Part shown: positions 1 through 64,000 of the stretch, piece after piece
Position numbering within the stretch: position 1 is the stretch's first letter
Layout of the letters: each line of letters starts with the position of its first letter
DNA from: Cryobacterium sp.
GTDB taxonomy: Bacteria; Actinomycetota; Actinomycetes; Actinomycetales; Microbacteriaceae
DNA length: 64,000 nt
Assembly (NCBI RefSeq): GCF_025463825.1
Contig: NZ_JAODBG010000119.1
Location: 62,001 to 126,000, forward strand
Direction: 5' to 3'
Notes under the pieces: generated by a model
What the model saw: only the letters and a program-made list of their open reading frames with translations
What the model was told of the DNA's origin: nothing
Databases searched by the model: none
Program-made: the position numbers and the translations under genes

Positions 1-283
1 GTGTCGAACGGGTCCGCGGGCGGGCCGGGCGGGCGGGCGGCCGGCGGACGCGGGCGGCTGCGTCGGGCGTGATCGCGGGCACCGCGGTTCCGACCACGAC
101 GGCCAGGTCCGGGGACACGGACGCGATCGGCGTCGGCGGCACGGGTACAGGCACCGGCGCCAGGGCGGACGGTTCCACGGTTTCAGCGGCGAGGGCTTCG
201 GCTTCGCGGCGGGCGCGCAACTCACGGCGCGTGGGAAGCGCGCCGTCGCCCTCGGGCGAACCGGCTGGGCCGGAAAAAGTCAC
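1..283 (-). CDS. 5' end of an unidentified protein, cut by the window edge
   Basis: A minus-strand reading frame opens at a GTG at 283 with an AAAGGA ribosome site about 7 nt upstream and stays open to the window edge (94 codons). The product begins VTFSGPAGSPEG, carries a TRRELRARREAEA stretch and then a Pro/Ala/Val-rich low-complexity region. Starts with TRRELR are common at the cytoplasmic N-terminus of membrane-anchored actinobacterial proteins, including cell-wall hydrolases, but no catalytic domain falls inside the window, so I assign no function. Confidence 0.55.
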   Translation of the reverse strand, partial: MTFSGPAGSPEGDGALPTRRELRARREAEALAAETVEPSALAPVPVPVPPTPIASVSPDLAVVVGTAVPAITPDAAARVRRPPARPARPRTRST

Positions 284-407
284 AGATATTCCTTTAGACG
301 GCCAAAACCGGGAGGGGACTTTCCAACCTTAACTGATGCGGGCCGCTCCTGTCGCATTGAGCGTTACGTTTTCGTGACATTGGTGCGACATCCGCGCGAC
401 TATCTGG
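284..407. other. Intergenic stretch, no clear element
   Basis: The 124 bp between the HNH endonuclease stop and the next minus-strand start contain the AAAGGA ribosome site of the downstream gene. I see no convincing terminator or operator. Confidence 0.4.
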
Positions 408-917
408 TCATGCGGCGCTCTGCGCGGCCGGCGCGAGGAACTCGTCCCACTGCGGCAGCGGCCGCTCCACCCCGCTCAGGGTCCACGTCGTACCCTGCGG
501 CATCCGCGGGTTGAAGTGCATGGCCCAGCCCATTTCCGCGGGGGTGCGGTCGCTTTTGAGGTTGTTGCAGCGCAGGCAGCAGGCGACCAGGTTGTCCCAG
601 GTGTCGCGGCCGCCGCGGGACCGCGGCTGCACGTGGTCGATGGTGCTGGCGGATTTGCCGCAGTAGCAGCAGCGGTGCTCGTCGCGCCGCAGCACCCCGC
701 GCCGGCTGACCGGCACCGACCGGGAGCGCGGCAGGCGCACGTACCGGGTGAGCAGGATGACGCTGGGCCGCTCCCACGGCCCGGTGGCCGCCCACACCGG
801 GTGGCCTTGGTCTGCCTGGATGATGGTTGCCTTCTGATTCATGACGAGCACGAGTGCACGCTTGAACGAAACGACCGCAAGGGGTTCATACCCTGCGTTG
901 AGGACCAGTGTGCGCAT
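408..917 (-). CDS. HNH endonuclease family protein
   Basis: The 169-aa product begins MRTLVLNAGYEPL and has an HNH nuclease fold in its second half: two CxxC-type pairs (CCYCGK and CCLRCNN) that would bind zinc, and the S-T-I-D-H-V core that supplies the metal-coordinating His. This compact HNH family is widespread in Actinobacteria; its physiological substrate is not established. The ATG at 917 was chosen because GGGAG lies 5 nt upstream and the conserved MRTLVLN start fits; an open frame extends further 5' without a better site. It is preceded by an unusual leader with an upstream ORF and two terminators, suggesting conditional expression. Confidence 0.88.
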   Translation of the reverse strand: MRTLVLNAGYEPLAVVSFKRALVLVMNQKATIIQADQGHPVWAATGPWERPSVILLTRYVRLPRSRSVPVSRRGVLRRDEHRCCYCGKSASTIDHVQPRSRGGRDTWDNLVACCLRCNNLKSDRTPAEMGWAMHFNPRMPQGTTWTLSGVERPLPQWDEFLAPAAQSAA

Positions 918-1135
918 GCGCTCCCTTTCGAAAAAGGCTGGACGGCTTCCAGCCATTCGAACTGCTGCCTGATGTCGACGGGGAGGAGGGGCAGGCAAAC
1001 AAAAAGGGGCGTCGTCATCATGACAACGCCCCTCGGGCCACAGAGCTCGAAGCCCCCCCGATAGATTTGACTGCTGTGCCGCAACACAAAGCGTCCGCGC
1101 ACATCCATGGTGTGGATCGTGCGTAGCTTGCGCAT
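839..1135 (-). CDS. Possible leader peptide / upstream ORF of the HNH gene
   Basis: A 98-codon frame starts at an ATG with a near-ideal AGGAGAG site 3 nt upstream. It runs through two terminator-like hairpins (1005-1033 and 936-954) and stops 79 nt inside the HNH gene in another frame. The product (MRKLRTIHTMDVRGRF...) matches no family I know and its second half is Ser/Cys/Pro-rich without domain character. The arrangement looks like translation-dependent attenuation: ribosomes on this frame would keep both terminators from folding. It could instead be a small real protein whose transcript ends at the first hairpin. Confidence 0.45.
   Translation of the reverse strand: MRKLRTIHTMDVRGRFVLRHSSQIYRGGFELCGPRGVVMMTTPLFVCLPLLPVDIRQQFEWLEAVQPFSKGSACAHWSSTQGMNPLRSFRSSVHSCSS
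931..954 (-). terminator. Terminator hairpin directly before the HNH ribosome site
   Basis: On the minus strand GGCTGGA pairs with TCCAGCC (948-954 with 936-942) across a 5-nt loop, followed at once by five T residues. The T tract ends 13 nt before the HNH ATG. A terminator here would stop transcription just before the gene, as in an attenuator. Confidence 0.6.
1001..1033 (-). terminator. First terminator in the HNH leader
   Basis: Minus-strand AGGGGCGT (1026-1033) pairs with ACGCCCCT (1005-1012), extended inside by GTCAT/ATGAC with one mismatch, and is followed by five T residues. This is a textbook intrinsic terminator. It lies inside the 98-codon upstream ORF. Confidence 0.7.
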
Positions 1136-1180
1136 CGGCTCTCCTGTAATCCCGCAGAACATCAGGGGATCAGGTTAACT

Positions 1181-1219
1181 CACAAATGGTGCGCCGCGAA
1201 ACGTGGCGCACCATTTGTG
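1181..1219 (-). terminator. Terminator hairpin downstream of the NlpC/P60 gene
   Basis: A perfect 15-bp inverted repeat, CACAAATGGTGCGCC with its complement, has a 9-nt loop. It lies 56 nt past the hydrolase stop codon. There is no strong T tract, so efficiency is uncertain. Confidence 0.6.
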
Positions 1220-1274
1220 CTAGGCGTTACCCAGTGTTAACCGGCCAGGACCGACAAGCGGCTGCCGCCGGGCG

Positions 1275-2135
1275 TCAGATGCCCAGGCGCACGATGAAGT
1301 AGTCGCTGGTCCAGAGCGGCTGAACGCGCACGGCGGCTCCTTCATACGGGGCGTGCAAAATGTTGCCGTTGCCGGCATAGAACCCGTCGTGCCCGTCCAT
1401 AATCACCAGGTCGCCCGGCTGGGCGTCGGCCAGCGCGATACGGGTGCCGGCGGCACCCTGCCCGGTGGAGGAGTGCGGCAACGAGATGCCGAACTGGGCG
1501 TACACGTACATGACGAAGCCCGAGCAGTCGAAGCCGGCCGGAGTGGCGCCGCCGTACACGTACGGCACACCCTGGTACTGCAGGGCGACGTTGTACACCG
1601 AGGCGAGGTGGAAGCTGGGGTAGGTGGGGCTGGCGGCGAACTCGGCCGCGGACGGTCCGGAGTAGGAAGCAGCGTAGCTGGTCATCGATGCGGCGGCAGC
1701 GACCCGGGTGGCTTCCGCAGCTTCCGCGGCTTCCGCAGCTTCCGCGGCGTCGATGTCGGCCTGCGGGGTGGACGAGAAGCCGTCTTCGGCCACAGTGACG
1801 GTGGCGGCCGCGTTGTCCACGGCCACGTTCTGGGCGCCCGCCTTGGTCAATTCGGTGGCATCGGTGGCGGCGAAGGTCGATTCGGTGTCCGAGGGCGCGA
1901 ACGCGTACGCGGGCAGGGCCATCGTCGCGACGAGCCCGGTCGCGAGGGTCATCATCACCATGCTGCCGACCTGGCCGCGTCGGGCCGCGCGTTTGACCGG
2001 GGTGCCCGGTCGCACCACGGTGCGGGGGCGGATCTCCATCTGCGTCGCGCGCAGCGGCTCCACGGCGGTGGGACGAACGGCGAGCGCCGTTGAACGTCGG
2101 GGGCGGGTGAACAGTCTTCTACCTAATACAGCCAA
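1275..2135 (-). CDS. Secreted NlpC/P60 peptidoglycan endopeptidase
   Basis: The 286-aa protein has a basic N-terminus, one membrane or signal segment at about residues 57-78 (ending ALPAYA), a Glu/Ala repeat at 130-142, and a C-terminal NlpC/P60 domain from about 175. The catalytic Cys is C204 in FDCSGF, with His249 and His261 as further candidate active-site residues. The family cuts gamma-D-Glu-diamino acid bonds in peptidoglycan outside the membrane during growth and division. The start is a TTG at 2135 with GGAGG 7 nt upstream; no better ATG precedes the membrane segment. Confidence 0.9.
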   Translation of the reverse strand: MAVLGRRLFTRPRRSTALAVRPTAVEPLRATQMEIRPRTVVRPGTPVKRAARRGQVGSMVMMTLATGLVATMALPAYAFAPSDTESTFAATDATELTKAGAQNVAVDNAAATVTVAEDGFSSTPQADIDAAEAAEAAEAAEATRVAAAASMTSYAASYSGPSAAEFAASPTYPSFHLASVYNVALQYQGVPYVYGGATPAGFDCSGFVMYVYAQFGISLPHSSTGQGAAGTRIALADAQPGDLVIMDGHDGFYAGNGNILHAPYEGAAVRVQPLWTSDYFIVRLGI

Positions 2136-2379
2136 AAGTTAACCTCCGGCGCCTCGACAACACTAGGTAGTTGCCCCGTCCGATGCGGCTGACCGCGTGA
2201 AATTACCGCGACAGGAGACGGGCGGAAAAGAGGCGTCCTGCGCGGGCCCGACGGTCGACCTCTGACCTGTGGGCAGGTTGAACGCTACGTGACGAAAAAG
2301 CGTTTGTCACCCCGAAAACACTGAATCTAACGAATTGGTAACGAACCTGTGAATCCGCCCAGATATTCGGCTGGTTTTC
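2136..2379. other. 5' region of the NlpC/P60 gene
   Basis: This 244-bp gap separates the iron regulator stop from the NlpC/P60 start. Such hydrolase genes are sometimes preceded by c-di-AMP riboswitches in Actinobacteria; I looked for the conserved core and did not find it convincingly. A weak GTGAC/GTCAC dyad lies near 2290-2310. Confidence 0.35.
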
Positions 2380-3087
2380 CTACACCCCAACGGGGGGCGT
2401 GGTCACGAAGATGTGGCCGGCGACCTCGTTGGGCAGCTCGAGCCCGTCGCCGAAGCCCTCCACCTGGACCAGCACGTAGGAACCGACGGCGGAGAACACG
2501 CCGGTGTTGCCCGGCATCACCCCCGACTGCTTGAGTTGCGCGAGGAGTTCGGGGTCGAACTGAACCGGTTCGCCCATGCGGCGGATGACCGCGCTGACGG
2601 GCGTCGGCGATGCCGCGACGATGTCGAGAAGATTGGTGACTCCGGCCATGAACGCCACCGCGGGCGAATCGCCCAACTCGTCGAGCCCTGGGATCGGGTT
2701 GCCGTACGGGGATTCGGTGGGGTGCCCGAGGATTTCGAGAATCTTGCGCTCGACCTGTTCGCTCATCACGTGCTCCCAGCGGCAGGCTTCGTCGTGGACG
2801 AACTCCCACTCGAGGCCGATCACGTCGCTGAGCAGGCGCTCGGCGAGGCGGTGCTTGCGCATCACGTGCACGGCCTTGGTGCGTCCACTGAAAGTCAATT
2901 CGAGGTGGCGGTCGCCGGACACGACGACGAGACCGTCCCGCTCCATGCGCGCCACCGTCTGGGAGACCGTCGGCCCGGAGTGTCCCAGCCGCTCCGAGAT
3001 CCGTGCGCGGAGAGGAACGATGTTCTCCTCCTCCAGATCGAGGATCGTGCGGAGATACATCTCGGTCGTGTCGATAAGGTCAGTCAT
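2380..3087 (-). CDS. ideR: Iron-dependent transcriptional regulator, DtxR/IdeR family
   Basis: The 235-aa protein has an N-terminal winged helix (recognition region SGPTVSQTVARME), a dimerisation/metal domain and a C-terminal SH3-like domain. Metal ligands match DtxR exactly: Met10, Cys102, Glu105 and His106 for the primary site, and His79, Glu83 and His98 for the ancillary site. Cys at 102 favours Fe(II) over Mn(II), so this is an IdeR/DtxR type rather than MntR. It would repress siderophore and iron-uptake genes when iron is plentiful. The ATG at 3087 has GGGAGG just upstream; an ATG at 3108 lacks a site. Confidence 0.92.
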   Translation of the reverse strand: MTDLIDTTEMYLRTILDLEEENIVPLRARISERLGHSGPTVSQTVARMERDGLVVVSGDRHLELTFSGRTKAVHVMRKHRLAERLLSDVIGLEWEFVHDEACRWEHVMSEQVERKILEILGHPTESPYGNPIPGLDELGDSPAVAFMAGVTNLLDIVAASPTPVSAVIRRMGEPVQFDPELLAQLKQSGVMPGNTGVFSAVGSYVLVQVEGFGDGLELPNEVAGHIFVTTPPVGV

Positions 3088-3148
3088 TCCAGCCTCCCGC
3101 TCGGCCATATGTGCAACGCCACAACACTACCCGTGCGGCCCGGCCAAC

Positions 3149-3154
3149 TAGAAT
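3149..3154 (+). promoter_or_regulatory. -10 hexamer of a leaderless serC transcript
   Basis: TAGAAT ends 6 nt before the serC ATG and no ribosome site is visible, so transcription probably starts at the start codon. Confidence 0.55.
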
Positions 3155-3160
3155 CCTGTT

Positions 3161-4276
3161 ATGCCGGACCTACAGATCCCCAACGAATTGCTGCCCGCCG
3201 ACGGACGTTTTGGCTGCGGCCCGTCCAAGATCCGCCAGGAGCAGCTCGACTACCTCTCTGGTGCCGGCGCGAAGATTCTCGGCACCTCCCACCGCCAGGC
3301 GCCGGTGAAGAACCTCGTCGGCCGGGTCCGCGCGGGGCTCAGCGACCTGTTCCGTGCCCCCGAGGGCTACGAAATCGTCATGGGCAATGGCGGCTCGACC
3401 GCGTTCTGGGACGCCGCCGCGTTCTCGCTCATCGAGACCCGCGCCCAGAACCTCGTTTTCGGTGAGTTCGGCGGAAAGTTCGCGGCCGCCGCCGCCGCTC
3501 CGTTCCTTACCGCCCCCGACGTGATCACGTCCCCGGTCGGCTCGCGGGCCGCCGCCGTTCCCACCGAGGGCGTCGACGTGTACGCCTGGCCGCAGAACGA
3601 GACGTCCACGGGCGTCATGGCCCCGGTCACCCGGGTGCAGGGCGACGCGGGCGCGCTCACCGTCATCGACGCCACCAGCGCCGCCGCCGGCATCGACTTC
3701 GAGGCCGACCAGGCGGATGTCTACTACTTCGCCCCGCAGAAGAATCTCGCCTCGGATGGCGGCATCTGGTTCGCCCTCTTCTCCCCCGCCGCCATCGAGC
3801 GGGTCGAGCGCATCGCGGCCAGCGGCCGCTACATCCCCGAATTCCTCAGCCTCAAGAACGCCATCGACAACTCCCGCCTGAACCAGACGCTGAACACGCC
3901 CGCCGTGTCGACGCTGCTGCTGATGGAGAACCAGCTCGACTGGATCAACGGGAACGGTGGCCTCGCCTGGGCGTCCGCGCGCACCGCGGAATCCTCGTCG
4001 GTGTTGTACGACTGGGCCGCGACCGTGGATTACGCGACGCCGTTCGTGACCGACCCGAGCGACCGCTCGCAGGTCGTCGCCACGATCGACTTCGACGACA
4101 GCATCGACGCCGCCGCCATCGCCAAGGTGCTGCGCGCCAACGGCATCGTCGACACCGAGCCGTACCGCAAGCTCGGCCGCAACCAGCTGCGCGTGGCGAC
4201 GTTCACGGCGATCGAGCCGGCGGATGTGCGAAAGCTTGTCTCGTCGATCGAGTTCGTTGTGGCCAACCTGGGCTAA
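3161..4276 (+). CDS. serC: Phosphoserine transaminase
   Basis: The 371-aa product is a class V aminotransferase that converts 3-phosphohydroxypyruvate and glutamate to phosphoserine in the cytosolic serine pathway. It starts LQIPNELLPADGRFGCGPSK, the form typical of actinobacterial SerC, and has the PLP lysine in FAPQKN (about K194) with the G-N-G-G-S-T cofactor region near 75-80. Length is normal for the family. It is divergent from the iron regulator and followed 9 nt later by a DUF2530 gene. A -10 hexamer at 3149 places the start site at the ATG. Confidence 0.95.
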   Translation: MPDLQIPNELLPADGRFGCGPSKIRQEQLDYLSGAGAKILGTSHRQAPVKNLVGRVRAGLSDLFRAPEGYEIVMGNGGSTAFWDAAAFSLIETRAQNLVFGEFGGKFAAAAAAPFLTAPDVITSPVGSRAAAVPTEGVDVYAWPQNETSTGVMAPVTRVQGDAGALTVIDATSAAAGIDFEADQADVYYFAPQKNLASDGGIWFALFSPAAIERVERIAASGRYIPEFLSLKNAIDNSRLNQTLNTPAVSTLLLMENQLDWINGNGGLAWASARTAESSSVLYDWAATVDYATPFVTDPSDRSQVVATIDFDDSIDAAAIAKVLRANGIVDTEPYRKLGRNQLRVATFTAIEPADVRKLVSSIEFVVANLG

Positions 4277-4285
4277 CCTCAGGCC

Positions 4286-4519
4286 ATGCGGTTCTGGCTC
4301 AAAGACAGCGAACGCCGGCCAGACCCGCTGCCCGCCCGCGCGAATGCGCGGAAGGCGGTGGCAGCGGGGTCGGCGCTGTGGCTAGTCGCCCTGGCGTGCG
4401 CTGTCGTTTTCCGAGCTGAACTGCATGCCGCGGGCCTGGACTGGTGGCTGTGGTGCGCGGTCATCGGCCTGGCCCTTGGCCTGGCCGGTCTCGGCTTCGT
4501 GCTGCTCCGGCGCCGCTGA
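4286..4519 (+). CDS. DUF2530 small membrane protein
   Basis: A 77-aa protein with a charged N-terminus (RFWLKDSERRPDPLPARA) and two predicted transmembrane segments at about 27-45 and 52-72, ending in LLRRR. This fits the DUF2530 family, which is actinobacterial and of unknown function. It probably shares a transcript with serC. Its last 138 bp overlap antiparallel with the 3' end of the DUF3027 gene. Confidence 0.8.
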   Translation: MRFWLKDSERRPDPLPARANARKAVAAGSALWLVALACAVVFRAELHAAGLDWWLWCAVIGLALGLAGLGFVLLRRR

Positions 4520-5137
4520 CGGCTCGCTCAACTGGGAAGCGGTGAGCGCCTCGTCGAAGTCGATGCCGTCGAGTACGTCCACGCCGTCGTCGGCGACGTC
4601 GTCGGATTCGGCGCTCTCGTCGTCGGTGTCCTCGTCGCTGTCGTCGTCGTCCTCGTCGCCGTAGTCCTCGTCGACGAGCTCGACGGCGGCCAGTTCCTCC
4701 GCGACCTTCACATCGGCCAGCCGGTCGCTCCACGGCACCCACTCCGGTGCCAGCAGCGCGTCGTCGCCGGGCATCAACTCGGTCTCCAGCACCTGCGGTT
4801 CGGCGTCGCCGTCCACCCGGGACAGGCTGACCGTCCACCGCCAGCCCGGGTAGCCGGTCATCAGGCAGTCGAAGAGCAACGACAGCACGTGCTCGCCCTC
4901 CACGATGTAGCCGAGCGGTTCACCGATCGTGTTGGCCGGCGTGATCAGTTCCAGAGCGGTCCTGGCCTGGTCGGTTGCGCCGGCGAGCACCTCGTCGGCC
5001 TCCCACACCTCGTCGACGTCGGCTTCGACCGCGGTATCGCTCGGCGCATCGGCGGGCGAGGCCGTAGCGGCCTCCTCCGTCGGAGCCGTGGCCACCGGTG
5101 TCTTCTGCGGCGGGGTGGGATCGAACGGATCAAGCAT
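4382..5137 (-). CDS. DUF3027 family protein
   Basis: The 251-aa product has a conserved folded part at about 35-140 (including EPLGYIVEGEHVLSLLFDC and GYPGWRWTVSLSRVDG) characteristic of DUF3027, then a long acidic tail (D/E runs near 165-205) and a Gln/Pro-rich C-terminus. Function is unknown. The ATG at 5137 overlaps the stop of the upstream cold-shock gene by 8 nt, so translation is probably coupled. The 3' end overlaps the convergent DUF2530 gene by 138 bp. Confidence 0.85.
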   Translation of the reverse strand: MLDPFDPTPPQKTPVATAPTEEAATASPADAPSDTAVEADVDEVWEADEVLAGATDQARTALELITPANTIGEPLGYIVEGEHVLSLLFDCLMTGYPGWRWTVSLSRVDGDAEPQVLETELMPGDDALLAPEWVPWSDRLADVKVAEELAAVELVDEDYGDEDDDDSDEDTDDESAESDDVADDGVDVLDGIDFDEALTASQLSEPSAAPEQHEAETGQAKGQADDRAPQPPVQARGMQFSSENDSARQGD

Positions 5138-5510
5138 CCAGTTCCTCGGCAACCTTGCGCAGCATGGCCGCGATCTTCTTGCTGTGCGAGCTGTCCGGGT
5201 AGCGTCCACGGCGCAGGCTCGCGCCGATGCCGTCGAGCAGCTTGACCAGGTCCTCGACGATGATCGCCATGTCATCGGCCGGCTTACGGCTGAGCTTGGC
5301 CAGGCTCGGCGGTGCCTCCAGGACGCGCACGGACAGCGCCTGTGCGCCGCGTTTGCCGTCGGCGATGCCGAACTCGAGTTTCATCCCCGCCTTCACCGTC
5401 ACTCCGGCGGGCACCGCAGATGCGTGCAGGAAGACTTCGTGGCCGTCATCGGAACTGATGAAGCCAAAACCCTTCTCCTCGTCGTAGAACTTGACTTTGC
5501 CGGTGGGCAT
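5130..5510 (-). CDS. Two-part cold-shock domain protein
   Basis: Residues 1-65 form a cold-shock domain that binds single-stranded nucleic acid: GKVKFYDEEKGFGFI (RNP1) and EVFLHASAV (RNP2). Unlike CspA it continues for about 60 residues as a basic, helical C-terminal extension. The 126-aa architecture recurs in Actinobacteria upstream of DUF3027. It probably acts as an RNA chaperone; the role of the extension is unknown. It overlaps the DUF3027 start by 8 nt. Confidence 0.9.
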   Translation of the reverse strand: MPTGKVKFYDEEKGFGFISSDDGHEVFLHASAVPAGVTVKAGMKLEFGIADGKRGAQALSVRVLEAPPSLAKLSRKPADDMAIIVEDLVKLLDGIGASLRRGRYPDSSHSKKIAAMLRKVAEELDA

Positions 5511-5592
5511 CTGAACCTCGCTGTGATTTTGGGGCGCGCAGAATGCGTGCCAACCAGATACAGCTTATTCCGTTGTAGCTGACCGTGCCCCG

Positions 5593-5598
5593 TATCCT
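5593..5598 (+). promoter_or_regulatory. -10 hexamer, leaderless small membrane gene
   Basis: TATCCT ends 6 nt before the GTG start at 5605. No Shine-Dalgarno sequence is present. Confidence 0.5.
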
Positions 5599-5604
5599 TG
5601 GACT

Positions 5605-5880
5605 GTGACCACTCAAACCCCACACGATCCCGGCCGTCTCGAGAAGATCCTGGCGTACATGGTCGCGGGTGTCGTCGGGCTGTCGATCCTGGCCTTCCTA
5701 GCCGTCATCCTCGGCACCGCCGCCGGTGTCGGAGACAACGACGGATTCAGCCAGGGCGTCTGGCCGGCCGTGCTCACCCTGCCCCTGTTCGGTCTACCCC
5801 TCGGTTTCCTGCTGGTCATCACCCTGATGATCGTCAGCGGACTCCGCCGCGCACGCGAGGCCCGACAGAAGCAGGAGTAG
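5605..5880 (+). CDS. Small two-helix membrane protein
   Basis: A 91-aa protein starting at GTG, with hydrophobic segments at about 17-39 and 53-76 and a basic C-terminus (GLRRAREARQKQE). I recognise no family motif. It ends 5 nt before the next gene and is probably co-transcribed with it. The -10 hexamer at 5593 supports the GTG start. Confidence 0.75.
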   Translation: MTTQTPHDPGRLEKILAYMVAGVVGLSILAFLAVILGTAAGVGDNDGFSQGVWPAVLTLPLFGLPLGFLLVITLMIVSGLRRAREARQKQE

Positions 5881-5885
5881 CCCAC

Positions 5886-7733
5886 ATGCTGACGCTCGCC
5901 TCACGCCTCCGCGCCCTGGACGACGCAGCACTGCGCCGCACGATCGCCCTGCGCGGAGTTCCCGCGCACGGCATCCACGACTTCTTCGACCTCGCCGAGG
6001 CGCTCCTGGCTCCCGACGCCCTCGAGTCGACGCTCTCCCGCCTGGACCGCAGCACCCTCGCGGTGCTGGCCGTGGCCGGCGAACTCGGGGAGCCCTCGAT
6101 GGCAGAGCTGATCGAAGGGCTCGCCGACCTCGGCCACGACACGCTCGACGCCGCCGACATCGCCGCCAGGGTCGCGCGCCTCGAGGAGCTGATGCTGGTG
6201 AGTGCCGAGGACGGTACCGTGGTGCCTTTCGCCGCGGTGACCGCGCAGCTGCGCGGCTGGCCCCAGCGCGGTCTGCCGAGCGCCGCGGACCTGGCCGGGG
6301 TGCCGGCGCCCGCCCCGCTCGCTCCGCTCTCAGCCACGGACAATCGCTTCACCGAGCGCCTGGCTGCGGAGCGCGCCTTCGCTGCCGTGTCATCGATCGC
6401 CGAGCTGCTCACCGAGCTCGGCCAGGAACCGGCCCGCGAGCTCAGCCGTGGCGGTCTGGGCCTGCCGGACACCAAGCGCCTCGCCACGGCGATGGGAATC
6501 GACGTCGATGAGGTCGCCCCTCTCGTCAGTGTCGCCGAACGGGCCGGCCTGGTCACCCTCGGCGGCGGTTACTGGGTGCAGTCCCCCGCCGGCGAAACCT
6601 GGCCGATCGACGGCGCCGCGGCGCGCTGGGGAGTCCTGGCCGCATCCTGGCTCGACGCTCTGCCACCGGATGTGCGTGAGATCCTGGCCCAACGGCCCGG
6701 TGTCGCCTGGGGCGATGCCATGCACCGTTTCGTGGCGTGGCTCTACCCGGCCGGCGGCGCCTGGATGGACGAACGGATCGCCGTCTTCGCCCGGGATGCC
6801 GAACTGATCGGGATCACCGCGCGCCAGACGACGAGCGCGGCGGGCGCGTTGGTGCTCGTCGGCGACATCGACGCGGCCGTGGGCATCATCGCCGCCTCGC
6901 TGCCCGCCGAGGTGGCGACCGTGTACCTGCAGCACGACCTGTCCGTCGTCGCACCCGGACCGTTGTCGCCGTGGATCGATGCCCGGCTGCGCACCTTCGC
7001 GGATGTCGAGAGCCGCGAACTGGCCGCGACGTACCGGCTGAGCGGAGCATCGGTCAACCGCGCCCTCGCCACCGGTGACGACGCCGACTCGCTGTTGGCA
7101 TTCCTCGCGTCGATCTCCGTCACCGGGATTCCGCAGCCCGTCGACTACCTCATCCGCGACGCCGCCGACCGGTACGGGCGGGTGCGGGTGGGCAGCTCGC
7201 GCCCCGACGAGCAGGCCGGCGCCAGCTACATCGCCTCGGACGACATCGAGCTGCTCGCCGCCATCGCCGTGGACCAGACCGTCGCCCCGCTCGGGCTGAC
7301 GCCGGTGTCCACCACCCGGCTGAGCAGCCCGTTGCCGGCCGATACCGTGTTCTGGGCGCTCACCGACGCCCGGTACCCCGTCGCCGCCGAGAACGCGGCC
7401 GGCGAGATCGTGCATCCGCGCCGGCACGCGGTGAGCCCCCTTCCGCGCACCCCCGTGCCGGATCCCGGCATCGCTCTCGTGCAAACGCTGCGCGCCACCG
7501 ACGGGGGCGAGGCCAAGGCCGCCAACGCGTGGCTCGCCCGGCAGCTCGATTCGGCGATCAAGCACCGGCGGTCCGTGCTGGTCAGCGTCCAGATGCCCGG
7601 CGGTGAGGTTGTCGACTACCTGCTCGAACCGGCCAGCGTCGGCAACGGGCGGTTCCGGGCCCGCGACCGGCACGCCGACATTGAACGCACCCTGCCGCTG
7701 TCCAGCGTGGTGAGCATCACCCCTGCCCCGTGA
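5886..7733 (+). CDS. Helicase-associated protein, partner of the XPB helicase
   Basis: The 615-aa protein is largely helical and has no Walker motifs. It matches the large helicase-associated proteins found beside XPB genes in Actinobacteria; the C-terminal third (for example VLVSVQMPGGEVVDYLLEP, about 560-580) resembles the conserved WYL/XPB-associated part. It probably acts with the downstream helicase on DNA. The ATG at 5886 starts 5 nt after the preceding stop, and the conserved start MLTLASRLRALDD fits. Confidence 0.8.
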   Translation: MLTLASRLRALDDAALRRTIALRGVPAHGIHDFFDLAEALLAPDALESTLSRLDRSTLAVLAVAGELGEPSMAELIEGLADLGHDTLDAADIAARVARLEELMLVSAEDGTVVPFAAVTAQLRGWPQRGLPSAADLAGVPAPAPLAPLSATDNRFTERLAAERAFAAVSSIAELLTELGQEPARELSRGGLGLPDTKRLATAMGIDVDEVAPLVSVAERAGLVTLGGGYWVQSPAGETWPIDGAAARWGVLAASWLDALPPDVREILAQRPGVAWGDAMHRFVAWLYPAGGAWMDERIAVFARDAELIGITARQTTSAAGALVLVGDIDAAVGIIAASLPAEVATVYLQHDLSVVAPGPLSPWIDARLRTFADVESRELAATYRLSGASVNRALATGDDADSLLAFLASISVTGIPQPVDYLIRDAADRYGRVRVGSSRPDEQAGASYIASDDIELLAAIAVDQTVAPLGLTPVSTTRLSSPLPADTVFWALTDARYPVAAENAAGEIVHPRRHAVSPLPRTPVPDPGIALVQTLRATDGGEAKAANAWLARQLDSAIKHRRSVLVSVQMPGGEVVDYLLEPASVGNGRFRARDRHADIERTLPLSSVVSITPAP

Positions 7734-7800
7734 TCGGTCGGGCGGGGCGACGGACGGCGCTTCCCTGAACGCGGGTGCTGAGTCCGACGGCCCATCGGCG

Positions 7801-7806
7801 TACCAT
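7801..7806 (+). promoter_or_regulatory. Possible -10 hexamer before the XPB helicase
   Basis: TACCAT ends 8 nt before the ATG at 7815 and no ribosome site is visible. The spacing is slightly longer than at other candidate leaderless genes here. Confidence 0.4.
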
Positions 7807-7814
7807 TGACGGTT

Positions 7815-9467
7815 ATGTCCGTTGGCCCGCTGATCGTCCAAAGTGACCGCACGGTTCTGCTCGAAGTCGCGCATCCTCTCGCCGAGGATGCCCGGCACGA
7901 CCTGGCCGTTTTCGCCGAGCTGGAACGTGCGCCGGAGCACATCCACACCTACCGCATCACCCGGCTGGGCCTGTGGAATGCGCGAGCGGCCGGCCATGAC
8001 GCGGCGAACATGCTGGCCACCCTCGAGAAGTATTCCAAATTCGCGATCCCGCAGACGGTGTCGGTCGACCTCGAGGAGACCGTGGGCCGGTACGGCCGCC
8101 TGGTCATCGACCGCGACGCCGACGGCCAGCTGGTGCTGCGCAGCCTCGACGCCCCCGTGCTCACCGAGGTCGCCGCCGCCCGGCGCATCGCCCCGCTGCT
8201 GATCGGCCAGCCCACTCCGGACTCGTTCCTGGTGGCGCCGTGGGCGCGCGGCCAACTCAAGCAGGAGCTCGTCAAGCTCGGCTGGCCGGCAGAGGACCTC
8301 GCCGGGTACACCCCGGGAACCCCGCACGACATCGCCCTGCTCGAAGACGGCTGGGCGCTGCGCGACTACCAGAACAAGGCCGTGTCGAACTTCTTCGACG
8401 CCGGCTCGGGCGTTGTGGTGCTGCCCTGCGGGGCCGGCAAGACCCTCGTCGGCGCCGGCGCGATGGCCACCGCGAAGACCAACACCCTGATCCTGGTCAC
8501 CAACACCGTCTCGGCGCGGCAGTGGCGCGATGAGCTGCAGAAGCGCACCACCCTCACCGCAGAGGAGATCGGCGAGTACTCCGGCCAGGTGAAGGAGGTC
8601 AAGCCCGTCACCATCGCGACGTACCAGATCCTCACCGCGAAGCGGAAGGGCGAGTACGCGCACCTGGAGCTGCTCGACGCGATGGACTGGGGTCTGGTCA
8701 TCTATGACGAGGTGCACCTGCTGCCGGCCCCGGTGTTCAAGCTCACCGCCGAGTTGCAGGCCCGTCGCCGACTCGGGCTCACCGCCACCCTGGTGCGCGA
8801 GGACGGCCGGGAGGGCGACGTGTTCAGCCTGATCGGGCCCAAACGGTTCGACGCCCCCTGGAAGGAGATTGAGGCACAGGGCTTCATCTCCCCCGCCGCA
8901 TGCTTCGAGGTGCGCATCGACCTGCCCCAGTCCGAGCGGCTCAGCTACGCCGCCGCACCCGACGATGAGCGCTACCGGATGGCCGCGACCGCGCCGGCCA
9001 AGCTGGACGTGGTCAAGCAGCTCGTGGCGATGCACCCGGGCGAACGCATCCTGGTGATCGGCCAGTACCTCGACCAGATCGACGAACTCGCCGAGACGCT
9101 GCAGGCGCCCAAGCTCACCGGCGCCACGCCGGTCGACGAACGGGAACGGCTGTACCAGGCGTTCCGGGTGGGTGAGGAGAATCTGCTTGTGGTGTCCAAG
9201 GTCGCAAACTTCTCCATCGACCTGCCGGAGGCCTCCGTCGCCATTCAGGTCTCCGGCTCCTACGGGTCCCGCCAGGAGGAGGCCCAGCGCCTGGGGCGCC
9301 TGCTGCGCCCCAAGGAGTCCGGCCTCACCGCCACGTTCTACACCCTCGTGGCCCGCGACACGGTCGACCAGGACTTCGCCCAAAACCGCCAGCGCTTCCT
9401 AGCCGAGCAGGGGTACTCCTACACGATCCTCGACGCCCACGCCCTGGAGCTGGTCCGCGAACCCTGA
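7815..9467 (+). CDS. XPB/Rad25-type DNA repair helicase
   Basis: A 550-aa superfamily 2 helicase. An N-terminal domain (about 1-130) precedes the motor: Walker A CGAGKT near 205-210, motif Ia around LILVTNTVSARQW, DEVH box near 303, LTATLVRED, and C-terminal motifs VSKVANFSIDLP and QRLGRLLRP. It belongs to the bacterial XPB family, a 3'-5' helicase linked to repair. The ATG at 7815 was taken; a TTG three codons earlier is possible. It follows its helicase-associated partner by 81 bp. Confidence 0.93.
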   Translation: MSVGPLIVQSDRTVLLEVAHPLAEDARHDLAVFAELERAPEHIHTYRITRLGLWNARAAGHDAANMLATLEKYSKFAIPQTVSVDLEETVGRYGRLVIDRDADGQLVLRSLDAPVLTEVAAARRIAPLLIGQPTPDSFLVAPWARGQLKQELVKLGWPAEDLAGYTPGTPHDIALLEDGWALRDYQNKAVSNFFDAGSGVVVLPCGAGKTLVGAGAMATAKTNTLILVTNTVSARQWRDELQKRTTLTAEEIGEYSGQVKEVKPVTIATYQILTAKRKGEYAHLELLDAMDWGLVIYDEVHLLPAPVFKLTAELQARRRLGLTATLVREDGREGDVFSLIGPKRFDAPWKEIEAQGFISPAACFEVRIDLPQSERLSYAAAPDDERYRMAATAPAKLDVVKQLVAMHPGERILVIGQYLDQIDELAETLQAPKLTGATPVDERERLYQAFRVGEENLLVVSKVANFSIDLPEASVAIQVSGSYGSRQEEAQRLGRLLRPKESGLTATFYTLVARDTVDQDFAQNRQRFLAEQGYSYTILDAHALELVREP

Positions 9468-9481
9468 CCAGACCGCGCCTC

Positions 9482-9557
9482 GTGGGAAGGACAAAGTGCC
9501 CGGACAAGGACGGAAGCCGGCAGGTGGTCCTTATCCGAGACCGTTGTCCTTACCCAC
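9482..9557. terminator. Nested hairpin between convergent genes
   Basis: An outer stem (9482-9494 with 9544-9557, GTGGG-AAGGACAA type) encloses an inner one (9501-9511, CGGACAAGGAC, with 9527-9537). It overlaps the last codons of the RibD-type reductase and may terminate both converging transcripts. AAGGACAA-like words recur four times in 76 bp. Confidence 0.45.
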
Positions 9558-10280
9558 GGCAGCGCGCAGGTAGCGCAGCAGGAGGGTGTCGCCGGCCGGG
9601 AGGGCGTGGGCCAGGCGCATCCGGCGGGGGGACGCCTCCCGTGCGCCGGCTATGCGGGGAGCGCGTCCGGACTCCAGCAGGGGCGCAAGGGTGAGGCAGA
9701 GCTCGTCCACGCGGTCGGCGGCCAGCAATGAGCCGAACAGGCCCGGCCCGCCCTCGCAGAGCACCTGCGGGTAGCCGCGTTCCGTCAAAGTCGTGACCAT
9801 CAGCGCGTGGTCCACGGCTGAGTCGCCGCAGACCAGCACGTCGGCCACCTCGGCGAGCGCTGCGCGCCGGTCGGCCGGGGCTCCGGCGTGCGTGATCACC
9901 ATCGGCCGGCTGGCCGCCCGCGTGAATACCGGATGCGTGGCGTCCAGGTCGAGCCGGCCGGACACGATCGCCACCGGCGGGTGCTCCGGCAGGCCGTGGG
10001 CGAGGCGCCAGGCCACAGCGTCGTCGGTGAACCGGATGCCTCCGTACCCCTCGGCGCGCACCGTGCCGGCGCCCACCAGGATCACGTCGCTGAGCATGCG
10101 CAGGGTGTCGAAGACGAGCCGGTCGGCGTCGTCACCGAGGCCGCCGCTCAGCCCGTCGTGGGTGGCGGCGCCGTCCAGGCTGCTGATGAAGTTGACCCGC
10201 AGGTGCGGGGTGCTCCGATCGGTCACGACGTACCGGCGGAGCACGTCGTCCGGGTCGAGCGTTCCGGCGGCGGGCGTCAT
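9531..10280 (-). CDS. Pyrimidine reductase family protein (RibD C-terminal domain)
   Basis: The 249-aa protein matches the RibD_C/dihydrofolate-reductase-like fold: LRVNFISSLDGAAT at about 27-40, the L-R-x-x-S-D-V-I-L-V-G-A-G-T-V-R-A-E-G-Y-G nucleotide region near 61-80, and VLCEGGPGLFGSLL near 173-186. True RibD reduces the riboflavin precursor with NADPH; this stand-alone version lacks the deaminase domain and could act in another pathway. Its ATG overlaps the stop of the upstream DHPS-like gene (TGATG), indicating coupled translation. Confidence 0.85.
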   Translation of the reverse strand: MTPAAGTLDPDDVLRRYVVTDRSTPHLRVNFISSLDGAATHDGLSGGLGDDADRLVFDTLRMLSDVILVGAGTVRAEGYGGIRFTDDAVAWRLAHGLPEHPPVAIVSGRLDLDATHPVFTRAASRPMVITHAGAPADRRAALAEVADVLVCGDSAVDHALMVTTLTERGYPQVLCEGGPGLFGSLLAADRVDELCLTLAPLLESGRAPRIAGAREASPRRMRLAHALPAGDTLLLRYLRAAVGKDNGLG

Positions 10281-11188
10281 CAGGTGAGGTTGTGGCGCAG
10301 GTAGGCGGGCTCGCGGAAACCGAGGATGGCTTCGACCATCCGCACGGCGTCGACGGCGGCGGGAACGTTGTGCACCCGCACGATCCGGGCTCCCTGCAGG
10401 ATGCAGAACACCGCGGCGGCGAGTGTGCCCTCCACCCGCTGGTCGCGGTCCCGGTCGAGGGTCTCGCCGATGAAGTCCTTGTTCGACACCGCCACCAGCG
10501 TGGGCAGCCCCAGCGTGGTGATCTCGCCCAGCCGGCGGGTGAGTTCGAGGGAGTGCCGGGTGTTCTTGTTCAGGTCGTGGCCGGGGTCGATGACCAGCCG
10601 GTCGGCCGGCATCCCGTGCCGCACCGCCCGGTCCACCCGGTCCAGGAGGAACGCGGCGACCTCACCGACCACGTCGTCGTACCGCGGCGCCGGATACGGG
10701 GTGCGCGGCCGGGCCAGGCTGTGCGTGATCACGAGTGTCGCGGCACTGTCGGCGACGACTTCCGCCATCCGCGGATCGTGCACCCCGGTGGTGTCGTTGA
10801 TCACGTGGGCGCCGGCGCGGATGCTGGCCCGGGCCACGTCCGGATCGAAGGTGTCCACAGAGATCACGACGCCGGCGCCCCGCAGGGCCTCGACCACCGG
10901 CACGACCCGGTCGATCTCCGCCGCCACCGGAATGGCCGGCCCCGGCGCGAACTTCGCCCCGCCGATGTCGACCCAGTCGGCGCCATCGAGAACGGCCCGG
11001 CGGGCGGCGGCGACGGCCGCGTCGAGCGTGAAGGTGGCACCGCGGTCGTAGAAGGAGTCCGGCGTGCGGTTGATCACCGCCATCACCGCCACCTCGCGGT
11101 CGAAGTTGAAATCGCGCCCCCCGATGCGGCGCACGGGCACGTCGAGCCGGGGCAGGATGACCCCGGTGGCGGCGGTCGAGCTGGGCAT
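10280..11188 (-). CDS. Dihydropteroate synthase-like protein, FolP2 type
   Basis: The 302-aa protein has the pterin-binding TIM barrel, but its first signature reads MAVINRTPDSFYDRG rather than N-x-T-x-D-S-F-S-D-G, as in mycobacterial FolP2. FolP2 proteins there do not substitute for dihydropteroate synthase, so folate synthesis should not be assumed. Other motifs: WVDIGGAKFAPG, VISVDTFDPDVA, HVINDTTG, LVIDPGHDLNKN. The ATG at 11188 has AGGAG 5 nt upstream; an earlier in-frame start at 11236 has none. Confidence 0.85.
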   Translation of the reverse strand: MPSSTAATGVILPRLDVPVRRIGGRDFNFDREVAVMAVINRTPDSFYDRGATFTLDAAVAAARRAVLDGADWVDIGGAKFAPGPAIPVAAEIDRVVPVVEALRGAGVVISVDTFDPDVARASIRAGAHVINDTTGVHDPRMAEVVADSAATLVITHSLARPRTPYPAPRYDDVVGEVAAFLLDRVDRAVRHGMPADRLVIDPGHDLNKNTRHSLELTRRLGEITTLGLPTLVAVSNKDFIGETLDRDRDQRVEGTLAAAVFCILQGARIVRVHNVPAAVDAVRMVEAILGFREPAYLRHNLT

Positions 11189-11239
11189 CTGGCTCCTCGT
11201 GCTGGGCCGCCGCGACAAGCGACGGGTATTCGGCAAGGC

Positions 11240-12535
11240 CTACCCCGACAACGGGAGAAGCAGGTCTTCCAAGGCTATGTTCTCATCCGTGAGCCGGTTC
11301 GCCTCCACCCGCACGCCCGAGCGGATGAGGCGCTGCACGGTCTCGTTCACGCCCCAGACGTTCACGTTCATGCCTGCGACGACCTGCCCGTCGGCGAGCC
11401 AGAAGGCCACGAATCTCCGCCCCGCCCGGTCACCGCGGAACACGACGTCCGCCTGCGCGGCGAGCTCGCCGAAGCCCGAGTACTCCATCCCCAGGTCGAA
11501 CTGGTCGGTGTAGAAGTACGGGATCGCGTCGTACTCGGTGGTGTCGCCCAGTATCGCCCGACCGGCCGCGGCGCCGGCGGTGTCGGCGTTGGCCCAGTGC
11601 TCCACCCGCATCCGGTGGCCCAGCCTGGGGTGGAAGACGTTGGCGACGTCGCCGACGGCGAAAACATCGGGGTCGCTCGTGGCAAACGTCGCCGAGGCGG
11701 CGATGCCGTTCTCCACGCTCAGGCCGGACCCCAGCGCCAGCTGGGTGTTCGGGGTGGCGCCGAGGCCCACCACCACGAGATCCGCGCGCACCAGGGTGCG
11801 ATCGCTCAGCCGTACCCCGGTCACCCGGGTGCCGCCGCTGCGGCTCTCCCCCTCCAGCTCGACCACCGTGGTGGAATTGCCCACGTGAACGCCGTGGTCG
11901 CGGTGCAACTGCTCGAAGACCGCGCCGACCTCGGCGCCGACCGCGGAGGCCAGCGGAACGGCGCCACGCCCCAGCACGATCGCCTCGTTGCCGTAGCCCC
12001 TGGCCGCGGCGGCGACCTCCAGCCCGATCCAGCCGGTACCGATGATCACCACCCTGCGGCCGCCCGCCGCCAGCGCGGTCCGCAGGCGCTCGGAATCGGC
12101 CAGGCTGCGCAGATAGTGCACGCCGGGCAGGCTCGCCCCAGGCCCGGGAAACGGCCGCGGCGACGCGCCCATGGCCAGCAGCAACCGGGAATACCGGACG
12201 GTGCGGCCGTCGTCGAGGGTCAGCCGGTGCCCGCCCCGGTCGAGCACCGCCGCCCGGTGCCCCGCGATCCGCTCGATCCCGTTCTCGGCATACCAACCGA
12301 CCGGATGCACGTCGACGACGTCCCGCCCGGCGGTGCCGGCCAGGTACTCCTTCGACAGCGGCGGGCGGATGTACGGGGCGTCGATCTCCTCCCCGATCAG
12401 CAGCACCCGTCCGGTCGAGCCCGCGCGCACGGCCTCAGCCGCCCGGGCTCCGGCCAGGCCGGCGCCGACGATCACCACCGGCTCGTCCGCAGGGTCCCCC
12501 GGGGTGCCCGATTCTCCGATTCCCCGCTCCACCAT
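11240..12535 (-). CDS. FAD-dependent NAD(P) oxidoreductase, ferredoxin-reductase type
   Basis: A 431-aa flavoprotein with two dinucleotide-binding folds: VVIVGAGLAGARAAEAVR near 20-37 (FAD) and VVIIGTGWIGLEVAAAA near 160-176 (NAD(P)H). The late FAD motif is DVFAVGDVANV near 285-295. It resembles reductases that pass electrons to ferredoxins or Rieske proteins of oxygenase systems; no partner is nearby. GAGGGG lies 5 nt before the ATG. Divergent from the response regulator at 12688. Confidence 0.87.
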   Translation of the reverse strand: MVERGIGESGTPGDPADEPVVIVGAGLAGARAAEAVRAGSTGRVLLIGEEIDAPYIRPPLSKEYLAGTAGRDVVDVHPVGWYAENGIERIAGHRAAVLDRGGHRLTLDDGRTVRYSRLLLAMGASPRPFPGPGASLPGVHYLRSLADSERLRTALAAGGRRVVIIGTGWIGLEVAAAARGYGNEAIVLGRGAVPLASAVGAEVGAVFEQLHRDHGVHVGNSTTVVELEGESRSGGTRVTGVRLSDRTLVRADLVVVGLGATPNTQLALGSGLSVENGIAASATFATSDPDVFAVGDVANVFHPRLGHRMRVEHWANADTAGAAAGRAILGDTTEYDAIPYFYTDQFDLGMEYSGFGELAAQADVVFRGDRAGRRFVAFWLADGQVVAGMNVNVWGVNETVQRLIRSGVRVEANRLTDENIALEDLLLPLSG

Positions 12536-12675
12536 GGCTTCCCCTCGCCCCGGTTGGTTCCCGCACGACCCGTCGAGGACGACGGTATCGGCATCAGCCC
12601 CGCACCGGAAGGGCTACCGGCCCGAGACTGCGCGGGCATACCGCCCACTCTCAGGGAAGCATCAGCTAACGCGCA

Positions 12676-12681
12676 GATACT
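12676..12681 (+). promoter_or_regulatory. -10 hexamer of the response regulator gene
   Basis: GATACT ends 6 nt before the ATG at 12688, again with no ribosome site, consistent with a leaderless transcript. Confidence 0.45.
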
Positions 12682-12687
12682 AGGGGC

Positions 12688-13380
12688 ATGACTGACGGCC
12701 CCCGCATCCTTATCGTTGACGACGAACCCAACATCCGGGATCTCCTCACCACCAGCCTCCGCTTCGCCGGTTTCGCCGTGCGCGCCGTCGGCAACGGTGC
12801 CCAGGCGATTTCCGCGGTCCTGGAGGAAGAGCCCGACCTCATCATCCTGGACGTCATGCTGCCGGACATGAACGGCTTCGGCGTCACCAAGCGCCTGCGT
12901 TCGGCCGGTTACACCGCCCCGATCCTGTTCCTCACGGCCAAGGACGACACCGAAGACAAGATCACCGGCCTGACCGTGGGCGGCGACGACTACGTCACCA
13001 AGCCGTTCAGCCTCGACGAGATTGTCGCCCGGATCAAGGCGATCCTGCGCCGCACCATGCACGCAGATGAAGACGCGGTGATCCGTGCCGGTGAACTCAC
13101 CATGGACCAGGACACCCACGAGGTCCTCGTCGGCGACCAGCCCATCGAGCTCAGCCCCACCGAGTTCAAGCTGCTGCGCTACCTGATGCTCAACCCCAAC
13201 CGGGTGCTCTCCAAGGCGCAGATCCTCGATCACGTTTGGGAATACGACTTCAACGGCGATGCGGGCATCGTGGAATCCTACATCTCGTACCTGCGCCGCA
13301 AGGTCGACATGCACTCCAGCGAGCCGCTGATCCAGACCAAGCGCGGCTTCGGATACATGCTCAAGGCCGCGAAGGCTTAG
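12688..13380 (+). CDS. OmpR-family response regulator
   Basis: The 230-aa protein has a receiver domain (1-120; acidic pocket D11/D12, phosphoacceptor D55 in IILDVMLPD, KPF lysine near 107) and a winged-helix DNA-binding domain (about 130-228, ending TKRGFGYML). It starts 36 nt-plus upstream of a sensor kinase, which is its likely partner. The regulon is not shown by the sequence. Confidence 0.93.
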   Translation: MTDGPRILIVDDEPNIRDLLTTSLRFAGFAVRAVGNGAQAISAVLEEEPDLIILDVMLPDMNGFGVTKRLRSAGYTAPILFLTAKDDTEDKITGLTVGGDDYVTKPFSLDEIVARIKAILRRTMHADEDAVIRAGELTMDQDTHEVLVGDQPIELSPTEFKLLRYLMLNPNRVLSKAQILDHVWEYDFNGDAGIVESYISYLRRKVDMHSSEPLIQTKRGFGYMLKAAKA

Positions 13381-13398
13381 ACGCTCAGGATCGTTTCC

Positions 13399-13404
13399 TA
13401 GACT
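13399..13404 (+). promoter_or_regulatory. -10 hexamer before the sensor kinase
   Basis: TAGACT ends 6 nt before the kinase ATG at 13411. It suggests the kinase also has its own leaderless transcript. Confidence 0.5.
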
Positions 13405-13410
13405 GGAACA

Positions 13411-15243
13411 ATGCATGTGGCCCTGATGGACCGATGGAGCCGGGTTTCGCTCCGCTCCAAGATCACCGGTGTCACCGTGCTGATGCTCACGCTCGGCCTG
13501 CTCGTTTCCGGTGTGGGGACCATGGTGATCCTGCGCAACTACGTGGTGCAGCAGGTGGATTCCAGCCTGCAGACCGAGGCGCAGACCCTCCTGACCAATT
13601 ATCTGTCGTCCCCGCTGGACGAGGGCAGCGCCAACGTGGACTCGGACTACTTCGTCGCGGTCTACGACCAGAACGGCGTCCTCAAGGACCGCACCTGGCG
13701 GGACCGTCCGCGCGCGAGCCTGCCGGTGGTCACCATGCAGCTCGACCTGCACAGCGTGATCAGCCTGGACGGCACCGTGCAAAAGCTCTCCGACGCCGAG
13801 GGCGACACCGAGTTCCATGCCGTGGCGGTGCCCTTCGTGATCAACTCCACCGGCACCTACGGCACCCTGCTCATGGCCGTGTCGATGCAGCCGACCCAGA
13901 ACACCGTCAACACCTACCTGAGCATCTTCCTCGGCTTCGGCGTCGGCGTCGTGGTCGTGGGCGCCATGCTCACCCGGCTGCTGGTCACCACGACGTTCGT
14001 CCCGTTGCGCGAGGTGGAGCGCACGGCCGCCGCCATCGCGGACGGCGACTTCAGCCAGCGCCTCGGCGGCGCCACCCCCAACACCGAGGTCGGCCGGCTC
14101 AACCGGTCCCTCAACACCATGCTCAGTCGCATCGACCGGGCGTTCAAGGACCGTGCCCGCACGATCGACCAGATGCGCCGGTTCGTCGGCGACGCCAGCC
14201 ACGAGCTGCGCACCCCGCTCGTGTCGGTGCGCGGCTACGCGGAGCTCTACCGGATGGGCGCCCTGCAGAGCCCGGAAGAAGTGGCCCAGGCCATGCAGCG
14301 CATCGAGAAGGAAGCCATCCGGATGGGCGGCCTGGTTGAAGACCTGCTCGAACTGGCCCGACTGGACGAGACCAAGCCCCTGGTGCTCACCCGCGTCGAC
14401 CTGCTGCCCCTCGCCCAGGACGCCGCCCTGGATGCCATGGCCTCCTCGCCCGGCCGCCGGGTCAGCGTACTCACCAGCCACCCCACCGTTTACGATGACG
14501 CCGACCCCGAACCGCACATCGACCTGGGCCACTCCACCGGCGAGGTCCTCGGCGCCGCGCCGACGCCGTCGTCACCCGAGCTGCCGGCGGCGCCGGCACC
14601 CACGGCCAAGGCCGCCGCAGCCGCCGCCAAGGCCGCCGCGTCCGCTTCCGCCAAAGCTGCGGCCGCCGCGGCCGCCAAGCCCACCGCCCGTTCGGACCAG
14701 TCCGGGTCCACGACCGGCACCGTCTCCTTCGCCGGTGCCACGCTCGCCCGCCTGCGCACCCGCCGGCCTCGCCGAACGGATGTGCCCGCATCCGTCGCCG
14801 ACCCGTCCACCGCGCCGATGCCGGAACCGCCGCCCCTGGAGGCGGTGATCATGGCCGAGGAGAACAAGGTGCGCCAGGTCATCACCAACCTGATGGGGAA
14901 CGCCCTGCGATTCAGCCCCGATGACAGCCCGGTGGAGCTTGAGGTGACCGTCGACCGGCGCAATGAGCGGGCGTCGATCTCGGTGATCGATCACGGCGAG
15001 GGCATCCCGCCGCAGATCCGCGACAAGATCTTCCAGCGTTTCTGGCGTGCGGACACGTCCCGTGCCAGGGAGACCGGTGGCAGCGGCCTGGGGTTGGCGA
15101 TCGTGGCGTCGATCGTGGCCAGCCACAACGGTTCGGTCGAGGTCCTGGAGACGCCGGGCGGCGGTGCGACCTTCCGGGTCTGGTTCCCCCTGGCGGACTC
15201 GTCGGCGGCCCCGCAGGCGCTGGCTACGCCCACCCTGTCCTGA
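13411..15243 (+). CDS. HAMP sensor histidine kinase with an Ala/Lys-rich insert
   Basis: The 610-aa protein has a membrane segment near 18-40, an extracytoplasmic sensor region to about 168, a second membrane segment near 170-195, HAMP near 190-245, HisKA with phosphoacceptor His264 in DASHELRTPL, and an HATPase with N box NLMGNA near 493-498 and G boxes DHGEGIP and GGSGLGLAI. Between the first ATPase strand (about 349-355) and the N box lies an extra, roughly 120-residue Pro/Ala/Lys-rich low-complexity stretch (about 357-478). Most kinases have only a short loop there. It pairs with the upstream regulator. A second ATG at 13426 is possible. Confidence 0.92.
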   Translation: MHVALMDRWSRVSLRSKITGVTVLMLTLGLLVSGVGTMVILRNYVVQQVDSSLQTEAQTLLTNYLSSPLDEGSANVDSDYFVAVYDQNGVLKDRTWRDRPRASLPVVTMQLDLHSVISLDGTVQKLSDAEGDTEFHAVAVPFVINSTGTYGTLLMAVSMQPTQNTVNTYLSIFLGFGVGVVVVGAMLTRLLVTTTFVPLREVERTAAAIADGDFSQRLGGATPNTEVGRLNRSLNTMLSRIDRAFKDRARTIDQMRRFVGDASHELRTPLVSVRGYAELYRMGALQSPEEVAQAMQRIEKEAIRMGGLVEDLLELARLDETKPLVLTRVDLLPLAQDAALDAMASSPGRRVSVLTSHPTVYDDADPEPHIDLGHSTGEVLGAAPTPSSPELPAAPAPTAKAAAAAAKAAASASAKAAAAAAAKPTARSDQSGSTTGTVSFAGATLARLRTRRPRRTDVPASVADPSTAPMPEPPPLEAVIMAEENKVRQVITNLMGNALRFSPDDSPVELEVTVDRRNERASISVIDHGEGIPPQIRDKIFQRFWRADTSRARETGGSGLGLAIVASIVASHNGSVEVLETPGGGATFRVWFPLADSSAAPQALATPTLS

Positions 15244-15396
15244 TCCGGACGGGTTGCGCGGCGTTCCGTCCTCCCCAGGCCCGGCGCGGCGCCGTTTCTC
15301 CCCTGCCGGTGCCCGTCTCAGCAGTGCGCGCCCGCGGCGTCATAGCGTCGCCATGAGCGTCCGACCGGACGCCGCACCCAGCGAACGGAGAAGACG

Positions 15397-15687
15397 ATGA
15401 CGCAATTCCAGGTAGACAGCGACGCACTGCTCAGCACCACCGGGGCCGCCCGGGCCACCATGGGCCGGATCCAGGCGGAGGTCGCGGCCCTCCTCGGCCA
15501 GCTCACGGGCCTGGAGGGGTCCTGGACCGGGCAGGCATCCGCACAGTTTCAGGCGGCCGTCTCCGCGTGGCGCACGACCCAGCAGCATGTCGAGCAGAGT
15601 GCGGATGTGCTCAATCAGGCGCTCGGGCAGGCCGGCCAGCAGTACGCCGACGTGGAGCAGGCCAACGCCCGGCTGTTCGCGCGGTAA
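15397..15687 (+). CDS. WXG100 (ESAT-6-like) small secreted protein
   Basis: The 96-aa all-helical protein has the W-x-G turn (SWTGQAS near residues 43-49) in the middle and no signal peptide, which defines the WXG100 family exported by type VII secretion. GGAGA lies 6 nt before the ATG. It stands alone: no EccC ATPase, partner WXG gene or large toxin is within the window, and the C-terminus (ARLFAR) lacks an obvious YxxxD/E signal. It may be a homodimeric substrate of a system elsewhere. Confidence 0.88.
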   Translation: MTQFQVDSDALLSTTGAARATMGRIQAEVAALLGQLTGLEGSWTGQASAQFQAAVSAWRTTQQHVEQSADVLNQALGQAGQQYADVEQANARLFAR

Positions 15688-15723
15688 CCGGCCTGCGGGT
15701 CCTGGCCGGCCGGGAGGTGCGGG

Positions 15724-15761
15724 CACAAGAAAAGTGGGCGCCCCTAGAGGGACGCCCACTT
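15724..15761 (-). terminator. groEL terminator
   Basis: AAGTGGGCG (15753-15761 complement) pairs with CGCCCACTT (15732-15740 complement) on the minus strand, followed by TTTCTTG. It lies 23 nt past the groEL stop. It also sits after the convergent WXG100 gene. Confidence 0.8.
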
Positions 15762-15783
15762 GTCAGTGCTGGTGAGGCAGGAC

Positions 15784-17637
<1,854 letters not shown>

Positions 17638-17672
17638 TCACATCTCGGTGTGTAGTTGTCGACGCGTGAGTT

Positions 17673-17876
17673 CTAAGCCGGACGAACCGACTCGGCCTGC
17701 GGGCCCTTGGCTCCGGTACCGAGTTCGAAGATGACATGCTGGCCTTCTTCGAGAACCTTGTAGCCGTGCATGTCGATGGCGGAGTAGTGGACGAAGACGT
17801 CCTGCCCACCTCCATCAACAGTGATGAAGCCGAAACCCTTTTCAGCGTTGAACCATTTAACGGTTCCGTTCGCCAT
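17673..17876 (-). CDS. cspA: Cold-shock protein, CspA type
   Basis: A 67-aa single-domain cold-shock protein: [19 protein letters not shown] (RNP1) and DVFVHYSAI (RNP2). It binds single-stranded RNA/DNA and melts RNA structure at low temperature. GGGGAG lies 7 nt before the ATG at 17876. The 224 bp upstream are free of genes, leaving room for the long 5' UTR typical of cspA messages. Confidence 0.95.
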
Positions 17877-18100
17877 GTGAAACTCCCCTAATGCAGTGTT
17901 GTGTAGTACGGCACTCACCCGTTGGTGTTACCGGGCCTGGCGCAGATGCTGCGTCCACCGTCTGTGAAAAATCGTTCTCTGGTGGAGAGCGCTGAGCACA
18001 TAAAATGAGCGACCACTGCAGATATTAGTGACCTCGGGCAAGTTCAATAGGGGGTTGACGGGGCGGCCCGATCCCGATAGGAAAATCGCCCGCGAACGGC
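17877..18100 (-). other. Upstream region of cspA
   Basis: This gene-free 224 bp contains AT-rich stretches (CACTAATATCT and ATTTTATGTGC on the minus strand) that could be promoter parts. A long cold-regulated leader is plausible but no cold box is recognisable. Confidence 0.35.
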
Positions 18101-18661
18101 TTATTCCGCCGGCATCACGTAATCGGTGCCCACCACGACGGTCAGGGTCGCGCCGGAGCCGGCGAAGGTGTCCGACAGCTCGACGACCGAGCCGGGGAGC
18201 AACGCCGCCACTCCGCGGGCAACCCCCTCCTGGGTGGCGTCGGCGTAGTAGACCGTCGTCGTCACGACGTCTTCGGAGTCCGCGTTGCTCGTCGCAGCGA
18301 CGGTCCAACCGTTGCCCGTGAGCATCTCCCCCACCGAACGCGCCACGCCGAAGCCGGCGGTGCCATTGAGCACGGTGACGCTGGCGGCGGGGTCGGTCGT
18401 GGGTTCCGCCGCCGGAATCGCCTCTTCCGTAGGCGTCTCGGTCGTGGTGGTCGCCTCGATGCCGGGGAACGTGAAGTTCAGCCGGTTGTTCAGCACCGTC
18501 AGCCCGACCGCGCCGAGCGCGATGAGCACGGCCGTCGCAGCCAGGGCCCACCAGAATGCCACCCACCGACGACCCTTCTTCGCGGGAGCCCGGTGCGCCC
18601 CGACCCGGTCGAGGTGGTGCGGGAGGTCGTCGAAGCGGTCTTTCGGGTAGGAAGGGGGCAT
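18101..18661 (-). CDS. LytR C-terminal domain protein, membrane anchored
   Basis: The 186-aa protein has a basic cytoplasmic start, one transmembrane helix near 33-55, a Thr/Glu-rich linker, and a LytR_C domain from about 95 (VTVLNGTAGFGVARSVGEML ... TLTVVVGTDY). LytR_C domains occur at the end of cell-wall-associated LCP ligases and as separate anchored proteins in Actinobacteria; their ligand is not settled. It lies between DUF3263 and cspA, a common actinobacterial order. Confidence 0.85.
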   Translation of the reverse strand: MPPSYPKDRFDDLPHHLDRVGAHRAPAKKGRRWVAFWWALAATAVLIALGAVGLTVLNNRLNFTFPGIEATTTTETPTEEAIPAAEPTTDPAASVTVLNGTAGFGVARSVGEMLTGNGWTVAATSNADSEDVVTTTVYYADATQEGVARGVAALLPGSVVELSDTFAGSGATLTVVVGTDYVMPAE

Positions 18662-18707
18662 CGTGGGTGTGGTTCGATCCTCGGTTGTCGTGAGCAAGCG
18701 GCGGGTC

Positions 18708-19007
18708 CTACTCGATGGGACGGATGGCTCGACGCGACCGGGCAAGCGACCGGGCGTCACGCATCCGTTGCAGGCGTTTGACCAGCATCGGGTCGTGGGC
18801 CAGGGCAAGTGGGGAGTCGAGCAGGGCACCCAATACCTGATAGTACCGGGCGGCCGAGAGGCCGAACTCGGAGCGGATGGCCTGTTCCTTGGCGCCGGGA
18901 TGCGACCACCACCGCCGTTCGAAGGCGAGCACGGCTTCGTCCCGCTGGCCGAGAGCGCGAGTGGCGCCGTCGTCCCGCTCGCTCTCGTCCTGCCCGCTGG
19001 TCGCCAT
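18708..19007 (-). CDS. DUF3263 protein
   Basis: The 99-aa product contains the DUF3263 core (AFERRWWSHPGAKEQAIRSE ... YYQVLGALLDSPLAL, about 28-70), a small helical, possibly helix-turn-helix-like domain of unknown function found in Actinobacteria. The ATG at 19007 was chosen because a TAAGAT hexamer ends 7 nt upstream, suggesting a leaderless message; an ATG three codons earlier would overlap that hexamer. Confidence 0.8.
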   Translation of the reverse strand: MATSGQDESERDDGATRALGQRDEAVLAFERRWWSHPGAKEQAIRSEFGLSAARYYQVLGALLDSPLALAHDPMLVKRLQRMRDARSLARSRRAIRPIE

Positions 19008-19014
19008 ACGCGTC

Positions 19015-19020
19015 ATCTTA
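19015..19020 (-). promoter_or_regulatory. -10 hexamer of the DUF3263 gene
   Basis: TAAGAT on the minus strand ends 7 nt before the ATG at 19007. Confidence 0.5.
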
Positions 19021-19192
19021 TTTGCCGCGGACTGGGTTTTCGCTGACCGACGCCGCCTGTCGCGGGTCCGTGGCCGCCGCGTGAACGTGGGAGTCGGCTG
19101 GGCAGTGGCGCAATCGGGAATTCCGGGCGGGCCCGGCGAGTTTAGGCTGGAGGCAGTCGCCTGCCGCACGAGACGCATCGAAAGGACGCACC

Positions 19193-19594
19193 ATGGACTA
19201 TGAGGTCACCAAGTCTGACGCCGAATGGAAGGCCGAGCTTTCCGCAGAGCAGTATGCAGTGCTGCGCGGCGCGGCCACGGAACGTGCCTGGACCGGCGAG
19301 CTCCTCGACGAGGGCCGGGCCGGCGTATACACCTGCGGCGCCTGTAACGCCGAGCTGTTCAAGAGCGGCACGAAGTTCGACTCCGGCTGCGGCTGGCCGA
19401 GCTTCTATGAATCGGTACGCCCCGAGGCGGTCGAACTCCTCGAGGACCGGTCGCTCGGTGTCCTGCGCACCGAGGTGCGCTGCGCTGCGTGCGGGTCGCA
19501 CCTGGGCCACGTGTTCGACGACGGCTTCGGCACGCCTACCGGCGACCGCTACTGCATGAACTCGATCTCGCTGAACTTCACGCCGGGCGAGTAA
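19193..19594 (+). CDS. msrB: Peptide methionine-(R)-S-oxide reductase MsrB
   Basis: The 133-aa enzyme reduces methionine-R-sulfoxide in oxidised proteins. Zinc ligands are present as two CxxC pairs (C48/C51 and C97/C100); the catalytic Cys is C121 in RYCMNS, with the family motif SGCGWPSF near 64-71. AAGGA lies 7 nt before the ATG. Full length. Confidence 0.96.
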   Translation: MDYEVTKSDAEWKAELSAEQYAVLRGAATERAWTGELLDEGRAGVYTCGACNAELFKSGTKFDSGCGWPSFYESVRPEAVELLEDRSLGVLRTEVRCAACGSHLGHVFDDGFGTPTGDRYCMNSISLNFTPGE

Positions 19595-19605
19595 CTGCGT
19601 CAACT

Positions 19606-19663
19606 GTTCCCCATGCGGACAATTGCACCCGGCACGCCGGGCGCAAAAGTCCGCATGGGGAAC
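19606..19663. terminator. Long inverted repeat between msrB and the SDR remnant
   Basis: A perfect 15-bp inverted repeat (GTTCCCCATGCGGAC and complement) encloses a smaller CCCGG/CCGGG hairpin. It lies between converging genes and probably acts as a two-way terminator, although neither side has a T tract. Confidence 0.5.
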
Positions 19664-19681
19664 GTTTGGGTGGGCGCACCC

Positions 19682-20631
19682 TCAGGCGAAGGCGTTCACT
19701 CCGGTGAGCCCGGCGGACAGCGTCCAGAGGCGAGCCGCCGCATCCGGGTCGATCGGGTGTGGGTTCACGCCGCGCAGCCGGGCGGCGGCGCTGCCGGGCA
19801 CCGTGGGTTCGGCGATGTCGCAGTCCTCGCAGTAGACCCCGCCCATTCCGTCCAGCTGCGGTGACGTGGCCGCCCAGACGGACGTGGCGGCGCCCTCAGC
19901 AGGGGACTTGAACTGTTCGTTGACCTCGCCCTCCTCGGTCATCCACCCGGCGGCGATCATCTCCTCGCGGGGCAGGTGACGTTGCAATTCGGTCATGATG
20001 CCACCGGGATGCACGGCGAACGCGCGCACACCGTGATCGGCACCGCGGGCGTCCAGTTGCACCGCGAAGAGGCTGTTGGCGGTCTTGGCCTGCCCGTACG
20101 CCAGCCATTTGTCGTAGCCGCTGGTGAAGTTCGGGTCATCGAAGCGGATGCCGCTGAGCTTGTGCCCCGTGGACGACAGCGCAACGACCCGGGCACCGCT
20201 GCCGGCCGTGAGGGCGCGCCAGAGCAGGTTGGTGAGCACGTAATGGCCGAGGTGGTTGGTCGCGAACTGGGATTCCCAGCCATCACCGACCAGGGCCTGG
20301 GGGGCGGCCATGATGGCCGCATTGTTGATCAGGATGTCGAGGCCGCGCCCGGTGGCCAGGAAGTGCTCGGCGAAGGCGCGCACACTGACCAGATCGGCCA
20401 GGTCGAGGGTCTGGACCTCCACCGACTCCAGGCCGCCTCGGGGCGCCGGGCCGGCACGATCACCTGGGCGCCGGCGCCGGCCAACGCCGCGACCGTCTCG
20501 ATGCCGAGGCCGGAGTAGCCGCCGGTGACGATGGCGGTCCGTCCCGTCAGGTCGATGCCAGCGAGCACCTCGGTGGCGGTGGACCGTGCGGTGAATCCGG
20601 AGGACAGGGCGTGCTGGGCTGTGGTGGTCAT
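19682..20631 (-). pseudogene. Short-chain dehydrogenase, disrupted by a small deletion
   Basis: The N-terminal 67 residues (start at 20631; GRTAIVTGGYSGLGIETVA, the Rossmann nucleotide motif) and the C-terminal part (VEVQTLDLADLVSVR, LDILINNAA, YGQAKTANSLF with the catalytic Y-x-x-x-K) lie in different frames. The break is near 20425-20440, where several residues expected between PARRPEAA and LESVEV are missing. The joined product would be about 310 aa, usual for this SDR group. A non-multiple-of-three deletion, rather than one miscalled base, best explains it. Confidence 0.75.
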
Positions 20632-20751
20632 CGTTCCAACGTACGCTCGGCGCCGCCGGCTCCGGTCAGAAGGCGAGCGCGACGATGATCACCAGAAGCG
20701 GCAGTCCCGCCTCCGCAACGCCGCTTTTCCTTCCAAGGCGCGCGGCGAGTT
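20632..20751. other. Short gap with a possible gene remnant
   Basis: On the minus strand one frame reads AARLGRKSGVAEAG followed by a hydrophobic LPLLVIIVALAF and a stop at 20666. It could be the tail of a lost membrane protein; evidence is slight. Confidence 0.2.
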
Positions 20752-21198
20752 CTAGGCCGGGGCCATCCGGTCGTCCGGGCCGATCGCCCGCACGACCCTG
20801 GCCGGGTTGCCGGCGGCTATGACGCCCGGCGGCACATCGCGGGTGACCACCGATCCGGCGCCGATGATGCTGCCCGCGCCGATGGTGACTCCTGGGCAGA
20901 CCACGACGTTGCCGCCCAGCCACACGTCGTCTTCGATCACCACCGGGGACACCCGCTCGTAACTCGCGCGGCGCTCCTCGACATCGAGGGCATGGCTGGG
21001 GGTGTACAGGCGGGCGCTGGGGCCCACGAGCACATTCGCACCGACGGTGATCTCGCCGCCACCCAGGGTGAGGAAGTCGGCGTTGATGAAGGTGTTGGCG
21101 CCGACGTGCAGCCGGGAGCCGTAGTCCAGGTACATCGGCGGCCGAAAATCGACCCCCTCGCCGACGCTGCCGAGCAGGTCGACGAAGAGGCGCCAGCG
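20752..21198 (-). pseudogene. Sugar O-acetyltransferase missing its N-terminal domain
   Basis: The frame encodes the left-handed beta-helix of maltose/galactoside acetyltransferases: LLGSVGEGVDFRPPMYLDYG, GANTFINADF, HALDVEERR, IEDDVWLGGNVVVCPGVTIG, and the end GNPARVVRAIG. Homology begins near 21198, but the about 50-residue N-terminal maltose-acetyltransferase region is absent because the ClC gene's ribosome site and start lie there. No start codon with a ribosome site serves the remainder; the first ATG (21135) is inside the conserved part. It is probably a dead remnant. Confidence 0.65.
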
Positions 21199-21240
21199 TG
21201 GGCTGCATCCCGCCCCATCCGGACCGAAGAGGACCGCGAC

Positions 21241-22608
21241 ATGCCCGCGAACCCCGGTCCGCCGGCGCCCGCCGCCCCGGCCCCCGGCCCCGTCGTGGTG
21301 ATCCGTTCGCGCGGGTACCTGCGACTTCTGGTTCTGGCCGGTCTAATCGGTGTGCCCGTGTCGGCAGTCGCGTACGGTCTCCTGGCCCTGGTCGACCGGT
21401 TGCAGAACTACCTGTACGACCGGCTGCCCGTTCTGCTGGGATTCGGCGACGCCCCGCTGTGGTGGCCGCTGCCGTTGCCCGTAGCGGCCGGGTTCTTGGT
21501 CGCCCTGTGCATCCGGCACCTGCCGGGCACCGGCGGACATCCGCCATCGGAGGGCTTCAAGGCGGGCGGCGTCCCGAACCCCGTCGACCTGCCCGGCGTG
21601 GCCCTGGCAGCGCTCGCGACACTGGCCCTGGGCGCGATCCTCGACCCCGAGGCCCCGCTCATCGCCCTCGGCGCGGGCCTGGGCGCCCTCGCGATCCGTC
21701 TGATCAGGAAGGACTCGCCGCCCACCGCGGTGGCCGTGATCGCCTCGGCCGGAAGCTTCGCCGCGGTGAGCACCCTGCTCGGTTCTCCCCTGCTCGGCGC
21801 GTTCCTGCTAATGGAGGCCTCCGGGCTGGGCGGCGCGATGCTCGGCGTCGGCCTGCTCCCCGGCCTGCTGGCGGCGGGCATCGGCTCCCTCGTCTTCGTG
21901 GGCCTGGATTCCTGGACCGGGCTCGGCACATTCTCGCTGGCGATCCCCGACCTGCCGGCCTTCAGCACGTCCACGCTGACCATGTTCGGATGGGCACTGC
22001 TGCTCGGAGCGGCGTGCCCGCTCCTGGCTTGGGGCATCCGAGCGGGGGCCCTTCTGGTGCGCCCCGCCGTGCATGCGCAGCGGCTCGGCGTGATGCCCGC
22101 GCTCGGCGCCGCAATTGCCGCCCTGGCCATTGGTGACGGGGTGGTCACCGGCCAGGACGCCACCGACGTGCTCTTCTCGGGCCAGTCGGCCCTCCCCGCA
22201 TTGATCAGCGACGGCGCGGCCTGGCCGGTGGGCGCCGTAGCCCTGCTCGTGGCCTGCAAGGCGCTGGCATACGCATTGTCGCTGGGCGCGTTCCGCGGCT
22301 GGCCGGTTTTCCCCGCCATCTTCCTCGGTGCCGCCATGGGGGTCGCGGCCTCGCACCTGCCCGGGATGGCGCTGGTGCCCGCCGTGGGTGTCGGCATCGG
22401 CGCGATGTGCGTCTCGATGCTGCGCCTGCCGCTCACCAGCGTGTTGTTGGCGACGGTGCTGCTCAGCAGCGACGCCGTCGCGGTGACGCCGCTGGTGATC
22501 GTGGCGGTCGTGGTGGCGCATGTGGTGACCGGCCGGTTGCCCGAGCCGCCCGGTCGGCGGCTCAGCTGGCGGCTGACCCGGCCGGCACCGGGTACCGCGG
22601 TCACGTGA
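21241..22608 (+). CDS. Divergent ClC-family chloride channel/transporter
   Basis: The 455-aa integral membrane protein has 10 or more hydrophobic segments and ClC signatures in altered form: PGTGGHPP near 95 in place of G-S-G-I-P, DPEAPLIALG near 140 in place of G-R/K-E-G-P (the gating Glu is kept), and FRGWPVFPAIFLG near 345 for G-x-F-x-P. Family members move Cl- or other anions, some by H+ exchange; the substrate here is uncertain. GAGGA lies 8 nt before the ATG at 21241. It is flanked by broken genes but is itself intact. Confidence 0.8.
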   Translation: MPANPGPPAPAAPAPGPVVVIRSRGYLRLLVLAGLIGVPVSAVAYGLLALVDRLQNYLYDRLPVLLGFGDAPLWWPLPLPVAAGFLVALCIRHLPGTGGHPPSEGFKAGGVPNPVDLPGVALAALATLALGAILDPEAPLIALGAGLGALAIRLIRKDSPPTAVAVIASAGSFAAVSTLLGSPLLGAFLLMEASGLGGAMLGVGLLPGLLAAGIGSLVFVGLDSWTGLGTFSLAIPDLPAFSTSTLTMFGWALLLGAACPLLAWGIRAGALLVRPAVHAQRLGVMPALGAAIAALAIGDGVVTGQDATDVLFSGQSALPALISDGAAWPVGAVALLVACKALAYALSLGAFRGWPVFPAIFLGAAMGVAASHLPGMALVPAVGVGIGAMCVSMLRLPLTSVLLATVLLSSDAVAVTPLVIVAVVVAHVVTGRLPEPPGRRLSWRLTRPAPGTAVT

Positions 22609-22614
22609 GCGGGG

Positions 22615-23126
22615 TCAGCCCCTGGTCTCCCAGAAGCCGGTGTGCACCTGGGCGGCTTCCTCAACCAGCGCGGGACCCGCCACGCTCACGGGGGTGCCGC
22701 CGCGCGCGAAGACCTCCCGCAGGGCAGGTCCATGGTGGGCGCGCCATCCTGGGCCGGCACCATGCGGGCGAGGTCCTCTTCCGGCAGGCCGTAGACGACC
22801 CGGCCGATGCCGGCCCAGTAGATGGCGCCCGAGCACATGGCGCACGGTTCGGTGCTCGTGTACAGGGTGCTCACGCTCAGCTGCTGCCTTGACAATCGGA
22901 CGCCGGCCCGGCGAACGAGGATCAGCTCGGCGTGGCCCGTCGGATCGCCGGTCGTGACGACGCTGTTCTCGGCGGTGAGCACCGTGCCGTCGCCGGCGAC
23001 AAGGATGGCCCCGAACGGATGGTTGCCCCGCCGCCGGGATTCTCGGGCCACCTCGATGGCGTGCCCGAGGTGCACGACGTCCGCGCTCGACACCGTGGTC
23101 CGGTCGGCAGGCTCCTCAGCGGCCAT
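22615..23126 (-). pseudogene. Nucleoside deaminase with a one-base frameshift
   Basis: The frame from ATG 23126 (GGAGAG upstream) encodes a cytidine/guanine-deaminase-like domain with HAE (TGHAELILV) and PCxxC (EPCAMCSGA) zinc motifs. At about 22720, after MDLPC, the frame is lost; the conserved remainder (REVFARGGTPVSVAGPALVE...) continues in the next frame to a stop at 22615. Adding one base restores about 171 residues, the normal length. Either a recent mutation or a sequencing error. Confidence 0.75.
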
Positions 23127-23179
23127 CAGCTCTCCTCGGCTTCGTGTCTGGTCAACGCTGCCGGGCAGCACACCGCCTG

Positions 23180-23476
23180 TCAACCGGGAGACCGAAGCGA
23201 CGTGCTCTCGACGGTCTCTGCGAGCCGCACCGTGGGATTGCGCAGCATGGCCGAGGCCGGACCGGCCCACAGGTCCTGGAGCGCGGTTTTCATCCGGGCC
23301 GCTTCCGGGCGGTCATCGAAATCCAGGTCCATCCAGACGGTGTCCGGGTCGGCGTCCGTGCGGAGAACTCCGAAGGCCGTGACGCCGGCGGCCGCACGAC
23401 CCAGCGGATCCGCGTCGAACAGGTGCTTCCACTCGTCGTAGTTCCCGACGGAGTGCTCGATGTGCAGGGTGAACAC
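23180..23476 (-). CDS. Small conserved protein, possible ferredoxin-like barrel
   Basis: A 98-aa protein (FTLHIEHSVGNYDEWKHLFD...) with the alternating beta/alpha pattern and W/D-rich core of small dimeric alpha-beta-barrel proteins that include cyclase-like and monooxygenase-like families. No catalytic residues can be assigned. The start is a GTG at 23476 without a strong ribosome site. Confidence 0.6.
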   Translation of the reverse strand: MFTLHIEHSVGNYDEWKHLFDADPLGRAAAGVTAFGVLRTDADPDTVWMDLDFDDRPEAARMKTALQDLWAGPASAMLRNPTVRLAETVESTSLRSPG

Positions 23477-23602
23477 GGCGTTCTCGATTCCGCCGACGCG
23501 CGGCGCACCGGCACGCGGTCAGCGCAGTCCGACGCCACCGATCTGCGCGTCCGGCGCGGCCACGCTTCGATGCTCCCGAGGTGCCTCGAAGCGGAATATC
23601 GG

Positions 23603-23675
23603 GGCCGGCCACGGGACTTGAACCCGTAACCCCCACTTTACAAGAGTGGTGCGCTACCAATTGCGCCAGGCCGGC
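23603..23675 (-). tRNA. tRNA-Thr (anticodon TGT)
   Basis: The minus strand folds into a full cloverleaf: acceptor GCCGGCC/GGCCGGC, D arm with GGTAGCGC, anticodon stem CCACT/AGTGG with loop CTTGTAA, and T arm ACGGGTTCAAGTCCCGT. The anticodon TGT reads ACA. CCA is not encoded, and the discriminator position would be C, which is uncommon. Confidence 0.93.
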
Positions 23676-23777
23676 ATGAGGCAGACGAACCGCCTCGAGC
23701 ATTCATCCTAAATCACCCGGGCGTCCCGCCGGGACGAAATCTCCACAGCTGCCGGGGCGGCCGGCGCCGAAGTGACG

Positions 23778-24680
23778 CTAGCCGACGGGCGTGGGGGTGG
23801 CGGTGGAGTACGTCTCACTCGCGGCCTGCAGCACGAATGCCGCGAATTCCTTGGGGTCGTCGAGCGCGCCCACGTACTGCTTCCCGTTCACGAGCACCGT
23901 CGGGGTACCGGTGATCGCCTTGAGCGACGAGTTCGGGATGGGACCGCTGAGGGCCCGGTCCGTGGCCGACTTCACCCAGGACCGGTAGGTGGTCTCGTCG
24001 ATGCACTCGTTGATCGAGGCCAGTTCCGTGGACACGCCGGCGTCCTTCACCAGGGCCTTGAGCTCGTCGTCGCTGAGTCCGGCCGTGCCCTCGACGGGCT
24101 GGTCCTCGAACAGGGCCGAGTTGACGGCGAAGAAGTCGTCCGGCGACCAGTTCGCCACGCAGGCTGCCGCGTTGGCGGCGCGCAGGGAGTACTGGGTTCC
24201 CGCCGATTTGCTGGTCAGGATGGAGATCGGGTGGATCTCCAGGGTCGCGGCGCCCGATTCGACCCACTGGGACATCTGGTCGCTGTTGGTGGTTTCGAAA
24301 ATGCCGCAGAACGGGCACAGATAGTCGAGGTAGACGCGGATGTCGGCGACAGTGCCGGATGCGTCCGGGGCGGACGGCACCAGGTCGTCGTCGGGTTGCA
24401 GCGCGGGGGTGGTGACTGCGGCGAGGCCCGTGCCGAGGAGCAGGCCGTCACTGGCCATGTTCTTGGGGCCGGGGCCCGCGGGCTGCACGGAATTCACGAT
24501 GATCAGGACGATCGCGGTGACGGCGGCGACGGCGAGGACCGCGATGCCACCCTGCAGGAAGACCCGGTTGCGGCGATCGCGTTTTTTCTGCTGAACCCGA
24601 AGCTTTGCGGCCTTGGTGCGTGCGGCGTCACGTCGCTTGTTCTTCGCGGGACGGGAGTCGCCTGGGCCGCCAATTGTCAT
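23778..24680 (-). CDS. Membrane-anchored DsbA-like thioredoxin-fold protein
   Basis: The 300-aa protein has a very basic start, a transmembrane helix near 41-63, and an exported thioredoxin-fold domain from about 110 with active-site CPFC (YLDYLCPFCGIFE) and the cis-Pro loop TGTPTVLVNG near 262-271. This is the actinobacterial DsbA/DSBA-like oxidoreductase group that makes or reshuffles disulfides in exported proteins. The ATG at 24680 precedes the basic anchor. Confidence 0.9.
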   Translation of the reverse strand: MTIGGPGDSRPAKNKRRDAARTKAAKLRVQQKKRDRRNRVFLQGGIAVLAVAAVTAIVLIIVNSVQPAGPGPKNMASDGLLLGTGLAAVTTPALQPDDDLVPSAPDASGTVADIRVYLDYLCPFCGIFETTNSDQMSQWVESGAATLEIHPISILTSKSAGTQYSLRAANAAACVANWSPDDFFAVNSALFEDQPVEGTAGLSDDELKALVKDAGVSTELASINECIDETTYRSWVKSATDRALSGPIPNSSLKAITGTPTVLVNGKQYVGALDDPKEFAAFVLQAASETYSTATPTPVG

Positions 24681-24961
24681 GGATGTTCGCTCCGAGTTGA
24701 GGGTGCGCTCGCGGAAGTACGCGCTAGCACTCAGAATATTAGGACTCCAGTCTGGGAAATGACCAACCGGCGGCGCACAGCCTGCTCGCTGCCGGTTCAC
24801 CGGCCGCCCACTGCCGCCCGCCGTCCCGGTGCAGCGCTTCCACATCCGCGCCGTGCCATACTAGGAAGGTCTTGCGCTGGTGCTACGTCAGCCGGACAGA
24901 TAAATCCCATCACAACGGATCGTCCGGCACGTACCTGCCGGTGAAGGAGAATAACGAAATA
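24681..24961. other. Divergent promoter region
   Basis: The 281 bp between the DsbA-like and ATPase genes must hold both promoters. AGGAG lies 12 nt before the ATPase ATG, a long spacing. I find no clear operator. Confidence 0.35.
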
Positions 24962-26059
24962 ATGGCTTCAGTAACCTTTGACAAGGCCACCCGTCTGTAC
25001 CCGGGTTCCACCCGCCCCGCAGTCGATCACCTCGACCTTTCGGTCGCCGATGGTGAATTTCTCGTCTTGGTCGGCCCGTCCGGCTGTGGAAAGTCCACCT
25101 CACTGCGCATGCTCGCCGGCCTCGAAGAGGTCAACGACGGCGACATCTTCATTGGTGAGCGCAACGTCACCGACGTTCCCCCGAAGGACCGTGACATCGC
25201 CATGGTCTTCCAGAACTACGCCCTGTACCCTCACATGACCGTCGCCGAGAACATGGGCTTCGCGCTCAAGATCGCCGGCGTCAACAAGGACGAGCGCGCC
25301 ACCCGCGTTCTCGAAGCCGCCAAGCTGCTCGACCTCGAGCCCTACCTCAGCCGCAAGCCGAAGGCCCTCTCCGGTGGCCAGCGTCAGCGTGTTGCCATGG
25401 GTCGCGCCATCGTGCGTCAGCCCCAGGTGTTCCTCATGGATGAGCCGCTGTCGAACCTCGACGCCAAGCTGCGCGTTCAGACCCGCACGCAGATCGCGTC
25501 GCTGCAGCGTCGCCTGGGCGTTACCACCGTCTACGTCACCCACGACCAGACCGAGGCGCTCACCATGGGTGACCGCATCGCCGTGCTCAAGGATGGCGTC
25601 CTCCAGCAGGTCGGCACCCCCCGCGACCTGTACGCCAAGCCGAACAACGTCTTCGTTGCCGGCTTCATCGGCAGCCCGGCCATGAACCTGTTCCTGGCCG
25701 ACACCGTCGATGGTGGCATCAAGTTCGGCACCGCGACGGTCCCCGTGGCCCGCGACACCCTCGCCGGCTCCACCGGCGCGAAGGTCACCATCGGCGTTCG
25801 CCCCGAGGACATCCACCTCGCCACCGCGCAGGGTGAGGGCCTCGCGGTCGAAGTCGACCTGGTCGAGGAGCTCGGCGCTGACGGTTACCTGTACGGTCAC
25901 TCCACCGTCGAGGGCAAGCGCACCGACATCGTCGCCCGCGTCGATGGCCGCTCGCACCCGTCGGCCGGCGACACGGTCTACCTGACCCCGACGCCGAACC
26001 ACCTGCACGTGTTCGACGCCGAGTCCGGCGCCCGTCTCGGCGGCGCCGTCAGCGACTAA
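24962..26059 (+). CDS. Multi-sugar ABC importer ATPase, MsiK/UgpC type
   Basis: The 365-aa ATPase has Walker [10 protein letters not shown] (36-44), signature LSGGQRQRVAMGR, Walker B FLMDEPLSNLDA, the switch His in YVTHDQTEALTM, and a C-terminal TOBE-type regulatory domain. It stands alone without permeases or a binding protein, like MsiK in Streptomyces, which energises several carbohydrate importers. That sharing is an inference here. Codon use is strongly biased, which fits high expression. Confidence 0.92.
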   Translation: MASVTFDKATRLYPGSTRPAVDHLDLSVADGEFLVLVGPSGCGKSTSLRMLAGLEEVNDGDIFIGERNVTDVPPKDRDIAMVFQNYALYPHMTVAENMGFALKIAGVNKDERATRVLEAAKLLDLEPYLSRKPKALSGGQRQRVAMGRAIVRQPQVFLMDEPLSNLDAKLRVQTRTQIASLQRRLGVTTVYVTHDQTEALTMGDRIAVLKDGVLQQVGTPRDLYAKPNNVFVAGFIGSPAMNLFLADTVDGGIKFGTATVPVARDTLAGSTGAKVTIGVRPEDIHLATAQGEGLAVEVDLVEELGADGYLYGHSTVEGKRTDIVARVDGRSHPSAGDTVYLTPTPNHLHVFDAESGARLGGAVSD

Positions 26060-26067
26060 GCAGTACC

Positions 26068-26108
26068 CGACAAACTCGACCGCCGGCAGTTACGGCGGTC
26101 GAGTTTGT
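26068..26108 (+). terminator. Strong terminator after the ABC ATPase
   Basis: A perfect 16-bp stem (GACAAACTCGACCGCC and complement, 9-nt loop) starts 8 nt after the stop codon. The T residues fall within the stem end. Confidence 0.8.
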
Positions 26109-26214
26109 CATATCCCCGACCGGTTCCCCCTCCGGTCCCGTTCCGCGCCGCCGAGCCCCTTGTGGCCGGGGCACCCTGTGGCCCACCCGGGTCTTCTCGA
26201 TAGTTAGGCTCCTC

Positions 26215-27522
26215 ATGAGCGGTTCCCTCAACATCACCTCCGCCACGGCCGATCCGGCCCTGCTCGACCTCCCCTGGAACGTGCCGCTGGATGCGTGGCC
26301 GAACGAGAACATCGCCTCGCTGCCCAAGGGCCTCTCCCGCCATCTGGTGCGGTTCGCACACTTGAGCGGCCGGGTCGTGGCCATCAAGGAGACCACCAGC
26401 GAGATGGCCAAGCGGGAGTACGACATGCTCCGCACCCTGCAGGGGCTGGAGATCCCGTGCGTCGAACCCCTCGCCGTGATCACCAACCGCACCGACGAAG
26501 ACGGCGACCCGCTCAACTCGGTCCTGGTGACCCGGCACCTGAAATTCTCCCTGCCCTACCGGGCGCTGTACTCGCAGGCCCTCCGCCCCGACACCGCCAC
26601 CCGGCTGGTCGACGCGCTGGCCCTGCTGCTCGTCCGGGTGCACATGGTGGGCCTGTTCTGGGGCGACGTGTCGCTGTCGAACACCCTCTTCCGCCGGGAC
26701 GCTGGCGCCTTCGCCGCCTACCTCGTCGACGCGGAGACCGGGCAGCTCTACCCCGGCGGTCTCTCCAACGGGCAGCGTGAGAACGACCTCGAGATCGCCC
26801 GGGTGAACATCGCCGGCGAGTTGATGGACCTGGAGGCCGGCGGCCGCGTGGCCGACGAGCTCGACCCCGTCAACGTGAGCAACGGCATCGTCGCCGCGTA
26901 CCGGCTGCTCTGGAGGGAGCTCACCGGTTCGGAGTCCTTCGCCAGTAGTGAACGCTGGCGGATTACCGAACGCGTCGAGCGCCTCAACCACCTCGGCTTC
27001 GACATCGAGGAACTCGCGATCAAGACCGACGAGAACGGCACGACCGTGCGCATCCAGCCCAAGGTGGTGGATGCCGGCCACCACCAGCGCAGGCTGCTGC
27101 GCCTCACCGGCCTGGACGCCGAGGAGAATCAGGCCCGCCGCCTGCTGAACGACCTTGACTCCTATGGGGTCGCCTACGGCAACCCCGACGCCGACGAGGA
27201 GATGATGGCGCACGAGTGGCTGATGCGGGTCTTCGAACCCGTCGTGCGCGCCATCCCCCGGGAACTCAAGGGCAAGCTGGAACCGGCCGAGGTGTTCCAC
27301 CAGCTGCTCGACCACCGCTGGTACATGGCGCAGAACGCCAACCGGGACATTCCGCTGGCCGAGGCGGTGACCTCGTACGTGCAGGATGTGCTCCGGCACC
27401 GCCGCGACGAGGCCACGGTGATCGACCCGCCCACCGCACCGATCAGCCTGCCGAATCTGACTGCCGAGGGCATCGACACCGACGAGGACGTCGACCTGGA
27501 CGACTGGCGCCTGAACGTCTGA
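26215..27522 (+). CDS. DUF4032 protein with kinase-like fold
   Basis: The 435-aa protein has a protein/LPS-kinase-like half: VVAIKETTSEMAKREYDML (Lys and Glu pair, about 54-72), FWGDVSLSNTLF near 148-159 in place of the catalytic H-x-D-x-x-x-x-N, and LVDAETG near 169-175 for the D-F-G loop. The C-terminal half matches DUF4032. The family is actinobacterial and unstudied; kinase activity is inferred from these motifs only. TAGGCT lies 4 nt before the ATG. Confidence 0.82.
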   Translation: MSGSLNITSATADPALLDLPWNVPLDAWPNENIASLPKGLSRHLVRFAHLSGRVVAIKETTSEMAKREYDMLRTLQGLEIPCVEPLAVITNRTDEDGDPLNSVLVTRHLKFSLPYRALYSQALRPDTATRLVDALALLLVRVHMVGLFWGDVSLSNTLFRRDAGAFAAYLVDAETGQLYPGGLSNGQRENDLEIARVNIAGELMDLEAGGRVADELDPVNVSNGIVAAYRLLWRELTGSESFASSERWRITERVERLNHLGFDIEELAIKTDENGTTVRIQPKVVDAGHHQRRLLRLTGLDAEENQARRLLNDLDSYGVAYGNPDADEEMMAHEWLMRVFEPVVRAIPRELKGKLEPAEVFHQLLDHRWYMAQNANRDIPLAEAVTSYVQDVLRHRRDEATVIDPPTAPISLPNLTAEGIDTDEDVDLDDWRLNV

Positions 27523-27564
27523 TCCCCGCTCCGCCCTGCGGCTCCCCGAGTTGCTGCTGTGAGA

Positions 27565-27690
27565 TGCCAGTTGGAGCCCTCTCAGCGCGCCGCAATGGGC
27601 CTCAACTGGCAACTCACCATCGGCGCCGGCGACAAGTTGCCAGTTGGCGCCCTCTCAGGGCGCAGCAATGGGCCTCAAGTGGCAACTCAC
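27565..27690. repeat. Two-copy palindromic repeat, 73-bp period
   Basis: Copies at 27565-27617 and 27638-27690 match at about 49 of 53 positions. Each is an imperfect palindrome: TGCCAGTTG...GCCC against GGGC...CAACTGGCA. REP-like or MITE-like in appearance; GAGxGCC-type half sites could also fold in RNA. Confidence 0.75.
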
Positions 27691-27814
27691 GCGACCTGCC
27701 CCTCGGCGGCGCGCCCCAGGGGTCTCAGGGACGGAACCTGCGGCACTCACCCGGGCATTCGCATCCCTGTATTAAGCACCCCCTGAACGGGGCCACAGCA
27801 CTCCGGCACCAACA

Positions 27815-27858
27815 AGAACGGCGCAGATCCTTCCCGATGTGAGGTTCTGCGCCGTTCT
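27815..27858 (-). terminator. rlmB terminator
   Basis: AGAACGGCGCAGA and its perfect complement (13 bp, 18-nt loop) lie 13 nt past the rlmB stop, followed on the minus strand by TTGTTGG. Confidence 0.65.
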
Positions 27859-27870
27859 GAGAAAAACGAC

Positions 27871-28965
27871 CTAGCCCTGAGCAGCAGCCTTGGTAGCCGC
27901 CTTCGCAGCAGCCGCGACCGCGCGCAGCTTGGAAATTTCGTACAGCGTGACACCCGCCGCGATTCCGGCGTTCAGCGACTCGGTGCTCGCATTGATCGGG
28001 ATCGACACGATGGCGTCGCAGGTTTCGGTGACGAGGCGGGACAGGCCCTTGCCCTCGCTGCCGACGACCACGACGATCGGGCGTTCGGCGTAGCCGATGC
28101 CGAGCTCGGGCAGCTCGGTGTCGCCGCCGCCGTCGAGGCCGATCACGAGCATGCCGCGCTCCTTGAGCGCCTTGAGCGTCTGGGTGAGGTTGCTCGCCAT
28201 GGCCACGGGCAGGCGCGCGGCGGCACCGGCCGAGGTCTTCCAGGCCGACGCGGTGACGCCCACCGAGCGACGCTGCGGCACGATGATGCCGTGGCCGCCG
28301 AACGCCGCGGTGGAGCGGATGATCGCACCGAGGTTGCGCGGGTCGGTGATGCCGTCCAGCGCCACGAACAGCGGCTTGTGCCCCCGGCTGATGGTGAGGT
28401 CGAGCAGTTCGACGGGGTGCGCGTAGTCATAGGCGGGCACCTTGAGCGCGAGGCCCTGGTGCACGGCGTCCTTACCGGCGAGCCGGTCGATCTCGGGACG
28501 CATGACCTCGAGCACCGGGATGTTGCGGGTGGTGGCGAGCTTGAGGACTTCCTTCACCCGGTCGTCCATTTCGATCCGGGTCGCCACGTAGAGCGCAGAC
28601 GCGGGGATCTTGGCGCGCAGCGCCTCGAGCACCGAGTTGCGGCCGGTGACGACCTCGAACTCGGCATCCGACTTCGCCTTGCGGGTGGACGAACCGCCGC
28701 CGCCGGTGTTGCCGGTGCCGGTGCTGCGTCCGGTGCGCGGGGCGCCGGATCCGCTCGGGGCACGACTGCGGCCGCCGCCGGCCGCGGCGAAGCGGTCCTT
28801 GGCGGCTTTGGCCTTGCCCGCGGGGTGGTACGGGCGGTCTTCGGCCTTGGGCGTGGGCTTCTTGCCTTCAAGAGCCTGACGGCCCTGTCCGCCGGAACCG
28901 ACCTGCGGGCCCCGGCTTCCCTTGCGCACCGCGCCGGTGCGCGACTTTCGATCTGTGTTCTTCAT
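27871..28965 (-). CDS. rlmB: 23S rRNA (guanosine-2'-O-)-methyltransferase RlmB / TrmH family
   Basis: The 364-aa SpoU-family enzyme uses SAM to methylate the ribose of G2251-equivalent in 23S rRNA. Motifs: [19 protein letters not shown] (motif 1), [13 protein letters not shown] (motif 2) and [18 protein letters not shown] (motif 3, knot). The first about 105 residues are a Lys/Arg/Gly-rich disordered extension that is not in E. coli RlmB. Its ATG overlaps the cysS stop (TGATG). Confidence 0.94.
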
Positions 28966-30380
28966 CAGTCAAAACTCCAATGTGCACCCGATGGGGTGTC
29001 TTCGATGGTAATACCGGCGGCGACGAGCTCGTCCCGGATACGGTCTGCGGCGGCGTAGTCGCGGTTGTGCCTGGCGGTCTCGCGGTCATCGAGCAGGCGC
29101 TCGACGAGGGCGGTGAGGGCCACCATGGCGGGTTCGTCCGTTGCCACGGCCCAGCCGGGCGACAGGGGGTTGATGCCGAGGACCTCGCTCATGGCCAGCA
29201 CCTGGCCGCGCGCGGCCGCAGCGGCGTGCAGGTCTTCGGCGTCGAGGGCGGCGTTGCCGGCGCGCACGGTTTCGTGCAGCACACCGAGCGCCTGCGGCAC
29301 CGCGAGGTCGTCGTCCATGGCCGTGGCGAAGTCATCCGGCACGATCTCGACCCCGGACCCGGCGAACCGGGTGTCGGCCAGGCGCCGGTCGGCGCGGTCG
29401 AGGAAACTTTCGATGCGCTCGAGGGCGGCTTCGGCCTCGGCGAGGGAACCCTCATGGAAATCGAGGGTGGACCGGTAGTGCGCGGCGCCGAGGTAGTAGC
29501 GCACGACGATCGCCCTGGCCTGGCCGAGGAGTTCCGCGGCGTACACCGAGTTGCCCAGTGACTTCGACATTTTCTGGCCGTTCGTGTTGACCAGGCCGTT
29601 GTGCACCCAGAAGTTCGCGAAGGCGTCACCGGCGGCCGTGGACTGCGCCAGTTCGTTCTCGTGGTGCGGGAAGCGCAGGTCCAGACCGCCGCCGTGGATG
29701 TCGAAGTGCGCACCGAGGTAGCGCGCGGCCATGGCGGAGCACTCGATGTGCCAGCCCGGGCGGCCGGCGCCCCACGGGGAGGCCCAGGCGGCGGAGGCCG
29801 GTTCGCCCTCCTTGTAGCCCTTCCACAGGGCGAAGTCGCGCGGGTCGCGCTTGCCGCGCGGGTCGGCGTCCGCTGCCGCTTCCATGTTGTCGGGGTTCTG
29901 CCGGGTGAGCTCGCCGTAGGCGGGCCAGCTGCGGGTGTCGAAGTACACATCACCGGAGCCGTCGTCGGCCGGGTAGGCGTGCCCGTTGTCGATGAGCCGG
30001 GAGACGATGTCCTGCATCTCGTGCACGCTCGCGGTGGCGCGCGGCTCGTAGGTGGGCGCGAGGATGCCCAGTTTCTGGTAGCCGGCGGTGAACTCGAGTT
30101 CGTACCGGTAGGCCAGCGCCCACCATTCTTCGGTAGTGCCCTGCGCGTTGATCAGGATCTTGTCGTCGATGTCGGTGACGTTGCGCACGAAGGTGACATC
30201 GTTGCCGCGGTAGCTGAGCCATCGGCGCAGCTGGTCGTAGACCAGGGCGCTGCGCAGGTGGCCGATGTGGGGCGAGGACTGCACCGTGGGTCCGCAGACG
30301 TAGATTCCCACCTTGCCCGGCACGATCGGCAGGAAATCGCGAAGGGCCTGGGCCTTCGAGTCGTATAGTCGCATGCTCAC
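28965..30380 (-). CDS. cysS: Cysteinyl-tRNA synthetase
   Basis: The 471-aa class I synthetase charges tRNA-Cys. HIGH-type motif [10 protein letters not shown] near 36-45, zinc ligands Cys29, the WHIECSAM Cys and HHENE, and KMSKSLGN near 265. A GTG start at 30380 forms GTGA with the ispDF stop, which favours it over the ATG two codons later. It sits in an ispDF-cysS-rlmB operon, the usual order in Actinobacteria. Confidence 0.97.
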
Positions 30381-31615
30381 TGGTTCAGTTTAGGCGGGGC
30401 CGGTTGGCTGCTCGGGTAGATGACGACGGTGGCCAGGGCGGCGATGCCCTCGCCGCGGCCGGTGAAGCCGAGCGCGTCGGTGGTGGTGGCCGTTACCGCC
30501 ACCGGGGCGCGCAGGATGCCGGTCAGCAATTCTTGCGCTTCGGCACGCCTCGGGGCCAGCTTGGGCCGGTTGCCGATGATCTGCACGGACACGTTGCCGA
30601 CCCGGTAACCGGCCTCGGCGACCAGGCGCAGGGTCTCGGTGAGGAACACCTCGCCGTGCGCGTCGGTGAGGCGCGGGTCGGCGGTGCCGAAGACCTGGCC
30701 GATATCGCCCAGGCCCGCGGCGGCCAGCAGGGCGTCGCAGATGGCGTGCACGGCGGCGTCGCCGTCGCTGTGCCCGGACAGGCCCCGCTCGCCCGGCCAG
30801 TGCAGTCCGGCCAGCCACAGGTCGCTGGTGTCGTCGAACGCGTGCACGTCGGCCCCGGTGCCCACGCGGGCCTGGCCGGTGGAGCCGGTCGCGTCGCCGA
30901 GCAGCAGTTCGGCGCGGCGCAGGTCCCAGGTGGTGGTGACCTTGAAGGCCAGCGGGTCGCCGGGGATGCTGCTGACCGGGTTGCCGGCCGCGGCGACCAG
31001 GGCCGCGTCGTCGGTGAGGTCCCGGCCGGCGGCATCCGTGGCCGGCAGGGCGTCCGCCCAGGCGAACGCCGCGTCGAGCATGGCGCGGGGAAAACCCTGC
31101 GGGGTCTGCACGGCGGTCAACAGCGACCTGTCGACGGTGCCCAGGATGCTGCCGCCCGCGTCGACGCTCTTGATGGTGTCGACCACGGGGAGGCCGGGCA
31201 CGATGCCGTGGCCGGTGCGGCGCACGGCGGCGATCACGGCGTCGCCGAGGCCGGCGGGCGTGAGCGCCCTGGCGGCGTCGTGCACGAGCACCACGGTGAC
31301 GCCGGGGCGCACCAGGGCGAGCCCGCGGGAGACCGAGGCCTGCCGGGTGTCTCCCCCGGCCAGGACGTCGAGGTACCCGGCGGCGGCACCGGCGACGCGT
31401 GCGGCGATGGCGGTGGCGTCGGCCAGTTGGGCGTCGGGCGCCACCACGATCACCTGGGCCGGTTCGGCCAGGCCGAACACACCGGTGAGGGCGTGCTCGA
31501 GGATGCTGCGGGGGCCGAGCGGGACGAACGCCTTGGGCAGCTCACGGCCCAGGCGGCTCCCGCTGCCGGCGGCGACGACGATGACCGCGACCGCGGGATC
31601 CGGGTAAACAGGCAT
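30377..31615 (-). CDS. ispDF: Bifunctional IspD/IspF of the MEP isoprenoid pathway
   Basis: The 412-aa fusion joins IspD (1 to about 240; [11 protein letters not shown] and VHDAARAL), which makes CDP-methylerythritol, to IspF (about 250-412; [31 protein letters not shown]), which makes the cyclodiphosphate. Both are cytosolic steps to IPP/DMAPP. The middle enzyme IspE is not here. It overlaps cysS by 4 nt. Confidence 0.95.
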
Positions 31616-31697
31616 GTCTGAGGCTATCTGGTGGGGCGCGGTGAAGCGGGGCGGAAACGGGCGGTGCTGCTGGAGCGGATGGTGCGAGGCCGGAACA

Positions 31698-31733
31698 TGC
31701 GACAGGCGGCACCAGCCGGTGCCGCCTGTCGCA
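31698..31733 (-). terminator. carD terminator
   Basis: A perfect 16-bp stem, TGCGACAGGCGGCACC with complement, and a 4-nt loop lies 23 nt past the carD stop. The following T run is weak. Confidence 0.7.
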
Positions 31734-31755
31734 CGAACAGGTTGTTCGGTAATCG

Positions 31756-32238
31756 TCAGGAGGCGAGGACCTCGTCGAGCACGGCGGAGGCCCGGTCCTC
31801 GTCGGTCTTCTCGGCCAGGGCCAGTTCGGAGATCAGGATCTGCCGCGCCTTCGCGAGCATCCGCTTCTCCCCGGCCGACAGGCCGCGGTCCTGGTCGCGG
31901 CGCCACAGGTCGCGAACGACCTCCGACACCTTGATCACGTCACCGCTGGCCAGTTTTTCCAGGTTGGCCTTGTAACGCCGTGACCAGTTGGTGGGTTCCT
32001 CCGTGAACGGCGCCCGTAGCACTTCGAACACCTTGTCGAGGCCGTCCTGGCCGATCACATCGCGCACGCCGACCAGGTCGACGTTCTCCGCGGGTACCTC
32101 GATGGTGAGGTCACCCTGGGTAACATTGAGCTTCAAATAGAGTTTCTTTTCACCCTTGATGATGCGCGTTTTCACTTCGGTGATCGTCGCAGCGCCGTGG
32201 TGGGGATAGACGACTGTTTCGCCAACTTCGAATAGCAT
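31756..32238 (-). CDS. carD: CarD-family RNA polymerase-binding regulator
   Basis: The 160-aa protein has the N-terminal RNAP-interaction (Tudor-like) domain ([27 protein letters not shown]) and a helical DNA-binding C-terminal domain with the conserved Trp near 85 ([11 protein letters not shown]). CarD stabilises open promoter complexes, especially at rRNA promoters, and is usually essential in Actinobacteria. The ATG at 32238 was chosen for the conserved MLFEVGE start and AAGGGA upstream. Confidence 0.96.
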
Positions 32239-32264
32239 GTATTGATATCCCTTCAGCAACGTCT

Positions 32265-32270
32265 ATGATA
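32265..32270 (-). promoter_or_regulatory. Possible carD -10 element
   Basis: TATCAT on the minus strand, preceded by GG, lies 27 nt before the carD ATG and would give a short leader containing the AAGGGA site. Confidence 0.4.
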
Positions 32271-32414
32271 CCACCCCTGTCCGACGCACTCCCGGGCGAG
32301 TATCCGGTGTCTGACCCGATCCGCCCGGTCAGAACTATTTCGTAAGGTAAACTCGACGGAAATATGCAGCGTTCACGCCACTTCGGCTGAACGCTGAACT
32401 CTTGTGGAGGTCTT

Positions 32415-32963
32415 GTGAGAGCGCGAACCATGGCAACCGTCGTTGTGGCGGCCGGCGTCCTGTTGGGAACAACAGGGTGCAATCTGTACGCTCCCCAGGC
32501 GACGACGATTCACTACGACGCCAGCGACGGCGTCAGCGGGAACGTGGGCGACCTCGCCATCCGCAACGCGATCCTGCTCACCGAGGATGGTGAGAACGCC
32601 AACCTGCTCGTGCACGTGGTGAACTCCAGCGACGAGGACATCGACCTGATCGTGCAGTATGAGGGCGTCGACGACGAGGTCACGACCACGCTGACCATCG
32701 ACGCCAACTCGACCGGCGAGATCGGTGTCGAAGGCGGCGAGAGCGTCGCCGTCGAGGGCGACGTCAGCGCCGGCTCGTTGTTCCCCGTGTTCTTCCAGTA
32801 CGGCGACCTCACCGGTACCGAGCTGCTGGTACCCGTGCTCGACGGCACCCTGGCCGCGTACTCCACCCTGGTGCCCACCGAGAAGCCCGCCACGACGCCT
32901 GCCGAGACCCCGGCCGAGACGCCCGCTCCCTCGGCCACGCCGGAAGCCACCACGGCCCCTTAA
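32415..32963 (+). CDS. Predicted lipoprotein
   Basis: The 182-aa product has a lipoprotein signal with lipobox LGTTGC (Cys22), a beta-rich domain (about 30-150) and a Thr/Pro/Glu-rich tail of repeated ETPAETPA units. It would be lipid-anchored outside the membrane. No family assignment. The GTG at 32415 has GGAGG 5 nt upstream. It is divergent from carD, as in several actinobacterial genomes. Confidence 0.8.
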   Translation: MRARTMATVVVAAGVLLGTTGCNLYAPQATTIHYDASDGVSGNVGDLAIRNAILLTEDGENANLLVHVVNSSDEDIDLIVQYEGVDDEVTTTLTIDANSTGEIGVEGGESVAVEGDVSAGSLFPVFFQYGDLTGTELLVPVLDGTLAAYSTLVPTEKPATTPAETPAETPAPSATPEATTAP

Positions 32964-32977
32964 CGCTGTGAACGGCG

Positions 32978-33010
32978 CAATGCCCCTGGAGTCGAAAGCC
33001 GGGGGCATTG
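32978..33010. terminator. Two-way terminator between the lipoprotein gene and regX3
   Basis: CAATGCCCC and its complement GGGGCATTG form a stem with a 15-nt loop between the converging genes. Confidence 0.6.
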
Positions 33011-33040
33011 TGACGTACGCGGGCCGGGCGGGCCCGCCGG

Positions 33041-33721
33041 TCAGGCCTCGAAGCGGTAGCCCAGGCCGCGCACGGTGACGAGCATCACCGGTTCGGATGG
33101 GGTCGCTTCGATGCGGGAACGGATCCGCTTGATGTGCACGTCGAGGGTCTTGGTGTCCCCGAAGTAGTCGCTGCCCCAGACCCGGTCGATCAGCTGGCCG
33201 CGGGTGAGCACCCGGCCGGCGTTGCGCAGCAGGAATTCGAGCAGCTCAAATTCCCTCAACGGCATGTTCACCACCTCGCCGGACACGGAGACGGTGTGCC
33301 GTTCGATGTCCATCCGCACGGTGCCCGCGGAGAGCTGGCCGTCCTCTTCCTCGGTCGGGTCGGTGTGCCGCCGGGACACGGCACGGATGCGGGCGAGCAG
33401 CTCCCGGGTGGAGTACGGCTTGGTGACGTAGTCGTCGGCGCCCAACTCGAGCCCCACGACGATGTCGACCTCGGAGTCCTTGGCCGTCAGCATGATGATC
33501 GGCACGGCGGAGCGGGTGCGGATCTCCCGACACACCTCGGTACCGGGGATTCCGGGCAGCATCAGGTCGAGCAGGATCAGGTCCGCGCCGGCGCGATCGA
33601 ATTCGGCGAGCGCGGCTGGACCGTCCTCGGCCACGGCTACCTCGTATCCCTCGCGCTCGAGCAGGAAGCTCAACGGTTCGCTGAGCGCCTGCTCGTCTTC
33701 AACCAGAAGGATTCGAGTCAT
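33041..33721 (-). CDS. regX3: Phosphate-responsive response regulator RegX3
   Basis: The 226-aa OmpR-type regulator has phosphoacceptor D52 (ILLDLMLPG), the KPYS lysine near 101, and a winged helix ending VRGLGYRFEA. It is paired with SenX3 by a 4-nt overlap and matches the actinobacterial SenX3-RegX3 (PhoR-PhoP) system that activates phosphate-starvation genes. Likely targets in the window are phoU, ppk and pstSCAB, each with an upstream PHO-like box. Confidence 0.93.
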   Translation of the reverse strand: MTRILLVEDEQALSEPLSFLLEREGYEVAVAEDGPAALAEFDRAGADLILLDLMLPGIPGTEVCREIRTRSAVPIIMLTAKDSEVDIVVGLELGADDYVTKPYSTRELLARIRAVSRRHTDPTEEEDGQLSAGTVRMDIERHTVSVSGEVVNMPLREFELLEFLLRNAGRVLTRGQLIDRVWGSDYFGDTKTLDVHIKRIRSRIEATPSEPVMLVTVRGLGYRFEA

Positions 33722-34872
33722 GGGGTGTCTCCTGTCGCCGCTAGCGCGGGTTGGGTCGCCTCTGGCAGGCGAATGGTGAAGGTGGAGCCGGAGCCGGGCT
33801 GGGACCAGACCCGGATGTCACCACCGTGGATCTGCACGACGTGCTTGACGATGGACAGGCCGAGGCCGGTGCCGCCGGTGTTGCGGGCGCGGGCCTGGTC
33901 AACGCGGAAGAAACGTTCGAAGATGCGGTCCAGATCACCTTCAGGGATGCCGACGCCCTGGTCGGTGACGGTGACCTCGACGACCCCGCCGGTGACGCGC
34001 GCGCCGACCCCGACCCGTGAGCCCGGCGCCGAGTAGTGCACCGCGTTGGCGACCAGGTTCTGCACGGCCATCACCAACAGGCGTCCGTCGCCGTAGACCC
34101 GCGCGCGGGACTTGCGGCCCACCGCGATGGTGATGCGGTCGGCCTCGGCGACAACCCGGTTCTGGTCGACGCCGGCGGCCACGATGTCGTCGATGTCGAT
34201 CAGCTCGGGCTCGCGCAGGGCGTCCTGGGCCTGCAGCCTGGACAGTTCGATGATCTCTTGGGTGAGCCGGGCCAGGCGCCCGGCCTCGGTGGTGAGGCGG
34301 TCGGCGAAGCGGCGCACCTGCGCGGGTTCGTCGGCGGCATGACCGAGGGCCTCGGCGAGCAGGCCCACCGCGGCGATCGGGGTCTTCAGTTCGTGGCTGA
34401 TGTTGGCCACGAAGTCCCGGCGCACCTCGTCGAGCCGGAACGCCTCGGTGCGGTCTTCCGCGAGCAGCAGCACGTAGCGGGTGCCCAGCCGTGCCAGCCT
34501 AACCCGCAGGTGCATGCTCGCGTCACCGAACGGACCGCGCGAGAGCACCAGGTCCTCCGACACGGCCTCGCCGGAACGCCGGACCCCGCGGGCCAGCTCC
34601 AGCAGCTCGGGGTGGGCGAGCTGCTGGTGGACGACCAGGCCCATGCTCACCGCGCCCGGCGACGTCTTGATCACGTTGTTCGACGGATCCAGCACCAGGC
34701 CGGCGCTCTCGAGGGCGTCCAGCACCTGGTCGATCCCGTCGGGCACCGCGGGGTTGACCACCTCGGCGGCCCGCTTCCCGTGCCGCTCCGCGACATGGAG
34801 AAGGGTGACGAACCCTGCTCCGACGGTGAGGCCCAGTGCCAGGGACAGCAGCACGAGCCAGGTTGATTCCAT
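33718..34872 (-). CDS. senX3: Phosphate-sensing histidine kinase SenX3
   Basis: The 384-aa kinase has an N-terminal membrane segment near 5-25, a PAS-like region (about 45-135), HisKA with His160 in VANISHELKTPIAAVG, and HATPase motifs NLVANAVHYS, DQGVGIPEGD and GGTGLGLSIV. It phosphorylates RegX3; activity is restrained by PhoU and the Pst transporter when phosphate is high. A TAATCT hexamer 6 nt before the ATG indicates a leaderless message. Confidence 0.94.
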   Translation of the reverse strand: MESTWLVLLSLALGLTVGAGFVTLLHVAERHGKRAAEVVNPAVPDGIDQVLDALESAGLVLDPSNNVIKTSPGAVSMGLVVHQQLAHPELLELARGVRRSGEAVSEDLVLSRGPFGDASMHLRVRLARLGTRYVLLLAEDRTEAFRLDEVRRDFVANISHELKTPIAAVGLLAEALGHAADEPAQVRRFADRLTTEAGRLARLTQEIIELSRLQAQDALREPELIDIDDIVAAGVDQNRVVAEADRITIAVGRKSRARVYGDGRLLVMAVQNLVANAVHYSAPGSRVGVGARVTGGVVEVTVTDQGVGIPEGDLDRIFERFFRVDQARARNTGGTGLGLSIVKHVVQIHGGDIRVWSQPGSGSTFTIRLPEATQPALAATGDTP

Positions 34873-34878
34873 TTGACC

Positions 34879-34884
34879 AGATTA
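34879..34884 (-). promoter_or_regulatory. -10 hexamer of senX3
   Basis: TAATCT on the minus strand ends 6 nt before the ATG at 34872. Confidence 0.55.
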
Positions 34885-34952
34885 GTGACTATCCCACGGG
34901 GCAATCGCCCCGGCAAGGGTGGTCACACGCTACTTTAGGAGTTGTTCAATCG

Positions 34953-34974
34953 CAGGGCACCTGCCGTTAACCTC
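34953..34974 (+). promoter_or_regulatory. PHO-box-like repeat upstream of phoU
   Basis: Two 11-bp units, CAGGGCACCTG and CCGTTAACCTC, abut; the second is a good GTTAACC half site and the first is degenerate. They lie about 80 bp before phoU and 80 bp before senX3 in the other direction. Confidence 0.5.
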
Positions 34975-35054
34975 CGGCCGCCAGAATTGCTCGGGGGCCA
35001 GGCGGGCCTCATGCGTTCGCGCGCTTTGGCGCGACCAGGAAGGACCACAGATAC

Positions 35055-35717
35055 ATGCGTGAAGTATTTCAGCAGGAGCTCGCCGAGGTTCAGGACCGCC
35101 TCGCCGAGATCGCTCGCCTCGTGGCCATCTCCATTGAGAAGGCCACCAAGGCTTTCAACGAGTCCGACGTTGCACTGGCCGAGGAGGTCATCGCCGACGA
35201 CGACAAGATCGACGCGCTGACCGTTGAGCTGGATGAGCTGGCGATCACCATCCTCGCGCGGCAGCAACCGGTGGCGCGTGACCTCCGCATCGTGGTGAGC
35301 GCGCTGCGGATCAGCGCGTCGCTCGAGCGGATGGGCGACATGTCCACCCACATCTCGCAGCTGGCCCGGTACCGGTTCCCCGACAAGGTGATCCCGAAGA
35401 GCCTGCGCCCGACGTTCGCCGAGATGGGCGCGGTCGACGTGAAGATCGCGAAGATGCTCGCCGAGCTGCTCACCACCGAGGACATGAAACTGGCGGAGGC
35501 CATCCGCAACGAGGACGACAAGGTGGACGCGCTGCACCTGAGCGTGTTCGACGCCGTGCTCGGCGAAACCTGGAAGGGGCAGGCGGCGGACACCGTCGAC
35601 GCCACCCTGGCCAGCCGGTACCACGAGCGGTTCGCGGACCACGCCGTGTCGATCGCGAAAAAGGTGCAGTACCTGGGCACCGGCGACTGGCACCAGCCGT
35701 CGTCGCCGGAGGCCTGA
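35055..35717 (+). CDS. phoU: Phosphate signalling regulator PhoU
   Basis: The 220-aa all-helical protein has two PhoU repeats, each with a metal-binding E/DxxxD signature (for example ADDDKIDALTVELDEL and NEDDKVDALHLSVFDA). PhoU links the Pst transporter to the SenX3 kinase and keeps it off when phosphate is plentiful. It is divergent from senX3-regX3, the mycobacterial-like order. AGGAAGGA lies about 11 nt before the ATG. Confidence 0.95.
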   Translation: MREVFQQELAEVQDRLAEIARLVAISIEKATKAFNESDVALAEEVIADDDKIDALTVELDELAITILARQQPVARDLRIVVSALRISASLERMGDMSTHISQLARYRFPDKVIPKSLRPTFAEMGAVDVKIAKMLAELLTTEDMKLAEAIRNEDDKVDALHLSVFDAVLGETWKGQAADTVDATLASRYHERFADHAVSIAKKVQYLGTGDWHQPSSPEA

Positions 35718-35787
35718 AGCACACCTCGCGAACCGTGAGCTGAGCACCTGGATTCCCGACGGGCTCAGGTCACGGCTCGGGAACTGG

Positions 35788-35816
35788 AAAAGCCCCCGTC
35801 GGAGACGGGGGCTTTT
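35788..35816. terminator. Two-way terminator between phoU and gpmA
   Basis: AAAAGCCCCCGTC, loop GGA, GACGGGGGCTTTT: a perfect 13-bp stem flanked by A and T runs, serving both converging genes. Confidence 0.9.
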
Positions 35817-35832
35817 CTCCGTGGGGCCAGGG

Positions 35833-36582
35833 TTACTTCTTGCCCTGCGCGGCAACGGCGGCGGCACCGGCGGCGGCAGCGGCAGGGTCGAGGTACTCAC
35901 CGGCGCCGGTGGGCGTGAGGTCCTCGTCCAGGCGGTACACCAGCGGGATGCCGGTGGGGATGTTCAGCTCGGCGATGTCGGCGTCGGAGATGCCGTCGAG
36001 GTGCTTGACCAGGGCGCGCAGCGAGTTGCCGTGCGCGGTGACGAGCACGGTCTTTCCGGTGCGGAGGTCCGCCGCGATGTCGGACTCCCAGTACGGCAGC
36101 ATCCGGGCGATGACGTCCTTGAGGCTTTCGGTGCGGGGCACCTCGTCGCCGAGGTCGGCGTAGCGGGCGTCGCCCACCTGGGTCCACTCGGAGGAGTCGT
36201 CGAGCAGGGGCGGCGGCACGTCGAACGAGCGGCGCCAGGTCTGGAACTGCTCCGGGCCGTACTTGGCGAGGGTCTCGGCCTTGTCCAGGCCCTGCAGGGC
36301 ACCGTAGTGGCGCTCGTTGAGGCGCCAGGAGCGCTTGACGTCGATCCAGAGCCGGTCGGCCGCTTCGAGGGCGATGTCGGCGGTCTGGATGGCGCGCGTG
36401 AGACGTGAGGTGTGCAGGATGTCCGGCAGCAGTCCGGACTCGGCCAGCAGCTCGCCGGCGCGCAACGCCTCGGCCCGGCCCTGGTCGCTCAGCCGCACAT
36501 CCACCCAACCGGTGAAGAGGTTTTGCTGGTTCCAGGTGCTGTTGCCATGGCGGAGGAGGATGAGGGTATAAGGAGCAGACAT
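35833..36582 (-). CDS. gpmA: 2,3-bisphosphoglycerate-dependent phosphoglycerate mutase
   Basis: The 249-aa enzyme interconverts 3- and 2-phosphoglycerate in glycolysis. Catalytic His11 lies in [10 protein letters not shown]; the second His is in [10 protein letters not shown] near 185, with substrate residues in [10 protein letters not shown]. The C-terminus is an Ala-rich tail ending AAQGKK. A TAGAGT hexamer 6 nt before the ATG suggests a leaderless message. Confidence 0.96.
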
Positions 36583-36588
36583 AGCTCA

Positions 36589-36594
36589 ACTCTA
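36589..36594 (-). promoter_or_regulatory. -10 hexamer of gpmA
   Basis: TAGAGT on the minus strand ends 6 nt before the ATG at 36582. Confidence 0.55.
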
Positions 36595-36658
36595 GCGAGG
36601 CGCGCGGGCGCACGCGGTCCCGGCCGGCGTGACGAAAGTCCCGCCGGACGGTGGGCCG

Positions 36659-37843
36659 TCAGCCGCGCGGGGCCCGCACACCCAGCCGCGGCAACCGTGG
36701 GACCTCGGCCACCGACCCGGCCGATTCCGGCACGATGACCTCCTGGCTGGCGGTGATGGAGATGCCCTGCGAGAGCACGTGCAGGGTCACCGTGCCCGGC
36801 ACGGTGCGCTTGATCACGGCGAGGGCGATGGGTCCCAGTTCGTAGTGGATGGCACTGGAGGTGATGGTGCCCACGGTGCGGCGCTCCGGCTCGCTGTTCG
36901 CGACGAACCGATCGCCCTGCACCTCGTCGCCGTGCACGGGCAGCACCGACTCCGAGCCGTCCAGGTGCAGCAGCACCAGGCGGCGCGGCGGGTGGCCGAG
37001 GTTGTGCACCTTCGCAACGGTCTCCTGCCCGCGGTAACAGCCCTTGTTCAGGTGCACGGCGGTGCGGAGCCAGTCCAGTTCGTGTGGGATGGTGCGGTCA
37101 TCGGCGTCGAGGGCGCCGCGGGGCCGCCAGGCGGCGATGCGCAGTGCCTCCAGGGCGAGGAGGCCGGCGGCGGTGACCGTACCCGCCGAGACGGCATCGC
37201 GAAGGGCCGGCAGCGCGGACCGGGTGATCAGCACCTCGGTCCACCGCCAGGTGGCGGCGGGGTGCGCGGTGTTCGCGGCGTACTGCCAACCGCCCGGGGC
37301 GACCTCGGTCCACGGGTCGTGCCAGACCAGCGGCACCCCGTTGGGGGCGGCCGCGCTCAGTGCGACGGCAGTGGGATCGGCGGCCATGGTGCCGACCGTG
37401 GCGTAGGCCAGGGTGTGATCGACGACCTGCACCCGCAGGGTGAAGCGCATCCGGTCGAGCCAGGCGTGCAGGCCGGGCAGCTCGGCGGCCTCGATCAGCA
37501 GCCAGGTCTCCACGCCGTCATCGAGCAGCGCGATGGCGTACTCGAGGTGGCCGGTCGGGTCCAGCAGCAGTGTCTCGGTGGACTGGCCGGGAGTGAGGCC
37601 GCGCAGTTCCTGGCTGGACATCGAGTTCAGCCAGGTGAGCCGGTCGGCACCGGAAATGGACAGCACCCCGCGGTGGGAGAGGTCCACGACGGCCTGGCCG
37701 GCCAGGAGCCGGCGTTGTTCGGTGTTCGGGCTGCCGTAGTGGGCGGCGACACCCGCGTCGATGCCCTGCGCCTGCACGGCCCCGTCGAGTTCGAGCAGGG
37801 GCGACCCCGCGGCGGAAACGATCGGTTCGGCGGTGCTGGTCAT
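36659..37843 (-). CDS. ygfZ: YgfZ/GcvT-like folate-binding protein
   Basis: The 394-aa protein has the aminomethyltransferase-like fold and the diagnostic KGCYRGQE motif (near 271-278, KxCxxGQE). YgfZ/IbaG-type proteins use tetrahydrofolate and help assemble or repair certain Fe-S enzymes such as MiaB. The ATG at 37843 has GGAGAG 5 nt upstream; a much longer open frame has no start evidence. Confidence 0.92.
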   Translation of the reverse strand: MTSTAEPIVSAAGSPLLELDGAVQAQGIDAGVAAHYGSPNTEQRRLLAGQAVVDLSHRGVLSISGADRLTWLNSMSSQELRGLTPGQSTETLLLDPTGHLEYAIALLDDGVETWLLIEAAELPGLHAWLDRMRFTLRVQVVDHTLAYATVGTMAADPTAVALSAAAPNGVPLVWHDPWTEVAPGGWQYAANTAHPAATWRWTEVLITRSALPALRDAVSAGTVTAAGLLALEALRIAAWRPRGALDADDRTIPHELDWLRTAVHLNKGCYRGQETVAKVHNLGHPPRRLVLLHLDGSESVLPVHGDEVQGDRFVANSEPERRTVGTITSSAIHYELGPIALAVIKRTVPGTVTLHVLSQGISITASQEVIVPESAGSVAEVPRLPRLGVRAPRG

Positions 37844-37997
37844 GAGGGCTCTCCTTCGGGGAAGCTCCGGGAATGCTGCCGGGGAGCGCCAGGGCAGTCG
37901 ACAGCGTGGAACTCCGGCCCATATGCTAACCCAACGGCCTGTATGACATCCCGTATTCCCGCCAGGGCCGGCTGCCCGCCCCGACGAGGAGTCACCG

Positions 37998-38636
37998 ATG
38001 ACTGTTCCCGCCCCGCTGCCCGCCGCGCTCCGCCTGTCCATGGGGGCGCTCACCCTGGTCGCGGTGGCGGCGACCTTCGTCTCCACCGCCGCCCGCGCCA
38101 CGATCAACCCGTTCAATTTCTTCGGGTTCTTCACCATCCAAAGCAACCTGCTGGCCGCGGGGGTGCTGCTCGCCACGGCGCTGTTGGTGCTGCGGAGCCG
38201 ACCGGTCCCGGACTGGCTGGTCCTGGCCCGGGCGGCGGCGACGGCGTACATGATCGTCGTCGGCGTCGTCTACAACACCCTGCTCACCGGACTGGCCGGC
38301 GGCGTCGACCTGCCCTGGGCGAACACCGTCCTGCACGTGCTGTTCCCGCTCTACTGCCTGCTGGACTGGTTGGTCTTCGCCGACCGGGACCGGCAGCCGT
38401 GGCGCCGCCTGTGGCTGCTGCTGGCCTACCCGGCGCTCTGGTGCAACGTGGTGCTCCTGCGCGGAGCGACGGACGGCTGGGTGCCGTACCCGTTCCTCAA
38501 CCCTGTGGCCGGGTATGACGTCGTGTTCGGTTGCGTGCTGCTGATCGCCGGAACCGTCCTCGCCGCCGGCGCCGTGGTGTTCGGGCTCAGCCGGGTGCGC
38601 CCGATCGGTGTGGTGCCGGTCAGGACACGCGGCTGA
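37998..38636 (+). CDS. Pr6Pr family membrane protein
   Basis: The 212-aa protein has six predicted membrane helices and the family core INPFNFFGFFTIQSNLLAAG near 36-55. Pr6Pr proteins are widespread in Actinobacteria and have no proven function. GAGGAG lies 6 nt before the ATG. It converges on the nitrobindin gene, with which its end nearly meets. Confidence 0.8.
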   Translation: MTVPAPLPAALRLSMGALTLVAVAATFVSTAARATINPFNFFGFFTIQSNLLAAGVLLATALLVLRSRPVPDWLVLARAAATAYMIVVGVVYNTLLTGLAGGVDLPWANTVLHVLFPLYCLLDWLVFADRDRQPWRRLWLLLAYPALWCNVVLLRGATDGWVPYPFLNPVAGYDVVFGCVLLIAGTVLAAGAVVFGLSRVRPIGVVPVRTRG

Positions 38637-39261
38637 GCCGGCCGGAGGCGTGGGTGCGCAGCTCCTCGCCGAGCGCGGCGATGTCCCACGCCCAGAGCAG
38701 GTGACTGTCGACGAGGCCGTAGAGCCGGGTGGCGGCCGCGTACGGTTTCGCGCCGCTGGTCTGCACGATCGCGTCCGTGGCCAGGTCGATGCGCGGGCCC
38801 TTCACCTGGCCGAGGTAGAGCTCCATGATGCCGCCCGGATGCACCAGGCTCACCTCGATGTCGAAACCATTGTCGGCATTGCGCAGCGTCTCCACCGCCT
38901 CCGCGGTCTGGAACGGTGCGGGGCCGACACCGGGGAGGAGGCCGGGCCCGGGGTCGCCGGCCTGCTGCGGGCGGCTGAGCCGCCAGTAACCGGTCTCGGT
39001 CATCAACGGGACGGCCGCGCCGGCCGTCGCGCCGGCGCCCGGATTACCGGTCGCCGTCGGCGCCTCGGGCTCCAGCCAGGTGTACGAGCTGTAGTTCAGG
39101 TGTTGCATGCCGTCATGGCTGAAGCTGATCCGGTGCCCGAATTCGCCGGTGACCTTCTTCCCGCCGACGGTGTAGTCGAGGATGCCCGAGCCTTCCCAGA
39201 CGCCGAGAAGCCACGACAAAGGAACGAGCTCGGACGGCAACCCGACCGGAAGTTCGTACAC
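38620..39261 (-). CDS. Nitrobindin-like heme protein (FABP family, DUF1794)
   Basis: The 213-aa beta-barrel has the family motif LLGVWEGSG (near 18-26) and the C-terminal MELYLGQVKGPRIDL. Nitrobindins bind heme and nitric oxide/peroxynitrite. It overlaps the Pr6Pr gene 3' end by 17 bp. The likely start is the GTG at 39261, five nt after the stop of a 37-residue membrane peptide gene, so translation may be coupled. The insertion around 75-95 is longer than usual. Confidence 0.82.
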   Translation of the reverse strand: MYELPVGLPSELVPLSWLLGVWEGSGILDYTVGGKKVTGEFGHRISFSHDGMQHLNYSSYTWLEPEAPTATGNPGAGATAGAAVPLMTETGYWRLSRPQQAGDPGPGLLPGVGPAPFQTAEAVETLRNADNGFDIEVSLVHPGGIMELYLGQVKGPRIDLATDAIVQTSGAKPYAAATRLYGLVDSHLLWAWDIAALGEELRTHASGRLSRVS

Positions 39262-39266
39262 TTCGG

Positions 39267-39380
39267 TTACCGCTGGCCCCGGAACAGCTTGAACAGCACG
39301 ACGCCGGAAACCCAGGCGATCGACAGGCTGGCCAGCGCGAGGAGGCCCAGGAACAGGATTTCGAGTGCGAGCGTTGACAT
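39267..39380 (-). CDS. 37-residue membrane peptide upstream of the nitrobindin gene
   Basis: The frame encodes MSTLALEILFLGLLALASLS...VVLFKLFRGQR: a single membrane helix (about 5-30) and a basic tail. A TAGAGT hexamer ends 6 nt before the ATG, so it is probably transcribed leaderlessly and leads the nitrobindin gene. Similar small K-L-F-x-G-Q-R proteins occur beside nitrobindins in Actinobacteria. Function unknown. Confidence 0.65.
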   Translation of the reverse strand: MSTLALEILFLGLLALASLSIAWVSGVVLFKLFRGQR

Positions 39381-39386
39381 GCCCCA

Positions 39387-39392
39387 ACTCTA
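39387..39392 (-). promoter_or_regulatory. -10 hexamer of the 37-residue peptide gene
   Basis: TAGAGT on the minus strand ends 6 nt before the ATG at 39380. Confidence 0.5.
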
Positions 39393-39440
39393 GCCTCTGG
39401 CGCGCGCCCCGCGGCCGAAACGCCGAACCGTGCCGAACCG

Positions 39441-39728
39441 TTATCCGAGGCCGACGAGGCCGACGAGGCCAAAAATGCCGGTGGCCGCGGCGAGGACCAG
39501 AACAGCGCCGACCAGGCTCTGGGTCACCCGGCTCACGTATCCCTCTTTCTGCCCGGTGGACAGCTGGGCCGCAAGGGTGAGGATGGTGCAGCCCGCCAGG
39601 GAGAGGCTGGTCCAGACCAGCCGATTTTCCGGGGCGACGAGCACGCCGATCAGGACCGCACAGACGGCGGCGACCAGCCAAATCACTCCAACACTCACAC
39701 GCTTCCAACTCACAAACCCATTCTGCAC
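39441..39728 (-). CDS. Small three-helix membrane protein
   Basis: A 95-aa protein with hydrophobic segments near 12-30, 37-55 and 70-93, ending GIFGLVGLVGLG. No family recognised. A GTG at 39728 is used; a second GTG at residue 6 is possible. It is divergent from glnR. Confidence 0.6.
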   Translation of the reverse strand: MQNGFVSWKRVSVGVIWLVAAVCAVLIGVLVAPENRLVWTSLSLAGCTILTLAAQLSTGQKEGYVSRVTQSLVGAVLVLAAATGIFGLVGLVGLG

Positions 39729-39786
39729 GCCAGAGTCGCATTCCGTGGCACGCTAGGATTACCGGGAAGATACTTGGAGGACCTGC

Positions 39787-40479
39787 GTGGCGCAGCTGTT
39801 GATCCTGACCTCGGCGGTGAACGACGAAGTTCTCCCCGCCCTGGCGTTGCTCTCACACAGCACACGATTCATTCCGGCGCAGCCGGATCAGCTCATCACC
39901 GCGCCCGATTCCGATTTGATCCTGGTCGACGCACGGTCGAACCTGATGGCCGCCAAGTCGCTGTGCCAGATCCTGCGGACCACCGGAAGCAGCGTGCCGC
40001 TGCTCCTGGTCATCACCGAGGGCGGGCTCACCGCCGTCAGCCCGGACTGGGGCGTCGACGACGTGGTGCTGAACACCGCCGGTCCCGCCGAGGTCGACGC
40101 TCGCATCCGCCTCGCCGCCGGCCGCACCTCGCACAACGAACCCTCCCCCACGATTCGTGCCGCCGGCGTCGTCATCGACGAAGCCAGCTACTCCGCCAAG
40201 GTGCACGGCAAGCCGCTCGACCTCACCTATAAGGAGTTCGAGCTGCTGCGGTTCCTCGCCGCGCACCCGTCGCGGGTGTTCACCCGTGAGCAGCTGCTCA
40301 GCGAGGTCTGGGGCTACGACTACTTCGGCGGCACCCGCACCGTCGACGTGCACGTGCGGCGGCTCCGCGCGAAGCTCGGCGACCAGGAATCCCTGATCGG
40401 CACGGTACGCAACGTCGGCTACCGCTTCAACGTCTACGAGGAGGACGGCGAGCGTGTCGTTCACTCTGTCGGCACCTGA
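39787..40479 (+). CDS. glnR: Orphan nitrogen regulator GlnR
   Basis: The 230-aa protein matches actinobacterial GlnR: an atypical receiver ([20 protein letters not shown]; the usual acidic pair is absent, one Asp in ILVDARSN kept) and a winged helix ([46 protein letters not shown]). GlnR controls ammonium-assimilation genes without a partner kinase. The GTG start has GGAGG 6 nt upstream. The mshD start lies inside its last codons. Confidence 0.93.
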
Positions 40480-41380
40480 CCTGGCCGACGCCGCTTTCGC
40501 GGCTCGCTTCCACGACGTCGCCGACGCGGCCGCGCACACCGACGGGCACCGGCCCTTCAACGAACAGGCCCTGCTCGACGTGCGCTCGGGCCGCCGCCGG
40601 CCGCAGCTGCTGCTCGAGGGTGAAGACGCCGTCGGCGCCGCGATCCTGGGCGCCGGCGAGATCGACTTGGTCGTGCATCCGCGCTACCGCCGGCGTGGGC
40701 ACGCCACCGCCGCGCTCCGCCGCGTGTTCGAGGACGAGGGCGGCATGTCCGGCGACCTGACCGCCTGGGCGCACGGCGACCACCCCGGCGCCCGTGCCCT
40801 CGCCGACCGGTTCGGCTTCAGCGCCGCGCGCACCCTGCTGCAGCTGGAGCGGCCGCTCAGCGCCGCCGACGACTCCCCCGAGCTTCCGGCCGGCGTGGTC
40901 ATCACGGCGTTCCGCCCCGCCACGGCCGGCGACCCCGGTGACGCCGCCGAATGGGTGCGGTTGAACGCCCTGATCTTCGCCGCGCATCCGGAACAGGGCG
41001 CCCTCACCGAGGCCGACCTGGCCGCCCGCCAGGACGAACCCTGGTTCGATGCCGGAGACCTGCTGCTGGCCCGGACGAGCCGGCCGGACTCCGCGCCGGA
41101 CGACGCCGCGCCCGGGCCGATCCTCGGCTACAACTGGCTCAAGATCGAACCCGGCTCATCGCTCGGTGAGATCTACGTCCTCGGAGTGCACCCCGATTCC
41201 GCCGGCGCCGGCCTCGGCCGCGCCCTGATGCTGGCCGGCCTCGCCCGCCTGCGTGAGCGGGGCTGCACGGCCGTCGAACTGTATGTGGAGGCCGAGAGCA
41301 CCGCCCCGGTGCGCCTGTATCGCAGCCTCGGATTCGCCGACCGTACGGTGGATGTGCAGTATCACCGCTGGCCTCGTTAA
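40454..41380 (+). CDS. mshD: Mycothiol synthase MshD
   Basis: The 308-aa protein carries two GNAT acetyltransferase domains: about 1-140 ([17 protein letters not shown]) and 150-308 ([18 protein letters not shown]). It acetylates Cys-GlcN-Ins, the last step of mycothiol, the actinobacterial low-molecular thiol. A GTG start at 40454 overlaps glnR by 26 bp and has GGAGGA upstream. The glnR-mshD order recurs in Actinobacteria. Confidence 0.94.
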
Positions 41381-41395
41381 GGTTCCGTTCACCGT
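41374..41395 (+). promoter_or_regulatory. PHO-box-like repeat upstream of ppk
   Basis: TCGTTAAGGTT and CCGTTCACCGT form two 11-bp direct units with GTT repeating at 11 bp. The repeat overlaps the mshD stop and ends about 42 bp before the ppk ATG, right for activation of the CAAGAT -10 at 41425. Confidence 0.65.
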
Positions 41396-41424
41396 GATCG
41401 TCGCGCCCGCTCGGCGCCGGGTGT

Positions 41425-41430
41425 CAAGAT
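41425..41430 (+). promoter_or_regulatory. -10 hexamer of ppk
   Basis: CAAGAT ends 6 nt before the ppk ATG; one mismatch to TANNNT. Confidence 0.4.
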
Positions 41431-41436
41431 GGACAG

Positions 41437-43611
41437 ATGGACGGCGACAACATCCCAGGCACCTCAGGGCTCGAGAGCGAACTCGACGACGATTTTGACC
41501 CTCAGATCGGCAAAAACGATCCCGCACTCCCGATCGAGCGGTACCTCGACCGAGAGCTGAGCTGGCTGGCCTTCAACCAGCGAGTGCTCGAGCTGGCCGA
41601 AGACCCAGCCCTGCCGGTCCTGGAGCGGGCGAACTTCCTGGCCATCTTCGCCAGCAACCTCGACGAGTTCTTCATGGTGCGGGTCGCCGGGCTCAAGCGC
41701 CGCATCCTGACCGGCCTGGCGGTGCCCACCAACGTGGGCCGCGCCCCGCAGGATGTGCTCACCGACATCTCGAAGGCCGCGCACGTGCTGCAGGACCGGC
41801 ACGCGCACGCCTTCCAGGAGCTGGTGCGCCCGGCCCTGGCCGAACACGGCGTGGACATCGTCACCTGGGACAGCCTCTCCGACGTGGACCGCCGGTCGCT
41901 GCGCGGCTACTTCGGCAACCAGATCTTCCCGGTGCTGATGCCGTTGGCCGTCGACCCGGCGCACCCGTTCCCGTACATCTCCGGCCTCTCGCTCAACCTC
42001 GCCGTGCGGCTGCACAGCTCCAAGACCGGCAAGCAGGAATTCGCCCGGCTCAAGGTGCCCTCCATGCTGCCGCGCTTCGTGCGGGTGGACCGCACCGAGT
42101 CCGTCGACAAGGTGCGCTTCATCACCCTGGAAGACCTCATCGCCAACCACCTCGAGGATCTCTTCCCCGGCATGGACATCCTCGAACACCACGTGTTCCG
42201 GGTCACCCGCAACGAGGACGTCGTCATCGAGGAAGACGACACCGAGAACCTGATCAAGGCCCTCGAGAAGGAGCTGCTGCGCCGCCGGTTCGGCCCGCCC
42301 ATCCGCCTCGAGGTCACCGAGGACATGGACGAGGTGACGCTTGGACTGCTCGTGCGCGAGCTCGACGTCACCGAGCAGGAGGTCTACCGCCTGCCCGCAC
42401 CGCTGGACCTCGGCGGGCTGTTCGATCTGCGCATCGACCGGCCGGACCTGCACTACACCAAGCACGTGCCCACCACCGCGGCGCAGCTGCTCACCGGCGA
42501 ACCCAACCAGGAATCCGATATCTTCCGGGCGATCAGCCGGGGCGACGTCCTGCTGCACCACCCGTACGAATCGTTCGCGACCAGCGTGCAGGCGTTCCTG
42601 GAGCAGGCCGCCGCCGACCCGAACGTGCTCGCCATCAAGCAGACCCTGTACCGCACCTCGGGCGACAGCCCGATCGTGGAGGCGCTGATCGCCGCCGCGG
42701 AGTCCGGCAAGCAGGTCTTGGCGCTGGTGGAGATCAAGGCCCGCTTCGACGAGCAGGCGAACATCTCCTGGGCACGCAAGCTCGAGAAGGCCGGCGTGCA
42801 CGTGGTGTACGGCCTGGTCGGGCTGAAGACGCACTGCAAGCTCGCCCTCGTGGTGCGCTACGAGAAGGGCGTGCTGCGGCACTACAGCCACATCGGCACC
42901 GGCAACTACAACCCCAAGACCAGTCGCATCTACGAAGACATGGGGCTGTTGACGGCGGATGACCAGGTCGGCAAGGACCTCACCCGGCTGTTCAACGAAC
43001 TCTCCGGGTACGCCATCGAGAAGAAGTTCAAGCGCCTGCTGGTGGCGCCGCTGCACCTGCGGAAGGCGCTGCTCAAGCGCATCGCCGACGAGACCACGAA
43101 CGCGCTGGCCGGCAAGCCCGCCGGCATCCGCATCAAGGTCAACTCGATGGTCGACGAGGACATCATCGACGCGCTCTACCGGGCCAGCCAGGCCGGGGTG
43201 CCCGTCGACGTGTGGGTGCGCGGCATCTGCAGCCTCAAGCCCGGCGTGCCCGGCCTGAGCGAGAACATCCGGGTGCGGTCGATCCTCGGCCGGTACCTCG
43301 AGCACTCGCGGATCTTCTGCTTCCACACCCTGGGCGAGACGCAGGTGTTCATCGGCAGCGCCGACATGATGCACCGCAACCTCGACCGCCGCGTCGAGGC
43401 TCTGGTGCGCCTCGTCGACCCGCGCCACCTCAACGAGGTGGATGCCCTCTTCACCCGGGCCATGGACGAGCGCACCTCGTCGTGGTGGCTGGACGGCAAC
43501 GGCGAATGGACCCGGCACCACCTGGATGGTGACGGAGCGCCCCTCGACGACATGCAGAACCGGTTGATGCAGCAGATCGGCCAGCGGAAGCGCCCGGTGA
43601 GCCGCCGATGA
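41437..43611 (+). CDS. ppk1: Polyphosphate kinase 1
   Basis: The 724-aa enzyme reversibly makes inorganic polyphosphate from ATP. Its autophosphorylated His is about His485 in [20 protein letters not shown]; a second conserved His is in [14 protein letters not shown] near 650. N-terminal motif [17 protein letters not shown]. With the PHO box upstream it would be induced in phosphate stress together with pst. It overlaps the next gene by 4 nt. Confidence 0.97.
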
Positions 43612-44549
43612 CCGACACTGCCACCGTTTACGCGGCCGGTGCGGTCCTGTGGCGGCTCATCGACGGCAAGATGCACGTGCTGCTGATCCACCGCACCGTG
43701 CACGGCGACATCACCATCCCCAAGGGCAAGGTCGACCCCGGCGAGACCCTGCCGATCACGGCGGTGCGGGAGATCAAGGAGGAGACCGGCCTGGCCATCG
43801 CGCTCGGGGTGCCGCTCGGCGTCTCCGAGTACCCGATGCCCAACGGCAAAACCAAGGTTGTGCACTACTGGGCGGCGGAGGTGCTGCCCGAGCACATCCT
43901 GCACTCCACCTTCGTGCCCAACGGCGAGGTCGCCGCCCTCGAATGGGTCACCATCAAGAAGGCCAGGACGTACCTCAGCTACGCGCCGGACGTGGAGATC
44001 ATCGACGCCTTCGCCGGGCTGGTGACCCAGGGCATCACCCGCACCTTCGCCATCATCGCGCTGCGGCACGCCAAGGCCACCCCGCCGCACGACTGGTCCG
44101 GCCCCGACGCCACCCGTCCGCTCAGCGAACGGGGGGTGGCGCAGGCCGCCGCGCTGGTGGGCACGGTCAGCGCGTGGCGGCCGCAACGGATCTTCGCCAG
44201 TACCGCCACCCGGTGCGTCACCACGGTGGCGCCGCTGTCCGCGTCGACCGGGGTGCCGTTCAAACGCACCGACCTGATCAGCCAGGACGCCTGGGAGGAA
44301 GGCACCTCCGATGTGCGGCACGCCGTGGGCAAGCGTATCCGCGCCCGCAAGACCGCGGTGCTGTGCAGCCACGGACCGGTGCTGCCCGACATCCTGCGGG
44401 AGATCGCCCTGGCGACGGGCTCCCCGGTGACGCACCGGCTCTCCAACGCCGCCGTGCTGGCGCCCAGCGGGTTCTCGGTCGTGCATCTCTCCAGCGACAA
44501 TCCGAGTGCGGGGATCCTGGCGATCGAGAGCCACCCGCCGCGCCTATAG
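43608..44549 (+). CDS. mutT1: MutT1-like Nudix hydrolase fused to a histidine phosphatase domain
   Basis: The 313-aa protein has an N-terminal Nudix domain ([20 protein letters not shown] box near 40-60) and a C-terminal histidine-phosphatase domain (ALRHAKA near 148-154 carrying the active His). In mycobacteria this fusion degrades 8-oxo-dGTP and other oxidised nucleotides in two steps. Beside ppk it might instead handle phosphate-rich nucleotides such as Ap4A. The ATG overlaps the ppk stop. Confidence 0.9.
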
Positions 44550-44569
44550 CCCGCCCCTGCCCTCCCCCG

Positions 44570-44599
44570 ACGCCCGCACTCCGACCGGACTGCGGGCGT
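44570..44599 (+). terminator. Terminator after ppk-mutT1
   Basis: ACGCCCGCA and TGCGGGCGT pair across a 12-nt loop, followed by TGTCGTGT. It separates the ppk operon from pst. Confidence 0.6.
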
Positions 44600-44626
44600 T
44601 GTCGTGTGCGCACCAACCGTCGGCAT

Positions 44627-44671
44627 CCGTTTACCTGCCGTTCACCCAGGAGGGGGAGTGTCGTTAACCAC
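44627..44671 (+). promoter_or_regulatory. PHO-box-like repeats upstream of pstS
   Basis: CCGTTTACCTG and CCGTTCACCCA are two exact 11-bp direct units, and a third, TCGTTAACCAC, begins 23 bp further on (44661). This is the best PHO box in the window and fits RegX3/PhoP control. Confidence 0.75.
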
Positions 44672-44765
44672 AAGGAATAGCGTCTGTCGAGGGCCAGCAC
44701 CGGCCCGAAGTTCGCAGGGTTCTCCTGTGATCGCATTCCCTGTAGTTGACCTGAAAAGGATCCTT

Positions 44766-45866
44766 GTGAATCTCATGCGTTATGGCCGCCCGGCGGTCAT
44801 TGCCATTGCCGTAGCACTCGTTCTCTCCTCCTGCGCGTCGAACGAGGGGGGCGCCAGCACGTCCACCGCCGGTGCCGCAGCTGAGACCGCCGTCGCCGGC
44901 ACCATCAACGTCGCGGGCGCGTCCTCGCAGGGCTCCGCGCAGGAAGCGTGGATCTCCGCGTTCCAGACCGCCAACCCCGACGTCACCATCAACTACGACC
45001 CGTCGGGCTCCGGCGCCGGCCGCGAGACCTTCATCGCCGGCGGCACCGACTTCGCCGGTTCGGACTCCTACCTCAGCGACGAAGAACTCGCCGGCACCTT
45101 CGCAGCCTGCGCGCCCGACACCCTCGCCGTGGACCTGCCGGTCTACATCTCCCCGATCGCCGTCATCTTCAACGTCGAGGGCGTCACCGACCTCAACCTG
45201 GATGCCGACACGCTCGCCAAGATCTTCACCGGCGCCATCACCACCTGGAACGACCCGGCCATCGCGGCGCTGAACGAGGACGCCACCCTGCCGGCCACCG
45301 CGATCACCGCCGTGCACCGCTCGGACGACTCCGGCACCACCAAGAACTTCGCCGACTACCTCTTCCAGGCCGCACCCGACGTGTGGACCGAGAAGCCGGC
45401 CGACCCCTTCCCGTACCAGACCGGTGAGGGCGCCCAGGGCACCTCCGGTGTCGTCGACGCCGTCACCAACGGCACCGGCACCATCGGCTACGCCGACGCG
45501 TCGCGCGCCGGTGACCTCGGTGTCGCCAAGATCAAGGTCGGCGAAGAATTCGTCGAGTACACGGCCGAGGCCGCTGCCGCCGTCGTCGACGGTTCGCCGC
45601 TGGTCGAGGGCCGCGCCGACAACGACCTGGCGATCAAGCTGGACCGCCTCACCACCGACGCGACCCACTACCCGCTCGTGCTCGTGAGCTACGCGCTCGT
45701 CTGCACCGAATACGCCGACGCCGAGCAGGGCACCCTGGTCAAGGAGTACGTCAGCTACATGGCCAGCGAGGCCGGCCAGGAGGAGGCTGCGGCATCCGCC
45801 GGCGCCGCCCCGCTGTCCGCCGACCTGCAGGCCAAGGTCGCCGCGGTCCTCGAGACCGTCAAGTAA
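44766..45866 (+). CDS. pstS: Phosphate-binding lipoprotein PstS
   Basis: The 366-aa protein has a lipoprotein signal (AVALVLSSCAS; lipobox Cys near 22) and the periplasmic-type phosphate-binding fold: AGASSQGSAQEAWI, GSGAGRETFIAGG, and SDDSGTTKNFADYLF. It captures phosphate outside the membrane for PstCAB. The GTG at 44766 with AAAGGA 6 nt upstream was chosen over an ATG three codons later. Confidence 0.96.
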   Translation: MNLMRYGRPAVIAIAVALVLSSCASNEGGASTSTAGAAAETAVAGTINVAGASSQGSAQEAWISAFQTANPDVTINYDPSGSGAGRETFIAGGTDFAGSDSYLSDEELAGTFAACAPDTLAVDLPVYISPIAVIFNVEGVTDLNLDADTLAKIFTGAITTWNDPAIAALNEDATLPATAITAVHRSDDSGTTKNFADYLFQAAPDVWTEKPADPFPYQTGEGAQGTSGVVDAVTNGTGTIGYADASRAGDLGVAKIKVGEEFVEYTAEAAAAVVDGSPLVEGRADNDLAIKLDRLTTDATHYPLVLVSYALVCTEYADAEQGTLVKEYVSYMASEAGQEEAAASAGAAPLSADLQAKVAAVLETVK

Positions 45867-45884
45867 ACATCCGCTGAGCCTCAC

Positions 45885-45951
45885 GCCTCAGTAACACTGC
45901 CCGGCAGGGCGGCCGCGTTGCACGCGGTCGCCCGGTCGGGCACACTGAGGC
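45885..45951 (+). other. Long hairpin between pstS and pstC
   Basis: GCCTCAGT pairs with ACTGAGGC, and inside it GCCCG/CGGGC, GGGCG/CGCCC and CCGCG/CGCGG stack into one roughly 67-nt arm. It may protect the pstS 3' end or partly terminate, giving more PstS than PstCAB. Confidence 0.65.
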
Positions 45952-46017
45952 TTGGGGTCTGGCCCACGAACCACCCTTTTACCGGTACCACCTCACCCCT
46001 CCAGGGAGACGCTCGGA

Positions 46018-46962
46018 ATGACGACCGCAGTTGACCGTATTGCGATCAAGGCCAAGGAACGACCGGGCGACCGTATCTTCTCCACCGCAACGGTGGTCGC
46101 CGGAAGCCTGATCCTGGCCGTGCTCGCCGCGGTCGCCTTGTTCTTGTTCGTGCAGAGCATTCCCGCCTTCGTGGCCCCGGCGGATGCCTTCAAGGGTGAC
46201 TTCACCAACTTTTGGTCCTACGTGGCACCGCTGGCGTTCGGCACGGTCTGGTCGGCCTTCCTGGCCCTCCTGATGGCCGTGCCGGTGGCCATCGCCGTGG
46301 CCCTGTTCATCTCGCACTACGCCCCGCGGAAGCTCGCGCAGGGCCTGGGCTACCTCATCGACCTGCTCGCCGCCGTGCCGTCCGTGGTCTTCGGCCTGTG
46401 GGGTATCGGTGTCCTCGCCCCCCTGGTGCAGCCGTTCTACGCCAGCCTGGTCGACTGGTTCGGCTGGTTCCCGCTGTTCGCCGGCCCGGTGTCCGGAACC
46501 GGCCGCACCATCCTCACCGTCGCGATCGTGCTGGCCGTGATGGTGCTGCCGATCATCACCGCCATCTGCCGGGAAATCTTCCTGCAGACGCCGGTGCTGT
46601 ACGAAGAAGCGTCGCTGGCGCTCGGCGCCACCCGCTGGGAAATGATCACCATGGCCGTGCTCCCGTTCGGCCGCGCCGGCATCATCTCCGCCGCGATGCT
46701 GGGCCTCGGCCGGGCTCTGGGCGAGACCATGGCCGTGGCCATGGTGCTCTCCCCCAACCCACAGGTGATCTTCCAGCTGCTCACCTCGCAGAACTCCAAC
46801 ACCATCGCCGCGAACATCGCACTGAACTTCCCCGAGGCGCACGGCGTCGGGGTCAACATCCTGCTGGCCACCGGCCTCGTGCTCTTCGTCATCACGCTGA
46901 TCGTGAACATGATCGCCCGCGTGATCATCAACCGCCGCAAGGCCTTCTCTGGAGCGAATTGA
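46018..46962 (+). CDS. pstC: Phosphate ABC transporter permease PstC
   Basis: The 314-aa permease has six membrane helices and the ATPase-contact loop EEASLALGATRWEMITMAVL near 200-219. It forms the membrane channel with PstA. GGGAG lies upstream of the ATG at 46018; the stop overlaps the pstA start (TGATG). Confidence 0.95.
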   Translation: MTTAVDRIAIKAKERPGDRIFSTATVVAGSLILAVLAAVALFLFVQSIPAFVAPADAFKGDFTNFWSYVAPLAFGTVWSAFLALLMAVPVAIAVALFISHYAPRKLAQGLGYLIDLLAAVPSVVFGLWGIGVLAPLVQPFYASLVDWFGWFPLFAGPVSGTGRTILTVAIVLAVMVLPIITAICREIFLQTPVLYEEASLALGATRWEMITMAVLPFGRAGIISAAMLGLGRALGETMAVAMVLSPNPQVIFQLLTSQNSNTIAANIALNFPEAHGVGVNILLATGLVLFVITLIVNMIARVIINRRKAFSGAN

Positions 46963-48050
46963 TGAGCACCATGACCGTCTCGGCTCCCGTCACGAACTCC
47001 CTCACCGCCGGCAAGCTGCCCAAGAACTCCCCGCTGATCGTGCTCGCCGCCAGCTGGGTCGTCGCGGCAGCATTCTTCGCGGTGATCTTCCTTGCCGGCG
47101 CCACCGAGACCTTCAACTGGGCCGGTGCGCTGTTCTTCGGTACCGTGCTGCACTGCGTGGCCCTGTTCCTGTTCTCCTACTTCGTGGAGGGCGTCCGCCG
47201 GGCCAAGGACCGCTTGGTCACGGCGCTGGTCACCATCGCCTTCGTGGTGGCGCTGATCCCGCTGATCTCCCTGGTGGGCACCACCGTGGTCAACGGCCTG
47301 CCCGCCTTCCTCACCCCGAGCTTCTTCACCGAATCCCAGCGCAACGTCGTCGGCGCCGGCGGCGGGGCACTGCACGCCATCGTCGGCACCCTCTTCGTCA
47401 CCGGCCTGGCCACCCTGATCTCGGTGCCGATCGGCCTGCTCACCGCGATCTACCTCACCGAATACGGCCGTGGCCGGCTCGCCCGCGGCATCACCTTCTT
47501 CGTCGACGTGATGACCGGCATCCCCTCGATCGTGGCCGGCCTGTTCGCCTACGCGCTGTTCTCGCTCCTGTTCGACGACCCGGGCATCCGGTTCGGCTTC
47601 GGCGGCTCGGTGGCGCTCTCGGTGCTGATGATCCCCGTGGTGGTGCGCTCCAGCGAGGAAATGCTCAAGCTCGTGCCCAACGAGCTGCGGGAGGCCGCGT
47701 ACGCCCTCGGCGTGCCCAAGTGGCTGACCATCGTGAAGGTGGTGCTGCCCACCTCGCTGGCCGGCATCGTCACCGGCGTGATGATCTCCATCTCCCGCGT
47801 GATCGGCGAGACCGCCCCGCTGCTGATCATCGCCGGCTTCACCGCCAGCATGAACTATGACCTGTTCAGCGAACGGATGATGACCCTCCCGGTGTTCGTG
47901 TACAACCAGTACGCCAGCCAGGGCGCCGACTCGCAGGCGTACATCGACCGGGCCTGGGCCGGGGCGCTCACCCTCATCGTGATCGTGATGCTGCTCAACC
48001 TGGTGGCCCGCCTGGTCGCCCGCACCTTCTCCCCCAAACTCGGCCGCTGA
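46962..48050 (+). CDS. pstA: Phosphate ABC transporter permease PstA
   Basis: The 362-aa permease has a longer N-terminal region than E. coli PstA (about 80 residues with two extra hydrophobic segments) before the core. The coupling loop reads LREAAYALGVPKWLTIVKVV near 247-266, and LGETAPLLI-like SRVIGETAPLLIIAG follows. Works with PstC and PstB. Confidence 0.95.
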   Translation: MSTMTVSAPVTNSLTAGKLPKNSPLIVLAASWVVAAAFFAVIFLAGATETFNWAGALFFGTVLHCVALFLFSYFVEGVRRAKDRLVTALVTIAFVVALIPLISLVGTTVVNGLPAFLTPSFFTESQRNVVGAGGGALHAIVGTLFVTGLATLISVPIGLLTAIYLTEYGRGRLARGITFFVDVMTGIPSIVAGLFAYALFSLLFDDPGIRFGFGGSVALSVLMIPVVVRSSEEMLKLVPNELREAAYALGVPKWLTIVKVVLPTSLAGIVTGVMISISRVIGETAPLLIIAGFTASMNYDLFSERMMTLPVFVYNQYASQGADSQAYIDRAWAGALTLIVIVMLLNLVARLVARTFSPKLGR

Positions 48051-48098
48051 CGCCGCCTCCGCCCCAGATCTCCTGCTTTCCCAGATTCGAAGGAACCC

Positions 48099-48878
48099 AT
48101 GTCCAAGCGCATTGAAGTCAACGACCTCGACGTCTACTACAGCAAATTCCTCGCCGTCGAAGGCGTATCGCTGACCATCGAACCGCGCACAGTGACCGCG
48201 CTGATCGGCCCCAGCGGCTGCGGCAAGTCCACGTTCCTGCGCACCCTCAACCGCATGCACGAGGTCATCCCCGGCGCCCACGTGGACGGCGAGGTACTCA
48301 TCGACGGCAACAACCTGTACGGCCCGGGCGTCGACCCGGTGCTCGTGCGCCGGCAGGTCGGCATGGTGTTCCAGCGGCCCAACCCGTTCCCCACCATGTC
48401 GATCGGCGACAATGTGCTCGCCGGCGTCAAGCTCAACAACCGGCGGATGCCCAAGAACGACGCCGACGCGCTCATCGAGAAGTCGCTGCAGGGCGCCAAC
48501 CTGTGGAACGAGGTGAAGGACCGCCTGGACAAGCCAGGGTCGAGCCTGTCCGGCGGCCAGCAGCAGCGCCTCTGCATCGCCCGCGCCATCGCCGTGCAGC
48601 CCGACGTGATCCTGATGGACGAGCCCTGCTCTGCCCTTGACCCGATCTCCACCCTCGCGATCGAGGACCTCATCGAGGAGATGAAGACCGACTACACGAT
48701 CGTCATCGTCACGCACAACATGCAGCAGGCCTCCCGGGTCTCCGACCGCACCGCGTTCTTCAACATCGCGGGCACCGGCAAGCCGGGCAAGCTCATCGAG
48801 TACGACGACACCACGACGATCTTCTCCAACCCCACCGTGCAGGCCACCGAAGACTACGTCTCCGGCCGCTTCGGCTAA
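48099..48878 (+). CDS. pstB: Phosphate ABC transporter ATPase PstB
   Basis: The 259-aa ATPase drives phosphate import: Walker [10 protein letters not shown] near 38-46, signature [13 protein letters not shown], Walker [13 protein letters not shown], switch His in IVTHNMQQA. Last gene of pstSCAB; it also feeds the PhoU-SenX3 signalling complex. Confidence 0.97.
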
Positions 48879-48890
48879 CCCGCACCACCT

Positions 48891-48950
48891 CGCGAGAGCG
48901 GCCTGACGGTCACCTCACATCGGCGAAGCGGCCACACCGCCGCTCTCGCG
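48891..48950. repeat. Palindromic intergenic element, copy 1
   Basis: The 60-bp element has perfect 12-bp inverted ends (CGCGAGAGCGGC / GCCGCTCTCGCG). Its right half (48924-48950) matches 24 of 27 bases of a second element at 55210-55236. It lies between the converging pstB and pabC genes. Confidence 0.65.
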
Positions 48951-48956
48951 GGCCCG

Positions 48957-49847
48957 TCAGGACCCGGTGCGGGCCAGCAGGGACGCGTTCAGGGCGCGTG
49001 TGAGCTCGGTGTCGTGCGGGAACTCCTCGCCGTCCAGGGCGGTCACGGCGACCGCCAGGCGCACGCTGGAGACCAGCCACGCCGCATCCGCCGCCCGCAG
49101 CTCGTCGACGGTGATGTCGCGGTACTCCACGCTCTCGCCGTGGGCGGTGAGGTACTCGAACACGCTCTGCTGGGTCGTGCCGTGCAGGATCGCGCCACTG
49201 GGCGCCGGGGTGACATAGCGACCGTCGATGCGCAGGATCACGCTGGAGGTGGGGCCCTCCATGACGTAGCCGTCGTGGGTGAGGAAGATGGTGTCGTCTG
49301 CACCGCGGCGCTGGGCCTCGCGCAGGGCGGCCATGTTGATGGCGTAGCTGAGCGTCTTTGCACCCATCAGCAGCCACGGCGCCTGCTCGGCCACCCCGCG
49401 TGGGTAGCCGCGGTCGAGGGTGATCACCCTGATGCCCCCCTCGCGTACGGCGGTGAAGTCGGCCGCGCGGGTGGCGTGCAGCCAGGCGGTGGGCGCCGGG
49501 CCGTGCTCGACCCCGCGGCTGAGCACGAACTTGAGCGCCAGTTCACCCTCGCCGGGGATGCGCGCCACGGCATACGCGATCGCCGCCCGCCACTGGGCGG
49601 GGTTGGGCACCGGCAGGTCGCAGATCTGCGCCGAGTTGATCAGCCGGCTGAGGTGCGGCTCGACCTCCTGCGGATGCCCGTTGACCACGCTGAGGGTCTC
49701 GAAGATGCCGTCGCCGCGTTGGGTGCTCAGCTCGGCCACTCGCAGCGCCGGGGCGCCGGAATCGATCTCGTGGAACGTGTCGACGAAGTCGGTGCGGGTG
49801 GAGTCGGCCGGCTCCGGGTCGATGAGCAGCGTGAAAGGCAAGGTCAT
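48957..49847 (-). CDS. pabC: Class IV aminotransferase, likely aminodeoxychorismate lyase
   Basis: The 296-aa PLP enzyme has the fold IV pattern: RGDGIFETL near 44-52, the PLP lysine in GAKTLSYAINM near 170-180, and DGYVMEGPTSSVILRIDG. It most resembles 4-amino-4-deoxychorismate lyase, which makes p-aminobenzoate for folate; a branched-chain or D-amino acid aminotransferase cannot be excluded. A TAGTCT hexamer 6 nt before the ATG suggests a leaderless message. Confidence 0.8.
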   Translation of the reverse strand: MTLPFTLLIDPEPADSTRTDFVDTFHEIDSGAPALRVAELSTQRGDGIFETLSVVNGHPQEVEPHLSRLINSAQICDLPVPNPAQWRAAIAYAVARIPGEGELALKFVLSRGVEHGPAPTAWLHATRAADFTAVREGGIRVITLDRGYPRGVAEQAPWLLMGAKTLSYAINMAALREAQRRGADDTIFLTHDGYVMEGPTSSVILRIDGRYVTPAPSGAILHGTTQQSVFEYLTAHGESVEYRDITVDELRAADAAWLVSSVRLAVAVTALDGEEFPHDTELTRALNASLLARTGS

Positions 49848-49853
49848 GTACCG

Positions 49854-49859
49854 AGACTA
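49854..49859 (-). promoter_or_regulatory. -10 hexamer of pabC
   Basis: TAGTCT on the minus strand ends 6 nt before the ATG at 49847. Confidence 0.5.
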
Positions 49860-49894
49860 CCCATCCGTCCCGGACGTGCCCGGAGCGACGCGGG

Positions 49895-50800
49895 TCAGCT
49901 CTGGATGGCGACGATCGGGTCGGTCGTGGGCTTCTCGGAGCCGCCGGAGGGCTCGACGGTCACGCCGACGGCGTCGCCGGCGGACATGGTGCCGTCGAGG
50001 ACCCGGAAGACCGTGCCCGACCCGGTGGAGTCGAACGTGCCGGCGGGAACCGGGTCGCCCTCACCGATGTACCAGAGCTGGTAGTCCTGATCGTCGGCGA
50101 GCGCGGGCAGGTCGTCGACGATGATCGCGGACAGGCCGAGTTCGCCCGACCACACCAGGGTGGTATTCTGCCCGTCGACGGTCTCGGTCGACGCGCGCTG
50201 CGTGTCGGGGGCCGCGTTGATCTCGGCGAGGCCGGCGGCCTGCTCCTGGGCGAACTGGTCGTCGGGGTTGCCGTAGATCGCCTGCCCGGCGAAGGTCCCG
50301 CCGACGAAGAGCGCCACAGCGGCAGCAGCGGCCGCGAGGTATCCGGCGGGCCGCTGGAACCAGCGGCGCTGGGCCCGGTCGGCGGCCGAGCCGGCGCGGA
50401 CGTCGGAACTGCCGGGTGCAGGGGTGGTGGGCGTCGAGGGGGCGGATGTCGCGGCGACGGGAGCGACCGCGGGCGGCGCATCCGCCGTGGCGGCCGGGGT
50501 TCCGGGCCGGGCGGCGTTGTGCGCGGCCAGCTGCGGGGTGGACGCGATCTGCGCCATCAGGCTGGCCTTGAGAGCGCTGGAGGGCTGCACCGGCGCCGTC
50601 GCGAGGCCGAGCGCCACCGCGGTGTCGCTCAACTCGGCGGCCTCGATCCGTGCCTGCTCGGAGTGCTCCAGGTACCGCTCGTACTCGGCGGTCTCGGCGG
50701 CACTGAGCGCGTGCACGGCGTAAGCCCCGGCCAGGTCGGCCGGGTTCTGGGCGGACCCGTTGCCGGTCGGGCCGTTTCGTGGCGTGTTGGTGTCGCTCAT
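49895..50800 (-). CDS. rskA: Anti-sigma factor, RskA family
   Basis: The 301-aa protein has an N-terminal anti-sigma domain (AGAYAVHALSAAETAEYERY, about 24-43), a Pro/Ala linker, one membrane helix near 154-173 and an external RskA domain (LWYIGEGDPVPAGTFD). It would hold the adjacent sigma factor at the membrane until a signal releases it by proteolysis. Its ATG overlaps the sigma stop (ATGA). Confidence 0.9.
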   Translation of the reverse strand: MSDTNTPRNGPTGNGSAQNPADLAGAYAVHALSAAETAEYERYLEHSEQARIEAAELSDTAVALGLATAPVQPSSALKASLMAQIASTPQLAAHNAARPGTPAATADAPPAVAPVAATSAPSTPTTPAPGSSDVRAGSAADRAQRRWFQRPAGYLAAAAAAVALFVGGTFAGQAIYGNPDDQFAQEQAAGLAEINAAPDTQRASTETVDGQNTTLVWSGELGLSAIIVDDLPALADDQDYQLWYIGEGDPVPAGTFDSTGSGTVFRVLDGTMSAGDAVGVTVEPSGGSEKPTTDPIVAIQS

Positions 50801-51390
50801 GACGCCACCCCCAGTTCGTCTCTTAAGCGGATTAACCCGTCCCGGAGCCGGGTCTTCACGGTGCCGAGCGGGATGTGCAGGTGGTCGGCGACTTCGCGGT
50901 GACTGAAACCGCTGAAGTACGACAGGCTCACGGCCTGGCGTTGCAGTTCGGTCAGTCTGGACATCGCCTTTTCCACCCTTTCGTGCTCGAGTTTCACTTC
51001 AACGGTCTCTGCGACCTCGTCGTACGGCACCGCGAGGTCGCGGATGCCGATCTTGGTGTCCCGGTCACGGCCGGCCTGCGACGACCGGATCCGGTCGATC
51101 GCACGTCGGTGCGCCATGGTCATGATCCAGGTCGAGGCCCCGCCACGCTGCGACTCGTACCGCGACGCCGTCTGCCAGATCTCCAGGAAAATCTCCTGGG
51201 TCACTTCTTCGGACTGTGCGTGATCGACCAGCACGCGCTTGACCAGGCCAAGCACACGCGGAGCAATCTGGTCGTATAGCTCTCCGAACGCCGTTTGGTC
51301 CCCGTCCGCTACCCGGGCGAGCAGCTCCTCTTTCGAGGGCGCTGTCGACGAGGCGTCGAGGTTGAACTCAGCAGTCATAAGATCCAGCAT
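50797..51390 (-). CDS. sigK: ECF sigma factor, SigK-like
   Basis: The 197-aa sigma factor has region 2 (FGELYDQIAPRVLGLVKRVL ... EVTQEIFLEIWQTA) and region 4 (LTELQRQAVSLSYFSGFSHR ... IPLGTVKTRLRDG). Paired with an RskA-type anti-sigma, it fits the SigK/SigL group, which in mycobacteria responds to redox or envelope signals. The ATG at 51390 has GGGGA upstream; an ATG four codons later is possible. An unusual hairpin lies 124 nt upstream. Confidence 0.9.
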   Translation of the reverse strand: MLDLMTAEFNLDASSTAPSKEELLARVADGDQTAFGELYDQIAPRVLGLVKRVLVDHAQSEEVTQEIFLEIWQTASRYESQRGGASTWIMTMAHRRAIDRIRSSQAGRDRDTKIGIRDLAVPYDEVAETVEVKLEHERVEKAMSRLTELQRQAVSLSYFSGFSHREVADHLHIPLGTVKTRLRDGLIRLRDELGVAS

Positions 51391-51513
51391 GTCAGGTTCG
51401 GTCCCCTTCCATGCAAAGGGTTCGGTGCCGAGTCCTCGCCGGATTGGTCTGGGCGAAAAAAACCGGGCCACCCGGCCTCATCCGCCCCTGGCCGAGGCCG
51501 TAGGCAGAGAGAA

Positions 51514-51593
51514 GGCCGGACCGCAGAACGCCTCTCGGCGCGAGGCCGTTCTAGACGGCGAATATTGGAGCCCGGGGTTACTGCGGTCCGGCC
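51514..51593 (-). other. Closed 80-nt RNA-like structure upstream of sigK
   Basis: A perfect 13-bp terminal stem (GGCCGGACCGCAG and complement) closes about 54 nt that contain an inner AACGGCCTC/GAGGCGTT-type arm. On the minus strand it is followed by TTCTCTCTG, so it may be the terminator of the upstream gene, or a structured leader or small RNA for sigK. Confidence 0.55.
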
Positions 51594-51656
51594 AGCATCC
51601 AGTGTAAACGACAAGTGCCGGATGTTCATTCCCTTACCGGGTATCCGCTGGAGAAG

Positions 51657-52286
51657 TTATTCGAGGGAGTCGCTGCGCCACAGCCGGGCACAGGAGGCGA
51701 ACTCCTGTGCGGTGGTGGAGAACCGCAATGCGCGGGTGGTGAGCTCGCTGGAGCGGCCCGGTGCGGTGCTGTCGAAGTCGTCGGCGACGCTCGCGCAGCC
51801 GGCGCCGATCACGCGGCAGAAAGCCGCCGCCCGGTCCAGGGCGACGGCGAAGTCGCCGGTGAACAGGCCGCGCAGGATCTCATCGGCCAGAACGATGATC
51901 TCGGCCGGGCCGGTCGGTGCCGCCGCTCCCGCCACGACGGGATCGATGCTCACGGCCACGTCCAGGCCGCGCTGGTACAGGAACGCCGAGCCCTCCGCGT
52001 CCTGGCGGATCAGCAGCCGGACCAGGTAGATCCGCCAGAGCGCTCCGGGCAGGCTGCGCGGCGTGGCCCGCGACCACAGCTCGGCCACGGCGTCGATGCC
52101 ATGCTCGTCGGTGTACGCCACCAGCCGGTCCACCACGTCGGGGTCGGGGCTCTCGCGCACCCGGGAGATCAGGGCCTGCGCGGTCTCGTGGGCCACCCGG
52201 CTGATCTGCGCGGGGTCCTCGCCGCCCATCATCGACTCGAACTTGGCGCCCGAGAACTGGGTGGGCTTGTGAAAATCGTCGGCCAT
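51657..52286 (-). CDS. Conserved actinobacterial protein, function unknown
   Basis: The 209-aa product is mostly helical (MADDFHKPTQFSGAKFESMM... VDRLVAYTDEHGIDAVAELW), without membrane segments or known motifs. Homologues beside sigK in related genomes are uncharacterised. GAGGAGAG lies 3 nt before the ATG at 52286; a longer frame lacks a site. It converges on nothing and precedes sigK in the same direction. Confidence 0.75.
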   Translation of the reverse strand: MADDFHKPTQFSGAKFESMMGGEDPAQISRVAHETAQALISRVRESPDPDVVDRLVAYTDEHGIDAVAELWSRATPRSLPGALWRIYLVRLLIRQDAEGSAFLYQRGLDVAVSIDPVVAGAAAPTGPAEIIVLADEILRGLFTGDFAVALDRAAAFCRVIGAGCASVADDFDSTAPGRSSELTTRALRFSTTAQEFASCARLWRSDSLE

Positions 52287-52423
52287 CGCTCTCCTCTTGG
52301 GTTTCTCGGCCGCGGCACGGGTGGGGCCGCCGCAGGGAACGGCAGTGCGTCGACGGCCCCGGCCGCTGCTTCTACGGTAGACAAGAAAAACCGCTTCGCA
52401 ATCCACGCTAAGTTATTAACCGC

Positions 52424-52496
52424 GGGCCTCTAGCTCAGTTGGTAGAGCAAAGGACTTTTAATCCTTGGGTCGTCGGTTCGAGCCCGACGGGGCCCA
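52424..52496 (+). tRNA. tRNA-Lys (anticodon TTT)
   Basis: A full cloverleaf: acceptor GGGCCTC/GGGGCCC, D arm AGCTCAGTTGGTAGAGC, anticodon stem AAGGA/TCCTT with loop CTTTTAA, T arm GTCGGTTCGAGCCCGAC, discriminator A. CCA is not encoded. Reads AAA. Confidence 0.96.
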
Positions 52497-52557
52497 CCCT
52501 TGTCGGGACAGTGCGCGGCGGACCGGGTAACCGGGTCGCCTCGGCTCAGGCCGAGCG

Positions 52558-52938
52558 TCAGTCGGCGGCCTGGATGGCCAGGATCATGGTGCCTTCCGGG
52601 TCGCGCAGGTACGCGACCCGCTCGCCCCACGGCATGTCTGCCGGCGGTACCACGACGGCCGCGGCCGCCGACTCGACGACGGCGGCCAGATCCGGCAGGT
52701 AGAGGCACAGGTCCACCGGGTGCCCGGCAGCGGGCAGGGACGTCTCGCCGTACAGGGCTGGCGCTGTCCCCCGGCCGAACGCGACCTGTCCAGTGCCGAT
52801 CCGCACAGCAACATAGTCCGGCTCACCCTCATCGGGGAAGCTGTAGGCGACGGTTCCGGAGAGCACCCGCTGATACCAGGTCACTGTGGCCGACAGCTGG
52901 CGACAATTGATGATCGGGAACACCTCTCCTGGAACCAT
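52558..52938 (-). CDS. Glyoxalase/VOC superfamily protein
   Basis: The 126-aa protein has two beta-alpha-beta-beta-beta modules (VFPIINCRQLSATVTWYQRV and VDLCLYLPDLAAVVESA ... YLRDPEGTMILAIQ). VOC proteins bind a metal and small molecules; the substrate cannot be told. The ATG at 52938 is used; a GTG five codons later is an alternative. Confidence 0.8.
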   Translation of the reverse strand: MVPGEVFPIINCRQLSATVTWYQRVLSGTVAYSFPDEGEPDYVAVRIGTGQVAFGRGTAPALYGETSLPAAGHPVDLCLYLPDLAAVVESAAAAVVVPPADMPWGERVAYLRDPEGTMILAIQAAD

Positions 52939-52955
52939 GATGCCCGGGACCGCCG

Positions 52956-53144
52956 TCAGGAAATGGCGCTGGACACGGCCGTTGGGCCGTCGAATTCCTC
53001 CTGGGAGGCGGATTCCAGAGCGCCCAGCAGGTCGTCGGGCGCTCCATTGGACTTGGCGACCTCCAGCAGGGTGCTCTTGCTCGCCGGATAGTCAACGCCG
53101 GCGAGGTACTTCTGCAGTTCGATCGGAGTGGGTTTCTCGGCCAT
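52956..53144 (-). CDS. DUF2795 small protein
   Basis: The 62-aa protein (ELQKYLAGVDYPASKSTLLE...) matches DUF2795, small helical proteins common in Actinobacteria and of unknown function. AAGGGA lies 8 nt before the ATG at 53144. It precedes the VOC gene by 17 nt and may share its transcript. Confidence 0.82.
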   Translation of the reverse strand: MAEKPTPIELQKYLAGVDYPASKSTLLEVAKSNGAPDDLLGALESASQEEFDGPTAVSSAIS

Positions 53145-53452
53145 GGCACTGTCCCTTCGTCGGCCGACCGTGAGTCGGCGCCTTCGCTGAGTTACCGGTC
53201 TATCCCCGCTCCGTCGCCGCGTCACGGCGGTTGACGCGGCGGCCCCGGCGGGGTAGCGCCCGCCGAACAGCCGCTCCCCCTGCGTGGCCGGCCATTCGCC
53301 GGCCTGAGCGCGGACACGGAATGTCCTGCGAGTTTTCGGTGTTTCTTCCTGCGTTGACGCTCATTCTGATGTGCTGAATTCCGGCCTCGGGCGCGTGACC
53401 CGCGCTTCGGCGCCGGGCGGCGCACACAACGAGCGTCACGGGAGGAGCCCCA
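53145..53452. other. Divergent intergenic region
   Basis: The 308 bp between the DUF2795 and hexapeptide genes should hold two promoters. A TTGACG at 53354 could be a -35 for the plus strand, but no good -10 follows. No repeat or RNA gene is evident. Confidence 0.3.
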
Positions 53453-53875
53453 GTGCGAAAGAACATCGACGTCGAAGTCGAAACCGGCGTCATCGAGAAG
53501 TACCGTCGGCACCCCAACGGAAACGGGTGGGTGTCCGGCAAGTCGAGCGTGCAACCGAGCGCGTTCATCTCGGAGTCCGCCTACATCGAATCTGGAGCCG
53601 AGATCGGCCGGGAGGCCTGGATCGGGCCGGGCAGCTGGATCGACCACGATGTGATCATCGGCGACAAAGTCTTCATCGGCCAGAACGTGCACATCGGCGA
53701 GGGCAGCCTCGTCAGCGGCGGCGCCCATCTGGGCAGCCACGTGCGCATCGGCCGGAACGTGCGCATTGCCGTGGGCGTGCGCCTTGACCGGGACACCCAG
53801 GTTGCCGATGGCGCCGTAGTGGCTGCCGGCAACGTGGGCGCGGACGGCCGCCGCACGCACGGGCTGGCCGCGTGA
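53453..53875 (+). CDS. Hexapeptide-repeat (left-handed beta-helix) protein
   Basis: The 140-aa protein has about five turns of hexapeptide repeats (ESAYIESGAEIGREAWIGPG, VIIGDKVFIGQNVHIGEG, HVRIGRNVRIAVGVRLDR). The fold is typical of acyltransferases and some gamma carbonic anhydrases, but the short protein shows no acyl-CoA or metal-binding motif, so the role is open. A GTG start at 53453 has GGAGGA 6 nt upstream. Confidence 0.8.
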   Translation: MRKNIDVEVETGVIEKYRRHPNGNGWVSGKSSVQPSAFISESAYIESGAEIGREAWIGPGSWIDHDVIIGDKVFIGQNVHIGEGSLVSGGAHLGSHVRIGRNVRIAVGVRLDRDTQVADGAVVAAGNVGADGRRTHGLAA

Positions 53876-53984
53876 GCATCCGTTCAAGCCGGTAACCGCG
53901 GCAAACCGGTCGCGGTGGTCCGGATGCCGCGGCGACAGGAGCAGGATGGCTCATGACACGTCGCGCACCGGTCACCGACAGCAG

Positions 53985-54183
53985 CGAAGACCTTCGGCGG
54001 GCACGCGCGCCGGGCCGACAAGTTCCAGCTCGTGGACTACCCCGCGCGGCTGCGCGGCAGCCTACTTCCCGGAGGCGAACCAGCTGATGCACCGGGAGGT
54101 GGCGCGGGAGTCGAAACGCCCGGCTACCAGGCCATGAGCGTGCGGTTCATCCCGCACGAGGCGCGGGTGCCCGCGCTGTCCTG
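53985..54183 (+). pseudogene. C-terminal remnant of a YdeP/FdhF-type molybdopterin oxidoreductase
   Basis: Three frames in turn give parts of one C-terminus: KTFGGHARRADKFQLVDYP (about 53990-54045), RGCAAAYFPEANQLMHREV (54045-54100) and YQAMSVRFIP (about 54125-54155). The R-G-C-A-A-A-Y-F-P-E-A-N block is characteristic of FdhF/YdeP-family molybdoenzymes. Two frameshifts and the absence of the first about 700 residues show it is dead. The intact accessory gene fdhD follows. Confidence 0.7.
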
Positions 54184-54215
54184 AGTTGTGTCGAGGGCAG
54201 GGTCGGGCGGCTGGG

Positions 54216-55064
54216 TCACACCGCGGCGAGCGCGCCCTGAACGATGCGTTCCTCGCCGGCGTAGATCACCATGGAGTCGCCGCGGAGGAACCCGACGAGG
54301 GTCATGCCCACCTCGGCGGCGAACTCCGCCGACAGCGACGACGGCGCCGACACGGCGGCGAGCACCGGGATGCCGGCCATCAGCGCCTTCTGCGTCAACT
54401 CGAAACTGGCCCGGCTGGACACCATCAGCACCGTCCCGCGGAGCGGCAACAGGTTCTCCTTGACCGCCCAGCCGATCACCTTGTCGACGGCGTTGTGCCG
54501 GCCCACGTCTTCCCGCAGTGCGAGCATCTCGCCGGTCTCGGCGGTGAACAGGGCGGCCGCGTGGATGCCGCCGGTCTTCTCGAACACCGCCTGCGCCTCG
54601 CGGAGCTTGTCGGGGAAGGTGGTGAGCAGTTCCGCGTCGACTCGCACGGCATCCGCCCGCACGTCCCAGGTGGACTTGGTCCGCACCGCGTCGATGCTCT
54701 CCTTGCCGCACAGGCCGCAGGAGCTGTTGGTGAGGAGGTTGCGCTCCTGGCTCGGGGACGGCGGTGTGACACCGGGCGCCAGGTGCAGGTCGAGCACGTT
54801 GTAGGTGTTCACGCCCTCGGCGGTGGCGCCGGCGCAGTACCGGGCGGCGGCGAGGTGTTCGCCGGCACTGATGATGCCCTCGGAGACCAGGAAGCCCGCG
54901 GCGAGGTCCACGTCGTGGCCGGGGGTGCGCATGGTCACGGCGAGGGAGCGCCCGTTGACCCGCATCTCGAGCGGTTCCTCGGCCGCGAGCACGTCTTCGC
55001 GGCGGATGGGCGGCTGGCCGATCGTCAGCCGGGTGATCTTGCGTCGCGCTGTGACTCTACCCAT
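54216..55064 (-). CDS. fdhD: Formate dehydrogenase accessory sulfurtransferase FdhD
   Basis: The 282-aa protein has the cysteine pair C116/C119 in SSCGLCGKESI that carries sulfur from IscS to the molybdenum cofactor of formate-dehydrogenase-like enzymes. Other conserved parts: EEPLEMRVNG, REDVGRHNAVDKVIG. GAGGAGG lies 5 nt before the ATG. It survives beside a decayed YdeP-type oxidoreductase, so its client must now be elsewhere. Confidence 0.94.
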   Translation of the reverse strand: MGRVTARRKITRLTIGQPPIRREDVLAAEEPLEMRVNGRSLAVTMRTPGHDVDLAAGFLVSEGIISAGEHLAAARYCAGATAEGVNTYNVLDLHLAPGVTPPSPSQERNLLTNSSCGLCGKESIDAVRTKSTWDVRADAVRVDAELLTTFPDKLREAQAVFEKTGGIHAAALFTAETGEMLALREDVGRHNAVDKVIGWAVKENLLPLRGTVLMVSSRASFELTQKALMAGIPVLAAVSAPSSLSAEFAAEVGMTLVGFLRGDSMVIYAGEERIVQGALAAV

Positions 55065-55156
55065 GGTGGCCCTCCTCGAGCGTGTGCCGCCAGCGGTTCC
55101 GGGTGCCGCCAGCCCCTCCTCCGAGCCTAATCCTCCCGCCCGCACTTCCGCCGCTC

Positions 55157-55240
55157 TCTCGCGAAAGGTCACCCTCGCGAACGCGGGAGTGTGGCTGCCT
55201 CCGGTGCCGCGAAGCCGCCACACGACCGCTCTCGCGAGAA
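55157..55240. repeat. Palindromic intergenic element, copy 2
   Basis: Lies in the 196-bp divergent gap between fdhD and the ThiF-like gene. Its right part (55210-55236) matches 24 of 27 bases of the element at 48924-48950, and it has TCTCGCGA at both ends and a GTGTGGC/GCCACAC inner dyad. Confidence 0.6.
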
Positions 55241-55248
55241 ATGGCGCG

Positions 55249-55254
55249 TACCGT
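55249..55254 (+). promoter_or_regulatory. -10 hexamer of the ThiF-like gene
   Basis: TACCGT ends 6 nt before the ATG at 55261; no ribosome site. Confidence 0.5.
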
Positions 55255-55260
55255 TGACGC

Positions 55261-56085
55261 ATGGCACTTCCCCCACTCCTCGAGCCCACCGGCCCGCTCA
55301 GCCCCACCGAAACCGCGCGCCTGGAACAGGTACAGAACCTGCCGCAGCTGCGGCTGCCGCCGATCGACGAGCTCGGGCACCGGCGCCTCGCGGCCGCCCG
55401 GGTGCTGGTGCTCGGCACGTCTGGGCTCAGCGCGCCCGCGCTCCGTTCCCTGGCCGCCGCCGGCGTGGGCACGATCGGGCTGGCCGACGTCGGCCCGCTG
55501 GATGTCGACGGCCTGGTGCTGGCGACCACCACCATCCTCACCCTCTCTCCCGACACCGCCGTCAGCGCACACGATGAGGAACTCACGGCCGAGTCGGCGC
55601 CGCGCATCCTCGGCGGCTACGACCTGATCATCGACGGCAGCGACCTGAGCCCGCAACCGTTCCTGGTGGGCGACACCTGCGCCGCGCGCGGTCTGCCGCT
55701 GGTGTGGGGGTCGGTGGCGCGCGGCAACGCCGAACTGTCGGTGTTCTGGTCCAGCCCGCCGCGCCGGAGCGGCCAGCGCGCCACCCGGTTGCGGGACTTC
55801 TTCGCCGCCGGCCCGGACGCCCTGGCATCCCGCCCGGCCGACCCCGGGGTGCTCGGGGCGTTGCGCGGGCAGGCCGGCGCGCTCCTGGCCGCGGAAGCCA
55901 TCCGGCTCGTCACCGGCACCGGCGAGCCGCTGATCGGCCGCGTGCTCACCATCGACGCCGATACCGGCCGGTTCGACGCCGTCCCGCTGCCCGTGGCGCA
56001 GCCCGGCGATGCCACGATGGGAACCGACGACGCCGCACCCGGCAGCGCCGCCGCCGAAAGCCCGGTCCCCGAGGAGAACTCATGA
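55261..56085 (+). CDS. ThiF/MoeB-like adenylyltransferase homologue, divergent
   Basis: The 274-aa protein has an E1-like Rossmann fold: VLVLGTSGLSAPALRSLAAA (in place of G-x-G-G-L-G) near 48-67, IGLADVGPLDVDGL near 72-85, YDLIIDGSDL near 119-128. The CxxC zinc pairs of MoeB/ThiF are absent, and the catalytic Cys region is not obvious, so enzyme activity is doubtful. It may serve molybdenum-cofactor or thiamine sulfur transfer. It overlaps the DUF6457 gene (ATGA). Confidence 0.75.
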   Translation: MALPPLLEPTGPLSPTETARLEQVQNLPQLRLPPIDELGHRRLAAARVLVLGTSGLSAPALRSLAAAGVGTIGLADVGPLDVDGLVLATTTILTLSPDTAVSAHDEELTAESAPRILGGYDLIIDGSDLSPQPFLVGDTCAARGLPLVWGSVARGNAELSVFWSSPPRRSGQRATRLRDFFAAGPDALASRPADPGVLGALRGQAGALLAAEAIRLVTGTGEPLIGRVLTIDADTGRFDAVPLPVAQPGDATMGTDDAAPGSAAAESPVPEENS

Positions 56086-56357
56086 GCACGAACGTCCCGC
56101 TGCCGCCCGAGGCCCTCGACGAGTGGCTGGCCGCCCTCGCGGAGCGGCTCGGCATCGACGCGGAGTTAGTGCCCACCGGGTTGCTACTCGACGTGGCCCG
56201 CGACGTGGCCCACAACGTGGCTCGCCCGGCGGCCCCGTTGAGCCTGTTCCTGGTGGGGCTGGCCGCGGCCCGGTCCGGCGGCAGCGCCGAGGACATCGTC
56301 GCGGCGAGCGCCGCCGCGACCGACCTCGCGCTGAGCTGGCCGGCCGCACCGCGGTAG
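56082..56357 (+). CDS. DUF6457 small protein
   Basis: The 91-aa helical protein (LDEWLAALAERLGIDAEL ... VARDVAHNVARPAAPLSLFL) matches a domain usually found alone or fused to MobA molybdenum-cofactor guanylyltransferases in Actinobacteria. Its start overlaps the ThiF-like stop, indicating one operon with a molybdenum-cofactor theme. Confidence 0.75.
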   Translation: MSTNVPLPPEALDEWLAALAERLGIDAELVPTGLLLDVARDVAHNVARPAAPLSLFLVGLAAARSGGSAEDIVAASAAATDLALSWPAAPR

Positions 56358-56415
56358 CGCGCCCCACGGCATCCGCCGAGTCGCCCGCCTGCGGACGAAC
56401 GGGGCAACGGCGGGG

Positions 56416-56751
56416 TCAGGGGCGGCGCTTGGCGACGGTGAGCAGGATGGCGGCGTCCTCTTCGGCCTCGAGGCTGTGCCGGGCATCGGGCACGATGAGC
56501 AGGTCGCCCGTGCGCGCCTGCCAGGAATCCTCCCCCACGATCAGGCGTACCCGCCCGGTCACCACGTAGACGGTGGTGTCGCCGGGGCTGGCGTGCTCGG
56601 CCAGGACGGTGCCCTTGCTCAGGCCGATGACGGTCTGGCGCAGGACCTTCTCGTGCCCGCCGAAAACGGTGTCGGCCGCGCGGCCGCTGCTGGCGGCGGT
56701 GGCCGCGGCGAGTTGCTGCCGGGCGAGGGCGTCAATCGAGATCTTCTGCAT
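56416..56751 (-). CDS. Cupin-domain protein
   Basis: The 111-aa protein has a single cupin barrel (VLAEHASPGDTTVYVVTGRV ... GDLLIVPDARHSLEAEEDA). It keeps only some of the usual His/Glu metal ligands (a His in AEHASPG and one in DARHSLE). Such small cupins bind metals or ligands; no role is evident. Confidence 0.8.
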   Translation of the reverse strand: MQKISIDALARQQLAAATAASSGRAADTVFGGHEKVLRQTVIGLSKGTVLAEHASPGDTTVYVVTGRVRLIVGEDSWQARTGDLLIVPDARHSLEAEEDAAILLTVAKRRP

Positions 56752-56806
56752 GCCGCCAGCGTACGACTCCGACGCCGGTCCGGGTCGAATTGCCCTCTTT
56801 CGGACG

Positions 56807-56851
56807 AGTTGCCCCGGTACACCGGGGCAACTGGTCCGCACCGGGGCAACT
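56807..56851. repeat. Inverted repeat plus extra half copy
   Basis: AGTTGCCCCGGT-AC-ACCGGGGCAACT forms a perfect 12-bp stem, and ACCGGGGCAACT recurs at 56840-56851. It lies just after the ohrR-type stop and may terminate that gene. Confidence 0.6.
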
Positions 56852-56861
56852 GCGCGCGACG

Positions 56862-57320
56862 CTAGGGCGCCGGGTTCGACGCCCGAATGACCTCGTTGAG
56901 GGTGTCCCGCAGCACGATCAGGCTCTCCGGGGACATCTCCAGCGTGCGCGCCACCCGCGCCGGGATGGTCTCGGCGATGGCGCGCAGCTGCTGGCCATGC
57001 TCGGTCAGCGTCACCTGCAGCGCCCGCTCGTCGGTCGTCGAGCGCTCCCGGCGGATGTGCCCGGTCGCCTCGAGCCGTTTGAGCAACGGCGACAGGGTCG
57101 CCGGCTCCAGCCGCAGCGCGTCGGCCAGACTCCGCAGGGTGCGCGGGTTCTGCTCCCATAGCGCCAGCATCACCAGGTACTGCGGATGCGTGAGGCCGAG
57201 TGGCTCGAGGATCGGCTTGTACAGGGCCACCGTGGTGCGCGCCGCCACGGTCAGGGCGAAGCAGACCTGGTTCTCCAACGCGAGCAGGTTCGGTTCGGTC
57301 GTCGTTGCCGGGTTCGTCAT
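56862..57320 (-). CDS. MarR-family regulator, OhrR-like
   Basis: The 152-aa protein has the MarR winged helix (LRLEPATLSPLLKRLEATGH, DERALQVTLTEHGQQL) and OhrR-like features: the redox Cys in NQVCFALTVAAR (about C21) and LEPLGLTHPQYLVMLALWE. OhrR senses organic peroxides through that Cys. The ATG at 57320 has AAGGG upstream and leaves the 57334-57347 palindrome in the 5' region; an ATG at 57350 would bury it in the gene. Confidence 0.87.
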   Translation of the reverse strand: MTNPATTTEPNLLALENQVCFALTVAARTTVALYKPILEPLGLTHPQYLVMLALWEQNPRTLRSLADALRLEPATLSPLLKRLEATGHIRRERSTTDERALQVTLTEHGQQLRAIAETIPARVARTLEMSPESLIVLRDTLNEVIRASNPAP

Positions 57321-57333
57321 CCACGTGCCCTTC

Positions 57334-57347
57334 GTTAGTGCGCTAAC
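57334..57347. promoter_or_regulatory. MarR/OhrR-type operator 1
   Basis: GTTAGTGCGCTAAC is a perfect GTTAG/CTAAC palindrome in front of the regulator gene, 29 bp from operator 2. Confidence 0.7.
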
Positions 57348-57362
57348 CATTTCGCGGTTTTA

Positions 57363-57376
57363 GTTAGTACACTAAC
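57363..57376. promoter_or_regulatory. MarR/OhrR-type operator 2 over a -10 box
   Basis: GTTAGTACACTAAC repeats the palindrome and overlaps TACACT (57368-57373), which ends 7 nt before the ATG at 57381. Binding would block that promoter. Confidence 0.7.
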
Positions 57377-57380
57377 AAGT

Positions 57381-57620
57381 ATGACAGCGAAGAAACGCAG
57401 ACCGACTATCAAGGAAGCCGGCGGGTTCACCGCGTGGCTGAACGGTCGCCTGTTGCCGATTATCGGCCCGCCGCCACTGGGCCCCTACGACGACGAGGTC
57501 CCCGTGCAGGAGCGCCCGGTGGCCCGCTGCCCGCTCTGCGGAGCCCCCATGGCCGAGCACGACATCGACCGCAGCGGCGAACGTACCCAGCTGCGCTGTC
57601 CCCTTCCCACGGTCGACTAG
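57381..57620 (+). CDS. Small protein with a CPLCG zinc-ribbon-like motif
   Basis: The 79-aa protein has a basic start, a proline-rich middle (IIGPPPLGPYDDEVP) and CPLCGAPMAEHDIDRS...RCP, which could bind zinc with the two Cys pairs (one pair is only C-x2-C plus single Cys). Function unknown. It is divergent from, and probably repressed by, the MarR-type regulator whose operator covers its -10. Confidence 0.72.
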   Translation: MTAKKRRPTIKEAGGFTAWLNGRLLPIIGPPPLGPYDDEVPVQERPVARCPLCGAPMAEHDIDRSGERTQLRCPLPTVD

Positions 57621-57767
57621 GTCGCAGCCGACCCCCGCGGCCAGGGTACGCGGGTGCGGCGCCGTTGCGCGGGTGGCGCGCCACCCGCGCCACGGCGCTT
57701 GACCCGGGCGGCGCATCCGTCACCCGCGCAACGGCGCTTGACCCGCGCGGCGCATCCGTCACCGGCG
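57621..57767. other. Intergenic GC-rich repeats
   Basis: Holds a 24-bp perfect palindrome and a 39-bp tandem duplication between converging genes; no gene is visible. Confidence 0.6.
57667..57690. repeat. 24-bp perfect palindrome
   Basis: GCGCGGGTGGCG is followed immediately by its reverse complement CGCCACCCGCGC. Confidence 0.75.
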
Positions 57768-57769
57768 TC
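57692..57769. repeat. 39-bp direct duplication
   Basis: Copies at 57692-57730 and 57731-57769 share about 36 of 39 bases (ACGGCGCTTGACCCG...GCATCCGTCACC). The second copy reaches the serine hydrolase stop. Confidence 0.75.
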
Positions 57770-58775
57770 AGAACTGGGCGTCGATCTCCACCACGAGATC
57801 CCAGGCGCCCTCTTCGGCGTTGCTGAGCACCACGACGTCCAGGCCCGACTTCGGGTAGTGCCGTAGGATGCCGCTGGCACCGGCGTTGACGCCGTCCTTG
57901 TAGTACGAGCGCACCGTGCCGTTGTCGTCGAGGTCGAACTCGAGGCCGAAGCCGTACTTCACGTCGTCGTCATAGTCCACCTGCGGGGTGAAGAACTCCT
58001 CGGTGTACTCCTTGGAGAGCAACTGGCCGCCGCGCACCGCATTGAGGAAATTCATCAGGTCCCCGGCCGTCGTGTGCGCGCCGCTGTCGGGTGAGCCGAT
58101 CGCCGGCGAGCTGTAGATGTTCGAGATCCAGCTGCCGTCCTCGCGGCGGTCCCAGCCCTCGGCCACCCGGTCCACGGCGTCCCGGCGGTCGAAGAAGCCG
58201 GAGTCGGCCATGCCCGAGCGGGCGAAAACCTCCTCGCGCACGTAGTCGCGGTAGGTCAGGCCCGACACCTTCTCCACCGCCAGGCCGGCGAGGATGTAGC
58301 CGACGTTGCAGTCTTCGACCTGCACTCCGGGCGGGGCCAGTCTAGGCTTGTCGGCGAACAGCGGCAGGAAGTCGCGGGTTTCGACCAGCGAGTAGTTGGG
58401 CGTCGCCGCCCAGAACGCGTCGTAGTCCTCACCGGCTTCCTCATCGACGTCGTCGGCGATACCACTCGTGTGGGTGAGCAGATGCAGCAGGGTGACGTCG
58501 GTGCCGATGCTGCTGCCGCCGAGGTCCACATACTCGTGGATCGAGGCCTCAAGGTCGAGCCGGCCGGCATCCACCTGCTGCAGCACGGCGACGCTGGTGA
58601 AGAGCTTGGTGATCGACGCGGTGTCGAACCGGGTGTCCAGGGTGTTGGGCACCTTCCAGCGGGGGGTGGCGAACCCCCGGGCCGCCTCGAAGACGGTGCG
58701 GTCGCCATCGCGCACCAGCACCACTCCGGAAAAGTCGCTGTTGTCGAGAAAGGTCTGTATTGCCTGGGTATCCAC
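57768..58775 (-). CDS. Serine hydrolase, beta-lactamase class C-like
   Basis: The 335-aa protein has the S-x-x-K nucleophile motif in ASITKLFTS near 53-61; the Y-x-N element appears as CNVGY near 157-161, and the third motif is unclear (HxG-like SGILRHY is a candidate). No signal peptide, so it is cytosolic. Members include esterases and peptidases rather than true beta-lactamases. A TACGCT hexamer ends 6 nt before the GTG start. Confidence 0.85.
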   Translation of the reverse strand: MDTQAIQTFLDNSDFSGVVLVRDGDRTVFEAARGFATPRWKVPNTLDTRFDTASITKLFTSVAVLQQVDAGRLDLEASIHEYVDLGGSSIGTDVTLLHLLTHTSGIADDVDEEAGEDYDAFWAATPNYSLVETRDFLPLFADKPRLAPPGVQVEDCNVGYILAGLAVEKVSGLTYRDYVREEVFARSGMADSGFFDRRDAVDRVAEGWDRREDGSWISNIYSSPAIGSPDSGAHTTAGDLMNFLNAVRGGQLLSKEYTEEFFTPQVDYDDDVKYGFGLEFDLDDNGTVRSYYKDGVNAGASGILRHYPKSGLDVVVLSNAEEGAWDLVVEIDAQF

Positions 58776-58781
58776 CCTTCG

Positions 58782-58787
58782 AGCGTA
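58782..58787 (-). promoter_or_regulatory. -10 hexamer of the serine hydrolase gene
   Basis: TACGCT on the minus strand ends 6 nt before the GTG at 58775. Confidence 0.45.
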
Positions 58788-58832
58788 GCGAACGGCGGCC
58801 GGTCACGCGGTGCCGGATCCGGCGGCGGCGGG

Positions 58833-59432
58833 TCAGTCGGTGCTGCGGGTACGCTTGGCCAGGGCCTTGAGGTCGATCGCCGCGACGGCACGCATCCGCT
58901 CGGCACGCGCAGCCGCGTAGCCGGGCTGGCGCGGGTCGATCCTCTGGGCCAGGAGCCGGGTGGCGAGCGCCTCGTTGATCTCCTGCAGGGCATCCGCCCG
59001 CGCCTTATCCACCAGCTCGGCCACCCGCTCGTCGTCGGCGGCAAGGACGCGCAGCCGCTCGGCGACGTGATCGTGCAGGGTGCGCCGGCGGCCGAGCCGG
59101 ATGACGTCGCGGCGTTTGTTCTCCACCTCCCGGCCCTTCCCGGTCTTGGTGGTGCGGGACAGGTAGGACCCGAGCCGTTCGACCCGGGTGGAATCCTCAT
59201 CGTTCTGCCGGGCGACCTCGTGCAGTTCCCGCCGGGCCAGGGCCGCGTAGTCCGCGTCCGCGTAGTCGGTGTGCTCCCGCAGGGCACCCACGATGATGCG
59301 GTTCTTCAGCGCCATCCGCACGGCGGCGAGGGCGATGAGCATGCCCTCGTCCACGATCCGCTCGGTGGAGGGCGTGGGGGCGCGGGCGGCGGCGGTGCCG
59401 TCATCGGTCTCGTGCGAACCATTCGTGCCCAC
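58833..59432 (-). CDS. Conserved actinobacterial protein, function unknown
   Basis: The 199-aa protein is helical and highly charged (ERIVDEGMLIALAAVRMALK ... DADYAALARRELHEVARQND). Similar proteins occur across Microbacteriaceae, often with misleading names, and have no shown function. The GTG at 59432 is used, with CATACT 6 nt further upstream. Confidence 0.65.
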   Translation of the reverse strand: MGTNGSHETDDGTAAARAPTPSTERIVDEGMLIALAAVRMALKNRIIVGALREHTDYADADYAALARRELHEVARQNDEDSTRVERLGSYLSRTTKTGKGREVENKRRDVIRLGRRRTLHDHVAERLRVLAADDERVAELVDKARADALQEINEALATRLLAQRIDPRQPGYAAARAERMRAVAAIDLKALAKRTRSTD

Positions 59433-59500
59433 ACATTAAGTATGGCTCATCGCAAGGTCCGAAAACGGGGCACCCGAGGGCTGCCGGCCCGCCGGTCCGG

Positions 59501-60817
59501 TCAGAGCGCGAACAGGGCGGCGGCACCCTGGGCGAGCGAGAAGATCAGCAGCCCGGCGAGCGAGCCGACAACGGTGCCGTTGATGCGGATGAACTGCAGG
59601 TCCTTGCCCACCTGCAGTTCGATTTTCTCGGTGGTCTCGGCCGGGTCCCAGCGCTCCACGGTCTCGGTGATCACGCCGGCGATCTCGTGCCGGTACTTCT
59701 GCAGCACGTAGCCAGCCGCATCCGCCAGCCAGCGGTCGATGCGGGTGCCGAGGTGCTCGTCGCCGGCCAGCCGCGCACCCACGTCGAGCACCGTGGAGGT
59801 GATACCGGTGCGTAGCGCGCTCTCCGGGTCGGCCAGGGCCACGACCAGCGATTCCTTGAGCGACTCCCAGGCCTCGCCGGCGAATTCGCGCAGCTTGGCA
59901 TTGTCGACCAGTTCGAGCTTGAGCATCTCGACCCGCTCGATCATCGGCGCATCGTGCTGCAGGTCGTCCATCAGCTCGGCCAGGTAATGATCGATGGCCT
60001 CGCGCAGCGGATGCTCGGGGGTGCCCTGCACCGTCGACACGAACACCAGGACCTCCCGGTAGGCCCTGTCGTCGACCATCTCGCCGACGAAGCCGGGCAG
60101 CCAGCGCGGCAGCCGGGTGGACACGGACTGGCCGAACGCCTCCGGGTGGGTCTCCAGCCAGCTCTGCGCCTTCTCGAGCAGCAGGTCCACGGCGGCGTGG
60201 TGCCGGCCCGCGGCGACCAGATGCTCGCCGAGCCGGCCCAGGCTGGGGCCCCACTGGGGCTCCAACAGGTGCTCGCGAGCGACACCCTCGAGCAGGTCCT
60301 TGATGTCGTCGTCACTGAGCAGGTCGAGCAGTCCGGTGCCGGCGTGCGAGATCTCGTCGGTGAGCCGACCTGCGTTGCCGGGCTGCGACAGCCAGGCGCC
60401 GAGCCGGCGAGAGATCCCGATCGATTCCAGCTTGCCGCGCACCACCGCGTCGGAGAGGAAGTTCGACTCCACGAACTCGCCCAGGCTCGCGCCGATCTCG
60501 TCCTTGCGGTTGGCGATGATGTTGGTGTGCGGGATGCGCAGCCCCAGCGGGTAGCGGAACAACGCCGTGACCGCGAACCAGTCCGCGATCGCCCCGACCA
60601 TGCCGCCCTCTGCGGCGGCGCGCACATACTCCAGCCACGGGTAGCGCTCCTCCAGGGCGAAGGACACGGCGAAGATCACCGCCATCGCCAGCAGCAGGCC
60701 CAGCGCCAGCCGCTTCATGCCGACGAGGGCGATCCGACGCTCCTCGTCGGCGGCGCTCAGCGGCGCCCGGGTTCCGCTCTGATGCGGGGTGGGAGTGCTC
60801 AGGGAGGGCAATGCCAT
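59501..60817 (-). CDS. DUF445 membrane-associated protein
   Basis: The 438-aa protein has membrane segments near 37-55 and at the C-terminus (GSLAGLLIFSLAQGAAALF), with a long helical middle and the DUF445 core (GGMVGAIADWFAVTALFR ... IPHTNIIANRKDEIG) near 70-110. Some DUF445 proteins affect septum formation or envelope; role here unknown. Confidence 0.88.
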   Translation of the reverse strand: MALPSLSTPTPHQSGTRAPLSAADEERRIALVGMKRLALGLLLAMAVIFAVSFALEERYPWLEYVRAAAEGGMVGAIADWFAVTALFRYPLGLRIPHTNIIANRKDEIGASLGEFVESNFLSDAVVRGKLESIGISRRLGAWLSQPGNAGRLTDEISHAGTGLLDLLSDDDIKDLLEGVAREHLLEPQWGPSLGRLGEHLVAAGRHHAAVDLLLEKAQSWLETHPEAFGQSVSTRLPRWLPGFVGEMVDDRAYREVLVFVSTVQGTPEHPLREAIDHYLAELMDDLQHDAPMIERVEMLKLELVDNAKLREFAGEAWESLKESLVVALADPESALRTGITSTVLDVGARLAGDEHLGTRIDRWLADAAGYVLQKYRHEIAGVITETVERWDPAETTEKIELQVGKDLQFIRINGTVVGSLAGLLIFSLAQGAAALFAL

Positions 60818-60886
60818 GGGTCTGGTCGTTCCTCGTCGGTCCGGGGGCGCCGTTCAACGCGCTCCCGCCACCCTAAGCCGGGTCGC

Positions 60887-61836
60887 TCAGTCGGCGAAAC
60901 CCGCCGGGGCGATTCCCCAGCGAACCACCCATTCCTCGCCGGGTGCCAGCCAGCGAAGGCCCCGGCCGGAGTTGAAGGCATCCGCCGGCGCCGTCATCGG
61001 CTCGATCGCGACGGCCTGGCCCAGCCGGGTGGTGTCGCCGGTGCGCACCGGGAAGATGCGGGGGGTGAAGACCTGCACATCAGCCATGTTGTCGTCGCCC
61101 CACAGGGTGACCCGGCGGCCGTCCGGCGCGGTCAGCGAGTGTTCGCCGCGGCCGTCCTGGCTGATGACGCCGCCGAACCCGTCGTCCAGGTCTAGGTCGC
61201 CGACCCGCGCGCCGGCGCGCAGGTCGAAGCGGGTGCCGGCCACCGGGGTCTCACCGATCGGGTTGAGCCGGTGGTCGACGTCGATGTGGCTGGTGGCGGC
61301 CAGAGTGAGCACCAGGTCTTCGGTGGGCACGTCACCGATCTTGAGGTACGGGTGCGTGCCGAGCGCCACCGGGGCGTCGTCGCCGCCGGCGTTGCTGATG
61401 GTGTGGGTGACGGCCAGGCCGTCGGCGGTGAGGGTGTAAGTGACCGTGGTGTCGAGCTGGTACGGGTAGCCGACCTGCGGGTACACCGTGGCCAGCAGGG
61501 TTACCGACTCGGCGCTCTGCGCCGCCGGCCGGTACGCGGTCACCGCGAGCAGGCCGTGGATCGCGTTCATCAGCACCGGTTCGGTGATCGCGAGCAGGTG
61601 CCGCACGCCACCGTGGGTCCAGATGCCGTCCCGGATGCGGTTGGGCCAGGGCACCAGGACGGTCCCGGCACCCAGCGGCGGCACCCGGTCGGCGGCGAAG
61701 CCCTCCACTAGGTCTTGCCGTTCAGCGCATAGTCACGCAGCCCCGCGGCGACCTCGGTGATGGTCGCGGTGGCCGGTCCCTGCGGCGTGTCCATGCTGAG
61801 CAGGTACTGGGTTCCGGTGGCAGCGGGCAGCGGCAT
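60887..61836 (-). pseudogene. galM: Aldose 1-epimerase, split by a frameshift
   Basis: From ATG 61836 (AAAGG 5 nt upstream) the frame gives MPLPAATGTQYLLSM...GLRDYALNGK and stops at TAG near 61711. The rest of the epimerase (LVEGFAADRVPPLGAG, VPWPNRIRDG, HGLLAVTAYR, ALGTHPYLK, QVFTPRIF) continues in another frame to 60887. One missing base in the GACC/ACCC run restores a normal 316-aa galactose mutarotase. Alternatively the second part could start at the GTG in TAGTG. The rest of the Leloir set follows. Confidence 0.75.
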
Positions 61837-61886
61837 GGCGGCCTTTCGGGTTGGATGGTTCGTGAGGCGGGGTCGGTCGGCGCGAA

Positions 61887-62714
61887 TCAGTGCGGCTGCA
61901 GCACGGCGAGCCCCGCGTCTCGCAGCGGGACCAGGGTGGCCGGGTCGGCCGCCGCATCCGTCACCAGGGTGTCAAAGGCGGCCAGCGGGCCGATCCGGCC
62001 CAGGTGCACGTGCCCCAGTTTGAAACCGTCGGCCACCACGACCGACCGCGCCGCGGCGGCGAGCATGCGGGTTTTCACGCCGGCCTCCGGCAGGTTGATG
62101 TTGGTGACGCCGCCGTCGACATCGACGCCGTTGCAGCCGATGAACGCCAGGTCGGCGTGCACCTGGCTGAGCACGGTGTGGGCGAGGGGGTCCACGAGCG
62201 AGTGCTGCAGCGGGCGGAGCGAGCCGCCCGTGACGATGACGGTGAAGCGCGGTATCGCCGGCTCAAGGGCGAGGGCGATGCTCAAGCCGTTGGTGATGAC
62301 CACCACATCGGTGAGGTCGGTGCGCGCAACGAGCGCCCGGGCGACGGCGAGGGTGGTGGTTCCCACGTCGAGGATCACACTCTGGCCGCTCGAGACCAGC
62401 GAGGCGGCGAGTTCACCGATCTGCTGCTTGGGGAGGACCGAGGAGACCAGGGCCTCCTCGAAGGAGAACTCGCGGTCCGGTCGGCCGACCGGGGCGAGTC
62501 CGGCCGGCACCGCTCCGCCGTGGATTCGGGTGAGGGAGCCGGCGCTCTCCAACTGGTCCAGGTCGGCCCGCGCGGTAACCCCGGACACCCCGAACGTGTC
62601 ACTGAGCTCGCTCACGCGCACGAAACCGCGCTCGTGGACGAGTCGCTGGATCTGTTCACGGCGCTGGTGCGCCGGCAGCACGTCCCGGTCGGTCGGATGT
62701 TCCGCAGAAGCCAT
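61887..62714 (-). CDS. DeoR/GlpR-family sugar regulator
   Basis: The 275-aa repressor has an N-terminal HTH (QRREQIQRLVHERGFVRVSE ... FGVSGVTARADLDQLESAG) and a C-terminal sugar-phosphate-binding domain (DVGTTTLAVARAL, NGLSIALAL, GCNGVDVDGG, MLAAAARSVVVADGFKLG). Placed between galM and galT it probably controls galactose use, with a sugar phosphate as inducer. The ATG at 62714 is used; a TTG 14 codons upstream is possible. Confidence 0.88.
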   Translation of the reverse strand: MASAEHPTDRDVLPAHQRREQIQRLVHERGFVRVSELSDTFGVSGVTARADLDQLESAGSLTRIHGGAVPAGLAPVGRPDREFSFEEALVSSVLPKQQIGELAASLVSSGQSVILDVGTTTLAVARALVARTDLTDVVVITNGLSIALALEPAIPRFTVIVTGGSLRPLQHSLVDPLAHTVLSQVHADLAFIGCNGVDVDGGVTNINLPEAGVKTRMLAAAARSVVVADGFKLGHVHLGRIGPLAAFDTLVTDAAADPATLVPLRDAGLAVLQPH

Positions 62715-62749
62715 GGCTACATCTTCGCTTAGTTTGTCTTGCTTTTCAA

Positions 62750-62777
62750 TACGCAAGAACTGGTTTCAGTTACGCAA
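62750..62777. promoter_or_regulatory. Possible DeoR operator repeats
   Basis: TACGCAA occurs at 62750-62756 and 62771-62777, 21 bp apart, between the divergent regulator and galT. DeoR-type repressors commonly bind such direct repeats. Confidence 0.45.
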
Positions 62778-62798
62778 ATCGGCTAGCGTTGAGGGACC

Positions 62799-63995
62799 AT
62801 GACTCCCAGCACCCCGAACTTCGTCGCCGACCCCGGCATCACGCGCCAGGCCCACCTCCTGGCCGACGGGCGGGACCTCATCTACTTCGATGACCCCGAC
62901 ACGACCCTGGCGCCTGACCGCGCCCCCGATCTGCGCGACCTCGCGCCGCGCCCGGCCACCGCCCGCATGCGCCAGGACCCGCTCAGCGGCGAGTGGGTCT
63001 CCATCGCCGCCGCCCGTCAGAACCGGGTGTTCCTGCCGCCGGCGCACCTCGATCCGCTCGCACCGTCCACCCCGGAGAACCCGTCCGAGGTGCCCAGCAA
63101 CTACGACGTGGCCGTGTTCGAGAACAAGTCGCCCTCGTTCGGGCCGTTGCTCACGGATGCCGACGCACCCGCCGGCCTCGACGACCTGCGCACGATCGGG
63201 CTGGGGCGCATCCGCACCTCGGTCGGCCGCTGCGAGGTCGTCTGCTTCAGCCCCGCCACCGAAGGGTCCTTCGGCAGCCTGTCGGTCACCCGGGCCCGCA
63301 CCGTGATCGAGGCCTGGGCCGAGCGCACCCACGCGCTCTCCCAGATGCCCGGCATCGAGCAGGTCTTCCCGTTCGAGAACCGCGGCGAGGCCATCGGCGT
63401 CACCCTGCACCATCCGCACGGACAGATCTACTCGTACCCCTACGTCACCCCCCGCACCCAGCGGCTGATCGATTCGGTCGAGAGCTACGGCCCCACCCTG
63501 TTCGCCGACATCCTGGCCAGCGAACAGGCCGGCGACCGGGTCATCCTGCGCGGTGAACACTGGACCGCGTTCGTGCCGTTCGCGGCCCGCTGGCCCATCG
63601 AGGTGCACATGCTGCCGCACCGCCACGTCGCCGACTTCGCCGGCACCACCCTGGCCGAGCGCGACGAACTCGCGGTGCTCTACCGGCGGCTGCTGCGCGG
63701 CATCGACGCGCTCTACGCCACCGAGACCCCGTACATCGCCGCCTGGCATCAAGCGCCGGTGAATGCGCACCGCGATGAGATCCGCCTGATGCTGCAGCTC
63801 ACCAGCCCGCGCCGGGCCGAGGACAAGCTCAAGTACCTGGCCGGCTCCGAGGCCGCCATGGGCGCCTGGATCGGCGACGTCACGCCCGAGCAGGCCGCCG
63901 CCAACATCCGCGCCGCCGTGGAGCGTTCCGACGCCGCCGACGCAACAGCAACAGCAACAGCAACAGAGAGCACCACCGGAAAGGCTTCCTCGTGA
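62799..63995 (+). CDS. galT: Galactose-1-phosphate uridylyltransferase
   Basis: The 398-aa enzyme moves UMP from UDP-glucose to galactose-1-phosphate in the Leloir pathway. Catalytic His motif HHPHGQIY near 203-210; AFVPFAARWPIEVHMLPHR is the second zinc/His region. The C-terminus ends in a TATATAT stretch encoded by a CAACAG hexamer repeat. GAGGG precedes the ATG. The stop overlaps the next start (GTGA). Confidence 0.95.
   Translation: MTPSTPNFVADPGITRQAHLLADGRDLIYFDDPDTTLAPDRAPDLRDLAPRPATARMRQDPLSGEWVSIAAARQNRVFLPPAHLDPLAPSTPENPSEVPSNYDVAVFENKSPSFGPLLTDADAPAGLDDLRTIGLGRIRTSVGRCEVVCFSPATEGSFGSLSVTRARTVIEAWAERTHALSQMPGIEQVFPFENRGEAIGVTLHHPHGQIYSYPYVTPRTQRLIDSVESYGPTLFADILASEQAGDRVILRGEHWTAFVPFAARWPIEVHMLPHRHVADFAGTTLAERDELAVLYRRLLRGIDALYATETPYIAAWHQAPVNAHRDEIRLMLQLTSPRRAEDKLKYLAGSEAAMGAWIGDVTPEQAAANIRAAVERSDAADATATATATESTTGKASS
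63943..63966 (+). repeat. CAACAG microsatellite inside galT
   Basis: About four 6-bp units near the 3' end code for Ala-Thr pairs. Changes in copy number would keep the frame. Confidence 0.7.
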
Positions 63996-64000
63996 CCGAG
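63992..64000 (+). CDS. galK: Start of the next gene, probably galactokinase
   Basis: A GTG overlapping the galT stop (GTGA), with AAGG upstream, opens a frame reading V-T-E at the window edge. galK follows galT in most actinobacterial galactose operons, so this is inferred from position only. Confidence 0.4.

What the first reader, a model, noticed from the sequence alone, without database searches (positions are those of the whole stretch)
13411..15243. Histidine kinase with a 120-residue Ala/Lys-rich insertion inside the ATPase domain
The catalytic core is split: the first ATPase strand (about 349-355) is separated from the N box (about 493) by a Pro-rich, AKAAAAAAKAA-like and RTRRPRR-containing stretch. 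The rest of the domain is canonical. The tract resembles histone-H1-like tails and could bind DNA, membrane or a partner, or regulate the kinase.
Basis: partly seen in the sequence, partly recalled or inferred. Interest (0 to 1): 0.5.

Follow-up and report, generated by a model that had tools for sequence, protein, structure and literature searches.

The report
Sensor kinase loop with conserved motif
A bacterial sensor kinase found across one actinobacterial family carries a long floppy loop in its ATP-binding domain that shows off a short, strongly conserved basic motif, probably a docking site for something not yet identified.

Summary
The ORF at 13411-15243 is a canonical HAMP/HisKA/HATPase_c kinase with about 115 extra residues (about 357-475) between two CA-domain strands. 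The Ala/Lys tract is a lineage-specific spacer (2 of 105 inserts). What is conserved is a roughly 21-residue element, T-G-P-I-x-F-A-G-A-T-L-A-R-L-R-x-R-R-P-R (window 436-456): 96 of 105 inserts match its core, at most 3 of 105 after shuffling. Its dN/dS is 0.04-0.18, like the folded domains (0.01-0.17); the linkers beside it run at 0.34-0.87. AlphaFold leaves it unfolded. All 36 orthologues examined from other families lack the insert. In a 100-genome family sample 79 have it (37 seen in sequence, 42 inferred from a motif hit), 1 has a short form, 17 lack it and 3 gave no orthologue. This fits an early gain with several losses. Best reading: a tethered linear docking motif on the catalytic domain, partner unknown. 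H1-like DNA binding is disfavoured (3% Lys, near-neutral).

The parts
12688..13380 (+). cognate OmpR/PhoB-type response regulator (230 aa), 30 bases upstream of the kinase
   Evidence: Pfam Response_reg + Trans_reg_C; best solved relatives are chains of M. tuberculosis PhoP, E 1.4e-79, next other protein E 1.4e-48; present in 65 of 65 Microbacteriaceae loci longer than 11.5 kb
13411..15243 (+). sensor histidine kinase, 610 aa
   Evidence: one full-length match in the window's genome, the other 17 matches are pieces of paralogues at 25-45% identity
13450..13995 (+). two transmembrane helices flanking an extracytoplasmic sensor domain (about residues 14-195)
   Evidence: AlphaFold helices 14-66 and 160-210 with a mixed alpha/beta domain between them; membrane assignment by inspection
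13996..14133 (+). HAMP domain, residues 196-241
   Evidence: PF00672, E 1.2e-10
14173..14370 (+). HisKA (DHp) domain, residues 255-320, with phospho-acceptor His264 in SHELRTPL
   Evidence: PF00512, E 2.9e-18; H264 invariant in 105 rows
14479..14835 (+). the insertion, residues about 357-475, between CA strands 351-355 and 479-482
   Evidence: block-mean pLDDT 33-62 over residues 361-470
14605..14679 (+). Ala/Lys/Ser run (residues 399-423), variable spacer, weakly predicted helix 399-419
   Evidence: 25-residue run; elsewhere only a 16-residue run in L004; weak 9- and 12-base tandem repeats; helix at low confidence
14716..14778 (+). conserved linear motif, residues 436-456, GTVSFAGATLARLRTRRPRRT
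   Evidence: R449 is listed among the at-least-90% columns of the 105-row alignment
14860..15195 (+). HATPase_c (rest of CA domain), residues 484-595, with N box and G boxes
   Evidence: PF02518, E 6.9e-30

Best explanation
This is an ordinary membrane-bound histidine kinase of the actinobacterial PhoP-PhoR-like type. Early in the family Microbacteriaceae its CA domain acquired an unfolded loop between two surface strands. The loop works as a flexible tether (33-178 residues on the N side of the motif core, 16-58 on the C side) that presents a short hydrophobic-then-basic linear motif. The motif docks on a partner in trans, most likely a protein: the cognate response regulator, another cytoplasmic protein, or a membrane-associated complex. 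Docking would change how often the CA domain reaches His264 or how well the phosphoryl group reaches the regulator. Shown: the insert, its disorder in models, the motif, purifying selection on it, its taxonomic range and its absence from part of the family. Inferred: that absences inside the family are mostly losses, that the motif binds something, and that binding regulates the kinase. Unknown: the partner.
For: Motif core in 96 of 105 inserts versus at most 3 of 105 in 500 shuffles (the 105 include many near-duplicates from Cryobacterium and Curtobacterium). Over 81 distinct 26-mers the columns R 0.99, L 0.95, R 0.88 and R 0.88 stand out. dN/dS of the motif 0.11, 0.12, 0.18, 0.04, 0.12, 0.15 in six groups, against 0.34-0.75 (N linker) and 0.45-0.87 (C linker). 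Mean net charge -3.2, +5.3, -2.3 for N linker, motif, C linker (n = 96). Insert and motif unfolded and undocked in two AlphaFold models. The motif profile hits kinase-sized or contig-end frames in 55 of 100 family genomes; of the 24 inserts read in the remaining genomes, 12 still match the loose core. Precedent: the disordered C-terminal tail of Streptococcus WalK carries a conserved W-acidic motif needed for WalR binding (PMC9087282, abstract and outline seen).
Against: No partner was identified. 17 of 97 family orthologues do without the insert, so it is not needed for basic kinase function. 12 of 79 family inserts do not match even the loose core pattern (2 of 8, 10 of 16), so some lineages keep the loop but not the motif. 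One specific version, the response regulator as partner, was tested two ways. The regulator is more diverged at equal kinase-core identity in the 4 insert-free orthologues tested of 17 known (residuals -3.7 to -9.0; two of the four are close kin), but this is post hoc and not phylogenetically corrected, and inserts without the motif show no clear trend (mean -1.85, range -11.1 to +6.2, n = 8). No regulator surface patch tracks the insert: 2 positions besides the start Met out of 168 conserved ones.
Confidence: 0.5

Rival explanations
1. Membrane anchor: the hydrophobic-then-basic motif binds the acidic inner leaflet and holds the CA domain near the membrane until a signal frees it.
For: The kinase has two predicted membrane helices. 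The motif is +3 to +7 and preceded by I/F/A/L residues. The linkers are long enough in principle.
Against: Helical hydrophobic moment of the motif is low in four of five homologues tried (0.05-0.12; 0.32 in L070), and 482 of the protein's 598 13-mers score as high or higher than the window's motif, so it is not a classical amphipathic helix. Specific residues (G, T, P) are conserved beyond charge and hydrophobicity.
Confidence: 0.17
2. Phospho-switch: the Thr of TGPI is phosphorylated by a PknA/PknB-like Ser/Thr kinase, linking Ser/Thr and His-Asp signalling.
For: TxxPhi (Phi = I, V, L, M) lies upstream of the core in 71 of 96 motif-bearing inserts, versus shuffled mean 19, maximum 30; in 68 of 96 the Thr is exactly 10 residues before LARLR. 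Phosphopeptides reduced on depletion of M. tuberculosis PknA are enriched for Pro at +2 and Leu/Val at +3 (PMC7164672, passages seen); TGPI has Pro +2 and Ile +3.
Against: The pattern is missing in 25 of 96, ten of them Cryobacterium homologues that keep most of the rest. The same paper's acidic residues upstream and basic residue at +4 are not features of the motif. Ser/Thr kinases are present in 12 of 12 genomes tested, four insert-free ones included, so presence does not discriminate.
Confidence: 0.12
3. Intramolecular regulator: the motif docks on the kinase's own DHp or CA domain and inhibits or activates it.
For: It is tethered within the catalytic domain, and its charge is opposite to that of the linkers.
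Against: Neither AlphaFold model docks it: motif pLDDT about 33-40. Monomer models can miss weak or dimer-dependent docking, so this is not strong.
Confidence: 0.12
4. Nucleic-acid or histone-H1-like binding.
For: RxRRPRR cluster and Ala/Lys tract in the window.
Against: Lys is 3% and the insert is about neutral overall. The A/K tract is in 2 of 105. Conserved hydrophobic I/F/L positions are unexplained.
Confidence: 0.05
5. Passive insertion: a tolerated spacer without function.
For: Absent from 17 of 97 family orthologues, 14 of these 17 in genomes of 2.2 Mb or less. Linkers evolve fast.
Against: Purifying selection on the motif in six of six groups; composition shuffles do not give it.
Confidence: 0.04

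Closest known systems
Actinobacterial PhoP-PhoR-like two-component systems
   Same: Response regulator closest, among solved structures, to M. tuberculosis PhoP. The kinase's DHp domain matches PDB 5ukv (that 5ukv is M. tuberculosis PhoR is recalled, the call names it only an ATP-binding protein). Same HAMP-HisKA-HATPase_c order.
   Different: The roughly 115-residue CA insertion with motif. All 36 other-family orthologues examined lack it; M. tuberculosis PhoR itself was not examined.
WalK of Streptococcus/Staphylococcus with a disordered C-terminal W-acidic tail (PMC9087282, abstract and outline seen)
   Same: A disordered segment of a histidine kinase carrying a conserved short motif.
   Different: There it is a C-terminal tail, acidic with Trp, and reported to bind WalR. 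Here it is an internal CA-domain loop, basic, partner unknown.
HK853-type CA domain (T. maritima, 4jas/3dge)
   Same: Sequence matches on both sides of the insert and structure matches to the model.
   Different: HK853 has 17 residues where the window has about 129 between the two matched stretches (alignment).

Membership tests
HisKA/HATPase_c sensor histidine kinase | HAMP, HisKA with phospho-acceptor His, HATPase_c with N and G boxes | tested here: met
HisKA/HATPase_c sensor histidine kinase | adjacent cognate response regulator | tested here: met
   window and 65 of 65 loci longer than 11.5 kb
Actinobacterial PhoP-PhoR orthologue | regulator closest to PhoP among solved regulators | tested here: met
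   E 1.4e-79 versus 1.4e-48 for the next other protein
Actinobacterial PhoP-PhoR orthologue | reciprocal orthology of the kinase with M. tuberculosis PhoR | not tested
   no search of that genome was made; only a DHp match to 5ukv
WalK / MtrB equivalogs (NCBIfam) | score above the curated cut-off | tested here: not met
   207.1 bits against 725 and 201.5 against 450
Histone-H1-like Ala/Lys tail | Lys-rich, strongly basic composition | tested here: not met
   K 3%, net charge about 0
Short linear docking motif in a disordered region | short conserved element inside a fast-evolving unfolded segment | tested here: met
Short linear docking motif in a disordered region | binds a defined partner | not testable with these tools
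   no partner known

The most novel reading that the evidence does not exclude
An actinobacterial family evolved a new way to control a sensor kinase: a disordered loop grown out of the ATPase domain carries a selected docking motif that couples the kinase to a second input (a partner protein, the membrane or Ser/Thr phosphorylation), and the module has been removed repeatedly during genome streamlining.
Probability: 0.4. Interest if true: 0.62.

Novelty: new variant of a known kind. Interest (0 to 1): 0.45.

Why it matters
Histidine kinases are usually thought to be tuned through sensor, HAMP and DHp parts, with the CA domain treated as a fixed engine (general knowledge). A loop in the CA domain with a conserved motif, present in most of one family and absent from parts of it, offers natural pairs (for example L125 with the insert and L098/L186 without, in one supported clade) for testing whether a kinase can take a second input through its ATPase domain.

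Tried and rejected
Histone-H1-like tail: rejected on composition. Amphipathic helix: not supported by the hydrophobic moment, L070 excepted. Motif in other proteins: the order-wide search (16 of 297 genomes at E 0.001 or better) gave 11 family genomes and 5 others. Three of those 5 (f9) lie in a frame that looks like a glutamate-cysteine-ligase-type enzyme (label recalled; sequences) and are taken as chance; two (f7, 98-aa frames) were not examined. In the family search, 6 genomes also have a second, weak hit (E 0.001-0.009, frames of 27-251 aa), not followed up. Four of the 59 positive genomes had only hits in frames that do not fit the kinase (G020, G014, G026, G074); I moved these to the group examined one by one. 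Response regulator as partner: weak, post hoc, no surface patch. Ser/Thr kinase presence: no discrimination. Tandem-repeat origin of the A/K tract: only weak 9- and 12-base repeats. Literature: no paper on this insert in the listings (open-licence PMC only; listings, not full texts); so 'not found', not 'unpublished'.

Rows dropped or special: L075 gave no kinase frame and was left out throughout. L118 and L199 are cut by a contig or stretch end. The 9 of 105 inserts without the core pattern are L038, L045, L077, L079, L094, L095, L118 (cut), L124 and L164; several keep a recognisable variant. The 115-row tree left out 30 rows of 145: 19 Curtobacterium, 10 Cryobacterium and, by an oversight in my list, L051 (Terrimesophilobacter). 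The 79-row tree used 79 of 175 rows and counted L206 (29 residues) as without insert; both trees are quick searches without bootstrap. In one search CryoC shares four rows with CryoA/CryoB, and the Acti group has near-saturated synonymous sites (pS up to 0.69).

Full report
What is there. The ORF at 13411-15243 (+) encodes 610 residues with HAMP 196-241, HisKA 255-320 and HATPase_c 484-595. A PhoB-type response regulator lies 30 bases upstream (12688-13380). Its nearest solved relative is M. tuberculosis PhoP (E 1.4e-79; the next other protein E 1.4e-48). NCBIfam equivalogs such as WalK and MtrB are far below their cut-offs. The genome holds one full-length match; the other 17 matches are pieces of paralogues.

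The insertion. AlphaFold with 105 orthologue rows gives a CA fold with strands 351-355 and 479-482 on either side of the insert and the N-box helix 484-501. Residues 361-470 have block-mean pLDDT 33-62, with one low-confidence helix (399-419) over the Ala-rich tract. A second model, of the cytoplasmic part of a short-insert orthologue (L029, 83 rows), also leaves insert and motif unfolded. The insert therefore sits in a loop and does not break the catalytic core.

What is conserved in it. I aligned 145 orthologues (105 with insert, 40 without). Insert length runs 45-214 aa (median 79; window 120 by this measure; the 45 is a row cut at a contig end). The linkers are variable, but 96 of 105 inserts contain the core pattern (loosely LARLR followed by an Arg) and 42 contain exact LARLR. 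In 500 composition shuffles of the same inserts the maxima were 3 and 1. I defined the pattern after looking at the first alignment, and the 105 rows include many near-duplicates, so the shuffle test measures composition effects only. The codon test is the stronger support: in six groups of 7-24 sequences, motif dN/dS is 0.04-0.18, DHp 0.01-0.11, CA core 0.05-0.17, N linker 0.34-0.75 and C linker 0.45-0.87. Over 81 distinct 26-mers the strongest columns are R 0.99, L 0.95, R 0.88 and R 0.88, with I/V, F, A, G, A, T upstream. The Ala/Lys tract that prompted the finding is a lineage-specific spacer (2 of 105).

Where it occurs. A sensor-domain profile found orthologues in 91 of 119 genomes of the order, 83 of them outside the window's family. 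I fetched 36 of those 83; all 36 lack the insert (spacing 37-63; the longest, L158, has 27 residues where the insert would be). Within the family I took a 100-genome sample. In 55 the motif profile hits a kinase-sized or contig-end frame; 13 of these 55 were read and all 13 are this kinase. The other 45 were examined one by one: 12 (8 with insert, 4 without) and 33 (16 with insert, 1 with a short insert, 13 without, 3 with no orthologue found). In sum: 79 with insert (42 of them by the motif hit alone, not by sequence), 1 short, 17 without, 3 without a match. Of the 24 inserts read among the 45, 12 match the loose core and 12 do not. Of the 17 without insert, 14 have genomes of 2.2 Mb or less; of the 79 with, 5 do (sizes; several of the 17 are pairs from one genus, so they are not independent). 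On a 79-row tree the trait needs at least 5 changes, 4 of them forced by well-supported branches. Since the 8 outgroup rows lack it, this fits one early gain and several losses. The status of one early-branching group of small genomes (L099, L202, L204, L205, L209) is open: primitive absence or loss.

What it may do. A short, selected, hydrophobic-then-basic element between flexible linkers of opposite charge is the usual anatomy of a docking motif. I favour docking to a partner in trans (0.5). Membrane binding (0.17) is weakened by a low helical moment in four of five homologues tried. A Ser/Thr phospho-switch at TGPI (0.12) has a good register (68 of 96 at the same spacing), but the TxxPhi pattern is missing in 25 of 96, and Ser/Thr kinases occur also in insert-free genomes (12 of 12 tested). 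Self-docking (0.12) is not seen in models. DNA binding of H1 type (0.05) does not fit the composition. The cognate regulator as partner is an attractive special case: at equal kinase-core identity, the regulator is more diverged in the 4 insert-free orthologues tested (residuals -3.7 to -9.0; 13 others were not tested). But this is post hoc, not corrected for relatedness, insert-bearing rows without the motif show no clear trend, and no patch of regulator residues follows the insert.

Comparison with what is known. It is a member of the HisKA/HATPase_c sensor kinases and lies beside a PhoP-like regulator. The insertion with its motif was not found in my searches of open papers (listings only). 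The nearest concept is the disordered W-acidic tail of WalK that binds WalR (PMC9087282; abstract and outline seen), which is at the C terminus and acidic. I therefore class it as a new variant of a known kind.

Noticed in passing
window 15784-17415 (-): A GroEL gene (named by inspection) lies convergent and directly downstream of the kinase; a match to it is present in 64 of 65 Microbacteriaceae loci longer than 11.5 kb.
   Followed up: partly
window 12688-13380 (+): The response regulator is very conserved within the family (mostly 84-96% identity to the window among the rows printed, lowest 72%) but only 63-66% in seven other-family loci.
   Followed up: partly
L089:1495-3630: An orthologue with a 214-residue insert, the longest seen.
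   Followed up: no
window 14533-14547 (residues 375-379): A second small element, STGEV: TGE[VIL] occurs in 32 of 105 inserts, in Cryobacterium and Curtobacterium among others.
   Followed up: no
window 12472-14532 (-): A 686-aa open frame on the opposite strand of the regulator and kinase; probably a by-product of high G+C, not tested.
   Followed up: no
L038: Candidatus Lumbricidophila keeps a 110-aa insert that lacks the motif core, and its regulator is unusually diverged (79.6%).
   Followed up: no
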